Source of the DNA: Ilex aquifolium
Taxonomy: Eukaryota > Streptophyta > Magnoliopsida > Aquifoliales > Aquifoliaceae
Length of the DNA: 64,000 bases
Reading direction: 5' to 3'
NCBI GenBank assembly: GCA_951799425.1
Contig: OX637399.1
Span: 34,941,701-35,005,700 of the forward strand
In this document: in pieces, positions 1-64,000 of the stretch
Layout of the letters: the number at the start of each line of letters is the position of its first letter
How positions within the stretch are numbered: the stretch's first letter is position 1
Notes under the pieces: model-generated
Databases searched by the model: none
What the model was told of the DNA's origin: nothing
Seen by the model: the letters and a program-made list of their open reading frames with translations, nothing else
Translations under genes and position numbers: made by a program

Positions 1-322
1 TGCTGGATTTTTGAGATGGGCTTTGAAGAAATTTGCTATTAGATTGATGTATGGTCAAATATATATCTAAATATAACATCTCTTTTTCAGGAAAATGATT
101 TGAAAGATTTGGGACCTTGTTTATTGATCCAATAAAATTTGATTGTGTAGACTGCAGTTCTGGTGATTACTTGAGATGGTCTTTGAAGATAATTGAGTAT
201 ATATGCTTTCTTATGGGGGACTGCCTAGTTGTAGTTGATTAGTTTGTTAATGGATACATTTATTTTTCCTGACTCTGGTACTGTTTGTTTATTTTTTTTT
301 TGTTTTTTTTGTCTCCTTTCAG

Positions 323-2430
323 TCTGATTCAGTCTTATGTGATTCATTGAGGCGGCTCCAACTGATGGTTTTATCCGTTGAAACCCTAAAGGTTTGAATA
401 GAATATTTTGTCAGTCATTTTAATTTCTTTGCCATTTGTTTTAGGTAATTACTACTTGTTTGATCTATTCCAATTCATTCACAGTAAGGGAACCTAATCT
501 TTTCTTTATGCTCCAGGTTACGGAGATTGGCAAGGCTGTTAATGTTCTCCAAAAGCATGGATCAAAGCAGATTCGGCAACTTGCCCGAACACTCATCGAG
601 TATGCATCTTTTGCTTATTGGCCAAATTAGGTTTCTGTGTTCTAGTTGTGGTCATATAAAAGAGGTATAGAATGGGAAATGATTTCAAAGATACAATTGT
701 TAAATATCAATCAGATATTCTTGGCGATATTGCTGCCAAAAAATCATTGTCGTTTCCACATCATTCCCGTTTTAGTTTCTTTTAATGATCACGAATCTTT
801 GGTCTTGCATTTGTCCGCTGATTTTATTAGCTCAATATAAATTGTGTCATTTGGCATTTGTCGAATTTGCTATTTGAGTAGGTCTTTGATTCCTGAAATT
901 TCAGCTTAATCAATTCAAAGTTTAGAGTTATAATGCCTTAGGTTCTTCTGCTTGTTGGCGCGACTCTTTGATAATGGATTCTGTTCATTTATTTATTTAG
1001 AAGGCCATTGCTAAATGTATTATTGATCCACCTTTTTCACATTAGGAAGGCCAGCCTATCGTATTTAATTTTATTGTTGTTTATTGCAGGGAGTGGAAAG
1101 TTATAGTAGATGAGTGGTTGAATGCTACTGCAGCCGCTGAAGGTAATTTGTCCAGATTTTGGTTTTAATGGATTTGCATTTCCTATTCTGTCTTTATATT
1201 CTCAAGTGGAGCTGAGATCAATGATCAATATGATATTCATTCAACTATACATGCAGGAGGTACCCCGGATTCTGTGAACCCCCCATCAACTGTTGAAGAT
1301 GAGGAGGGGCTCCCTTTTCCTCCTTTGGATGAAGCAGCCTTTTTTGTTAATCCCTCTTCAATGGAGCTCTCTCAGGTATGTCTCCCTCTTCCTTATATAG
1401 AAAACAACTCACTCTGTTGTTTTGTACTTGTACACTCACTTAGTTTTGCTTATTTGTGTTCCCTCAATCGTTCTGTGCAAAGTTCTTTGATGGCATGGAT
1501 GATGATGGAAGTGAGTTGAATTTGTCTCCCTCATGCTTTTCTTACATAGCTTTTTCTATTTGGTTATTCCTTTTAATTCCACACTTTTTAATGCATGACT
1601 TGATTTTGGGATGTTATTTCAGATCTTCAAAAAAGTGAGGAGTTCAAGAAGACACATAAAACTGACAGAAAGCCACCACCGGAGAAACAAAATATTTCCA
1701 AGAGGAAACAACATCTTTCCCATGAGGTGAGCCTTCCTCCTAAGGTCAAGGAGGGTGAGCAGGAGAAAAAGGGTGGACAAATGAAGAAACCAGAAGCTAT
1801 AATGAAAACACAAACAACTGTTGTGAAACCAAATAAGCCTGCCTGCGCTGAATCTGTGCCAGGGAGACCTGCAAAACTGTCTGTGGAAGGAAAGGTCAAC
1901 AATGAGTCTAAGTTCCATAAAAAATCAGATAAAGTGACAATCTTTAAGAGGCCATCAGCTTCTCAACCAGATGTAACTATTGTGAGTACTAATGTCTTGT
2001 AGCTTACCACTTTAAACTTTTTGTTTATCTACATGATGGTGGTTGATTTTTTTGTTTTTTCCCTGGAAACTAGAAATCAAAGATTTCAGATGAAGCAGCT
2101 ATTGATACAGTAAAATTCGAAGTCTCAAAGAGGAAGCTTCATGAGCGCTACCAACAAGTTGAGAATTGTATGTCTTCTGGTTTTTATGTTTTAAGTTGTG
2201 AGACCCTCACTTAGACTTGAATTTAAAACTCGGCAAATTTTCTAATGTGACCAAGTTTTAATTCCATCTGATTAGAATTATAATTCTTCCCAACAGGCAA
2301 GAAGCAACGAACTATACAGGTTATGGAGTTGCATGACCTCCCCAAGCATGGTCTTGGCCAAAAAAATCCACCCGTGAGACCTGGAAATCATAACAGGCAT
2401 TGGGGAAATGGAATCAATGGACGTTGCTAG
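323..2430 (+). CDS. MED26: Mediator subunit 26 (TFIIS-N domain), 3' part of gene
   Basis: Probable subunit of the Mediator complex, which links transcription factors to RNA polymerase II in the nucleus. Eight exons join in frame with GT-AG borders: 323-391, 517-599, 1090-1142, 1257-1375, 1483-1510, 1623-1981, 2074-2167 and 2297-2430 (stop TAG). They encode 312 residues. The first exons hold the helical TFIIS N-terminal (LW) domain: SLRRLQLMVLSVETLK, EIGKAVNVLQKHGSKQIRQL, then ARTLIEEWKVIVDEW. An acidic linker (DEEGLPFPPLDEAAFF) and FFDGMDDDG follow, then a Lys/Pro-rich basic region. The C-terminal exons contain DTVKFEVSKRKLHERYQQVE and a basic tail. This order matches plant MED26 proteins. 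The start codon and N-terminal exons lie before the window; 1-322 reads as intron. The domain assignment is firm; the paralogue (26b or 26c type) is not settled. Confidence 0.88.
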
Positions 2431-3200
2431 AGTCTCTACTCTTGCGTACTGGGACTCAATAACATTCAAGTTCTTCAATTTTGCATGCACAAATAGGGGA
2501 GGAACATTAAGGACTCTTTGGCTACCCTTGCTTGACTCACTGAGCATCAACGTTGAGAATTTCTCCATCGATCTTTCTCGAGAGAGCTACTCTTAAACTG
2601 GCAGAAGCTTGATTTTGGAGATCTTGTCCAATTTAGATACATGGAGGTAAATAATTCTCAGTGGAACTGAGAGGCGGTATACTTAATGTAGTCTTAAATT
2701 CCTGCTTTGTCGTAGAGGACCCTAATTTGCACACACCATTCGGTGACTGTGTCTCGAAAGTTTGTCTCCTTCATTTTAATAATTAGAGTGGATGACATTT
2801 ATGATTTTGTACAGCAATAAGTACATTTTGATGAAACCGTACTTCGAGATGAATGCTATACAAACTCTGGTAACATGTTCTTTTGCAGGAATCTTGAGTC
2901 AAACTCAGCTGACTGAGACTAGGTGATAGTTTCTGTTTAGGATAGGGATTGGAGTGTTTTTAAGGATTTTAGGGACATGATAATATGTAGGATTTGAACT
3001 TTGAATTTTGTCTAGATGAATTGGCATTAGGGATTCTGTATGTAGTTGGTGGATTACTGCAGCTTGTGATGGTCACTGGTTTGGCCAGAGTTTGGTAGGC
3101 ATATTTACCAGTTTGAAAGGCGGGCGTGGATTAGATGGTAGAAGTGTAAAAACATCTAAAGTGATAATCTTAGTTGTGAATGAGAATTTTATTCTTTATA
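2431..3200 (+). other. Probable 3' UTR and downstream flank of MED26
   Basis: AT-rich sequence with no ORF of note after the MED26 stop codon. It may include an untranslated exon, since the pyrimidine/AG stretch ttcttttgcag near 2880 resembles an acceptor. No polyadenylation site can be fixed by eye. Confidence 0.4.
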
Positions 3201-3449
3201 ATATCGTATGCATCGTCTGCTCAACCCTGGTAAACCCGAAAGGGCAGATACTTGAGCTCTAACCAACTAAATGGTAACCTACCTTGGAAATATGATTACT
3301 ATATATTCGTCTATGAAACTAGACAATCATGGAATTGATATTAATTTCCATAAAATTTCTTGACCGAAACCAGACAATTATAGGATAACTAGGGTTTTTC
3401 TTATTTGAAAGTCAGAATAAGATACTCATTCCCAAGTAAGGCTGCAATC

Positions 3450-4600
3450 ACCTAAACGGCTCCTAAGTCGTATATGCATCGGTCAATTATTGCCTGAACC
3501 CCTGGATATCAAAACCATAAGGATTGTTTTTAGTCGTAAGTTTTCCTATGACATAAGCGTTTTTGGGTGGGGTGGGCCATGATCTGTGCCACATGATCAT
3601 TACTTTTAGTATGATATTACTTTGAGTATTGGTCGTGTCACATGATCTGTGCACTAGATTGATCGAGACTCGACTTTTCAAATCTGGAACTTACACCCGG
3701 CCCTGTTTACCCGCTCTTACTGGCTATATGTTTGGTCGTGGATGGTATTTTCGCGATCCATTCTATGCTACGAAGATGAGAGCGAGACATTCTTTTTGAA
3801 TTGGTTATACCAGTGTTCTATAGCAACTATCATTCAACTTAGGTAATATAATGTGGGTTTTTTGCCTTCGTCGTTCTTTTGGGCTAGCATCGCTCTAAGT
3901 GAATCATCCATGACGCATGGGTATAATAAAAAAAGGTCGACCACCCTGGGCAGTGGGTGGGTTTAGGCTAGACCTGATAGTTGTGTTAAGTATTGCTTGA
4001 TACTATGAAACGTGTTGTCACAAGTTTGATCCCATACTTTTTTGACCCCTTTCTTCATTAGCGTAAAAATGGTTGACACATTCTTGATAGATTTGAGATA
4101 AATCTTTTGATGTAGGTCAAGCGTCCCTTGTAGCCGTCTGAGTTTCCGCTGAGGTTAGTTGACGGTTTCATTTCAAGGATAACTCTCATTTTGGCCGGGT
4201 CAATTGTGATTTCATCTCTTGTAATAACAAAACCCAATAACTTTCCAAATATTACCCTCCGAAAGCATTTCTGAGGATTCATTCTCATGTTGTGCTTTCG
4301 AAATCTCTTGAAGACCCTTCGTAGATTTGTGAGGTCATCCACGTAATATTACTATTTTATTTTGTTGATCTTAAAATATCTGCATCATAACTCTTTCTAA
4401 TATAAGGTACGTGGCACCAGTATTTTTTAAACCAAATAACATCACTATATAGTACAAATGGATTTATAAAGGACGTGTGCCTTTCTCCTTTCATCATTAG
4501 GATCTTTTTTTCTTTAGTTATATCCCGAAAAGTCATCCATGAAAGATATCTCTTTTTTTTCATATCCACAAATATATGTAAGCTTAAAAAAATTGGACAA
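3450..4600 (-). mobile_element. Decayed Ty3/gypsy pol relic (RT-RNase H)
   Basis: Read on the minus strand from 4600 to 3450. The first part resembles reverse transcriptase: SWMTFRDI, then a region like the FI-P-G/FGL-NA core around 4360-4500. From 4342 to 4058 comes an RT thumb/connection segment (RKHNMRMNPQKC, GKLLGFVITRDEI, RLTYIKRFISNLSRMCQPF). From about 4010 to 3840 the reading resembles the RNase H start (FHSIKQYLTQ, then SLRAMLAQKNDEGKKPTLYYLS). Several stops and frame breaks show it is dead. No LTRs or TSD were recognised. It is a 5'- and 3'-truncated relic, antisense to the neighbouring genes. Confidence 0.8.
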
Positions 4601-5775
4601 AGCTAGTGATTACGCAGACGCCCTATTGTTCAGAGTGTTGCAATGAATCCAATGGATCATTCTCATGGGAGAGGTAAGGGGCGCACGAAAGGAGGTAGTG
4701 AATAATTACATCCTAAAATTGAGAAGTCCTCCACAACCATGTATCACATGGGGGGGAGAGAGAGAGAGAGAGAGAGAAACCTTTTCATAAAAGGCAGAAG
4801 GTTAGGGTTCAGAGTATCCACACACTTGTAGTCTACCACAAAGATCATAGTGCAACAATGCATTTATTCGTAAGATGATTTATGAAAAATTGGGAAGCAC
4901 TTATCAAATGATTGACACAAATCCTACGTACGTAAATAATGTGACATTGAAAATGAAAAGTATAAAGTTAGTTGTCTCTTCTTTCTTCTTCTTTTTCTTC
5001 TTTTTTTTTTTTTTTTCTTTTCCACCAAACAGAAAAAGTAAGTTGTCTCGACTTTATATGAGAGATGTAGACGTGTTAGAAAACCAGAAAGAATCCAGCA
5101 TTGGGCACTATAAAATTTGAAAAAGAAGCAAATGGGATGTGAAAAATCTCCAACTAACAATTTTGTTTTCTACCAAAAACTTAACACCAAAGAGAACTCT
5201 AGAACTAAACAACCCCAACCACCCCCCCCCCCCAAAAAAAAAAAAAAAACCCAAAAAATACAAATAAAAGAAGATAAATAAAAGTATGTTTGATACTTTT
5301 TGAGTATATAAATAATAATTTATATATGTGCATATATTGTTATACTTTTGATTTAAAAAAAAAGCCCAAACAACATAAGGCAAATAAACAATAATGAATG
5401 CCAACACTAAACAATAGTAAATCAAATAACAAAAATATAAATATTATCATAACTAATTTTTCATTTCAATGTAAATATGAAATATTGCAACAAACACAAA
5501 TCACATTTTTTTAACTTATTATTGTATGAACCATCATAAAATTAAATAAATTATATCAAAAATTATATTAACATAAATATGAATCGAATATAAAAAGCAT
5601 TACAACACGGCGTCCATTATGTCACCACTCTAGCACCCTTTCTATTAGTGGGTCTATTGTTGAGACCTTGTTTTATATTAGGGATAACTCATATTTAAAG
5701 TCACGATACAACGTAAGTGAGAAGTAATTGATTTTGGAGGAGAAAAATTCAATGTGAATAGTTTTGAAAGGGATG
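4601..5775. other. Intergenic, simple-sequence rich
   Basis: No gene seen. It contains a (GA)n run at 4753-4779, a T-rich run at 4978-5022, and a poly-C tract running directly into a poly-A tract at 5222-5249. The short ORFs here are low-complexity artefacts of these tracts. Confidence 0.6.
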
Positions 5776-5783
5776 TTGATAAC

Positions 5784-6081
5784 TAAAACTGTTAATCAAA
5801 CTAAACTACTCGAGCTTGACTTGAGTTCAGTTCGTTTACGCTCGGTTCGTTTTTTAAAATAACTCAAACTTGAACAAATTTTTAGGCTCGTTTAGAAAAC
5901 AAGCTCGACTCAAACTGGACAGGCTCGACTCGTTTATGTGCAAATATTCGGGTTCGACTTATTTTTGACTCATTCATGCTCGGCTCGTTTCCTAAACGAG
6001 CCGAACTTGAACAATTTTTTATGCTTGATTAAGAAACAAGCTTTTCAAGCTCGACTCGGACTCGTTCGACTAACAACCCTA
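5784..6081. mobile_element. hAT-type MITE with 8-bp TSD
   Basis: A 298-bp non-coding element. The left end TAAAACTGTTAATCAAAC and the inverted right end TAGGGTTGTTAGTCGAAC form imperfect terminal inverted repeats. The flanks 5776-5783 and 6082-6089 are both ttgataac, an exact 8-bp TSD as made by hAT transposases. The interior is built from short repeats of CTCGTTT/AAACGAG and GCTCGA. Related copies are at 60395-60526 and probably 61990-62261. Confidence 0.8.
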
Positions 6082-6345
6082 TTGATAACTATTGAATAAG
6101 TTCATTTGAGACCGTCGAATGAACTTATTAAAACTTGTCTTATTTTATATTGTAGATATTTTCTTCATTTGACTTCTTGTTAGTTGCCAAATTTAGGTTG
6201 CATAATGAATGACATTCTTTGCTAGTTGTAATAAAAAATATCATTTTTGATATCTATTATATTAAGACTAGCAATAAGGGGGAAGGGTATGTGATAGAAA
6301 TGAGGGAAAAAAATATATTGTGATAAAATTTAAATATTTAGTTCT

Positions 6346-6553
6346 CTTTTCTTTTCTTTTTTTTTTTTGTCATAGGGTGATTAGATTTATACCGACTACT
6401 CCATCAAGCTCTGAGATTGACTATCGTAGCTTAAGCTAATTTTAAAGACATGTCCTATAAGAAATAAAAGTGATTAACTCTTGTAAGGAGTATCGAACTT
6501 AAAATCCCTTATTTGTAAAATGATCAACTTTGATTACTCGACCACTCTTAGAA
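6346..6553 (-). mobile_element. tRNA-derived SINE
   Basis: On the minus strand the element starts near 6550 with an A-box-like GAGTGGTCGAGTAATC, followed by a B-box-like AAGTTCGATACTCC, and ends in poly-A (the T-run at 6355-6369 on the + strand). The flanks 6330-6345 and 6554-6569 are 16-bp near-copies (13 of 16 positions alike), read as a diverged target-site duplication. Confidence 0.6.
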
Positions 6554-6807
6554 TTAAATAACTAATTCTTTTATTATATAGATTTTATGAATAAAACATC
6601 AATCACCTAGTGTTTGCTCTTTAGACCCGACAGACAAACCATTGGGCCCCACTATTCTGAGTGGACTAGCTCACAAGCCACTATATATTTGGGATTTGCT
6701 GTTGACTGGCGAGACGGATAGGACCTAGCCCATTGCTGACTCAATCAATCTGCATCTCTTTAAGTTCTTTTTCTTTCATTTTTTTCGTTTTGTCTGGGTG
6801 TGATAAC

Positions 6808-9800
6808 TGCTACAATTTTAGAATTGATCACCTAAATATAGGTTATGCGAAGTAATAAATTTTTTGAAAATCTGAGATCGAACCACAGAAAATTGTGAAA
6901 ATAAGAGACACAAAACAAATAAAAGGCAATTGTTTTAAAATTTATTTGAGTAGGAATTTATCCAACATAAGAAAAGTGGGTTGGTTAAAACAATAATTGA
7001 AATATTAAAGCATTGGGAATACCTTTTCAAATTCACACAGTAATTATTAATAATTCAATTTTTGAACCCAATTGAGAATCAGCTGAGGAGTGATCACAAT
7101 CGAAATATTTAGCGATAATAATATGAAAACATCAAAAGTTATAATTAATGAATTATCTGAATAAATATAAAAATTTACTTACTCATATTTTTTTTCAAAA
7201 CCATGTTTGCTATTCTCTTTGTTTTTTTTTTTCAATTTGCTTTTTCACAACTAGATATATTGTCATTCTTTTTTTTTCAACTTTTTTCTTCTTTTTTCTT
7301 CAGCAAGACAACTGAATGTATATACTTTTTTCTTTTTTTTTTTAGCAAGGCATCTAATGCAAATATTTACAAGTATGCAAAACCTTTTTTTTTTATCTTT
7401 TCTCAACCAACATCTTCAAAATTACATAAACAATAAAAACTCAATCTCGGGATAATCAAGACTAAAGAATATTATTTTTTTTCATTGGCTTGGTTATTAT
7501 ATGTTGGGTATAAAAAAAATAAAATTTTGCTTCAAAGACTCAATCACGGCTTCTAGGAATAATAATATTCAAAGAAGAAGGCTCAGGCTCAAATAATGTC
7601 AAAGATGACCTAAAATCATATCTCAAGAGTTTTTGATAACACACTTCCCATACAAATAATTCAAAGTCAAGCAATCATTCACAATATTAGTGTTGACCAA
7701 AACAAAAGTAATGAGACTATTGAAGGATATTAGCTGAATAAAAATATTCTTTATTGAGTAAATGTAAATAACCCTCCAAGAAAGAGTTGATCAAAACTCA
7801 CTAGGTTTTTATGCATCTTCACTATATGTTTCAAGTTCTCAAGGTAAAATACCTAACAAATTTTTAACTTGGTAAAGTCTAAAGTGCACATATTGTAAGT
7901 TTTTATAAGAACATGATATGAGATACAAAAATGTTGTGGTGTCAAATTATGAATAAAAATGTTATTTAGATATTTAATAACTAATAAATTTTTTATTTTT
8001 ATTATATATATATATATATTTATTTATTTATTTTAGTAAAATTTAAATAAACTAGAAATTGTCATAATATAAAATACATTCACACCCGCAACCTAAATTC
8101 AACATTGTCCTCAATATAAAAATAAATAAATTATTGTTCAATAAAAATAATGAATAAAGATAATTAAAATGGATAGAAATACCTAGTGCCGCAACAACTC
8201 TAAAATCTAAAAATAAAATACTCAAAAAAAAAAAAACTATAAATTGAAACAAATAGAAAGGAAACTGAAATTAAACAAAAAAATAAAATACAATCTAACT
8301 AATATGTACAAATAAAAATAAAAGTTCACACTCAATTCGGTTTAAAGTCAGATTTGAATATGCGTCATTTTATTTTTAATGGCTTAAAAACATGGTGTCG
8401 AAGTAACTCATTTAATCGAACTATCCACTCATATACTCAATATATCTTTTCAACATGCAAGAAAAGGGAGATATATACATTTTTATGCAAATCTAACAAT
8501 GAGATAGAAAATAGATCTTTATCAATTACAGCACACAAATTAACTTTCATACCCTCACCAAGATTAGATATGTGAATCTCATTACTACTCTTTGATAATG
8601 AAAGGTTTTTGGGCTCATTACCCTTTTGTTGAATAATAATGTCACTTATTTTTTTATTATTAAGAATATTAATGGATTCATCCTCAATTTGTAATTCAGG
8701 AAAAGAATCACTCTCACTATATTGACCATTCTCAACCTTTTTTTCTTGTATCAATGTATTAAACATGTCTTTTATCTCTTCAATATCTTGACTTATTTGG
8801 GCATTTCTTTTATCTCTTCAATATCTTCGCTTATTTGGGCATTGAAAGCTAGTTGGCTTTGCATAAATTTACAAAAAATGTCTTCCAAATTCTTTTCTTG
8901 TGGGTCATGATATGGTGGATATTGAGGAGAGTCTTGTGGTGGTGTGACATATATTGGTAACTGATAATGTTTGTTCCCCTAACCAAAATCGGGATAAAAA
9001 GTTTTAAAATAATGGTCGGGGTAAGATGTAAAAGAATTAGGTAACAAAATTGACTTATCCCTAAAAAACCGTTGAGCCGTAGGAATTAAAGGGCACACCT
9101 CAGTGGGATGACCAAACACATCACAAATCACACATTCCTCCATAGCGGAAACATTTAACACCTCATTAAAATAATCTAAAAACATCAAAATAAAAATTAT
9201 AAAAAATCTAACCTAAAAGGGAAAAAAACCAAATAAATAATAAAAAAAAATTAGCCACAAGATTACTGGATCTGTGACGAATCTCAAATCTAGCAAACCT
9301 TAATAAATGGTGGTGTGTTCATTGTCTTCAAACAATTCTCCAGCAACGGCGCCAAAAACTTGCTACAACTTTAGAATTGATCACCCAAGTACAGGTTGTG
9401 CGAAGTAATAAATTTCTCGAGAATCTGAGGACGAACCACATGTAATTGTGAAAACAAGTGACACAAAACAAATAAAAGAAAACTGTTTTGAAATTTATTT
9501 GAGTAAGAATTTATCCAACATAAGAAAGGTGGATTGGTTAAAACAATAATTGAAATACTAAAGTATTGAGGATACCCTTTCAAATCCACACAGTAATTAT
9601 TAATGATCTAGTTTTCAAACTCAATTGAGAATCAGCTGAGGAGTGATCCCAATCGAAATATTTAGCGATGATAATATGAAAACATCAAAAGTTATAATTA
9701 ATGAATTATCTGAACAAATATAAAAATTTACTTGTAGATCACAACTCACAAGCATTCACCGTGCCCGGAGTTTACGATAAATCAAGCTTTCTAACAGGCA

Positions 9801-10787
9801 AACCTTATTTTATTGCAAATAATAAATCAACTATCTTATAAAAAATTCTAATTAATTAATTCAAGTATGAAATAACCAGTTATTTGACTCGTAGAGAATC
9901 TCAAACATTCGATGTACATGACACAACAAATCAAGAAATTATACAGAGCAAAAACTTTACTAAAAGATAAGAATTAAATTAAAACAATAAATCATAAATT
10001 AAAAAGAAAATTGAATCAATAATAAGTACAGTGCTTCATTGAAAGTATCTCCCCTAACTTTAGTTAAACTTTTAGCAAGCCATAGAACTTAGAACAAAAA
10101 CTAGAAAAGAAAAAATGAAAAATGAATAATCCTAATCCTCTCCTCTCAATAGGTGAGAGCCTTTATTTATAGTAAAATAAATCCTAGATATAGGTAGAAG
10201 ATATAAGGTTGGATTGACAAGAATTCTTTTAAAAAAAGAAGTCTTTTAAGATTAAATCTCGTGCATAAAATCTTGGGGGCGCAGGTACACAATCTGTTCA
10301 GGCTTGAATTTCGCATATTTAGAGGCTGAATCACAAAATTTTCATGAAATATACTTTTGTAACCCTTGAAATCTTCTTTCTAACCCCACAAAAATCATAT
10401 TAATCCGATATCGGAGTCAAAAGTTATGATTAAAATACTGAAGACGTGTCAAATCCTTATCTTCTAGGATACTTTCTCAATCGAACTTTAAATGAATTTT
10501 CTTTAAACTTGGTCTGTTATAAGGATTAAATTACTGATTTATCTTCAAGTCTTCCTATCTTAATCTTAATTTTTCAATCCTTATCAACTATGATTCTTCC
10601 TCTAGTAATTGTTTCACTTGCCTAATCCATTATTACTTAAAATTAACCAATTTACTTGCAAAATAAACCAAACAACTAGAAAAAGTATCAAACTATAAAA
10701 TCAAGGAATTTAACACATTTAATCACAAATAATATGAAATTAATCAATCTTTAAATATAATAAAATAACACTTTTAATGTTTAATCA
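6808..10787 (-). mobile_element. LTR retrotransposon (Athila-like gypsy), internally deleted, 5-bp TSD
   Basis: A 3,980-bp element on the minus strand. The 5-bp duplication ataac flanks it at 6803-6807 and 10788-10792. The 5' LTR is 9361-10787 and, read on the minus strand, begins TGATTAAACA and ends TTGTAGCA. Next to it, 9337-9354 is an 18-base primer-binding site (TGGCGCCGTTGCTGGAGA on the minus strand) matching the tRNA-Asp type used by Athila-like elements, one or two bases off. The internal part has a short ORF, 9188-8979, with a zinc knuckle (CVICDVFGHPTEVC), as in Gag, and a second short ORF, 8766-8437, of unknown identity. The 3' LTR survives only as 6808-7187, about 95% like the matching end of the 5' LTR. 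Reverse transcriptase and integrase are missing. Confidence 0.82.
7188..8430 (-). other. Residual internal sequence of the LTR retrotransposon
   Basis: AT-rich sequence between the truncated 3' LTR and the gag-like ORFs. It starts with a T-rich low-complexity block (7190-7400) and shows no conserved protein domain on either strand. No sequence matching the missing 1.0 kb of the 3' LTR is present, so a deletion rather than an insertion explains the short LTR. Confidence 0.5.
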
Positions 10788-10792
10788 ATAAC

Positions 10793-11290
10793 TTTCCACC
10801 CATAACAATTCAACCCGAACTTGAGATGAAGTTTGCGAGTTAGAGTTAACTATATTTTGACACGGGCTCAAAAATAACATAATCGGTGAACATAGATAAC
10901 AACGAGTTATGTTAATGTCAACCATGAATAACTCAAAATTGATACTATAAACATGTTTATGAGAACCATAAGAGTGTAGTTTAATTGAGAGATAATGAAG
11001 TTTTTTAAATATTTGGGTCAAATTATATGAGTCAACCTAAATCCGACACAATAATAAACAGACCGAGTTAATATTAAAATATCCAACCCAAAGTAACATA
11101 AGAGAATTAGAAAATATTCAATTGTCAACCTTAATGTTGTGTCAGCTACGACAGCTCCACAACCATAAGAATTGAATTTTGCGAGACCAACATGTCTTTC
11201 CTCAACCATCAAAATCAGCGTCATTAGGGGCTACCTATTTAATGGATAGTGAATGTCACTTTTTCGGTCATCTCTTATTGCAAAAGCAAC
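10793..11290. other. Intergenic, degenerate MITE-like repeats
   Basis: Contains short motifs such as gacacgggctcaaaa and ccgacacaataataaac that resemble decayed hAT MITE ends. No boundaries or TSD can be fixed, and no gene is seen. Confidence 0.35.
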
Positions 11291-11294
11291 ACTA

Positions 11295-11768
11295 TAAGGG
11301 TTTGTTTGGATGAATATTGGGGAGGAGTTTGGATTGACTTTTTCAAACTCTTCAAAACTCAAACTCCTCTTTGTAAAGATGAGATTCAACATTCAATTCG
11401 GTTCATACCTATGTTTGATATGCAACACATATATATGTAGGATCCACATATATATCATAAGTATTAACAATTATTTGTCCTGTAAACGATTATTTTACCC
11501 TTGATTAATCTAATTCATATTCATGTTAAGGGGTATAATTGTCTTTTAGATTCTTAACCTCTTACCCATCATTCCAAACTCACTCACTCATTCCCTAGGT
11601 TTGACGAAACATATGATCATGAGTTTAATTTTCGAGTCAGTTACGGGCCGAGTTTAAAAATCCGGGACTGAATTTTTATACAAACATGAGATTTGGAGGA
11701 TCTCTGGACTATTTTCCCCAAACCCATCTTGCCAAGCCCTCCCATACCCCCTCACCAAACAGCCCCTA
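11295..11768. mobile_element. Inverted-repeat element, GGGTTTGTTTGG type
   Basis: The left end TAAGGGTTTGTTTGG and the inverted right end TAGGGGCTGTTTGG match at most positions and enclose about 474 bp of non-coding sequence. This is a common form of plant non-autonomous DNA transposon. No TSD is visible, so the edges are approximate. Confidence 0.5.
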
Positions 11769-13045
11769 AAGAGGACTCGTGTGTCCAACTCTTAGCTACC
11801 ACATGTGTATTACCTAGTGGAATATATCATACCCCAACACTGCTATACTTCTCTAAATATTTTTAAAATTTTACATCTATAATAATGTAATGGGTAATTC
11901 TAAGATTCCAGAAAAAATTAAAAGTGAAGTTACAATTGTTTGAGATAATTCATAATTGATCATAATTAAATGTTGTGGTCGATCTTAAATACTCCTAATC
12001 AGTTGTAACTTTAGCTTTAAAATGTTTAATTTGACTTTTAAAAGTTATAAATTGACCTTTAAAGATTGTAAACTTCCTTGATCGATCCAAATATTTTAGG
12101 ATCAATCATTTCTTTCATAGTTATAATTTATATCTTAAAAAATTATAAATTCTAGTATAATACTAAAGTTGGTACCATAGTCTTTCACTAATGTAAATAG
12201 TTCTATCAATAGATTTCATTGAAAAAGTACATGGGATTTGTAGATCTAATAATCATTAATTTGGAATGTGAAATTTGAGATCTTGACACGGTCAAAAGAT
12301 TATGAGTAGCAGCCAAAAAAAAAAGTCAGCCAAGCATAGTGGGTTTTGAAATGCACATAAGATATGAGTCTTCTTGTATACTATTCTTTTATTCTAAAGT
12401 CGTGTTTAGGCCAAATGAGTCTCCTAAAATTTTAATACGCTCAAATGTTATTGGTGACCTACAAGACTAAACTATGACATGGACGGCTTGAATGTATTGA
12501 AAGATTATAATGTAGTGACGAGCTTAATAGACATGTGGTTAATTAGTATTATTTTATGGTACCAAAAATTACAATTACACCCCTTAATGTTGACACATAG
12601 ATCATTTCCTTTCAAAAGCTATAACAATCAAAACCCACCTCCTCTAAAAATAATTACATCAATAAAAGTAATTCTCGAATACCAACATTATGATTAAATA
12701 TTGTGTGCAATGGTAACATCACGTCATCAATGACACATGGTATTACCATTCAATTATAAACTTACACACGAGTAAGATGAACCTCATTTAGATGGTTATT
12801 AAATGACATGACATGATATGGTGGTTACTATAATATGTGAAATTCATCTGCTTATTTGTTATATTTTTATTGGAAAATGACATCACATAACAATAATAAC
12901 GTGATATCACTGTTACACCTAAATATTTTTTTCAACATTACCACCGTGTTCTTTTTTAGAATAAAATAATCCTATTTTCAAATTCAGTCATCACAAGAAT
13001 AAACTTCACCCTTCAACCAAACACCCTCTCTCCTCCTCCTCCTCC
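11769..13045. other. Intergenic, no gene seen
   Basis: AT-rich sequence without a convincing ORF, splice structure or element boundary on either strand. Confidence 0.5.
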
Positions 13046-13047
13046 AT

Positions 13048-13052
<5 letters not shown>

Positions 13053-13122
<70 letters not shown>
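13053..13122. repeat. (CT)n microsatellite, about 35 units
   Basis: An uninterrupted dinucleotide run of about 70 bp directly left of an inverted-repeat element. It is likely length-polymorphic. Confidence 0.95.
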
Positions 13123-13126
<4 letters not shown>

Positions 13127-13137
13127 CTTATATTTTG

Positions 13138-13507
13138 TGATAATTTCAAAGATTTGATTGAATTTTGGTACCATATCAAAATTTATCACATTTATAGTAA
13201 TTTTTATCACGTTTGTGGGTATTTTTATCACTGTTGTATAAAACATATACAAATGTGATAAAAACACCCACATATGTGGTAAATCACCCACAAAAGTAAT
13301 AAATTTTTTTGTTTTTAAGGAAAAGTGATAAAAATAGTTATCACAAATATGGTAAAAATAACACAACAGTAGTAAAAATATCCACAAAAGTGGTAAATTT
13401 TTTAGTTATAAAATGACCCACAAAAATTATAAAAACACCATTTGAAATAATAAATTTTGGAGGTATGATACCAATTTTTTTTTTACGGTATCGTAGTCAA
13501 ATCTTAG
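13138..13507. repeat. Imperfect foldback sequence built from short repeats
   Basis: The left half (starting at aagatttgatt, about 13148) pairs imperfectly with the inverse of the right half (aagatttgactac read from 13504 back). The interior repeats the words gtgataaaaa, cccacaaaag and tggtaaa in both orientations. It is non-coding and probably a MITE; no TSD could be fixed. Confidence 0.55.
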
Positions 13508-14131
13508 GGCTCGTTTGATAATGTTTTTGTTTTCGTGTTTTCAAAAGACGAAACATAGACAATTTTTATTTTGTTTTATGCTAAACACCGAAAACAAAAA
13601 ATATGTTTGAAAGTCATTTGTGTTTATCAAATTATGAAAATAAAAATAAAAAACATGTTTGATAGCTTCTTCAAATTATGTTTGGTAACCCAAACCTACA
13701 CACACAGACCACACCCTTTTTTCTCCCCCTATTCTCTGTCATTTTGTCTTCTCTACAACACAATAAACACACCCACATGCAGCGAAATCACACCTCACCC
13801 ACCCAGAATTCACACACACATACACCCATAATTCACACACACAGAAATTTGACATAGACACACCGATGGAGGCAGCGATGGAGAGAGAAGGGCACAAAAA
13901 TCACACACATAGGTACAAAAATTTGACACACACACACACTTCGATGTAGATCTACACACCCACAACGATGGAGGTAGCGATGGAGAGAGTGAAAGGCAAC
14001 GATGGAGAGAGAGGGGTTGTGATGGAGGCACAATGGAGGCGGAGGCAGAGGCTCAGGTGGAGGTGGAGGTGGAGGCAGAGGCAGCGATGGAGGTGGAGCG
14101 TGCAGGCAAAGGTAACGATGATTCGTCTGGG

Positions 14132-14162
<31 letters not shown>

Positions 14163-14450
14163 GTGATGAAATGAGTTTTTGTACTTCAATAACAAAAAAA
14201 GTTTTGTTTTGCTGCTAAGAGGACTCGAAACCCGGATCTCATTAATTCCCCACCCCTTGCGCTTGTTGTCTCTGTTTTCAGTTTTTCTTGAAACATCTTT
14301 TTTTTGTTCCTATTTTTTTTGGCTTGTTTCCAAGACAACTGAGGTGAAACAAAAACAAAAACAATTACCAAACACGTTTTTATTTTTATTTTTTGACAAA
14401 AATTAAAAACAAAAACACAAAACAAGAAACAAAAACAACAAGCATCCCCT
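13508..14450. mobile_element. Inverted-repeat element with GTTTTTGTTTT ends
   Basis: The left end (GGGCTCGTTTGATAATG then TTTTTGTTTTC) and the inverted right end (AAGGGGATGCTTGTTG then TTTTTGTTTC) are imperfect inverted repeats about 940 bp apart. The interior is different: CACAC-rich sequence, then GATGGAGG and GGTGGAGG hexamer-like repeats (13863-14102) and a (GA)n run at 14149-14161. The GC-rich interior gives overlapping low-complexity ORFs that are not genes. Confidence 0.5.
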
Positions 14451-15268
14451 TAATTTCAGTTGATGATATGGCAACCAAATCTAATGTTTGACTTGTGTGA
14501 CTTTGTGGGCCTAACCACAACAGAACTTTGTTCTGCCGACACAAAAAATTACTTTGGTGGTCTAAGCCCACTTGCGTTGTTGGAAGATCAATGTCTTGAA
14601 CTAAATACAACCATTATATCAATAGGCACAACCTGAACTATCTGGAAGGCATCAGGGGAATGTCCAAAGATCACATCCACGACAACTACATCCCTATTTG
14701 CATGTAAATATGAAAAAGAATCCAAAAATTAAAATAAAAAATTGCTCCTTTCAAAAAACTACTATCCAGCATGACCCATGTGATTAAGAATGTTCTAGTG
14801 GGTGGGTTTTTAAATTTTTATACTATTGAAGATGGATGACTCTATGGATGTGAAAACCGATTAATATGGATAACATAATTAATAAGCCTTTCAAATTGAT
14901 TCTATAGTTCCTCTGCGAGTTGTGTGAATGATTCTTCAACTATCTTTGCGCTCTTCCATCTTTATGTGTCAGGGGATGCATGGATCATGTTGTGAACATG
15001 GACATGAATTTTGTTAATTTGTTACTCAATTAAATCGATGGTAAATTAGTCTTTCTGTTAAAGACGTTAATGGCGTCTATTTAATATGTTTTTAGTGTAA
15101 TTTTTGAAATATGAGAGAGTGTCTATGTCATAAAACCGAATGACAGGAATTTGAGTATAATTTATCCTAATAATTTGTACCCACGTCACAAATTCAGTCA
15201 TTACTAACCTGATTTCCATGAAAAAAAAATATGAAGAGCTCAAACTTCCCATGAGATCCCAAGCCCCG
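14451..15268. other. Intergenic, no gene seen
   Basis: No convincing ORF, RNA gene or repeat boundary seen on either strand. Confidence 0.5.
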
Positions 15269-15282
15269 ATAATTCTAGAAAA

Positions 15283-15587
15283 TCAACAAGTTGTTGGTCT
15301 AGTGGGTAAAAATTCGAATTTTGTCGCTCAATGTTTAAGTTTGAGTCTCCATAACTACGACAACTTGTTGGGGCTAAACTTACTCTTCAGCGTTCAGACC
15401 ATGTGGTGGAACCTTAGTTTCAGCCCCGACGTAGGTGCAGTGGGGTCTCTTGCAGATAGTTATGTGGTGCTGAGAGATTTACTCTCTGATAGATACGTAA
15501 AGTGACTTATCTGTATATTTATTTTATGTATCAAACAAAAAAAAAGGACAATATCTATTTTATGTATCAAAAAAAAAAAAAAAGGAC
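15283..15587 (+). mobile_element. tRNA-derived SINE with 12-bp TSD
   Basis: Flanked by exact copies of aattctagaaaa at 15271-15282 and 15588-15599; the match extends to about 15 bp with one mismatch. Near the 5' end are an A-box-like TTGGTCTAGTGGG and, about 45 bp later, a B-box-like GTTTGAGTCTCC, the internal RNA polymerase III promoter. The 3' end is A-rich and contains a short duplication (tctattttatgtatc then poly-A, twice). The ORF running through it is fortuitous. Confidence 0.8.
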
Positions 15588-15599
15588 AATTCTAGAAAA

Positions 15600-17960
15600 G
15601 GCCTATCATTTAGTGCAGGAAGGAATTTCAGTGGCCGCCGTTGATGAAAAAGAGTGAGGGGGACCTACATGAACTTGGCCTATTTTTCTTGTTCACTCAC
15701 TTTTGTTATTAGTAGATTTAGCCTTCCTCCTTTCAGCCCACATTTTGTTTGGAGCAAAAGTTGACCGAGCCCACTGTGAACTAGTCAGCTTCAGCAAGAT
15801 ACTGTAGGGCCCGTTTGATAAGTTCATTGGTTTGGTTCAGGTAGAACCCGTGAATCCGACACATCAATCCGAATACTGTCCAAATTAAATTCAAGTTGGA
15901 GTTTTTTGATCCAGGCCCAATCCAACTTTTAAATATCTCAACTCAAACTGTGATTTTTTCGGACTAGGTTAGGGTTGGGCTCGGGTTGGTCCACCCAAGT
16001 TTCACCCCTAGGTAACATCAATTTAAACCCATGCAATTGAATTTTTGGAATAAATTTGAATAGAAATTACTCTAATCAGATGTCATTTCTAAAAATAATG
16101 TCAGATGTCACGGCCCACTTCTAAAAGGATCTGGAGAACTCTAGAGTGAAGGTTCCAGAGAGTGCAAGCCCGTGACAGACAGCACACTAATAATTTCAAT
16201 TCTAAGTCCAATCCCCACATTTGAAGACCAACCTCTAGGTGGATTTTAATAATCTTATGTGGAATTGGATTATTTGCAATAGTATTGTGGGTCCCAATTC
16301 ATAATCCTCTCCGAAAAAAAACCTTTGTTAAACATGAATATTGTGGGGCCCAAATTTATTTTAACCAATTCTAAGAAGATACCCCATCTAGCTAAGCAAA
16401 ACGTCCCTAGAGGGTTAGTCTGGCCCATTTGGTTCGAGGCCTAGTCCAACAAATTCTTCCAGCTCACCTTCAATTCCCTCGCGGCTTCACTCTCTGCAAG
16501 GCTGGTTATGGTTCGGCTGGCCTTTCCTATCCCAGATAGCACAATCCAAATATAGGCCATGCATACTTTGGGCCCAGCCTAAAACTACTCGACTTGAACA
16601 ACAAATATAACTGGAAAAATTGGGGATGAGTCCTATTTTAGTGTCGATAGTCTAAAAAGTTTTTGGGCATGTGTATATGTAGAATTGGCGGAAATATCAG
16701 AAGCAAGTTATATGCACATGTGGATATGGTACGCCACGTTCGTTCTCATTGAAAAGGTATCAGTTGAATCTTACTTACGTTTTCTGCCTAACATAGTTTG
16801 ATAACCGATGATACGTAATTTACTCTAAATCTATAGCTTTAAAAATAATATTAAGAGAACAAAAAGAAAGGAGTGAAAGGGCTGGCTGGTGCAGCAAAGC
16901 TTTCTTGCAAGTATCCTTGTGTATATATGTTTGGTAAGGGTGCGGTATTTGTTCAACCACCCTACTTGAACACTCACGGCATGCTAGTCTGCCCATCATC
17001 CAAACAAATGGCAGCTTACTACAAATTAAAAGAAACCTACGTCGAAACCATCCCAAATCTAATTTACTGGTGTCGGGTCTTCGTATATGTATGGTGGCCT
17101 CTATTGCATCGGTTAGTACTTATAAACATAGATATGTCGTTAAAGTCGAAATATTCGTATTAAATATAATATTCTATGACAGTAGTGAACGAAATTTATA
17201 CAAAAAATCGAGTTTAAAAATGTAAATTTCATTTAAACAACTCAAAATTCGCATCTTTTCGGCCAATTGACAAGCTTAATTTGCCGAGGTCTCCATGTAT
17301 GTCTGCATGGTGAAATTTCGTGTTAGAGGATTAAATGTCGTGTTGCATTTGGCATCAAACATAGGGATAGGGGCCAACAAGTTGGTAGTACCACATATTC
17401 CGCAGCCAGAGGAGGACCCACCATGTGAGGTGTTGACTGTATGTGAGGTGTTGACTGGGAACATTGAGGGCATATGAAGGCTTTAAAGAAAAAAAATAAA
17501 AGCACTCCTCTTTGGCATAAAAAGTCTATCACACAACAAACTTCTAACAACCTTTATTGCTTTATAGACCACCAAGGTGAATGACAAACAAAGAAATGAG
17601 GACTAGAGGTAGACTATATGTAGCACTTCTTTTTTTTTTTTTTAAAGAAGACGGAAGAAATTTATGATTTTTTCTTTGACGAGATAAATGCGATTTAGTC
17701 ATTCAGGCTTGTGAGTTTGAGTAGAATCGAATATAAACTCTAGGTGTATGAATCAGTTCCTCAACCAATACAACAGTTAAATCTGAACTTGCTCTTCGAT
17801 AGGGATTCAGACCCACACCAAAGAATTGGATACGGTTCATTCAAGTAACTGAGGTTCGTGCTACCAACCAACCACACTTTTGTCGTCCAAAAAACTTGAA
17901 TTCTTGACCTCATGAAAGTTAAGCCTTCACAAGGTAAAATGTACTATTAGACCAAAGACC
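15600..17960. other. Intergenic with decayed repeats
   Basis: No supported gene. The stretch 15805-16012 ends in agtttcacccctag, which looks like a degenerate hAT MITE end. The sequence at 17680-17960 resembles an old SINE-like repeat. Overlapping ORFs at 16820-17163 on both strands have no recognisable domain. Confidence 0.4.
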
Positions 17961-17973
17961 CGTTGGTAACACT

Positions 17974-18968
17974 CAGGGCGGAGCCACCCTTGGACCAGGG
18001 TGGGCACGTGCCCCCTCTCAAAAAATTTTTTTGACATTAGATATATATTTTTTAAAATAAAATTTAGATATATTAATTGTGCCTACGCTCAAATTTTTTT
18101 TTTTTTTTGACATTAGATATATATTTTTTAAAATAAAATTTAGACATATTTAATTGTGTCCACCTTATTATTGTGTTTTTGTGATATTGATTAAGATAGA
18201 CGACTACTTAAATAATAATTAATTTTTAAATAATGTTATTGGAACTAATACATTATGATATTAAATCTAATAGTGAGTTCCTACATTTAATAACGTCTAC
18301 TATCCATCCAATGGTCACAAACCATTGAAGTTTTACCAATTAAATTTTGAATTTTTTTTTTGGTCAAGATATAAAATTAAATTTCGAATTTTATGCAATT
18401 ACTATTATTCCTAATTTTTTAGACACAGACATGTCTGAATAATTTTTAGACATATCGTGGTCATTTTTTTCTAAATTATAGGATTATTTTGTTATTGTAT
18501 AGAAATGAGCGCTATCATATAATAAATTACAGGGTAATAAATGAAAGACTGTTATTACCATTTTATATATAGAAAAAAAGTATTTATTGATATTATTGAT
18601 TTGTAATTCTTTTAAATGATAAACAATAATTAGATTCAATTGTAAAATGATAATAATTAGTCTCATACAAAGTTTTAATTAATTTACTTTTATTTTTTGT
18701 TTGTTCATTGAATGCAAATCGTTTTTTAACCTTTTATGTTTAATGAATTTTTACGCATAATTATAGTAAATATGAATTTATGAATTTCTGTGGTCAATTG
18801 AAAAAAAAAATGAAAAATGCTATTTAGATCTAATTTGATGACATAATTCAATTCACCCCTTTGATTAAAAGTAGGCTTCATCTAATATTGAAGTCTACAA
18901 CATTGATAAAAAAAAATTAAAATTTATTAATGTGCCCACCCTAAAGTATTTTTCTGGCTCCGCTTCTA
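17974..18968. mobile_element. Non-autonomous hAT element with 8-bp TSD
   Basis: A 995-bp element. Left end CAGGGCGGAGCCACCC; inverted right end TAGAAGCGGAGCCAG followed by an inner match ttagggtgggcac to agggtgggcac. Exact 8-bp flanks gtaacact lie at 17966-17973 and 18969-18976. No transposase ORF remains. The interior carries a tandem duplication of about 60 bp (18026-18081 and 18097-18157) around gacattagatatatatttt. Confidence 0.82.
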
Positions 18969-18976
18969 GTAACACT

Positions 18977-20910
18977 TTAACTTTTCAATTCATAAGTATT
19001 ATTTTTTTTCTTTTGTTGCTCAATGTAACGTTGACAATAAACAAGGTCGGGGTTGGATTTTTATACGTCTGTGTCGTGTCTTTATAAAAATTTATTCAAC
19101 TCATGAGGAACTCATAGATAGTTATGTATAGTCAAGTTCATAGCACATGGATAAACCCATATAGATAACTTTGTCAATTTTATATCAGATTAACGGATTG
19201 TGTTAAATATTATAAACCCTACTCAATGTGCTTCATAAAAAAGGGTAGCTTTTCCCTATATATTCAAAACCCTTCCCAACTTTGTTTTCCCCCTGAAAGT
19301 AATTCTTCTTAACTCAATTACTGGAGCAAAATGTGTAGGTTTTTGATAATATTATCTAGAGATTTTACTACTTAGGTTTGCTGGCACTTTCTAATATGTC
19401 AGCATTATTTGCATGTAAAGTTGATCTCTTTAAGTTCGAACCTATAACATTAAGGTTATTATGCTCAAACATAACATCAATAGTTCCTAAAACAAGACAT
19501 TTCAAACATATACACTTAGCCACATGTTTGTAAAAAAAAAATATTCTAGATGATTGTCATTAAAGAAATCTGGACCCATAGACCACAAAACCAGAAAATA
19601 TGGATGATGTTTAACACAATTGATTATTTCTATTGTCAAGGATAGGGATAAGAATTATCATGTCCGTTCCTTGTCTGTCCGATCTTAACCACTCAGTTTT
19701 GTCCGGTTAGGGTATTGAAAAATAATTTTTTGATATTTTATCTCTATTTTTCATTCAATTAAATTTTGACACAAAATAAGATTTTCTTATTATATTATTT
19801 TATATGACTTTTTTTTTTGGTACAATCAACAAGTGCAATTCAATTAAATAGAAATCTGCATAGACTTATCCTAAATGTTAATTGCTTTGTGATCTTAAGT
19901 TGTTTATACAATGTCTTGTTGGCATATTAGTAGGAGTGTCAAAATATGACACAACCCGTTAACATAATACGAAATTAGAAGGTTTGAGTCTTCTTTAAGC
20001 CATTCGTTTTATAAATGAGTGAATCCGACACAACAGGATACTATTAATAAACGAATCGGGTATGAATGAAACTAATCAAAAGAAACATAAGATATGATTC
20101 GTGTATATACCGGTTATATACAATTCATATACGATACGAACTTGATATAACATGATTCGTTAGACACGAATTAATAAACGAATTAGATATGAGTTAAGTA
20201 TTTTTTAACACAAACCCGCTTTACCCGACATGATTGACGGTCACCGTATCATATCAATAAGTTAAAAAAAGTTTTAAAAAAAAAGTGTAAAATTTGTGAG
20301 TTTATTATGTATTATTCCCATCACAATAAATTAAGGATGGTCTAAAAGGTCCCAACACCTTCTAGGAGGAATGTCCAATTAGAAAGCTCTCAAGATTCCA
20401 TGGTCACATCTCAAATTTAATGATAGTTTAACAGTTAATTAATGACTAAGGACAATAAGCTGTGCTATGTTACCTACCAATTGCCCCCCACCCACATAAA
20501 ATAAACAATCTAAAGCTCAAAGCAAGCTTTGTCAATCAGCTATTATATCCCTTGGGAACCATCATTTCAACCATTTACATTAGACCCACACTGTTCTTGT
20601 TATTCCATGTTTGGTGGAGCTTATAATGAGAGATTAGTCAACGTGGCATCGTTTCATTGGAAGGTGAATCTCACGTGGGGGATGTAATTACACATTTCCT
20701 TGGACACTAAACATTCTTTACTTGAGTATAATGATTAGATGATAGAACCCAAAGTCTTAAAGTTGTTGTCTCCAACTAACATTTCATAATTAAGCATTGT
20801 CTTAGATAATTACTAAAAGACCACCTCATATTTATCTAAGAAATGAAATTTTACACTATATTTTCTCAACTTTGTAACATTAATCCCTTGGGCCCTAATA
20901 AAGCCTCTAA
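18977..20910. other. Intergenic, includes a hAT-MITE-like stretch
   Basis: From about 19932 (TAGGAGTGTCAAAATATGAC) to about 20240 the sequence has ACCCGTT/ACGAATT repeats like plant hAT MITEs, but the right end is eroded and no TSD is seen. The rest is AT-rich without a gene. Confidence 0.4.
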
Positions 20911-20925
20911 GCTAGTGAATTGTCT

Positions 20926-21045
20926 GAATTTTTTTGGGGGGTCACTGTTTGAAACTCTTACAAGGGAAGGTATCGGTGAGGTTCGAACCCGTGATTTAAC
21001 ATTCTAACAGCGAGGTGCGGAGTCATTAGGCCACCATGGATCTTC
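20926..21045 (-). mobile_element. tRNA-derived SINE with 15-bp TSD
   Basis: A 120-bp element on the minus strand. A-box-like TGGTGGCCTAATGACTCC is followed by a nearly canonical B-box GGGTTCGAACCTC; the 3' end is C-rich and then A-rich on the minus strand. Flanks 20911-20925 and 21046-21060 match at 13 of 15 positions (gctagtgaattgtct / gctagtaaattgcct). Confidence 0.75.
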
Positions 21046-21060
21046 GCTAGTAAATTGCCT

Positions 21061-23645
21061 TATGATGCATATATTGGCAAAGAGCTTGATGTCATGGTTT
21101 TATGTCTTTTTTCTTTTTCCCAATCTATGTATATATAACATAATCAAATAAACGGGCAAATATCATATAGAGTGAAGATCTAGCTTAACTCTCTCCGAAT
21201 GGTGTTTCTTCACAAATGTCTCTAATTATGAAATTTCTAAAATATCTAATCAGTTTATCTCAATGAAAAATCATTACACCCCTCAATTTTGTAACCACTC
21301 GTTAGAATATTTCCCAAAAAAAAAACTAAAAATATAACCACTCAAATGAGTACTTTTTCTACCTATAATCTCTAGATAAAGGGGAGAGGAATGGGGTGGG
21401 ATAGGAGATTGGAGTTGTCATTTCATTGGACAACTTGATTGTAGGGATTACACTGTAACACTACAAATTATTTCAAATCATGTACGAGAGCACTTTCTTG
21501 AAAGCAGTATTTGTTCCTCCCATTGGTAATTCCACAAATCTATTCTCAAGTTACAATGAAGCTCTTCAAAATTGCATGCGCATTACACTTAATTACGAAA
21601 ACAATACTCGAATACCTTAAGAAAATCAAATAATCAAATTACAATACGAGGTTGAAAAGAAAAGAATGAATGTATGTAAATTTGGGAGACTAGAGAGAAA
21701 GAAGAATGAGAGGGTTATTCTAGTAGGAAATATATAATTATTCAATGGTATGTTTTTAGAGTCTAAAACACCACCTATTTGTAGACTCACAGGTGGCTTT
21801 TCGAAAAATGGCGCAATCATTTCAAATGACGTCTTTTGATCCGGAATGTATCATCAATGACTTTATGATGGGGTATAATCATTTGGAAGTAGTGTCTCTT
21901 AACCAAAATGTGTTAATGATGACTTTATAAAAGATTGTAACCATTTAGAATTATGTATTTTAATCAGAAATCACTAACTTTGAGTTGGTAGCATTTGTTG
22001 TCATTCTTATTTCACACCTTTTCAATTTTCTCCCAAAACTCACAAATATTTTAATAGAGACTACTACTAGTATAAACTATATGTCGAACATAATTGCTTA
22101 TTATGATACATTCATATGAAGAAATTATAATATCATTTTAATTTCATCTTATAATCAATTACAATTTAAATTCTATTCTATCACGTCGTGAACAATTTCA
22201 CTAACAATTCATCAAATAATTTGACAATTATAATACAATTTATGTCCAATTTCACTAAATAATCCTACCATTTCGACTCAATTTCAAAATGTAATCTAAC
22301 TGTAACTCCTTGAACTTCTGTAGACTTTCGACTCAATTTCACTAAATAATCCTACCTGTAACTCCTTGAACTTCTGTAGACTTTCACTCATTATGCCTTT
22401 GCTATTAGATCACAATTCTTACCCTATATATGTAGGGTTTTTTCTTAAAACTTTTTTTGAGAGGGGCATGGCCTCCATATATTTCCACCCATGCTCATGA
22501 AAACACTTTGTTTTAGTCTTTAAGGACATTCTAAGGACAAGGTAATGACTCTCTGACCACGATTCTAGACCTTATAGGAAGAAATAAATTAATGCATTCG
22601 CCAATTATATATCTATATGAAACTTTTTTCTTTTATTATCGGTTAAAAGAAAACATTATTTTTTAGGGTGTTCTCTCCACATGTCATTCGCGAAGTCTTG
22701 AAAACATTATTTTCGTCAAAAGACTTTTCCAACCAATCATAGTTGATCGAAACGAATGTAGTTCCATATAAAGCTCTTCGGAGAGCATTTCGAGTCAATT
22801 CCTCCTCCTAAAAAACAACCTTTTCTATCTCCGGTCATGATATGATATTTCCCTTATTTTCATGTTTACTATTCGATGGGAGAACCTTGTGTTTATTATG
22901 CCTCTCTTTTAATCACGTAATTCTCGACTTTTACCAATCAATAATCTTTTCTAACTTGGTTGGCCTCCTTCATTCTTGTTTAGCTCATACTTCTCACATA
23001 ATTTCTAATGATAAGGGACTTGATTCTTCTATGCTACCTAGGTATGCAATTTCCTCAAAAGCTTTTATTTTCTTTAAGTCCGCCCATCCAAACTACTCCT
23101 TATTCCACTTCTTGTTTCAAGGGCTTTAACCTTCAACCAAAAGGCGTGGCTTACTTTCCCTTGAAATGCAAAGGAAAAACCATCAAAAAGCTACTTTTCA
23201 AGGAAACTCTATCTTCCAACCATATTAATATTTTAACATGTTTTTGGTTGAGAAAATAATGAGTGTGATGACAATTTGTTTTGTTTGTATACCAATCTTC
23301 GCACCCATCTTGTAAACAACTTTAATCCATTATAAGTGCGGATTTTTCCAACATTCAACAATTTACGTAAAATCATTTTTCAGAGTAATACACTTACGGA
23401 CATTTTATAATATAACTTTAGGTAGACAACTTGTATATTCTCAAATATTTTATCAGCTAATAGATACATATAAAATTAAATAGAAAATCTACCATGTATG
23501 TTGGCCACTAAAAAGAAACTATATGACCATAATAATTAAGAAATTAATGATGAAAAAAAAAAAAGTATTAGTGAAGAGTCTTTATAAGTGGAATAGAGAT
23601 GACAATGTTTGGATGAAGAAGTAATAGCTACATATGACCATTTCA
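21061..23645. other. Intergenic with a short tandem duplication
   Basis: No gene seen. A unit of about 56 bp containing gtaactccttgaacttctgt is duplicated in tandem, with copies starting at 22301 and 22357. Small ORFs at 22842-23259 have no recognisable domain. Confidence 0.5.
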
Positions 23646-23649
23646 TGCT

Positions 23650-24327
23650 TGATGGGCCAAGCTCAACGGCTCAACTCATGTTACAAGTCTAGTCTTAATT
23701 AAGAGCCTAAACTTATAAAGATCCAGTAAGTCCAAAGGGGTCCACACCCGGTCAAGCTCGCCAAGGGAGTAAGCAGGGTCTTCAACAGCCTCCTCCTAAT
23801 CACCTTGGAGTAAGAGTCATCCAAGAGCCTCTTCCTAGCCACCTTGGAGTAAGGATCATCCCAAGAGACTCATTCTCGCCGCCTTGGAAAGAGTCAACTC
23901 TCCCCTCATCCTTTGATCGAGTCTCATGGAGAGCACTTCAACCGCCTCGCCCGTTGAGAAGAAGTTGCCAGTTCCACCAGAATAGTTATATAGTTGCTAT
24001 TAAGTCGTCTCAATCTGTTAGAAAACGACTATAAATTGTAAGCCCTACCAACACTTGGGTGGCAGATCAGATCATACTCAGTCGATCACAAACTCTCTCC
24101 TCTACCTCTCTAAACTTGTAACCCTCTGCTCTCCATACCCACTTAAAGTAATAAAGCACCCGACAACTCTAGCCATTCAAAGTGGACATAAATCACATTG
24201 ACCGAACCACTATAAATCTCTGCGTCGTTCTCTCCCTCTCTATTTATTACTGCATTTATTATTGTTATTTGACAAGTGGTGTGTAAATCAATTTGTGCAT
24301 TATCAATACTGATACATAAAATCATCA
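23650..24327 (+). mobile_element. Probable solo LTR (gypsy-like)
   Basis: Starts TGATGGGCCAAGC and ends AAAATCATCA, so the ends carry the TGATG...CATCA inverted repeat of LTRs. Inside are TATA-like stretches (ctataaattgtaagccc near 24030), a CT-rich leader, and a U5-like segment near 24180-24240 resembling other plant LTRs (aagtggacataaatcac, gaaccactataaatctc). No matching 5-bp flanks are seen, so the edges or the solo status are uncertain. Confidence 0.5.
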
Positions 24328-24800
24328 TGAACAGTTCAAGCCTAAATTTCCTACAGTAAAATTTTTTTCTAATATTGGTATGTTGGAGATTATGAAATTA
24401 TAATGAAAACGACAGGCGACACAATTTTACTGTCTCCATCGTTTTGTGAAGGGCGAGTACGACAATCTACTTCTTGGTCGTTATTATATCACCAAATAAA
24501 TACGACGTCGCATACGAGCTGAGGTAATAGGATCATGGCAATTTCGTAGTTACGCGCACAATGAAGTCGGAATCTAAAGACATCACCTAACCGCAAAACA
24601 CGGCCCGCCAAAACAGGTTTACACAAATCCCACGCTCAGGAACCCACGCGCCTAACATACAACATTGATAATTGCGCTGTTCAGGCTGTATGTCGGACCA
24701 CAAAAGCTCGGTGGGGTCAGCGCGTGACCTTAGCTGGCCGCCCTTTTTACAATTTGACCAGGACCTTTTAACAGATTTACAATGATGACTTGAGAGTATT
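24328..24800 (+). promoter_or_regulatory. Upstream region of the SCAB1-like gene
   Basis: A gene-free stretch before the presumed leader exon. It is less AT-rich than the flanks. No TATA box or named element can be assigned with confidence. Confidence 0.3.
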
Positions 24801-25075
24801 TTCAAGCTGTACACATAAATGGAGTGACGGAGGGAGCGAGAGAGAGAGTGAGAGAGAGAGAGAGAGGTTTTGGTGACTGGTCAGGCTTTTCCTTTTCACT
24901 TTGCTTTTGAAAAAGCAGACATACTTCTCTCCTCTAATTCTTCTTCTTCTTACCTGTGTACATAATCCTTTCTCCATATTCTCTCTCTCGCGCTCCCTCT
25001 CTCTCAAACTGATCGAAGAATATATGAATATGTGCCATATTTATGTGTAGGATTCAGTACATTGTTCTGTGATCT
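24801..25075 (+). other. Untranslated leader exon of the SCAB1-like gene
   Basis: Inferred non-coding first exon. It contains (GA)n at 24837-24867 and CT-rich runs, typical of plant leaders, and ends at a strong donor gatct|gtaagt at 25075/25076. The next exon starts at 26353 after ttcatgaacag, 17 bases before the ATG. The transcription start is not visible. A short upstream ORF lies at 25024-25050. Confidence 0.5.
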
Positions 25076-26369
25076 GTAAGTACCTGTACACATTCTTAGC
25101 TCCATTCCTGTGTTTTATCTATCTGAGCCTTTTCCATTCCTCTTCCAATTTATGAAGGTTTAGTTTAATTTGTTGTAGTTTTTATTTTTATTTTTATTGA
25201 TTCTGCTTTAACTATGAGCAATATACAATTTTGCCTTGATTCAGTTCGATTTGCTGTTCTTGAGCTTCATAGTTGTATTGTGCTTATATATGTATATCTT
25301 ACATTTGGTGCGTATCGAGTTGTTTGGAGAAGTTGGGAAATGTGGATAAAACTGTGGGAATGCAGTTGTGAGAACTGAAATTAGAGACTCCATTTGCCAA
25401 TTTGGAGCAAATTTGGGAGTAATAATTGGCGATTAGTTTCCGTTTTATTCCAAGGACCATACATTTTTTTTCTTAATTTTTCTAGTGGCTGAAAAAAGGT
25501 TCATTTTTCTTATCGCTACATCTTTGTTAATTATATTTATTGTTGGTTTTAGTATTTTTTTTTTTCAAAAAAAATTGTATTCAGTATTATTTTTTTGAAA
25601 TTTTGATCTTTTAGATTACCATGGTTCGCAATCAGAAAGAGTTTGTAGCACAGTATTTTATGATCTTCCTGTGCTATAGATATCCTAGCAAGGGGCTAAA
25701 ACTCCATAATTTAGTCAAAAATAGCGTTAGCTGTAATTGAAAATGCTTGTTAAGGATAATTTAAGATGACTTTTATATAGTTGTCTTTTGTCATCAGCTA
25801 TCTTACAACTTTAGATAGACTCATTATATGCCTTCTTTATATACTTCTGTACTATATTGCTAGTGATCTCCTTCTTGTTAGTGTAGTGGGGCTTTTCCTT
25901 CAAAACTCTCAAAATTCACGTTTTGCAGTAACAGAAAATGTATGCAAAATTAACATTTTCTAGTTACCCAGCTTAACAGTTTCCTTTTTTCTGTCTTCCA
26001 ACTAGTAGCTTCAAACATTGAATGTCCATAAACGATTTGCTTGGGTGCTAGTATCATCTGTCTAGACATGGTTAGCTTAGAAACAAGAAGTTTCCTGGTG
26101 ACGCTGAGTGCATGCTTATATTAGGATTGGTAGGTTAAAAATAAAAAGTTTGCTGATCAAGTTTTTGATGATCAGTGCATGATTTGACTTTCTTTCTGAT
26201 TGTTATTATCAGAATCTGAATTAGGTTCTGGTTGTAAGTGGGATGAGAAACATTAACCCTTTGTTGAAATTGTTTACTTTTTGAGACCCATTACAGTGTT
26301 CATTGATTTTTGAATTGTGTAAATCACTTTCTTGTATAACTTTCATGAACAGAACGCAGGACTGGACAA

Positions 26370-29300
26370 ATGACGAAGGTAAGTCCTGAACTTGAAGATG
26401 AAATACAGATGCAGGCTGTTCTATCGGTGTCAGCCGATGTGAGCTTTGCTTCTAGTCGATTTCCAAAATACAAAATAGGAGCCGATAGTCAGATTTTGGA
26501 TGAGGCAAGGGAGGACCCCAAGGGCCCATCCCTGAAGGATGTTGTTGCGGAGGAAACTCTGCAGCTGTCAGAGCAGCACAAACGTCTCTCTGTCCGTGAC
26601 CTGGCCAGTAAATTTGACAAGAATTTGGCTGCGGCGGCTAAGTTATCCGATGAGGTTTCTCTTTCTCGATTATACATTCCAAAGTTCTTTGTTCTTCCAG
26701 ACTCTTAATCATCAACCAATAAGTACTTTTATTCTTCTGCAAGAATATAGAGAGACATGATTTCATATTCTATACTATATTTATGTAATTGATCTTTTTC
26801 CATTCAGTTTTCTTTTCTATTTTTATTTGGAAAAAATATCATTATCTAGTGACAATAGATGATCAAATGATCAATAAATAATTGTTCCTTGACATTCAGG
26901 CTAAGCTTAGAGAGGTGGCTTCTTTAGAGGGACATGTTCTTTTGAAGAAGCTTAGGGATGCACTGGAATCTTTGAGAGGACGACTGGCAGGTCTAAACAA
27001 GGAAGATGTGGAAAAAGCTATTTCTATGGTTAGTCTTTTGGACTTATTTTCGGTGTTGTAGGTAATTCAAATGTTTATCTCATTGGATATGTTCGATGGC
27101 ATATTGGCATACCATGTTAATTACATTCCTGAGTATGTCCATGACTACGTGCTTTTTGAAGTTTATCTTTTCATCTTTGTTGATTTATGTCAGTCACAAA
27201 ATTCATAACACAAACTGAAGTATGGGGTAGATGAGCGACAAATATATAATAAGTTGTGTTTCCCTCATCTGCTGCCCCAGTCCTCTTGGTGTATGAACTT
27301 TCTCTCAATTGCATATCACATTTGAAGTCCATATTGCTTGTACTCTAATATTGTCTCGAAACATCTTTAGGCTGGAAACATGCCACAAGTCATATCAATG
27401 AGCATATTTCCATGCTAGTGAATGAACGAATTTAAATATGCGATACAAATATTTTAAGTGAAGCCCATGTTACATGTATTCTAGTAGGTCTTGATTCTAG
27501 AAACATCAGTTTACTGAAATGATGCCATTAATCATCGCAATAGTCAGTAAACACACTCCTCGGAGTGGGCGGAAAAAGCTGTGGTATGTCTTGTGTGTCT
27601 GTAGAAGTTTTAAAACCTGCTTGCTGCTCATGGTATGAAATAATGAATGGATTATTTTTTTAATTACATTACACTTGTTAGTGTCGGATGGCTTCCTCTT
27701 AGATACCACAGTTATAGTTTGTTTACCCATGTTAGTCTACCAGATGAATTCGGTCCTTGGGCAGGAGTATCCAGGTCTCTTAATTGTGTGAAATCCTGAT
27801 CTCAGGTCACTGAGACATTGCAGAACTGCAAAGCTAGTGGCATATTTATGTTCAAGAAAACAAGATATTTTGGCAATCATCCTTCCTGGTTCTTAACCGT
27901 CAAATATCCTAGTCTCAGTTCACTGTGACATGAGAGGAATTCGGAGGATCAAAGTTTCTCCAGTTTTCCCCTAACAAAGGATGTTTGTCAAAGTAACCAA
28001 TGCCAGTTGTTTTTAAGTTCCCTATGTAAGGTTTGAAGTTTACAACAGTTCTAACACAAGAAACTGCTAACAAGGAATATGTTATCACCTTCTTTGTTGG
28101 ACTTGCTCTAGACGTACATGTCTTAAAACAATGCTCGAGACATTTCCTAACGTGCTTCTTGGTCATAATGTGTTTAAATTAAAAAAAAAAAAAATAATGT
28201 GTTTAAATTGGTGTTTTATTATCTTCTCCTAAATTTCAAGAGCCATAAACATATCTGGTTATGCTGCAGTCCATGTGATCTTCTATATTTAATTGGTAAT
28301 ACAATTGTCATAAGGTTTCATATTTATCTGTTCTACTATGAATGCACAAATCTGGGTACTGCTATTATATCTATCCACATCATATCTTGTCCAGAACTAA
28401 TGGCCTACTAGATTTTCTTCCAAATATGAATATATATTGTCCCTTGTCATTCTTTGCTAGAATGATAACAATCAATTTGTGCAGGTAGAAGCTTTGGCCG
28501 TAAAGTTGACTCAAAAAGAAGGAGAGTTAATACAAGAGAAGTTTGAAGTGAAAAAGCTAGTGAACTTTCTGAAGCAGGTCAAATATTGCACCTCCTCAAG
28601 TGCTCCCTCCACCATTGGCTTAGTTATTGGGTTTGCATAATTTCATGACACTGTTAGTAATTTTATTAAGTAAAATCAAATTGGTTACTTATTTGGCCAA
28701 AACTATGTTTATGCTTAATCCAATTTACAGAATCTCATTTGTCAAAATTATTCATATTTGCATCATAACGATTGGAGAGAACAATTGTGCATTAAAGGAA
28801 AATAGAGGTATAAACAAGGCCTAAAGTTTCACCTTTACGCTTTCAAGACTCGGGCAGTAGGTATCAAATTTTTGGGCCGGGAAATGACAGTTACTACAGA
28901 TAATTCTAGTTATGAGGTTTTATTGGAACTCATGAAAACATATTTCCATGAATACTCTATGTCTCTATCTTAATACATAGCTCCACTTAGGGATTCCAAC
29001 TATTTAAGAAGAGGTCTTATTATTGGATTCACATGAAGTAAAAAGTTCCAAGTCATTATTAAGGTTCAAAAATTAAGAAAATCCCATGGAGGAAATATTT
29101 TCCAAATCACTTCAATAAGGTTAAGTTAGGAAATTTTCAAGTCATTTACATTGACCTTTTAGACTAGACAATTTTGAATAAACATCCCAAAATGAAAAGG
29201 TGGAATATGGGACAGGGAGAAATGTCGGAAGTTAGGATTGTAATCTTCGATCCTGCTCTTTTCGTTTGAATTCTGTAGATAAATCTATTGATGGAAGAAT

Positions 29301-32300
29301 TTTGAATATCAATTTATAAGTAAAAAAGGGAGAGCTTTAAATTCCACAAGTTGGTCATGTTGGAAAATACTCATCAATAAAGAATTATGTACTGTTAAAT
29401 TTTGGATGAAGAGATTGAAGAGAGAAAATGGAAGACAAAGGAACAAAATCATATAGTGTGGTTTGGTCTTAAGACTTACACCCACGGCACAAAAACTCAA
29501 AGGGCTATCTTTTGATCATACCCACTTAATCTTATAGATGAGTCACTTATATAGAAAGAATCATCAATTACTTATGATTGATTAAGAAAGTCGTGAAATC
29601 AACTTGTGATTCATATGTCCATAATTAAGAATCAATCATATGCACCAATGATGAGATTTGATTGTTGAGCCATCAATTATGGGGTCCTCAACATTTCTCC
29701 TCAAGTTGACACATTGAAAAGTTGACTTGAAGTGGCCGACTTGAATTGGAATAGTAGAGTGTAGATGGCAGGACTGCGACATTGTTGAAGTTGTAACAAT
29801 GTTGCATTGTTGAACTTAAGGTTTACATGTCAATAAACAAGAATCAATCACGGATCTCCAGTAGCTGTTGACATTGGTGTGCCACAAATGATTCCTATGC
29901 ATTGCTATAGATTTCACCAATGCTGATGGATGTATAACCATTCTTTCCTCCCTATGGTTCTTCTCACTTGGTACTTTGAAATTACATTTGAATGTTTTAG
30001 CTGGCCCAATTTCTTTTTTTTCTTGTTTGATATCCATGTGTGTACTTGAAAAATCTGTTTCTTCTTTACAGGCTTCAGAAGATGCTAAAAAACTGGTCAA
30101 CCAAGAAAAATCTTTTGCTTGTGCTGAAATTGAGAGTGCCAGAGCAGTAGTGCAAAGAATTGGAGAGGCCCTTGAGGAACAAGAAAGAAATTCCCGATCT
30201 TCTGGAAAGCAGGTACCTATTTTTATTCTAAAAGTTGAGTTAAAGATTGAAAATAGCACCCAGGAAGTTACATATAGTCATACATATTTATGCATATATA
30301 TATGTAGACATTTAGATATTTTGGATCATGTAGTGCGATGTGGGATGATAGATGCAAGGGCTAGCTTTCAACTGATTAGTGGCATAAGGAAGTTTAATAT
30401 ATTGTGCATCTATCTGAATTGCTGAATTTTTAATGGATTTGTGGAGAATTATTAACCATATGAAAATGCATAAAAGAAAAAATAAGATTGCAGCATGCCA
30501 TCTGTACTTTTGAGTTTTGGGAGCACTATATTTCAAGTGGTGTATAAACACCCAAGAGCAGATTTTGATTTATTTTGGTCAGCTGCAGGGATCATGCTTT
30601 GTGTACTTTGTCTCGTTTATAACTTGGATTAAACAATGCCCAACCATGTCCTTCCTTAGTACCTTGGTATTTTGCATCATTGGCTTTTATTACTATATTT
30701 TGGGTACAAATTCAACATGTGTAGTCTTGGTAATTATATGTTCTCTCATAGTATGAGATACTTATTAGTCAAATTTTTAATCTTTGTTAATTACATGTCA
30801 ACACATGTTTATTGTTTAGTAGCAGACACGACCTAAAGAAGTGTCGGACACATGTCCGAAATTAAAATTTTATCATTTAATTATGGACACAGATAAAAGA
30901 GTATTGTATCCGAGAGTGCCTGAGGAGTGTCGGTGTCCAACATGGACATGTCACCTTCATGAGAGTGTCTGTGCTTCAAAGTTCTTATGTAGTGGACATG
31001 AATAATTACAACTTAAAAGGCAACCTACAACTTAAAACAAGTATTTTCTATGAATTATACCAATACAACTATTCAATTTTACTTGAGCGAAGATTTAATG
31101 TTTCGTATGACGAACCTTATACTTTTATATAACACACTGAGATTTACTTTTCATGCTGTTAGGAAATGGAGGGACTGATGGAAGAGGTTCAAGAGGGTAG
31201 AAAAATTAGACTGTTGCATCAGCCCAGCAAGGTTTGTTATGATCGTTTTCTTAGTTTTTTTTCCATGTAGGTTTATGTCAGCTCCCTTTTTGATATATAC
31301 CATTCTGCACTTGATAAATCGTGCATTCAAGCTATTTGTGGTGCTTGTATGTTACAAATCCTTTTATTTGTGTTATGATATTGTACTTTGTGTATTATCT
31401 CACTACTAATTTAATTTCCTTGTTCATGTACATATCCAAATTCTACAATGTATCTTAACTTCCATGCTTATGTTTTTGATATTTAGACGCAGAATCTTCG
31501 GATCATCTGCATTTTTTGATTCATTTTTTAAAGCTAACAGCTCAGTGTCATAAGCCTCAATTTGAGTTGAAAAGTAGTCTAATTGTTTGAGTGAAACAAA
31601 AACCCCCTTTTGATTTGACTCATTCTAATATCTTACCAAAATCTATTGGTAGAAACTGAAAGTTTTGGTGACTTTGGATTTTTTCTTTTTGATAAGAAAT
31701 GTAACTTTCAGCAAATAGTGAAAATATTACAATATAATGAATAAGAAATCCACCTAAAAGAAAAGAATAAAAGGGGTTAACCAAAACAAAATTGTGCCAT
31801 AACCTAAGAAGCATGGACATGGACATGGACATGGACATGGACATGGACATGAAAATGAAACGACACGGACACGCAGACCCGACATTTCTCACAGAAGTAG
31901 GACACATACACATTGGAGATACACTATAGATAATTATGTTTTCTATAAAAAATCATATAATCTATTGCGAATATAGTGATAATGATAACAAAAAGGGTTA
32001 AACAAAACAAACTTGTGCCATAATGCCCATAAGAAAGTAATCATCTAACTACAAGCTACAATCCAATTAATAATAAGGGGAAAAAGTGGCACATCCTCAA
32101 ACTCTTTAGTTGCGCCCGCCCATAGACAAGCCATGAACTATCACATAGAAACACCACATGTTCATCTTCATCATCAATGATGCCCCTATCCCTTTCCATT
32201 CATACCACCCAAATAAGGGTCAAAATCACACATGCCCCCAAATAGAGTCTCTACATCCCTTTCCAAAAACATCATGATTAATCTCAAATAAGGATACACA

Positions 32301-35300
32301 ATCTCTTGGAAGGACCCAACTTACACTAAATATCTTGGAATTATCTTTATATGTCTTGCCCAGTGCTCTAGGCATATGTTTACTTTTGCATTTACAATTT
32401 TTTTGTCAGTTTAACTATAAACGATAATTACTACTTTAAGTTTGTTGCAGATGCAAACTGAGTTATGTGTTATAAACAGGAAGTAGGGAATGTAGGTGGC
32501 CGTACTAATTACACCAAATGACAGATCTAGATCAGACATTCTCACAACTGGAAGTTGGTATGTGGAATACACCAGCCAATGTCTGTTGGGATGACTAGTC
32601 CATCGTCAAGAGATTGAGATTGGTATTAGATGTTTATATCTTCTTGTAAAATAGTGCCCCTAATTATATGACTGAACAAGTGTACTAGGGAGCTTTGGAG
32701 AATATTTAGGAGAATGAGATGCAGTGGACTTAAAGAGCATCAAAGTGCTAGTTTATGCTGCTATTATATGCTAATGAATACACGATGCCAGGAATCGAAT
32801 GATGTGTGAAGTCTTGTTGCAGAAGTCGAGGTCAGGAAAAAATAACTGGTGATATCTTTAAATAGGTCAAGGTAATTTTAGATTAACCAATTATCTTAGT
32901 CCTAGGGGTTGACTTCATTCAGCAGGGGATGCATAAGATTAACCAATTATCTTAGCAAATTTCTTAGCTTCAGCGAAATTACTTTTCAGAAATTTTTTTT
33001 CTTTCATATTTTTTCCAGTCATTGTTTTTATTCTGTGTTAGTAGTTGAGGAAACCATTTTCTTACAACTTTTGATGTCGAGTTATAAGTTTGATGAAACA
33101 ATCACCTGATTTATTATGAGAACATGTGGAATGGATTGTTTTGTAGGTGATGGACATGGAACATGAGCTTCGTGCACTAAAAATTCAAATTCGGGAGAAG
33201 TCTACAATATCGGTTAAGCTTCAGAAAGAGGTTTAATACTTTTTTTTGGCTTCTTGAGTTTGAAAATAAATTGTAGGGAATGTGATTCTAAGTTTCTCAT
33301 AAGTCAACACTTGCCTGGGAAAACTTGCTTTTAGACATTGTATCTGAAAACCTTACACTGTTTAACATGTAGCCCAAAACTGTACATGTTGTTAATTCTT
33401 GGTTTTGACTTTTTAAGACTGACTAAAATCATTTTCTTTTTCATATTTGGTAACCCAAGTTGTGGTAGCCTTTGTTATATGATGTTATGCTGGTCCTTCA
33501 ATATTTAAGCTCATCAATATCACTGTCACAGTTGCAGCCTCATCCAATTGTACCAGCCGATTCTAATTTCTGATTCCATTTAGAAAAAAATTATGTGCTT
33601 TAAAGAATCCCTTCTTTTCAGTAATAAAATGACAATTCCCTGGTTGGTCATAATTCATGATCATATATATAACTATATAAGTGTTGTTCTTAATTGCTTG
33701 GATTAGTCTGTAGAGAAAATATTGGTGTGTCATCATGCGCGTAACGCATGCCTAAACATCTCCAAGTTTCTTTTTTTTTTGAAAGTTCCGCCGGTACAGA
33801 CTGCATCATGATTTTCTGACTTAAATCCCCAAATCTCTCAATTATCAGAATCTATTAATCTTGTGTGCAGAATAATTAGTATGTGATTCACAAATGCATT
33901 CTCAAATACCATTAGTTTAGCTCTTCAAGAATTCTTGAACGCATGAATGCGTTACGTAGTTCTTGCTTCATGGCCACCTGTCATTTACATACAGATTTTC
34001 TGATGTTTTGGCATGAAGAAAACATTGCATTAGTTAGATGCACTATGTAATTTTTGAGAAACTGAAAAATACAAAAAATAGAAAAAAAAAATTCAAAAAG
34101 ATTATATTTTTTTGTTGTTGTTTAACATGAGTGTCACACTGGAATTTGGAGTTTCTCAGATTTATTCTCAAATCAAAGTCTTTGGTGTGTTAGTATTGGT
34201 CATATCAAGAGATTGAGAACTTAGTACTTGTAAATCCATTAGCATGATTGGAACTAAGTCTCTTTCACTTGCTTATGGTTGAATGATTCAAAATATAGAT
34301 AGATTCATACAAAACTGTGCACGTCTGACTATTACCTTCACCTTCTTGAAATGATCGGAGAAGATAAAATATGTTGTAATAAGCACAAGTGGACAAGATA
34401 AATAACACATAGACATATGTAGGACTTAGGAGTAACACAAGATCTGTAAACAATACAATTGTCTCTACTCAATAAGTGAAATTGTTGTCCAATTTCTTTA
34501 AAATTTCTGGTGTTGTCGATATATTTGGTTGTTTTCCAAATGTTCTCTGTTCAGATGATTTCATCAAATGAACGTTTGTTCCGGTTTGTTTGTGAAGTGT
34601 AGATCGAGACTATGTTGTTTTCTTCAACTTCAGGAAATTTATAACCATGATTTCATTTGAGTATAAAATAAAAACATGGATTTTGCTAATTGCTTACTAA
34701 TGGAGACTATAATCTTAATCAGAATCTTTTGTTAAGAGAAAGTCACGTAATTTCCACACGCTGCCCGGTAGGTTTAAAGAGAACTGTAATTGTAAATGTT
34801 TTGATAATTAGTTGATAATTGATCTCATTTCTGATAAAACCATCTCGGTACTTGGTTCTTAGTTTACAGATCCCTAACTTATTCAGCTTTTTTCATTATT
34901 TCTTTACAGTCTTCCATATGTGATATATGTGGTTCATTTGTCTATTGGTTGTTGCACTTTTCCTTCTCTCTCTCTGACTCTCTCACTCTGTGTGTGTGTG
35001 CCTGTGTTTGCTTGTAGAATCTTGTTGCATTGTCACTACATGGAAGGAATTGTAGGGCATTTTCTTGTCAGACTATTTGGTTTCTTGTTGGCCTTACGTC
35101 CTCATCTTTTGCAGCTGGCCCTGAGTCGCAGAGCTGAGGAGAACAGGCACCAATTATATGAGTTAAGTGGTTCTGAAACTTTAGGTTCAATTTTGCGAGT
35201 CCACCCATGCTCAGATGAAGCGATGGAGCTTTCCAGATGTTCAATCCAGTGGTACCGTTTACTGTGCGATAGTAGCCGAAGGGAACCGATTGCAGGTCTG

Positions 35301-38300
35301 CATTCCATCTTCTTTTGCATCTGTTTGATTTTTTACAGCTTAAATAAAAGAATATATCGATGCTGCATTATACTTAGCCACAGTGTATTCTTACCTATTG
35401 TCAGATTTTTTTGATACATATTCTTTCTAATTTCAGGATTTCTAATTATCTGATTACTGATCATCTTGTTTATAAGATCAGGTGGTAAATTTAGTGTCTT
35501 TGTGATGTGGATTTATATCCAACACCTTCTTCTTAATTTCTCCTCACTACTCTTTAGCAATAACATAAATTCACTGATTTTATGTGTGAACATATAACCA
35601 TGAGATGAAACTCTGTACTTACTAGGCTTCCCTGCCTATCACAAGGACAAGCCATGACGAGTAACATATATGTGTCTTACTGTTTCCTACTCTGTTTAAT
35701 CTCATCATATGGCATCTTGCTTTGCAATAAATACATCGTTTAGTGCATTCGTAGGAATGCTTCAATATTTTTGAGATGGTCTTACATGCTTTGATTATTG
35801 TCTGGCCCAATGTTACCTTGATCGTGGATCGATTTGGTAGGAGGTACGGGTACATGTATTCGATGCAATACTTCTTCTAATACACGATGTGATGTGATGG
35901 GGGTAGACTTAGTTGGTCTATCTTTTTGGGTCATGGTTCACCTAATTACTCTTATTCGGATTGCTTTCTTGATTATATAAAATTATATATAAATATACAT
36001 TCATCTATACATAGTCAACCAATACTTATTATGCATTTCTGATCAGTGTTTCAAAATGAATCATAATCCAAGACAATGTATTGTCTAATGAATGTAAATA
36101 ATAAAAGCTAGTACTTGCACATCTATACTATAAACACATTCAAGTCACCGCACTTCAAAATATAAGTTTAAAGATTAGAATACATAAGGAATCAGTTAAG
36201 GTTACAATTGGGGTTAAAGCTATAATTGGGAATTACCTGGATTATGGGTTAATTTGGGGTTAGGAACTGGAGCGATCTGGATTGCAAATTGATCTCGTTT
36301 TGGGTTGAGCAACCACGGTTTGTGGGACGCGAGGGGCTTCTACGACCCGGAATCTATGGTCTGGCCACTAGAAGACTAGTAAAGTATATGCCTGTATTGC
36401 GGCAATGAAGAAGGTAAATGATAAGATTAGGCAATAGGCATTTACAGATTATTAAAAGCACAGTTCAATGTAGTTGTAATATTTTCCAGATTAAGCATGC
36501 GATGATCCGGAGTAGTTTCTTAGTGCCACCCAAGGAAAATGACACATGTACACTTCCTCCGTTGACTGAATACTGCAGATGCAGAAAACCAAGGCAAAGA
36601 TAGCAAAACACTTCACCCTTTTCTTGTGTTGATATTTGCTTCACCCAGAAAGCCTTTTCTAGTTCCTAGTATTTAGTAAAGACTGCTTTTTCTTAGTATA
36701 TATTGTGAATCTTTTAGATGTATTCAATTCTTGTGTTGGGCATTTTCAATTATTAGATGTGCTTAGAAGTGGGTACATTACAAGAAGAACTTCCATATTT
36801 ATATTAGCAACAGAAACTTCTTGTTATGGGAAAGCAGATTCGCTATTAAGTATTGTGATTTCTAATTTCTAAGTTGTTTTTGTGTTTGCATCCGTCACTA
36901 CACTCTCTGAAGAAATTATTATTGGAAATTTTAAACTTCTACCATTCATCAAATTTAGCTGTGTGCCTCTTGCTTTACAAATTGAACCTCATTAATCTTT
37001 CAGCAAATGTGCTGATGCTAGTAAAGACCTATTTGTGGGTGCCATTCATGTGTTCTTTGTTCGTCAAATCCTACCATTAGATGCATGACATGCATTCAAA
37101 ACAACTAATTATTTGTGTGAAAGAGATGGCAAGAGTAAGAGCCTATGTGATATAATAGCAATGATAAATGATTTATTGCTAGGCACAAATTTGAGGCAGC
37201 ATTTTTTTTGCCAATTTATTTATGAAGTTTAGGCATTAGTTCTGCTTGGACATGATAGTATCTTTTTTTTTTTTTTCATCTAAATAATCCCATCATGGCA
37301 TTAATTTGAAACTGAAAGAATTAAGTTAGTGGGTGGCCTTGCATATTGAGCCAATTAGATTGCTTTTTTTCAACCAAACTCCCCTCCTTTACATTATCAT
37401 AGAGTTGGCTTTTGTCTTTATTAATTCGTGTTGTTTTGGTGCATGGTGTTGTTGAATTTTGGCGATGATGAGAGGTGTAACAGCGTGTAGCTTTTTGGGA
37501 TGCTTTGAACTTCTCTTGTATTCACTATTCATTTTCTTGTCTGTGTGTATATGTCCTGTGTGCATGGCTTGTGCTGCCTTGGTGCTTTTTAATGAATTAT
37601 AGTCAGCCAAAAAATAAAGTCAGATTTGTCATGTATTTCAGCCATCTGGTTCAAATCCTTAATGCTTGCCTGTGAAATATATGGCTCCCTCTGCTTGTTG
37701 GACTGTTACGAACATAGCCTCTCACTCAACTGGCCTTCCAGAACAAATAATGCTTTTGCCTTTTTGTTTTCTTTTGCAATAGTTGGCAGCTACTTTATGG
37801 CAATAAAGGCACTGTTGATAGTTTTCCTCAATTCAGACAGTTGTTATGTCTTGAAGAGATGATAGGTTGAACAGGTGCCTTGATGTTCATGAGGTTTCCT
37901 TGATAGGAGTTTACATCGAGTATTTGAATCATATGTTAAGCTTCGGTCATCAAGAAAACGGAAATGTTTCGACGTGTTTCGGAAACGTTTCGATCCGTTT
38001 TGGAAACAGAATGAAAAAATAAAAATTTTATAGTTGTTTTTCCAAAACATTTGTCGAAATATATTAAAGTATCTTGAAATATCTTGAAACATTCCGAAAC
38101 AATTGTGCAAATGCATTGACACATGACAAAACACCTCAAAACATTATGAAACGCCTCGAAATATTTAGAATTTCAATTCTATCACTAATTTGTTTCGGTC
38201 TTCTTAGAAACGCAAACGTTTCAGACGTTTCAAAACGAAATTTTGATCCTTCATGTTAGCACAGTTTTTAATCTCATGTTTGTTTCCAATCTAATGTATA

Positions 38301-41300
38301 TTGTTTTTATCTATTTTGACGATTTTTTGGGTTCTTTGTGTTTCGAAAGTCAAAATGTGTATCATGTTGTGAAACCATATCTGGCCTTATGCTATTCTTA
38401 TCTTAGTTGGATTTTCCATCCTTTCATATTTTGGGTAAGTTTCAACCACATACCTTTCTGTAGGCCTTATTTAGGGACACACCTGACATTTTCGAAAATG
38501 ACATTGAACCCCCTGTTAGTCTTTGTCTCCTCACAAAGATAACTGTAAGGTCCTGTACATTATATTCTTGCCTAATTAGTATCTTTGACACATTTATCCT
38601 TCAATTATTGGTATTTATATATATCGTATACACTTAACCAGCACCCAACACAGTTCACCTTCTTGTGAACTATCCTACATCACCAAGCCCTCCACCACCC
38701 AGCACCTTTCCAGCCACCACCATCATCCAATTAAACCTGTCTTCAACCTTCTCCAACATGTCGCCTCTCAACATGTGGTCCACCAACACCACCACAACAA
38801 CGCCAATCACTGATCTAAACCACTACATTTGCCATTGAGTCCATCTCCAATAACCATCCACCACCATGCCACATACCCGCCACAAACCCACCAACTCTTG
38901 CCACTGCAAATGCACTACCATATACCACAACCACAAAGGACCCACCGTCTCTTATGACCTCACAAACTTAACAACACAGACACATCACCATAATGGCATC
39001 GATGTTGACATCAGTCAAAGAACTCATCCGGTTTTGATTTAGAATGGAATTTGCCTCACAATTTTTTGTACAACTTTGTTCCATGACAGGGGCAACAATA
39101 TATCGAAATGGGTTTTTGTGACTCTTTGAATTCGATATTGCATAAAAATAACTTTTTGTGCCTCAATTATTTTTGTTATCGCTTTATCGGTGATGAAGGG
39201 GAGGAGATAAGAGAGAATCAGAATTGGAGGCAAGGGGAGATGGAGGTTGGGCTTGGAGTGGAGTCATTGGTCATTAGAGAAGATGAGGAAAGAAAAGAGT
39301 CTCGGGGTTTCAGTGGACACAAGGTGGTGGAGCTGTGGAGGTAAATTGTGAAGTGGATGCCGCCTGATGGGGATTGGAATTGGATGGTTCGGTGTTCAGA
39401 GAGTATCAACTCTGGGTCTTAGGAGGACACGGGCTTCTTGTCATTTTTCTTCAGCACCTATGGGTACAGTAGGAGAGAGAAGGGTGATCAAGACAAACAG
39501 TGGACCGTGTTTTCCAATGCATTCCCAAAGTCTCCTGTGCTTATGTTTTTGTGTTTGCCGGAGCTTGCCACCTTGTCATCCATGTTGAAAGGTGGTCATG
39601 GATGATCTCAGATTTAAAAAAGGTGGTGTGATTTGTCTTGGATCTGAAAGAGGGGGAGACAGGGGTGGCATAAAGAAAGGGGAATGGTTGTGAGTGAGAA
39701 GAAAGGGAAGTGGAGAAGAAAAGGGCTGACTGAGGATAGTATGGAAATTTCACAAAAAAAATACCAATAACATCAGCATTTTAAGCCCTGCTAGCAATGC
39801 CCCTAATGGCAGGGGTATTATTTACTATATATTTTTTGCTTGTGTAATGGCAAGGGTATTAAGTCCTATGGGCATAAAACTAGAAGGGTCTCAATGTCAT
39901 TTTAGAATAGACTAGGGTGTTCATAAAATAAGGCCTATCTGCACTGCGTGTCGCTAAAATTTACCTAGAAAATTAATAAATGTCAAGAACGGAGAACCTG
40001 TTGTTTTATTATGTCACTTCTAGTTTCTCAACTCAACTCTTACCGTTATCCAATTCTTCAGGTGCCAACAAATCAGTTTATGCTCCTGAACCTTTTGATG
40101 TTGGAAGAGTTTTACAAGTTGATATCGTTTCAAATGGCCAAAAGGCCACTGTGACAACAGTTGGTCCTATAGATCCAGGTTGGTATCCTTGATTTTTGAT
40201 GTGATTTTTCTGTACATACATATTTGCTTGGTAAGTCTTTTGACCTTTTTACTTTCTTCCCCTTCTCTTTGAGCTGAAATTTCCATCATTAGCTACAATA
40301 AAATGCTTTTATGTTCATATCTTTTCTTACTGTGATACTAAAGGAAAAACAAAAAAAAAGTTTGATTAAATGTTTCCTGCAGCTGCTGCATTGGGGAGCT
40401 ATGTGGAGACACTTTTGAGGAAATCCAACAGTGATTTCAGTGTATGTCGCCGTCTTTCTCCATTAGCATAAATGTCTTCACAATTAGAAAATGGGTCGAT
40501 TCTACAGGTGCAAAATAATAATTTCCTGACCCATTGAAATTTACACTTCCAACACGTGTTTGGTTGAGGATTATGTTTTCATAGACTTAGCTGCTCTAGG
40601 TTTACTTCTTTCTGTTTATGCAAGTATATGGTTTAATCTCACCAAGTCAGCAATTGGAGCCGCTTATTATGATTTTTCAATAAATTTAGCTCTTCAAAAG
40701 GAAAAACTAGGAATTGGAAGACTGGATTAGAATAATGTGGAAACGAAAATGAAGAGGTTTCAAACATTTATGATTTCTCAAACATCTTGGTTGGATCCCT
40801 TGAACGGTGCGATTCCTTACTTGTTTAGTTCCGATGTAACATGACTCTAAATGTACAGGATTATTCATAGACACCATTATTGTACAGTGGAATAAATCTT
40901 ACTGTATATACTTTTATCCATTTCACAATGTTCAAATGATTACTTCTTGGGTTCGTGCATTTTTACCTGGAGTAAAATATTACCAGTAAATTACCTAAAT
41001 GTTTTGTGTCAATTAAGCCCTTCAACTTTATAATTTGAGTCTGTTAAACAAAATATAACCACACCCACCTAAAGAGCACCTAAGTTCACATCATAAATGA
41101 AGATGTAGAGAAAGAGAGGTTTCAGAGGGAAAGGTCTTTTTTTTGGGTGGAGAGAGAGAGAGGTTGTTACCTCCACAGCAGACACCACAGCAAAAGTAAG
41201 AGATGATCATGAGTAGAGGTTGCTCTTTAAATTGGTGGTTGTATCAACAGAAATATTAGTATCATCCAACAGTTTCTGCTGGCTACTACTTTGGGAATGC

Positions 41301-43599
41301 TGATTCTTTTTGCTTTTCATTCTATGGACGTTCCCTTCCAGTTTCTTCAGTGTGCAAGCTTGAATTAGTCCCTTAATCTGAGTACTTTTTGTCAGCGGTG
41401 CTGGGTGTGTTGCAGCCGTGCATGGGAGGAGAAGAAGTGTGGAGATGGGTTTAGCTTTAGGGATAGACTTGTTCAGATAAAGAACACATATCTCCATCTT
41501 CCAAGATTGAACTCATGCTAAAGATCTGCTGGACCAATGATGTTTTAGACTGCTAGGCTGGTGCAGTCTATGCTTAGCTACTTGATTTCGGGGCCGGTGC
41601 CATGGATCTGTTTACTGAACTCTTAAATGGAATGATGGATTTAAATTCCATCTACCCTGTTTTGCTTAGGTGGCTTGCGCCAATGAACTAAACTAGATGG
41701 TAGATACTCAGCAGTGTGTTCTGTCATTTGATTAATGTTAAATAGTGTTTTTCACTCGAACCTACCTGATGAAACTTTCTTGGACCTAGCCATATGATGC
41801 CAAATTGAAATTAAATTTAGCAGGAGATGTCAGTTTTTTTTTACCCAAGTTTTAATCAATGAATAATGACAAGTAAGCATGACTTTATACTTGTTTTAAA
41901 TAACCCACGAATATCAAGTTTTGAAAGTATGGTGAGTTGTCACAGTCTAATTGACCTAATGATAACATTGACAAAGAGAACGTAATAGCAGAACATTTGT
42001 GTAGATCCTAACACTTGCTTATCAAGGTTTTCAACTCTATCAAAAGGTTTAGGTGATTGTAATTCTTGTCTTATTCAGATTTTACCCATACTAATATTTA
42101 AATTGCAGGTAGTTATCTCCCAGATGAATGGACAGAACTACTCGTCCCATTCTGTTCACGTGTTTCATGTGGGGAAAATGAGGATGAAGCTTTGTAGAGG
42201 ATGGATTACAAAGGCTAGAGAATCTTATTCCTTGTCTATGCAGGTAGTTATTGTGGCTGGGCTTTAATCTTATGTTCTGAAACTGATTGAGAAGAGAAAA
42301 ACAAAAGGTTATTATCCCCTTTGGTCTCGCTAAGTGAGGGTTCTGAAAGAGGTGGACTAGGTACAAACCTCACATTTGATCACATGATTGTCAAGAAATG
42401 TGGAATATATATCAATACTTAACTGGATGTTCCATGGGGAGAATTATTTGGTTTGTTTAAACCTAGATTTGAAATTTTTTCGTTTCTTTTTCATACCAAC
42501 TTAATTTCCCTCTCTTTCCTCGCACATGAAAGAACTTTTGCTACAACTTGTGGCAAGGCCCCACTTTTCCAAATGAAAATGAATGGGTTCCCTCTTTTTT
42601 CATGAAGTCTCCAAATATCCATTAATATGGTGTAGGATTGGGGCAATTAGGGTGATGCCCTGTGCTACATCATCATCATCATCATCTCTCTCTCAAAACA
42701 TAACAAGGATGAAATGGGCGAGAAGTATTTTCTGAGGGTGCAGCAAAGAAATTGCTATGAGTTCAGCCTATACCCACAATTGGTGGAAGTACTGCAATAA
42801 CTGAATTTGATGTTCTTTTGTTGGCTCTCCTATGGGTTTAATCTCGTCTAGCAGAACTTCATGTCCTGAATATGCTATAGTAGTTTACACTGAAACTAGG
42901 TACTTCCAACAAGCATTTCTTATTCCTTTCTTTTCTGGCCTCAGCTATGTGGATTCCGAGGGGGAGGAAATTCTGCAGCTAAGTCACTGTTTTGGCAAGT
43001 AAGGAAAGGTCAATCGTTTGTATTAGTGTTTGAATCAGAGAGAGAAAGGAATGGGGCCATTATGCTTGCCAGGAAATATGCTTCTGACTGCAATGTAAGT
43101 AGTTTTTGCTGTCTTTTGCTACTCTATCACTCCTCTTCATTTCATTACCTCCCCCCCTTTGACACAGTGTTTGGTTCCTTTATATCCTTCAGGAAAATGC
43201 CAAAAAATGTTTAGAATAGTTTTATTACCAGTAGTAATTAATCCAAAAATATTAGGTAAATCATTCCTTTATCCAAACTTCTGCATGCAAAATTCTATTT
43301 TAATGCTAGACTAAAACTTATGGATAACCATATATTTAAGAACAATTGGGTAGCTCCCAGAAACAAATGTTTGACGGCTAGTATGAAGGCCTCGTTTATT
43401 TTTAATACCACTTGGCTTTATTACTTTGCTTTTTATGTTTACTTGTCCTTTCAGATTGAATAATAGGTGAGAGAGACCATTAGACAAAATTCCAAACTTA
43501 AACCAGGATTTTGTTTTGGGAAAAGGGATCACAAGAGTGAATTCTATCTTTCAATGACAGGTAATGCTTGCTGGGCCAGATGATCAAGCATTGTTGTGA
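26370..43599 (+). CDS. SCAB1: Plant actin-binding protein, SCAB1 type
   Basis: Twelve coding exons join in frame: 26370-26654, 26900-27028, 28485-28577, 30072-30212, 31163-31231, 33147-33230, 35115-35295, 40062-40178, 40383-40441, 42109-42243, 42945-43094 and 43561-43599 (TGA). The product is 493 aa, close to the roughly 496 aa of Arabidopsis SCAB1. This plant-specific protein binds, bundles and stabilises actin filaments and affects stomatal closure. The N-terminal region has SADVSFASSRFPKYKIGA and KRLSVRDLASKFDKNLAAAAKLSDE. A charged coiled coil follows (about residues 90-265; LLKKLRDALESLRGR, EIESARAVVQRIGEAL). The C-terminal half matches the fused Ig-PH region (GSILRVHPCSD, CSIQWYR, YAPEPFDVGRVLQVDI, VFHVGKMRMKLC, FESERERNGAIMLARKYASDCN). 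The last exon encodes only 12 residues. The ATG at 26370 aligns with the family start. The family call is firm; the paralogue is inferred. Confidence 0.93.
27029..28484 (+). other. SCAB1 intron 2, no other feature
   Basis: AT-rich intron sequence. The short minus-strand ORFs here have no recognisable domain. Confidence 0.5.
28578..30071 (+). other. SCAB1 intron 3
   Basis: Contains a possible LTR-like segment, 29367-29697 (TGTTGGAAAATACTC to GGTCCTCAACA, short inverted ends), but without matching 5-bp flanks. No gene is seen. Confidence 0.35.
31812..31851. repeat. (ATGGAC)n hexanucleotide repeat in SCAB1 intron 5
   Basis: About six tandem copies of the hexamer, in a region where the words ggacac, cgacac and gacatg recur. 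Similar CATGTCCG/GGACATG words occur in intron 4 near 30825-30975, suggesting a related dispersed repeat. Confidence 0.85.
32050..32340 (-). mobile_element. LINE relic (ORF2 C-terminal region) in SCAB1 intron 5
   Basis: Minus-strand reading gives a Trp/Arg-rich segment (FGKGCRDSIWGACVILTLIW, then after one stop MERDRGIIDDEDEHVVFLCD, then SSWL). This resembles the conserved tail of plant LINE ORF2 proteins, with the W-ERN-R-F-D pattern. It is truncated on both sides and carries a stop, so it is dead. It lies antisense in the intron. Confidence 0.6.
33231..35114 (+). other. SCAB1 intron 6, no other feature
   Basis: AT-rich intron sequence with a short CT/GT-rich run near 34965-35005. No gene or bounded repeat seen. 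Confidence 0.5.
35296..38460 (+). other. SCAB1 intron 7, left part
   Basis: The longest SCAB1 intron (4,766 bp in all). At 37950-38245 the words gtttcgga, gaaacgtttc and aaacgc recur in both orientations, a diverged dispersed repeat also seen near 44030-44120. No gene seen. Confidence 0.45.
38461..39937. mobile_element. Long terminal-inverted-repeat element in SCAB1 intron 7
   Basis: The left end (38461: TAGGCCTTATTTAGGGACAC, later AAAATGACATTGA-CCC) and the inverted right end (39937 back: TAGGCCTTATTTTATGAACA, later AAAATGACATTGAGACCC) match over about 65 bp. The 1,477-bp interval has a CCACCA-rich left interior and small ORFs without known domains, so it is probably a non-autonomous Mutator-like element. 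The flanks show no clear TSD. Confidence 0.65.
40442..42108 (+). other. SCAB1 intron 9
   Basis: No second gene supported. A minus-strand ORF of 96 codons (41207-41497) has no recognised domain and sits next to a (GA)n run at 41149-41162. Confidence 0.45.
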
Positions 43600-45045
43600 A
43601 TCTAAACAGGTTTCTAAGTTTTCTGCTAACGCAAGTTGAACGAGGTTTCCCAAGTGTGAGTATTTCATTTTTCTTGTGTTCTTGTGGTGATGAGGAAGAT
43701 GCCTTTGTCAATGTAATTGGGCTTTCACTAATTTAGTTGCATCCTTTCTAGGCATGGTTTTTTGTTTGCCTAATCATTATTGCTTGTAACAAGTTTTACT
43801 AATCATTCAATGGTTTATTTGCAGTTGATTTGCAATTTTTACTTCTCTCTGTTTGAAATTCAGATTGAAATTTCTAGCATGGCTCATCAAATTTTATCCA
43901 GATTGACACTTCCAACGTCCTGAAATTTACCGGAGACATCCAAATAAGTTGAGATGATTGCCTAAATATGATAACTGCGTGGAAAGAAACATAAAGATTC
44001 GGGATTAGGATTAAAATTTTTTATATGTTTTTGTTTCTACGGAAATGGAAACGAATATCAAAATTCCTATGTTCCGAAGGGTTACATGTTTCAAGCAATG
44101 TTTCGGAAATAAAACTTCAAATTTTTGCTCTATTTTCATTTTGTTTTTGAAATTTTTTTGAAATATTTTCATTTTCTAGGAGACCCAAACAACTTGCTGA
44201 ATTAAAAAAATTGTTCATTGATTTGGGAGGGGAAATAGTTGGCTAAATTTGTTCCAGGAGCATTGAAGGGATTCAAACTGTTATCTAGTGGGTGATGGGA
44301 TTGAATTAGTGAATTCCAGAGTAAGACTATGTTCAAGAATCTAATGATAAGCACCTTCATAGATTTCGAACTGTTGGAGAAAATGGACATTCGGAGTGTC
44401 TCTTGAGGCAAAAAGAAAATGAGAACTCAGATTCATTATTGCCCTCAAAGTGATTGATGAATATATCAAAACCCCAAGAGCTAATGACTCACATCGTCAT
44501 TCTCCTTAGGCTAAAATAGCGTAATCACTCATATTTGTTTTATCTCAGTTTGATTTTCATTATTTTAGTCGTATCGCGGTAGTCCCTAAAATTTTTAATT
44601 TGTCGTACAATGGTCCAATAAAAAATAATGGTTTTAAATTGTTAGTAGAAGTCGACACACATCAAAGAGACACCGAGTACATACTTCAGGAATCTTTAAT
44701 GTGTTTTGTCCTCCTCCTACATCAATGTGGTAGTGAAAAACCTAACTCAATAAAAATTATTGGTATCATCACACATCGATAATAATATTAACTTTAAAAT
44801 ATTTCAAACGGGGAGCATTCTGCCATATAATATCTCGTGATTGTAACCCTGAAATATTTGATTGCAGTAATAAAATAAAAACAGTCGGTGTTCATTTGGT
44901 GCGCCTCACCTCATTTGATCACGAAAACAATATCTTGCAATCTTCACCTAAATTTAAGAGAAATTTTACCTGATATTATGATTGGTTAATGAAGCAATAT
45001 TCCTCATTAATAACAATTAACATTAGTTATTTTTTCACCAATTAA
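43600..45045 (+). other. SCAB1 3' flank and intergenic
   Basis: Probable 3' UTR followed by AT-rich intergenic sequence. A GTTTCGGAAAC-like dispersed repeat lies near 44020-44125. From about 44510, phrases such as tcgcggtagtccctaaaat resemble a decayed inverted-repeat element, but no second end was found. Confidence 0.4.
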
Positions 45046-45151
45046 TTAATTTTAGGGTTAATTGCACTAGAGGTCCCTAAAATATGAGGTTTGTCTCATT
45101 TTAGTCATCAATGTTTCAATTGAATCATTTTGGTCCCTGAAGTATTGAATA

Positions 45152-45977
45152 TCTATATAATAAAGTAGTTTACAATTTAAATTTCAAAAGATAAACAAAA
45201 TGACTTTTGCTTTTCGCGGTTCAGATCGCTTTAAATTTTACTTTAGAGTTAATCTAACGGCTAATATTAACACCACAAATTTAATAGGAAAAATAGACCC
45301 CTAAAGGGTGTGTTTGGAGTTACTTCTTAAAAGTACTTCTACAAATTATTTTTCATAAGTACTTTAAAAAAAAAAATAGTGTTTGAAACTGTCTCACCAC
45401 TACCACTACCACCGCCACCACCACCTCTACCACCGCCACCATTACCCCTGCCCCCACCACCGCCACAACCCCCACCACCGCCACCGCAGCCGTCGCCGTC
45501 GCCGTCGCCGTCGCCGCCACCACCACCACCACAACCACCGTCGCCGCCGCCACCACCACTACTACCACCACCACCACCACCACCACCACCGCCGCCGCCA
45601 TCGTCATCACCACCACCACCATTATCGCCCGCCACCACCACCACTGCCACCACCGCCACCGTCACCACCACCGTCGCCGCCGCCACCACCGTCGCCACCA
45701 CCACCACCACCACCGCCGCCATCGTCACTCAAAACCCACCACCATCATCACCATTCCCACCCACGACTGTTACCACCACCATGGTCATCGCCTTACCCAC
45801 CACAACCATTATCGTCTTCCACCATCACCATTGTCGCCCACCACCGCTCACTCCCACTACAATCGATGCTTAAATTTTTTTATCTCTCCTCTATGTTTGC
45901 GATTTGATTTTAGGTGTGAATACAAATATGTTGACTTTTTTTATTACTCTGTGCCTTCAGGCACGAGAAATAACTAG
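45152..45977 (+). mobile_element. Non-autonomous Helitron inside the foldback element
   Basis: Begins TCTATATAATAAAG and ends with the hairpin GTGCCTTCAGGCAC, nine spacer bases and CTAG. It sits between host A (45151) and T (45978), as Helitrons do, with no TSD. The other arm of the host element shows the joined A-T site, confirming both edges. The interior holds a C-rich (CCA/CCG)n trinucleotide array at about 45395-45750. No Rep/helicase gene is present. A related inverted copy is at 62788-63975. Confidence 0.87.
45395..45860. repeat. Imperfect (CCA/CCG)n array within the Helitron
   Basis: Trinucleotide-period sequence switching between CCA, CCG, TCG and CAC. Both strands stay open in several frames, giving long Pro-, His-, Thr/Ala-, Val- and Gly-only ORFs that are artefacts of the repeat. 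Confidence 0.9.
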
Positions 45978-46639
45978 TGTTTCTATATAGTCCCTCAAGC
46001 AGATAACGTCCAGATTTCTAATGATTTTTTATCATAAACTTGTCATATAATACCTAAATATAGACAAAAAAATAATTTTAATAGCTCTTAAACAAAATTT
46101 GGGTAGCTCTTGACAAAAAAATGTGTAATATGGGTAGTTTTTGACCAAAATTTGGATAACTCATGATTAAAACTATGTAATTTAGTAGCTATTTAACAAA
46201 ATTTGAGCATAAATTTGGTCAAGAGTTATCAAAATTATTTTTTTGTCTATATTTAAGTATTATGTGATAAGTTTATGATAAAAAATCGTTAGCAATCTGG
46301 ACGTTGTCTACTTAAGGGACCATATAGAAACATATTTAATACTTCAGGGACCAAAATGATGCAATTGAAACATTAAGGACCAAAATGAGACAAACTCCAT
46401 ACTTTGGGGATCTCTAGTACAATTAACCCTTAATTTTAACCATTAATATAAATTGTGATCCCATGCATCGTATGCATCTGCAGCTAATATAGGTCATGAA
46501 ACTACAAAACAAATAAATAATTGTCATTATGCTAAATAAGTTGCAATTACTTCATTTTGGACTTTTTTAGATAGGAAGTTGAACTAAATGTCAAGAGTGT
46601 AAACAAATTGTTGGAAAATTGACCAAAACTCATGTATGT

Positions 46640-47700
46640 TAGTGTTTTATTTTTTGGGTACGTTGGAAATTTTAAAATAGGGTTAGTTATACTCTCTAAC
46701 AAAAGAAACACTAGCAGCATCATTATTCAAAATATCTCCCAATGAGCTTGGAGGGGTATGCAGTGTTAAACAATCAAGAGAAATACAAGAAACAAGAAAA
46801 AAGAGGAGGAAGAGGAGGCTAGAGTTTCATTGATACTGCATAATTCTATTGAATACCAAGAAGTAGTTTAACCTAAATACATAGAGACTATATATAGTCT
46901 AAACAAAAGAAACTGAAAAGACATGAATAAAAGACTATTCTCCCCTTAATAAACAAAATAGCCCTATATTTCTTAACATGCAGGACCACCATTTGAGCAT
47001 CTTGATGGACCCCCAGGTTAGTAAGCTAGTCAGCGACGGGAGCAGAAGTTTCCTTCCCTCGGTGTGTGAATAATGCGGATGTTTCTTGATCCCATCAACT
47101 TCTTACACTTCGCTATGAGTGTTCTCTCTGGATGTGACTCCTCCATCCTCATAGTAAGCAGTCAGTGTGCATCCAATGAATCTGTTTCTATGATAACCCT
47201 GTCAAGGTTCTCTGAATGGATGAGTTGAAGACCTTTGAAGATGGCCCACAGCTCTGCTTGTGTGCTAGTAAGGTTAGCCAGTTTATCAAGGAAGGGTTTC
47301 AGTCTTGCCACTAGTAGTTTTGATAAGACTACATTGTACAAACTTATGGGTTTGAACTAAGAGACTAGTGATGAGTTCTCTACCTTGGGAATTAAGGTAA
47401 TCCATGTTTCATTGAGTTCACTGGGACAATCCCTTGATGTTATGGTCTCTTTGATTTGGTTTTACACACGGAGTTTCCTACAACTTCACAGTATTTTTGG
47501 TAAAAAAGCCCTTGAAGGCCATCTGGTCCTGGGGCCTTTTGGGCTTTGAGGAGTGCATTGAGTCCTGGAAGTGGTTTATAGGACTGTAGTGTAAAGACAT
47601 TCAGACGATGAACCAGTTCTATTGGACATTCATTTCTGACCAGCAGAAGGTACTTTTTGTTGGCCTTTTTGTGGAATCTAGTTTGTGCATTGATCCGCAT
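46640..47700 (-). pseudogene. LINE ORF2 relic: reverse transcriptase start fused to RNase H
   Basis: Minus strand. Near 47540-47490 is the LINE RT signature KAPGPDGLQGLFYQKY, followed by IPKVENSS and a KPISLYN-like motif with stops between. Around 47290 the segment RLKPFLDKL runs straight into an RNase H-like domain (QAELWAIFKGLQL, then IIETDSLDA), so the catalytic RT centre has been deleted. The C-terminal tail continues on the far side of a solo LTR (46764-46978) and ends near 46680. Stops and deletions show it is inactive. Confidence 0.8.
46764..46978 (-). mobile_element. Solo LTR (215 bp) with 5-bp TSD
   Basis: The ends TGTTAAAC and TTCTTAACA form the TGTTAA...TTAACA inverted repeat. Exact 5-bp flanks tgcag lie at 46759-46763 and 46979-46983. 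On the minus strand it has a TATA-like tatatatagtc, which suggests a minus orientation. The size and ends fit a small Copia-type LTR. It interrupts the LINE relic, so it arrived later. Confidence 0.85.
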
Positions 47701-48061
47701 GATGATCCGACCCGAAATAATATTGCGTTTTTACAATGAAATTTTTTCTGAGGCTTAGTCCATAGAGCAGAGGCTAGGGCCGATAGGCTCAAGCCGGAGC
47801 GCTCATGGACAAGCCTTGTTTTGTAGCCCTGGACGCAGATATCATTATGTTCGGTTATTAGGGTTCTGGTTGGATGTAACGGCTGTCATACTTTATACTC
47901 TCCTTCTTGAATATAGTGAAATCCCTGCAACTTCGTGGACGTAGGCAAATTGCCGAACCACGTAAATATTGTCTTGTGCGTGTGCTTGTTTTCTTTGGCG
48001 TGTGTTTCTTCTATATTTTTGTTTCTCACAGGTTTGAGAATTTCGTAATTATTCCCTAACA
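47701..48061 (+). mobile_element. LTR remnant, R-U5 part (Copia-like)
   Basis: Contains typical plant LTR phrases: gaggcttagtccatagagc, gggccgataggctcaagcc, ccctggacgcagatatc, acgtaggcaaattgccgaac. It ends ttccctaaca, an LTR-like CA end. The expected TGTTAGGG start is absent, so the left part is truncated where it meets the LINE relic. Confidence 0.6.
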
Positions 48062-48106
48062 CCTTTATATGTTTAATTTTATTATGAATAGATAAATTTT
48101 GTCACA

Positions 48107-48554
48107 GTTCATTTCTAACATATTTCTTTTGGGTTGCAAATGGGAAGGGTCTTCAAAATGCTATGGAGTCATTGTTACCAAACTGTGAGTACATAAATTG
48201 TGTTAAGCATATACAAAACAACTTCAGAAAAGTATGTAGAGGTAAATAGTTAAGACTTAATGTGGAAATGTGCTGCAGCTACTAATGTGGAGTTGCCGGT
48301 AAGTGTACTTAAGCTTTATTGTTATTTTTTTTCATTGCACTTAATACAATGCTTATACTGCTCACACAATGCAGGTAAGAAAAGTTGTTGCCAAAGGGGA
48401 TTCGCTTTCCACACCAACTCAGTCACAGAATCCACCAAACCAGTCACAGAATAAGTCATTCACAGAATTCTTCAGCAAATTGGAGTCATTCAGTAGCTCA
48501 TGGTCGTTTCTTTGTCAGACCTCAGACATCACCACCTGCTCCGGCAAGCTCTAA
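48107..48554 (+). CDS. Three 3'-terminal exons of an unidentified gene
   Basis: Exons 48107-48184, 48279-48298 and 48375-48554 (TAA) join in one frame with good donors (aact|gtgagt, gccg|gtaagt) and acceptors (cacag, ctgcag, tgcag). The predicted C-terminus has about 92 residues and includes VANGKGLQNAMESLLPN, VELPVRKVVAKGDSLSTPTQ and SFTEFFSKLESFSSSW. I do not recognise the family. No exons upstream could be found between the SCAB1 stop and 48.1 kb, where transposons fill the space. It may be a truncated gene, a duplicated fragment, or the end of a gene with exons I missed. Not a repeat by composition. Confidence 0.45.
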
Positions 48555-48719
48555 CACTGGGAGTTGACTCCAGGGAAATATACAATGGTTTGGAGAGGAA
48601 TAAGAGTGATCACAATATCATCATTGCAGGAAGTTTTAAGAGATAAAAAAGCTCAGTCTGTAATGGGTAGTGGGAGCAAGTGATCTTTAGTGTTTGTGGT
48701 AATTTTTTTTTTTTTTTAT

Positions 48720-49680
48720 ATGGTAGAAAGTGTTGTTTTTGAACCAGGGATGAAATGAAACTGTAAATGGAATCTAATGTTTTTGATGTTATAAATCCAA
48801 TGTTTTTTTATGGATGGAATCCACTGCTTGTGATTGGATTGTTTAAATTTTATTTTTTGACTTAGTTGGATGGAGGTTGGCATGTTACAACAACTTGTCA
48901 AAAACTTCAGTTACAATTTTAACCCACACAATGTACAGATCAGTCTGACTTCACACCTATCCCAGTTGGAAATCTGTGCTGCTTGTTTCAACTTCATCAT
49001 GGCTATAAATGCATACAACCCATACAATCACCCAGAAAATTAGCAGGCACTCCACAGAAAAATTTCTCTTTTCTTTTGTCTTCTTTGTTGGTTCTCTGCT
49101 GCAGAAACTTTTTTCAGTAGTCTTGGGATTATTTGGCGTGTGTGCGAACACATAGAGGGGTCGAACATGCGAAGAATCCACAACCTCCACCATGAAATTA
49201 CCAACTTCTACAGCTTTAAATGGTTATGTGTAAATAACTACGAAAAAATTAAACAGTTTTGGTAGATGAAACTCACCATAGCAATGTGACATGTAAGGAA
49301 TCTCCTTCTTGGGTTTTGATCGGTCCAAGAGATCTTGGCAAAAGAGTATGTTATGCACTGCATGTGCTGCCTATTTTGCCCCCAAATTGAGTCAAGTGAA
49401 AGTCACGCGATCGCTTTTCCGTTTAGTTTAACAGCTCGACCAAACGGAAGGATGTGATTGAAACAAAATATAAAATTTTGGGGCTAAATTTAGATAATTT
49501 ATAATTCAGGGATCAATTTAAAACAGAATGCAAAGTTCAGGGATCATTTATGTTTTTTACCTTATTTTTTATGCTTTTTATCTCATGTTTATTTTTCTGA
49601 ACCCAAGTTGCATGTAAAATTCATGGAGCTTGTAGTAAGAGTATCGCACCCCATTATTACCTTTTTAGTTTTAATTTATT
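48720..49680. other. Intergenic, distal upstream of cyclin B1
   Basis: No supported gene. Around 49410-49560 phrases such as ttcagggatcaattta repeat, as in decayed inverted-repeat elements. A 78-codon minus-strand ORF (48957-49193) has no recognised domain. Confidence 0.4.
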
Positions 49681-49690
49681 ATTATTCAAC

Positions 49691-49815
49691 AACGGTAACT
49701 CTTGAACAGTTCCAACGGCTAAAAAATGAACCTTGTAGCGATTTGAGAAACAAAATCATAGCCGTTGAAAACCAGGTATCTAACGGTGAACATTTCACAC
49801 GCAAATAAGACCGTT
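49691..49815 (+). promoter_or_regulatory. Cluster of MSA-type (AACGG) sites upstream of cyclin B1
   Basis: Five AACGG cores in 125 bp: 49691, 49714 and 49782 on the + strand, and 49762 and 49811 on the minus strand. TCCAACGGCTA at 49711-49721 fits the mitosis-specific activator consensus YCYAACGGYYA exactly; tctaacggtga (49779), the site at 49762 and the site at 49811 are one base off. Such elements bind three-repeat MYB factors and drive G2/M expression in plant B-type cyclin genes. The cluster is about 200-330 bp before the start codon. Confidence 0.78.
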
Positions 49816-50018
49816 GGAGTGAGCGCCAGTTCTCGAGGTTTGTCTTCTCAAACCCCAAAATTCTTTATTTCTCAGAAAGAATTCATTGAGAGAGAGCAGG
49901 GGAGAGAGAGAGAGAGAGAGGGGAGCGTAGCCATCACAGACCAGAAGAGGGAAGAGTTTGTGGTGCGTCTCTGTCTCCGAGATTTGGAGGAGTCCTTCGG
50001 AAGATTCAAGGTTCTGAG

Positions 50019-50063
50019 ATGGCTTCAAGACCCATTGTTCAACAGCAAAACAGAGGTATTGCA

Positions 50064-50113
<50 letters not shown>

Positions 50114-52935
50114 TTTGATGTGTTCGTTGTTCTTGATCTGATAGTGGGTCTTTGAATTCCTTGTTCAATTTTTGCGTATATGTGTGTGTTTAGTGGGTTG
50201 CATGTTTGTGCTGCTTGATTTGGTATTTCATATCATTTCAAGGTAGTTTTCAGATATCAAGGTTCTAGCCATTTTGAATTTTGGGCAATCTTAATTTTTT
50301 AGAGGTTATCATTTTGAATATTTGGATCTGATTCTTCTTCCTTTTTTTGCTCTTCAAGCTTCTGTTCTGTATGCTTCTGGGTCTGTGATTTACACCCAAT
50401 ACAATTGTATTGTTTCTGGGTAATTGTTTTTGGTTGAAAGTGTATTATTTAATTTTTATTCCGTTTCTGTTTTGTATTGGTATGCTTTGTTGTAATTGGT
50501 GACTCTAATGCTTTTATTTCTATTTTCTTTTCTGGGTTATTGCTTCTCCGGTTCTGTTGGTTTCTGATTCGAGGCTTATCATGGTTTAGCTTTTCTCATG
50601 AATTTGATTACTATTCCAAATATATTACTCCAGGTGAAGCAGGTCAAGGCGATATAAAGCAGAAAAACATGGCGGCCGAAGGGAGAAATCGTCGTGCTCT
50701 AGGTGACATTGGGAATCTGGCTACAGTTCATGGAATAGATTGCAAGCCACTGCCCCAAGTCTCTCGCCCTGTGACAAGGTCTCTCTCTCTCTCTCTCTCT
50801 ACATACACACACACATATATATACATACCCATCTATTTAAAGAGTTTTTTCTTTGCATTTTTTGTTCTATATTGATTATCTTTTTCTGACTTTCAGAAGT
50901 TTCTGTGCACAAGCTGCAGCAGCAGAAAATAACAAGGTCTATTTATCTTCATGAAATTCTCCTATTGAAATCTTAATTCATGTTTGTGTTAATTGGTTGA
51001 AATTTCTTGTAACTGAGAGTGTTTTGGGTCTCTTTTGATTTGCAGAAATCAGTGGCAGTGAACTTGGATGGAGCAGTTGTAGTTGATGGAGTGATAAGGG
51101 CTAAAGGAGCAGCGGCACGAAAGCCAGCTCAGAAGAAAGTTACTGTTAAGCCAAAGACTGAAAATGTGATTGAAATAAGTTCTGATTCTGAAGAAGAAGT
51201 CAAGAAGGACAAGGGTGTGAACAAAAAAAATTCTGATGAAGGGTCATCTAGAAAGAAAGCCCCAACTCTAACTTCAGTTCTTACTGCTAGAAGCAAGGTG
51301 ATATATGATTTGTTCTCAATTCTCTTCTGATTGTTCCTTTGAAAGAATATTTGGGGAAATTTTTCTTCTTGACTCTTATTCAATCCCATATTTCAGGCTG
51401 CTTGCGGTTTTGTTGATAAACCCAAGTTGCAGATTATTGATATTGATGCTGCAGATGTAAAGAATGAGTTGGCCGTTGTCGAATATGTGGAAGATATGTA
51501 CAAGTTTTACAAGGAAGTTGAGGTATTCGATCCTGACCATTGTAAATTCACTGTGGTTTCTGTTTGTTGTTATTTTGGGATCAACTACCAAAATACAGTA
51601 CTTTTTTAACTTTATTCCACAGGTACTATGATTTTGAACTTAAAATGGGAGGTTTGAGTTCGAACAATGCCTTCTTGTAAACAACAAATATAAGTTAAAA
51701 TCATAGTACGGGAATAAAGTTCGATAAATTGGTCAAAAACTCTTATTTATATGTATGTGATTGTGGTGCAGAATGAGAGCCGAGTTTATGATTATATGAA
51801 TACACAGCCACAGATAAATGAGAAGATGAGAGCCATTATGATAGATTGGTTGATTGATGTTCACAAAAAATTCGACCTCATGCCCGAGACTCTTTACCTC
51901 ACCATTAACATCGTTGATCGATACCTTGCCGTGAAGACTCTAGTAAGGAAGGAACTGCAGTTACTGGGCATTAGTGCCATGCTTATGGCCTCCAAGTATG
52001 AAGAAATTTGGGCCCCTGAGGTATCATACCACATTAGTTTTTAACGTAGTTTATGCATTAATGTATCTTTGTGTCTATTCATTAAACAAACCAGAAAGTT
52101 TTTTGAATTGTAATGTGCAGGTCAATGACTTTGTGTGTATATCAGACAGAGCTTACACCCACCAGCAAGTGTTAGTCATGGAGAAACGTATATTGGGAGA
52201 GTTGGAATGGAACCTGACTGTTCCTACGCCTTACGTGTTCCTTGTGCGCTTCATCAAAGCCTCTCTTGCTGATTCTACTGTGAGTATTTCCCTCCTCTTT
52301 ACGATCAGTTTCAACTCAATTAAGTGCAAGTTATATGTGGCTAAGATTGACTGATTTCAAATAATCTTATTTTGTATTATTGAACTCACAATTACATCTA
52401 ACCTACGTATTGAAACTCTCGTACCATAGTGTGATATCCCTACTCAAAATTGTTTTGATTGTTATTTACATTTGACAACAATTGTTGAGACAAATTGTTT
52501 GTTTTTGATCTTGTTATAGATGGAGAATATGGTCTATCTTCTGGCTGAGTTGGCTATGATGAATTATGCCACTGTAATGTACTGTCCATCAATGATAGCT
52601 GCATCAGCAGTGTACACTGCCCGCTGCATTTTAAACAAGCTTCCTGCATGGAATGAAACACTTAAACTGCACACTGGTTTTTCCGAGCCACAGCTAATGT
52701 AAATACAATTTCGTTATCTGTCACTTTTTTTTTCGATGTAGGCTACAATTGAGTTACCCTTATTTCTTTTTTTTTTTTTCTCTGAAATAGGGATTGCTCT
52801 AAAATGCTGGTCAGCTTCCACTCAATGGCAGCAACGGAGAACAAGTTGAGGGCGATTTACAGAAAATACTCTGATCCTGAGCGAGGTGCTGTTGCTCTGC
52901 TTCCACCGGCCAAGACTCTCTTGGCTGCATCGTGA
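50019..52935 (+). CDS. CYCB1;4: B1-type mitotic cyclin
   Basis: Binds and activates cyclin-dependent kinases for entry into mitosis. Nine exons join in frame: 50019-50055, 50634-50778, 50897-50936, 51046-51297, 51397-51522, 51772-52020, 52121-52279, 52520-52698 and 52791-52935 (TGA), giving 443 aa. Residues 32-40, RRALGDIGN, are a full destruction box (RxxLxxIxN) for APC/C-driven breakdown. A Lys-rich linker with [10 protein letters not shown] follows. The N-terminal cyclin box starts near residue 200 with [16 protein letters not shown] (219-234) and contains [12 protein letters not shown] and [12 protein letters not shown]. The C-terminal cyclin fold spans about 335-430. The B1 class is clear; the ;4 label rests on its position beside SCAB1, as I recall for Arabidopsis. 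(GA)n in the leader and (CT)n at 50066-50109 in intron 1. Confidence 0.94.
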
Positions 52936-53880
52936 GAGAGAAGATTGTTTTGGGGGGAGAGACCATTTTGAGATCATGAGATTCTGATGATCTTTTATGG
53001 AACTAATTAGTGATTTTACAGAAACCTCAGTGTATGCATTCAATTCATTTTTTCTTCAATTAATAAAATATCATGAGTTTGCAATTTGTCTCGATCTAAT
53101 ACAGCCTAGTACTTTCCATTAAACTATCAAACAGGCTGTACTTAATAGATCAAATTGAGAGAGAGATCAAGTAGATTGTTTGACCTCGGGTAGTTTGAAT
53201 GAAAATTTCCCAGTTTTCATTAGCAATGTTTCATTTGCTTGCAATCAAGATACCACTGCCATCACCGCTGTACCTCTACATTTTTAAAGCCAACGAACCC
53301 CATATATTGTGATCATTGTTCTTCAGCACTTCTTCATTCTTCCTACTTAAAATCAGACCAGCAGCCACTTCTTTCAATCCAAAACTTCCTTATATATTGG
53401 AGAAGCTCAAGTTTTTCTTTAAACCATTGCAACCAAGACCTAGCAAAACGAACCTCTGTTGTATTCACAGTACTACTCCTTCCTATCAAGTTCACATTAA
53501 AATTGAGCATCAATTCCATCATTTACAGACGTGAGCATATAATTGGTGATTGATAAATCTTGTAATCGTATTCTATAATGCAATTTATTTTCACCCATCA
53601 AGGTAATATAGTAATACTTTATTTTAATCAATATAAATGATATTTTCCATCTCAATTTCATATCTAGCATTTCACTTCGTGATCTTATAACGAAGTGAAA
53701 TCGATATTTAGTTTCAAAATTTAAAATAAAAAGGTCTCATTTTGGCATATTTAAAGCTCATTGGAGCTAGTCCAAGTAGCAGCCAGCATACTTAGGGCCA
53801 CTAAGACGATTGTGGGCGGTTTTTGGCCGGGCTAGTCCTGCTATTCAGCCCGTCCCGAGGGCCTAGCTTGTGCTAAGGCA
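52936..53880. other. Cyclin B1 3' flank and intergenic
   Basis: Likely 3' UTR to about 53090 (aataaaat near 53063 could serve as a polyadenylation signal), then AT-rich sequence with no supported gene. Confidence 0.45.
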
Positions 53881-53889
53881 ATTAATTTT

Positions 53890-54890
53890 GGGAAAATTGG
53901 AAGGGGTATATTAAATTATAGTTAATTGTAAAAAAATACACAAAAAAAAATATAGGATAAAAAAGTCCTTAATTTTGATACTTATTTGTTTTCAAGTACA
54001 TTATTTGAAATTTTCATATTTTCTTCTGACATTTATATCCTCCCTTGATCCATGCATATTTTTTTTTTGGAAAGTGGTGCATTAAACATCTCCTAATTTT
54101 ATGGGAGAACTTTAATATTCTGTATTTTTATGTCCTCCCTTAATTCATGCGTATTTTTTTTGGAAAGTAGTTTTATTTTCAAATTATATTTGATGCACCT
54201 TGATTCATCCGTATATTTTTTGGAAAGTGATTTTGTTTTCAAATTATATTAATATTCGAACATCATAATAGTGTAACAAGACATTTACACAAAATATTGT
54301 ACTATTACATTTTCTCAAACATATATTTTCATATAATTTCATTCAAAACAAACTATCTCTGTTTTGAATTTGTTACCACATGCACAAAACCACTGAACAA
54401 TGTTTTTGTTACAGTGTATTGTTACACTGTCTTTGTTACAGTGTATTGTTACACTGTTTTTGTAGCACTATTGCTTAATGAATTTGTTATGTTTTTGTTA
54501 CAGTGTAAATAATTTTATATTTCAAATTATATAAAAAAAATAATTAACAAATTTTGAAATTCAAACAAAGTGATATATCCTAAAATAAACGAAATATTAA
54601 AGCTCTCTTATAAAATTATGAGATATTTAATGCATAAATATAATTTGAAAACAAAACTACTTTAAAAAAAAAATACACATAAATCAAGGTATATTAGAGA
54701 TTTCGAATTAAATGACCTTAAATTTTAGCGCTTAAGATAAATGTCTTGTTACAGTTTTTAGGAAATAAAATTTTACAAAATAAGCATTTACGTCTTTATA
54801 TCTCAGCTGTGTATTTTTTTTCAAAATATTTTATTATGTGTATTTTTTTACAATTATGTTTAATTTGGTGTACTGGTTTCCAAATGACCC
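53890..54890. mobile_element. Mutator-like non-autonomous element with 9-bp TSD
   Basis: A 1,001-bp element flanked by exact copies of attaatttt (53881-53889 and 54891-54899). The left end (GGGAAAATTGGAAGGGG, then TTAATTGTAAAAAAATACAC) and inverted right end (GGGTCATTTGGAAACC, then ATAATTGTAAAAAAATACAC) match over about 53 bp. The interior is non-coding, with a repeated unit ending ttttttggaaagt and an inverted partner near 54630. The palindromic tandem repeat at 54410-54505 is listed separately. Confidence 0.85.
54410..54505. repeat. Palindromic tandem repeat GTTACAGTGTA/TACACTGT
   Basis: Repeated words gttacagtgta and tgttacactgt alternate, so each unit is close to its own inverse and the tract could fold. 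It lies in the centre of the Mutator-like element. Confidence 0.8.
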
Positions 54891-55285
54891 ATTAATTTTC
54901 CACTTTCTGGCTAAATAGAGGAACACAAAAACCTCTCTCCTTTTTTGTGATTTTTAATGATCAATCCTAAATAACCTCGAGAGACAGAAAAAAATGACTA
55001 CGAGTCACTTTACAAAATATCTAAGCTTTCCAATTTACTGTTGTAGTCACCCTCAGATATTTCATTGTAATGGTTCGGGTTTTGTGAAATGGATATATGG
55101 CGAGTGTCGGGGAGGATTAGTTTGATCTTCTAAAATGATCGAAAGCCTCTTAATTAGGGGAAGATAAAAATTGACCCCCCAATTATAACAATTATCATAT
55201 CATTGCAAATCTAACCACTTTTAGATTTAATGAGCAAATCACATGGGCATTTTGCTTGTATGCTAAGCTGTTAAAAGATATTTTA

Positions 55286-55455
55286 AATCACGAGAGTAAT
55301 TTAAATAGTAATAAGAACGAGTTGTAAATTCAAACGTTCTGAGTTCGAATCTTGACAATCCTTTAAAATTAGGCCATGGGGAATTTATAATTTTTTTAAT
55401 CCCGACATAGATGACATGTCTTTGATCGAACCAGACCATTGAACCAAAAAAGAAG
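55286..55455 (+). mobile_element. SINE-like element with 11-bp TSD
   Basis: Flanked by exact aagatatttta at 55275-55285 and 55456-55466. It contains a good B-box (GAGTTCGAATCTTG); the A-box is degenerate. The 3' end is A-rich (gaaccaaaaaagaag). Total length 170 bp. Confidence 0.72.
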
Positions 55456-55466
55456 AAGATATTTTA

Positions 55467-57063
55467 GTCCCTTGCTAAAGAATATTATTATGCACAGATG
55501 TCATTGAATCTAATTAGTAATCCAATAACCTCTAATTAGTAGATAAAGAAGGTTGGAATCTCAATATCAAAGTCAACCTAAATATTCGATAAGGTTTATT
55601 ATCATTACAACCAAACACTCACTAATCACATCGAGCACCTAAAATATTCTCCTATTTGTTTAATTGATCCTCTAAAATAAATAAGTTATCTTCACATCTC
55701 ACAACCAAACACACCTTTTGATTCCCACATCAACAACAAAGTGATCAAACTTAAAAAGAGTTCCCCACAAAGTGACCTAACTTTGCATCATCTCTCTCTC
55801 TCTCTCTTTCTTTATCTCTAAAAATTCTTTCCCTTAATACCCACCACATCTTCCCCTACCGTACAACCAGTCTTACATAGCCTCCTTTTAAGCCCGTGTT
55901 GACTACGCTCTTAAGAAAATGATCACTCAATAATAGTACATCCTCTTTTTTAGACACAAAAAATACTCTCAAAAACTCCTTTCTTTTTTTTTTTTTTTTC
56001 TTTTTGAAGCAACAAATCATGGGTGCACCCTAATTTTTTTTTTTTTTTTTATAGATCACTATGAATCTTGATGTGTTACTCCTATACATTTGTTAAAAAT
56101 ATTTAAAAAAATCGCTACAAAATTGAGTATACTACTAAGATTCGACATTTGATTTGCAATCGATTGACGATAGACCGATTTTGTATGTCACATGAAATTT
56201 TTAAGGTGGGTTCACGAGTTTTCTTTCACCTAATGATGGATTTTAAAAATTAAAACAAGTAATAAATTTGTAGAGAAATTCTAAAACTTGAAAAGATAGA
56301 CCAATCAAAACAAATCCAATACACAAGTGAGGGGGTTTTGTGTTGGGTGGGGGCTGGCTCGATACAAACCAGACCTTAGCATAATCTTTCCAGTTTTTTT
56401 TTGTTGAGAAGAATCTATCTAGAAGCTTGAATTCATTAACTTCTACGAAGTAGATCCACTTTGTGCTGATGGTTGCTGTTCAATAAAAAGTGGAGCGTGA
56501 ATACACGGGTCTGGAAATAATGGGGATGGTGGGGAAGGGATATAGTGATAGTAGTAGAGATAGAAGTAGAAACATGTAAATGTGGGAAACAAATAAAAAT
56601 CTTGCAACACTCACTCTCTAAGTGTAAAAGAGACACCCCAATCCTGGAAAATAACCAACTCCAACTCCATAAAAATCACAAGAAAAGCATCACCAACAGT
56701 AACCATAAAAAGCTGAAAACAAGAAAACAAGATCCACCTCGAACACCCCTCCTCCACCACCACCACCCTCCTCCTCTCCCCACAAATTATATCGAGAGAG
56801 GGGTTGATCAGAATATACCCATCTCAGCAAATTCTATTCTCCAATTTCTCTCTCTCTCTCTCTCTCTCTCTCCAGCATCTTGATTGAGTCAATACATGTT
56901 GTTTGCTTGTTGGTATTGTTTCTGTTCTTGAATTACCAACAAAACCCACAAAATATTGAATTTACAAAACCAGCAAAACAGACCCAAAATTATTTGCAGC
57001 CCAGAAATAGGATTGAGTGTATAGAAGTGCTCAATTGGGTGTGATAGAAGTGTTGGAAAAAAA
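55467..57063. promoter_or_regulatory. Upstream region and leader of the MYBC1-like gene
   Basis: No other gene seen. It holds T-rich runs near 55983-56050 and, close to the start codon, a CT-rich leader with (CT)n at 56848-56872. No TATA box is asserted. Confidence 0.35.
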
Positions 57064-57987
57064 ATGAGAGAGGATGACTCGAATTGGTTTTCAAAGTGGG
57101 AAGAAGAACTTCCATCCCCTGAAGAGCTCATGCCCTTATCCCAGACCCTTATAACCCCTGATCTTGCTATTGCCTTTGATATCCGGAACTCAAATACCCA
57201 GCAAACTCACCAACACCAACAACCACCACCACCTCCTCCTCCTCCACTAGTTCAAACCAACCCTTCCTCCCAACCCAATAACAACAACTCCGTGGAATTC
57301 GATTCTGGCGAGTTGGGAGGAGGCGGGGCTGCTTCAGGGGACGAACCTGCTCGTACCCTGAAGCGGCCTCGGCTCGTGTGGACGCCACAGCTACACAAAA
57401 GATTTGTGGACGCTGTGGCTCACTTGGGGATCAAGAATGCTGTCCCCAAGACCATAATGCAGCTCATGAGTGTTGATGGGTTGACTCGAGAAAATGTTGC
57501 GAGTCATTTGCAGAAGTATCGTCTTTATTTGAAGCGAATGCAGGGACTTTCCAGTAATGGTGGTGGTGGTGGTGGTAGTGGTGGTGGAGGAATACCTGCG
57601 GCAGTTGACCCTGCTACAGATCATTTGTTTGCAAGTTCGCCAGTGCCAGCGCATTTTCTGAATCTGGGTAGGCCTACTTCGGACCATTACTTGCCGTTTG
57701 TGCCGGTGGCGGCGCTGCAGCAACATCATCACCACCACCACCAGCAGATGGCGGCTGTTGCCGGGCATCCACAGTTTCACCCGCAGTATAGGCCGATGGG
57801 GCATTTTGGTTCAGCGCCAAATGGACAGTTTGAGCATCCATTTCTTTCCAGGCAGTCACAGCAGCCAGTTCATAGGGTGGGGACTCCAGTGCATAACCCA
57901 GTACCCTCATATATAGAGGATTTGGAGTCGGCCACAGCAGCGAGTGGAAGGAAAGTTCTTACTCTATTTCCCACAGGGGATGATTGA
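57064..57987 (+). CDS. MYBC1: GARP/MYB-like transcription factor, MYBC1 type
   Basis: Intronless, 307 aa, nuclear DNA-binding protein. The conserved N-terminus [18 protein letters not shown] followed by [14 protein letters not shown] matches Arabidopsis MYBC1 and relatives of LUX/PCL1. The GARP domain spans about residues 100-160: [58 protein letters not shown], with the SHLQKYR signature. A Gly-rich stretch follows (about 167-178), then [12 protein letters not shown], a His-run with flanking Gln, and the C-terminal LTLFPTGDD. Pro- and Gln-rich low-complexity sequence sits between the N-terminal motif and the DNA-binding domain. MYBC1 is known as a negative regulator of freezing tolerance in Arabidopsis; related proteins act in the circadian clock. 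MYBC1 rather than LUX is chosen from the N-terminus and the SSPVPAHFL motif. Confidence 0.93.
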
Positions 57988-60385
57988 ATTGGGGGTAATT
58001 GTTTCCTTTTCCTGTTAATTCAGATTGTGGGTCATGTGAAATGTGTGTATGGATTTAGCACTTTAGAGTTTGGTCGAGTTTTCTTGTTATTCTGGTTGTC
58101 TTTTGGTTGTTCTTAGTACTCTGGGTTGAGTCACTTTTTATTGAGTCTTCGTGGACTTGCAGATTTCCTGTTTAAAATTCCGGTGTTGGGGTTGGAACTC
58201 GGCTATGTATGTCCTAATATTAGAGAATCAGGGGGTTGTGTCAATTCTGGTGTCCTGTACCTTGAATAGAAACAAGTACAAGTAAGATGTGAGAAGCAGT
58301 CTTTTCCCCCCTTCTTGGCCTCTGGTGACGGATATTAATCGTGATGTCACACTTGGCCACAATAATTGTGTGAAGGTCATTAATAGTTGCAGTCACAAGG
58401 TGTGTGATCTTGGGCAATATGGTTTTCTCAGAGATTGTTGTAGTCCATGGTAGCTTGAGATGGCTGATTTTCTTCTAATCGTCAGGTTGACTTGTTATTG
58501 GTGAAGATGTTGGTGGCCAAAGCAACGAATTACTAAATCGTGAGCTTTCATATAAGGGTCAATAATGCATGGAGGTACTATTTATGTTCATCAGAAATCT
58601 GAGAATCGCATTAGTATCCATGGAAGGAAATCTTGGTATTGGATTTCTTAGCAAATTCCAGGATTCTACTGTGTAGGAACTAAGTTCTCTTGTTTCTTAG
58701 TTTAGAACTATGAAGAGGTACTGCTTGTTGTAAATTGTGTGGTTTTATAGAAGATTTAGTGTCCCTGATATTTTTGGGATCTTTCTGAAAACAATTCTGA
58801 TGTGATTAAGAGGTCCATTCTACCATAATGCTTCATGAACATTGATGAATGGTTGCTACATTTCCTGAAATTACTTACTTGTCCAGTGTTCCTTTGGCAG
58901 AGTGTTCCTTTTAGCTCCTGCCAAATCAAATATGTTTACTATGTGAATACCTTCAATTTAGTTTAAAATTAGGCATCCAGCAACTTTTTGCTATTAGTGA
59001 ATAGACCTGCATTTAAGCTCAGGTCTTAATTTCTTAACCCTCAATTGAAACTCTTGCCTTGCTTGTGCTTATATGAATTTTGAAACATTCTGATAAAATG
59101 AAGGTTATTGAATGGAAGTATACAAATTGTGAGTTGACGGTTATTACAAGATAAGAGTAGTAATAGTCTCATAAATACTTCAAAATCCTGGTACATCTAT
59201 CATTATATTCAGTTACTTTGCGTTACCTAAAATGATATTCCAATAAGTTCTTCCTCGTGTGAACATTGTGCTCTATTTAATGTCTTTGCCTGTGTTTCTA
59301 AGTTGGAGAAAGTGTTGGTATCATAGCGAAGTAAAATAGTCTTTAGTTTACACTTGAAATTCTGTTGGGGCTGAGGATCTTTTGTTTCTGTTAGTTCAAG
59401 TGTCTATGTTTTTGTTTTCAATTCACATACCACTATTGCTTTCATGATCCCATTGTTTTATTTGAATCTTCTATCTTTCTGAGAAGTTGAGTTTCTTTCC
59501 CAAAGTAATGGGTTGAACACCATCTTTACATGAACTGTTCGTGATCTTGTTAAGGCTTCCTCGACCATAGGACGATTTGCTTGGAATGAAAGTCTTAATA
59601 CATGCTTTATGTATGCTAATTGATGGTATGGAGAGCTTTGCTATGGCTCATTTCTGCACAAGTCTACTAATAATATATTTTATCCTCTAATTTCATGGGC
59701 CGATGAATTCTCTTATCTTTATGGACTTGCGAGGAGGGGGAATCAAGGATTCGGCCCCTAGAACTGGAATCGCTAGTTTTCTTAAACAGCAGAATGGTGA
59801 TGGAGCATTAAGGCTATGTTTATACACTTGACTGAAGTTCAAGTACATTTTTATTTGTTTTTGTTTTCATGCCTTTTCAAATCCTTTTGCATATGATGTT
59901 TCAGCCTGCTTGATCTTTTCCTTGCAGAAAATTTACTGAATTACTGTGCCAGTTTAGACTTTTTTTAAGGTGAGTTTCATCCAGGGTTGTCAGAGTTGAT
60001 CAGTTTAGTTTCTTGAGGGGAGCTAAGAGAAGTCTGTCCTTAATATGTTAATGGTCTGGTAGTGAGTTTTGGAGACTATTTCATTCTGAGTGCAAAACCT
60101 TTCTAGTGAGAGTTTGAGCTTCAAACTTCGTTGGTGGTGCTTGCCTTGCTCTTACAACCCAATTGTCAAAGGCATTCTTTCGTCTTGTCACTCCATAGAC
60201 CGCAACTTTAAAGGACTGTAAGTTCTGCATTTCTGTACTAGTCATTTAGCAGCATAATGTTCCTGCTATTTGGATCATAAATTCCATTGGTATTATTGCT
60301 CGACTTTTGAATCATATTCATTGGAACTCAACATTTATGCTCTCTCCATTTAATCGTTTTCTATTTTGATTGAGGCGCCTCTTAA
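57988..60385 (+). other. MYBC1-like 3' flank, no other gene seen
   Basis: About 2.4 kb of AT-rich sequence without an ORF of 60 codons. The first few hundred bases are presumably 3' UTR. A non-coding or spliced 3' transcript cannot be excluded from sequence alone. Confidence 0.4.
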
Positions 60386-60394
60386 ACACACAGC

Positions 60395-60526
60395 TAGGGC
60401 TGTTAATCAAGTCAAGCTTGAACATTATTTAAGGCTCGTTTATGTGTTAATTGTTAAACGAGCCAGCTCGTTTATGTGTAAATTAGGCTTGACAAAGGCT
60501 CGAATTCAGCTCGATTAATAGCCCTA
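60395..60526. mobile_element. hAT-type MITE, AAACGAGC family
   Basis: A 132-bp element. The ends TAGGGCTGTTAATCAAG and (inverted) TAGGGCTATTAATCGAG match at 15 of 17 positions. The left flank cacacagc (60387-60394) recurs at 60530-60537, three bases beyond the right end, consistent with an 8-bp hAT duplication plus a small footprint. The interior repeats GGCTCGTTTATGTG, as in the element at 5784-6081. Confidence 0.72.
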
Positions 60527-60537
60527 CAACACACAGC

Positions 60538-61305
60538 TGCCTCCCGTATCTCTCTGAAACAATTGTTAGATGATAGTAGCAGTAGGCAGCATGTTATTGT
60601 TCAAAGTTGCTCAGTATGTGATCTTGGAGTGATGAGTATAAGCCAGGTATGTTAGCAGCTTATGCCATCTCTCGTGCTGCGCTGGTCATATGCACTATTC
60701 TCCTCTACCAGTTTTATAATCCTGGTGGAATTCTCTCATACAGGTATTAAAGAGTTTACTGGTAAAGGATTCCTATGGAATTAGGTAGTCGTAAAACCTT
60801 GACCAATACTATTTGTTTACCATAATTTATTAACTCAATTACCATTAAGGCAATTGACCAATTGAACATAAAATTATGTACTCCAAGCCAATTGGGTTTA
60901 GGATAGAAGATTTTCATGGCATGAGACATGAAACCTGGATGTATTCGAAGATGCCACATGGGCTATGATGTATGTTTGGCATATACAATACTAGTCCCAG
61001 GACCCACATACCATAAATGACGGAAAAAACGAAGATTCCTTTGTGACATTTCAATGTAATCTGGATCCACACATACGGACATGAGAAACAGAACATAGTG
61101 ATGAGCTAATCCAGATGTTTTTGCCCAGCTGAATGGATTGTCTTGAATGAGAGAGTTCAATCATATCCACCTTATCTATTATCCAGACATGTCTCTTCAA
61201 GGGCACATGATTATCTGGACTTGATATCTCCCCATCTCAACCGCTCATTAATTTCTTATTTCTACTCTACTCTCTCTTTCTCTCTCTATATTTTGAATGA
61301 CATTA
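60538..61305. other. Intergenic, no supported gene
   Basis: Overlapping minus-strand ORFs at 60756-61160 are open but show no recognisable domain or splice structure. Nothing else is seen. Confidence 0.4.
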
Positions 61306-61309
61306 TAAA

Positions 61310-61530
61310 TTTTTAAGAGTGGTCAAGTAGTTGAGTTTGATTTTTAGTAACCTAAAAATCTCAGGTTCAATCTATTCTCATACCCTTTGAGGACTAGTCA
61401 CTCTTGTTTCTTTAGTCATGATGATCAACCGTTGAACTCGAATGAGTAATCAACATAAACCTAAACACTCTGTATAAAACTTCCGATAAAAATACAACCT
61501 ACTCATTGAAAAAACTTTCAGTAGTTGAAA
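61310..61530 (+). mobile_element. SINE-like repeat
   Basis: A-box-like GTGGTCAAGTAGTTGAG and B-box-like CAGGTTCAATCT are spaced as in tRNA-derived SINEs. The 3' part is A-rich (gataaaaatacaacc). No TSD was found, so the ends are approximate. Confidence 0.45.
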
Positions 61531-61985
61531 GAATTACCTCAAGCATTGTTTAGCATAATGCATAAATAGCTACAAATGAAGTTAAGCATTTGACTTGCAA
61601 TATTGTTTAAATGCCTGGATTCGAATCAACATATATATATAAAAACAGAGGTACCACCCAACCGCCTTGAAGATCGGCATTTCCTAGTATAGTAGTGGTA
61701 TATTATTGTCTGGTAGATCAGATCAGATCTGTTTTGTTTTGGTAGCGACTCTCTCTAAACAATCCTACTCTACCTACTAGAAATTCGTCAGCTCAATTAT
61801 TGGTCTGGTACGTAGTTGAGAATTTTCAGATGAACCAAAACTTCAATGTCCATGCACCATTAAAACTGTCCATATAATTAATTGTTTTTTAAATTAAGCA
61901 ATTGGTAATTGAACGAAACTTGCATTATCCATAGATAATCATATTAGAAAAAATATTTATTTGTTGGACAACTACAAGATCGTTG
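61531..61985. other. Intergenic, no gene seen
   Basis: AT-rich sequence with no supported feature. Confidence 0.5.
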
Positions 61986-61989
61986 ACGT

Positions 61990-62261
61990 CAGGACTAATA
62001 ATCGAATCGAATCGAATTTTACGAGCTCGTTTTTTTAAATAAGCTTAAAAAATTGTTCAAGTTCAGCTCGTTTAGAAAATAAATCGGCCCCAAACGAGCT
62101 GAACCTGAGGTGAACCCGAATAACTCAACTATTTTGCATATAAACGAGTCGAACTTTTTAAATTCGTTTTCTTAAACGAGACTAAAAAATTATTCAACAT
62201 CGACTCATTTACAGTTGAATCCGAATCAACCCTAAATATCTCGGCTCGATTATCGGTCATA
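61990..62261. mobile_element. Diverged hAT-type MITE, AAACGAGC family
   Basis: Starts CAGGACTAATAATCGAATCG and ends GGCTCGATTATCGGTCATA, eroded versions of the ends of the elements at 5784 and 60395. The interior has repeated AAACGAG/CTCGTTT. No TSD survives. Confidence 0.5.
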
Positions 62262-62787
62262 ATTGGGGTATCGTACCGAAAATTATAATTTTGTTAAGAC
62301 TTTAACTTATAACTCAAAGAAGCATGATTGATCATGATCAAAATTTATAACTTTTAAAATGTCAAGTCACAAATTTTAATAAAATTACAACTAATTAAAG
62401 TTATTTATGATCGATCACAACATCGCAAAGTTTAATTTGGTCTTTAACAATGATATTTTTTGGCTCCTTAGTTTTTTATTTATTTATTTTTAAATGAACA
62501 AGCTGGCATTGAGGTGTTGAAAGCCATTATCAGTATTTGTTTATATAACCTACCCTTCCCACCATGTGCCTTTATATCACGGAACACAAAATTTGAATAC
62601 TTGGGCTGTTAAATAAGCACAACTCAGGCATGAGCAAGTTAATATTAAAAGTATACCACTTGATGAATTTTTTTTTTCTCCATTTTTAATCTGAAAAAGA
62701 TGACAAAAAAGGTCTATATGGCATAAGGTATATGCCCTACAGGCTTCGTTAAGTCCAACTCTCTCTCTGTCTTCCCATATATTTATA
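62262..62787. other. Intergenic, no gene seen
   Basis: AT-rich sequence, nothing recognised on either strand. Confidence 0.45.
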
Positions 62788-63975
62788 CTTGTTATTACCC
62801 ATGTCTGAAAATACTGAATAATTAAAAAAATAGTCAATAATAAATATATTTGTATTTATACTCAAAATTAAATCACAACCATAAAGGAAAAATAAAGAAA
62901 TTTAAACACCGATTATAGTGGGAGTGATCAGTGGTTGTGGTGGTGGTGGTAGGTGGCAGTGGTATTGATAGTGAGAGACGATGATAATTATGATGGGTGG
63001 CAACGACCATAGTGGTGGTGACAACCGGGGGTGGCAACAATGATGATGGTGGTGAGTTTTAGGTGATGATGGTGGTAGTGACAGCCATGGGTGATGGTGG
63101 TGGTGGGGCGACGACGATTGTGGTGTCGGTGGTTGGTTGTGGTGGTGGGCGATGACAAATGCTTCTGGGTGACAATGTGATAAATTGTGGCGAATGGCAG
63201 TGGTGATGGTGGTGGTAGTGGTAAGTGTGATGAGAGTTAGCGACAGTGAGTAGTGACAGTGGTGAGCGATAACGGATGGTGGTGGGTGGTGATGGGTGGT
63301 AGTGGGCAACAATAATGGTGGTGGGTGGTGATGGGTGGTAGTGGACAACAATAATGGTGGTGGGTGTTGACAACGGATGACGGTAGTAATGGTAATAAAT
63401 ATAATAATGAATGACAATAGTAGTGAGTGGTGACACTAGACAACAGTGGTGGCAATTGATGGTTGGTGGTGGTGGTGGTAAGGATGGCGGTGGGGCAATG
63501 GGGAGTGGTGCGAGTGGGGGTGGGGCAGTGGTGGTGAGGCAATGGCGGTGAGGGTGGTGGTGAGGCAATGGCGATGGTGGTTTTGAGATAGCGACAACAG
63601 TAGTGGTAGTGAGGCGGTGTAATAGTGATGGTGGTGGTGAGGTAGTGGGTGTGGTGGTTGTGGTGGGGTGACAACAGTTGTGGTGATGGTTATAACAGAG
63701 GTGGTGGTGGTAGTGGAGGTGAGACGATTCCAAACACTACTTTTTTTTTTAAACTACTTATGAAAATTTATAAGTTTTAGAAACACTTTTAAAAAATCAT
63801 CTCAAACACACCCTTAAGGGCCTATTTTTCCTATTAAATTTGAGGTGTTAATATTAACCATCGGATTAACTTTAAAGTAAATTTAAAAAAGTCTCAACCG
63901 CGAAAAGCAAAAAATTATTTTGCTTATCTTTTAAGATTTAAATTGTATTATCTTTTATTATTATTATATATATAT
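62788..63975 (-). mobile_element. Second, inverted copy of the Helitron
   Basis: On the minus strand it follows the 45152-45977 Helitron almost throughout: both share the 5' AATTTAAAT block, TTTGCTTTTCGCGGTT, CCTATTAAATTTG-type sequence (one strand), GTGTGTTTGAG, and the tail TGTTTAAATTTCTTTAT. The 3' terminus is diverged (AACAAG in place of AACTAG; the hairpin is degraded). The 5' end merges into (TA)n near 63965-63985, so its exact start is uncertain. The trinucleotide array here is about 800 bp, longer than in the first copy. Confidence 0.75.
62925..63725. repeat. Imperfect (GGT)n/(CCA)n array in Helitron copy 2
   Basis: GGTGGT/GATGGT/GGCAAT-type trinucleotide-period sequence. On the minus strand it gives several long His/Pro/Thr-rich ORFs in overlapping frames. 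Their overlap in all frames and lack of any domain argue against coding. Confidence 0.85.
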
Positions 63976-64000
63976 ATGTATATATGTATGTGTGTGTATA

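Follow-up and report, generated by a model that had tools for sequence, protein, structure and literature searches.

In the usual description, Helitrons insert at AT and are otherwise not very selective about their target. According to the published account of the barley genome, the Helitron target there is asymmetric: an AAA begins 8 bp downstream of the A-T, and contact one helical turn away has been suggested (PMC5738225). Half of the Helitron copies in maize are reported to lie within another element, so nesting as such is ordinary (PMC8547701). The active Xuan-Feng Helitrons of wheat are presented as non-autonomous, moved by RepHel encoded elsewhere and inserted at AT (PMC13286980), a set of features that the Helitron studied here would share. 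Its host element resembles MuTAnT of Medicago, which is characterized by long modular arms, a foldback structure, 9-bp duplications and many copies; FARE of Arabidopsis is another foldback Mutator-like element mentioned in the same account (PMC4486113). Here we analyze a 64,000-nucleotide stretch of the Ilex aquifolium genome (contig OX637399.1; hereafter the window), in which a Helitron of this kind lies within one arm of such an element.

Structure of the nested locus

The foldback element is bounded by a 9-bp target site duplication (ttaatttta) that matches exactly between 45046-45054 and 46430-46438, as claimed in a preliminary description of the locus. The element begins with GGGTTAATTGC at 45055 and ends with ACAATTAACCC at 46429, and measures 549 bp once 45152-45977 is removed. 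Its arms, earlier put at about 210 bp, match for 209 bp without a gap when the element is aligned to its own reverse complement, and this alignment runs straight across the insertion point (E 2e-105 in a BLAST comparison of the host with the window's inverse strand). The left arm is made up of an outer 97 bp (45055-45151, plus strand), gapless against the inverse of the right arm, and an inner part (45978-46089, plus strand) that opens with TGTTTCTATAT, the 3' half of the Helitron target as defined by alignment and motif. The gapless arm alignment stops at about the asymmetric centre of the element (46090-46220). The right arm (46221-46429, minus strand) aligns without a gap through the same point, and by alignment and motif it retains the empty target that had been proposed for it, TAAATA|TGTTTCTATATGG, whose minus-strand junction falls between 46333 and 46332. 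The exact 9-bp duplication and the long, ungapped 209-bp terminal inverted repeats are those of a Mutator-like element.

The left arm is split between A45151 and T45978 by an 826-bp non-autonomous Helitron (45152-45977, plus strand), just as first reported, which runs from TCTATATAATAAAG to a CTAG terminus at 45974-45977 and has copies elsewhere with the same ends. These are the 5' TC and 3' CTRR termini of Helitrons, and a search for further copies sharing them found both ends constant at most copies. A stem-loop predicted at 45947-45967 (plus strand) supplies the short hairpin, 10 nt before the 3' end; DNA folding gave it -6.4 kcal/mol (z -3.7), none of 200 shuffles folded as well, and its sequence is retained in most of the copies examined. 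The insertion lies between A and T without target duplication, as judged from the empty site in the other arm, from 39 other hosts and from the flanks of other Helitron copies. The locus had been thought to fix both Helitron ends to the base. The proposed A|TC...CTAG|T reading is right, but the window alone lets the junction slide by 1 base because T45152 equals T45978, and it is genome copies at unrelated sites that fix the reading.

The Helitron family carries a long, strongly one-stranded CCA/CCG-type repeat, found at 45388-45868 and, in a second copy, at 62920-63720, with a length that differs between the window's two copies. The repeat gives rise to several long open frames, which are artefacts of it, and all frames of at least 100 aa in the window's nested Helitron come from it. 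At least 150 genomic matches to the Helitron_like_N domain (PF14214), not tied to these Helitron termini and several of them in frames longer than 1100 aa, are possible sources of the moving protein.

The second copy (62788-63966, minus strand) is a diverged member of the same family, for which two BLAST segments show 73% and 68% identity. The alignment reaches the same last base at the 3' end, where CAAG stands for CTAG; the 5' end merges into a TA repeat, and the right-hand flank, TATAAATATATGG, agrees with the target motif derived below. A BLAST search of the window with the host query gave no match beside this copy. Between the two Helitrons, a Cyclin_N-domain exon (51718-52041) follows the nested element at a distance of about 5 kb, with the frame of a Myb-type transcription factor (57025-57987) further on; together with the kinds of element present, these genes are in keeping with a plant genome.

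Occupied and empty copies across the genome

We searched the window's own genome (800 Mb), and L-numbers denote loci fetched from it. With the right 452 bp of the host as query and the best 40 of 2411 candidates scored, 39 other host places were found, each with an inverse match offset by about 97 bp, i.e. an uninterrupted element, so that the host copies without insert looked for in the preliminary description make up 39/39 of the other best matches. Among 29 empty copies that were fetched, none had a gap at the insertion point, and 24 had an exact 9-bp duplication (27 at one mismatch or fewer). The 826-bp Helitron query returned 78 matches from the best 40 of 6554 candidates, 77 of them besides the window copy. 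The Helitron block also occurs apart from the foldback element, since 27 of 30 fetched Helitron loci, some of which overlap each other, had no host arm at the Helitron ends. The remaining three were the window (L001), L009 and L012, and weak host-like matches at L013 and L018 lay nearby but not at the ends. Given the 39 other host copies and 77 other Helitron matches, chance is excluded as the source of the window arrangement.

A query joining the left arm to the Helitron (45055-45977) gave unbroken matches at many other loci, and 20 of about 37 such composites were fetched. A Helitron 5' end follows a host arm in all 20, and the flank directly before it is AATA in 17, with few-base differences in L062, L063 and L065. 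At L063 the first bases of the Helitron are replaced by host target letters and TGTTTTTATAT stands on both sides of the insert, as if the Helitron 5' end had been lost at short homology. Of the 17 hosts, window included, that could be oriented by their asymmetric centre, 8 carry the Helitron in the left arm and 9 in the right. The outer-arm sequence disagrees with the orientation of the centre in 7 of 17 occupied hosts; arms may therefore exchange, which makes left or right position weak evidence.

The continuous matches of arm and Helitron were first read as a single entry of a Helitron into one foldback element, after which the composite spread as a unit by Mutator transposase, and the finding that 10 of the 20 fetched composites have their own 9-bp duplication (at one mismatch or fewer) agrees with such spread. 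As the main route it is contradicted, and we consider it very unlikely. The nearest relatives of four occupied hosts are almost all empty: 39/39 for the window copy, 39/39 for L066, 38/39 for L067 and 38/39 for L076, or 154/156 together, each search taking the best 40 of some 2300-2400 candidates and the four lists sharing loci. The two relatives that lack an empty site would suit the spread of a composite. Forcing the occupied hosts into one clade was rejected (p-AU 0.00016, 17 occupied hosts), as was a clade of the left-arm group (p-AU 0.0013) or of the right-arm group (p-AU 0.0009), and the Helitrons in hosts could not be forced into one clade either (p-AU 0.0001). In the host tree, which omits 5 of 22 occupied loci on account of an unresolved far end (L009, L070, L071, L077 and L078), the occupied label falls into clusters, with 4 changes against a shuffled mean of 14.0 and 0/500 shuffles as low, a pattern that also favours spread. 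We attribute this clustering to sampling, because closeness to the window's copy was how the empty rows were chosen; wider searches, covering four hosts, found empties close to occupied hosts elsewhere in the tree.

Among the Helitrons, the host label is no less scattered than in shuffles. On a tree of 94 Helitron 5' regions, 35 of them from hosts with two L009 rows counted as host rows, the host label required 26 changes against a shuffled mean of 28.6 (82/500 as low); this tree has 236 columns and few supported branches, and omits the repeat or overlapping loci L011, L012, L022 and L029 as well as one stray row on a very long branch. The closest pair of occupied hosts, L074 and L076, is 95.5% identical, yet their Helitrons, at 92.4%, are no closer than any pair (median 91.6%). 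L009 has Helitrons in opposite orientation at nearly the same spot, which also speaks against spread of one unit. Repeated insertion fits the combined evidence, whereas spread of the composite does not, and no fewer than four host copies received independent insertions at this point.

The Helitrons at L061 (in a host) and L013 (outside) have near-identical 5' regions separated by a branch length of 0, which suggests fairly recent movement.

The preliminary description had also read the order of events from the window. The window's host belongs to a supported clade of 13 rows in the host tree, 12 of them empty, and with its close relatives empty the host is older than the Helitron insertion, so this part of the claim stands. 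A single locus cannot tell whether the Helitron entered before or after the element landed here; entry after landing is likelier, because no occupied close relative was present among the 39 best matches. The original wording of a Helitron 'captured' in one arm is misleading, as this is one of many insertions into a hotspot.

Target motif, occupancy and arrays

Helitrons of this family outside the host prefer ATA|T-N6-ATA, and each host arm holds one such site, the two being by far the best in the element. The motif was derived from 34 insertion sites that remained after removal of L020, of everything within a host, and of sites with a missing flank or with a further Helitron on the right. Upstream of the junction, A was found at -3 in 29/34, T at -2 in 25/34 and A at -1 in 34/34, this last letter being preset by the search pattern for 20 sampled loci (every fifth of 100 Helitrons listed on contig C1, one replaced; 18/20 shown). 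Downstream, the counts were T at +1 in 33/34, A at +8 in 30/34, T at +9 in 30/34 and A at +10 in 29/34, so that an A/T triplet starts 8 bp downstream of A|T as in the barley-type target, with the letters ATA and not AAA. When 1062 host positions were scored with a weight matrix, the two arm sites ranked 1 and 2 (13.4 and 12.5), and these ranks were unchanged with only the 23 sites free of TA runs. The third-ranked position, scoring 9.0, lies 73 bp inward in the same arms and served as a control site. One candidate host-site insertion, L093, was rejected as a TA repeat.

Pattern searches allowing up to 2 mismatches found 207 occupied 5' junctions, against 1 for the reversed-pattern control, and 2355 empty host sites, against 0 for the control. 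Among the matches listed, 77/100 occupied junctions were exact. The 90 bp upstream were fetched for 31 listed junctions with 0 or 1 mismatch, two-mismatch junctions being absent from the listing sampled, and 26/31 were clear hosts; one of the 5 non-host junctions, L114, has the host's terminal letters but is otherwise unlike the host and was not counted. By a flank model of non-host sites, some 41 of the 207 would be expected to match by chance, almost all of these with two mismatches. We rejected the view that all 207 raw junctions are real, with 26/31 of the sample being clear hosts, and from this fraction and the about 41/207 expected by chance, about 165-175 junctions are taken as real. 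The control site gave 9 matches and 804 empty sites, and 4/9 matches were in a host (L121, L122, L124 and L126), the other 5 not. The hotspot differs from the control site at p <1e-15 whether 166, 174 or 207 is set against 4.

These counts are of junctions, not events, and some lie in local duplicates. A cluster of six occupied junctions within 41 kb, forming three pairs about 19.5 kb apart (G000:C10:7439550-7480013), is probably a local segmental duplication carrying the composite. The four Helitrons at the control site indicate that a weaker, second-best site of the host arm is also used.

Very probably, then, a foldback element landed and motif-guided, recurrent Helitron insertion into its arm site followed. 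At this locus the Mutator-like element would have landed with a 9-bp duplication, and a non-autonomous Helitron, moved by Rep/helicase supplied elsewhere, would have inserted between the A and T of the left arm. The Helitron protein may touch its target both at the cut and roughly one helical turn further downstream, in which case each foldback copy would offer two mirror-image, harmless landing sites. Moreover, once inserted in a TATA context, a Helitron would restore a good target 2-4 bp ahead of its 5' end and would thereby promote head-to-tail arrays.

Head-to-tail Helitron arrays occur in plant centromeres, with copies joined end to start. In the present genome, 8 of 20 fetched host sites had 2-4 Helitron 5' starts, and arrays were seen both at host sites (L064, L065, L069-L073 and L078) and elsewhere (L003, L004, L017, L018, L020 and L028). 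Three kinds of junction were found: CTAG|TC joined directly, CTAG-TATA-TC, and CTAG joined to a unit without TC. Compared with the centromere arrays, some junctions here have a 4-bp TATA spacer, as in CTAG-TATA-TCTATATAATAA at L003, L004 and L020, which fits insertion upstream of the 5' end. In a made-up flank of the TATA type, positions 2 and 4 bp upstream of the Helitron start score as high as the host site, and the motif thus explains the arrays in part; given the three kinds of junction, rolling-circle read-through is no more than a candidate for their sole source. At L064, the 5' regions of units 1 and 3 are near-identical but that of the intervening unit is different, a hint that duplication occurs within arrays.

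The motif does not account for the number of occupied sites. It alone predicts about 10 (6-17) occupied host sites, a rough estimate from 28 high-scoring places among 121,324 background positions of the window and 3657 Helitron 5' ends; with about 165-207 occupied, the excess over this prediction is 16- to 20-fold, so something more is at work. Chromatin, survival of harmless insertions or foldback shape may be responsible. Coincidence between two numerous families, made easy by common A|T dinucleotides, has a negligible probability, for although A|T is the general insertion site of this Helitron family, a requirement for A|T alone would give 0.06 insertions here, and the idea is contradicted. 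The excess could also be passive, with foldback elements lying in open, gene-near chromatin and insertions being kept because they are harmless, and to this we give a little less than an even chance. It would supply what the motif prediction lacks, and it is in keeping with reports that small Helitrons lie just upstream of genes in barley (PMC5738225) and that nesting within other elements is common in maize (PMC8547701). A passive excess should raise all sites in the element, whereas occupancy is far lower at the next-best site of this arm, with the qualifier that this site also scores lower on the motif.

The foldback shape itself might attract the Helitron, e.g. through a cruciform exposing single-stranded arms. 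The 16- to 20-fold excess leaves room for such an attraction, but both compared sites are in arms and yet differ strongly in occupancy, and we think this unlikely. A broader form, with the element acting as a landing pad at which integration recognizes, besides the motif, some property of the paired arms such as single-strand exposure or a cruciform, and the recreated target then leads to arrays at the spot, strikes us as similarly doubtful.

Relation to known Helitron targets and foldback families

A search at the level of titles and abstracts, with subscription literature mostly outside its scope, found no Helitron hotspot in foldback or Mutator-like elements. The account of MuTAnT lists twenty copies with nested insertions or rearrangements and describes no recurrent Helitron site; that family also differs in its terminal sequence (GGGTTAATTGC here) and in targeting TA repeats (PMC4486113). 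Nesting in maize is presented as general, without a single recurrent target in the account, as opposed to the one target seen here (PMC8547701). For the wheat Xuan-Feng Helitrons, the text stresses AT alone, and a downstream triplet may be contained in the logos (PMC13286980).

The occupied site beside its empty twin makes this foldback element handy for mapping Helitron ends. Beyond this single locus, the genome contains one target in well over a hundred occupied and more than two thousand empty versions, and the two mirror positions together with the lower-scoring control site form a natural replicate experiment on plant Helitron recognition.

The closest likeness is to the barley target, which shares insertion at A|T and, confined to one side, an A/T triplet that begins 8 bp downstream; it has AAA where ATA is found at +8 to +10 here, and ATA at -3 to -1 is an addition here (PMC5738225). 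The barley account describes no repeated insertion at one site of another transposon (PMC5738225). Thus, the asymmetric target is already known from barley, whose one-sidedness is independently backed by the ATA|T-N6-ATA motif, while the recurrent Helitron hotspot in a foldback Mutator-like family goes beyond what was originally claimed for this locus.
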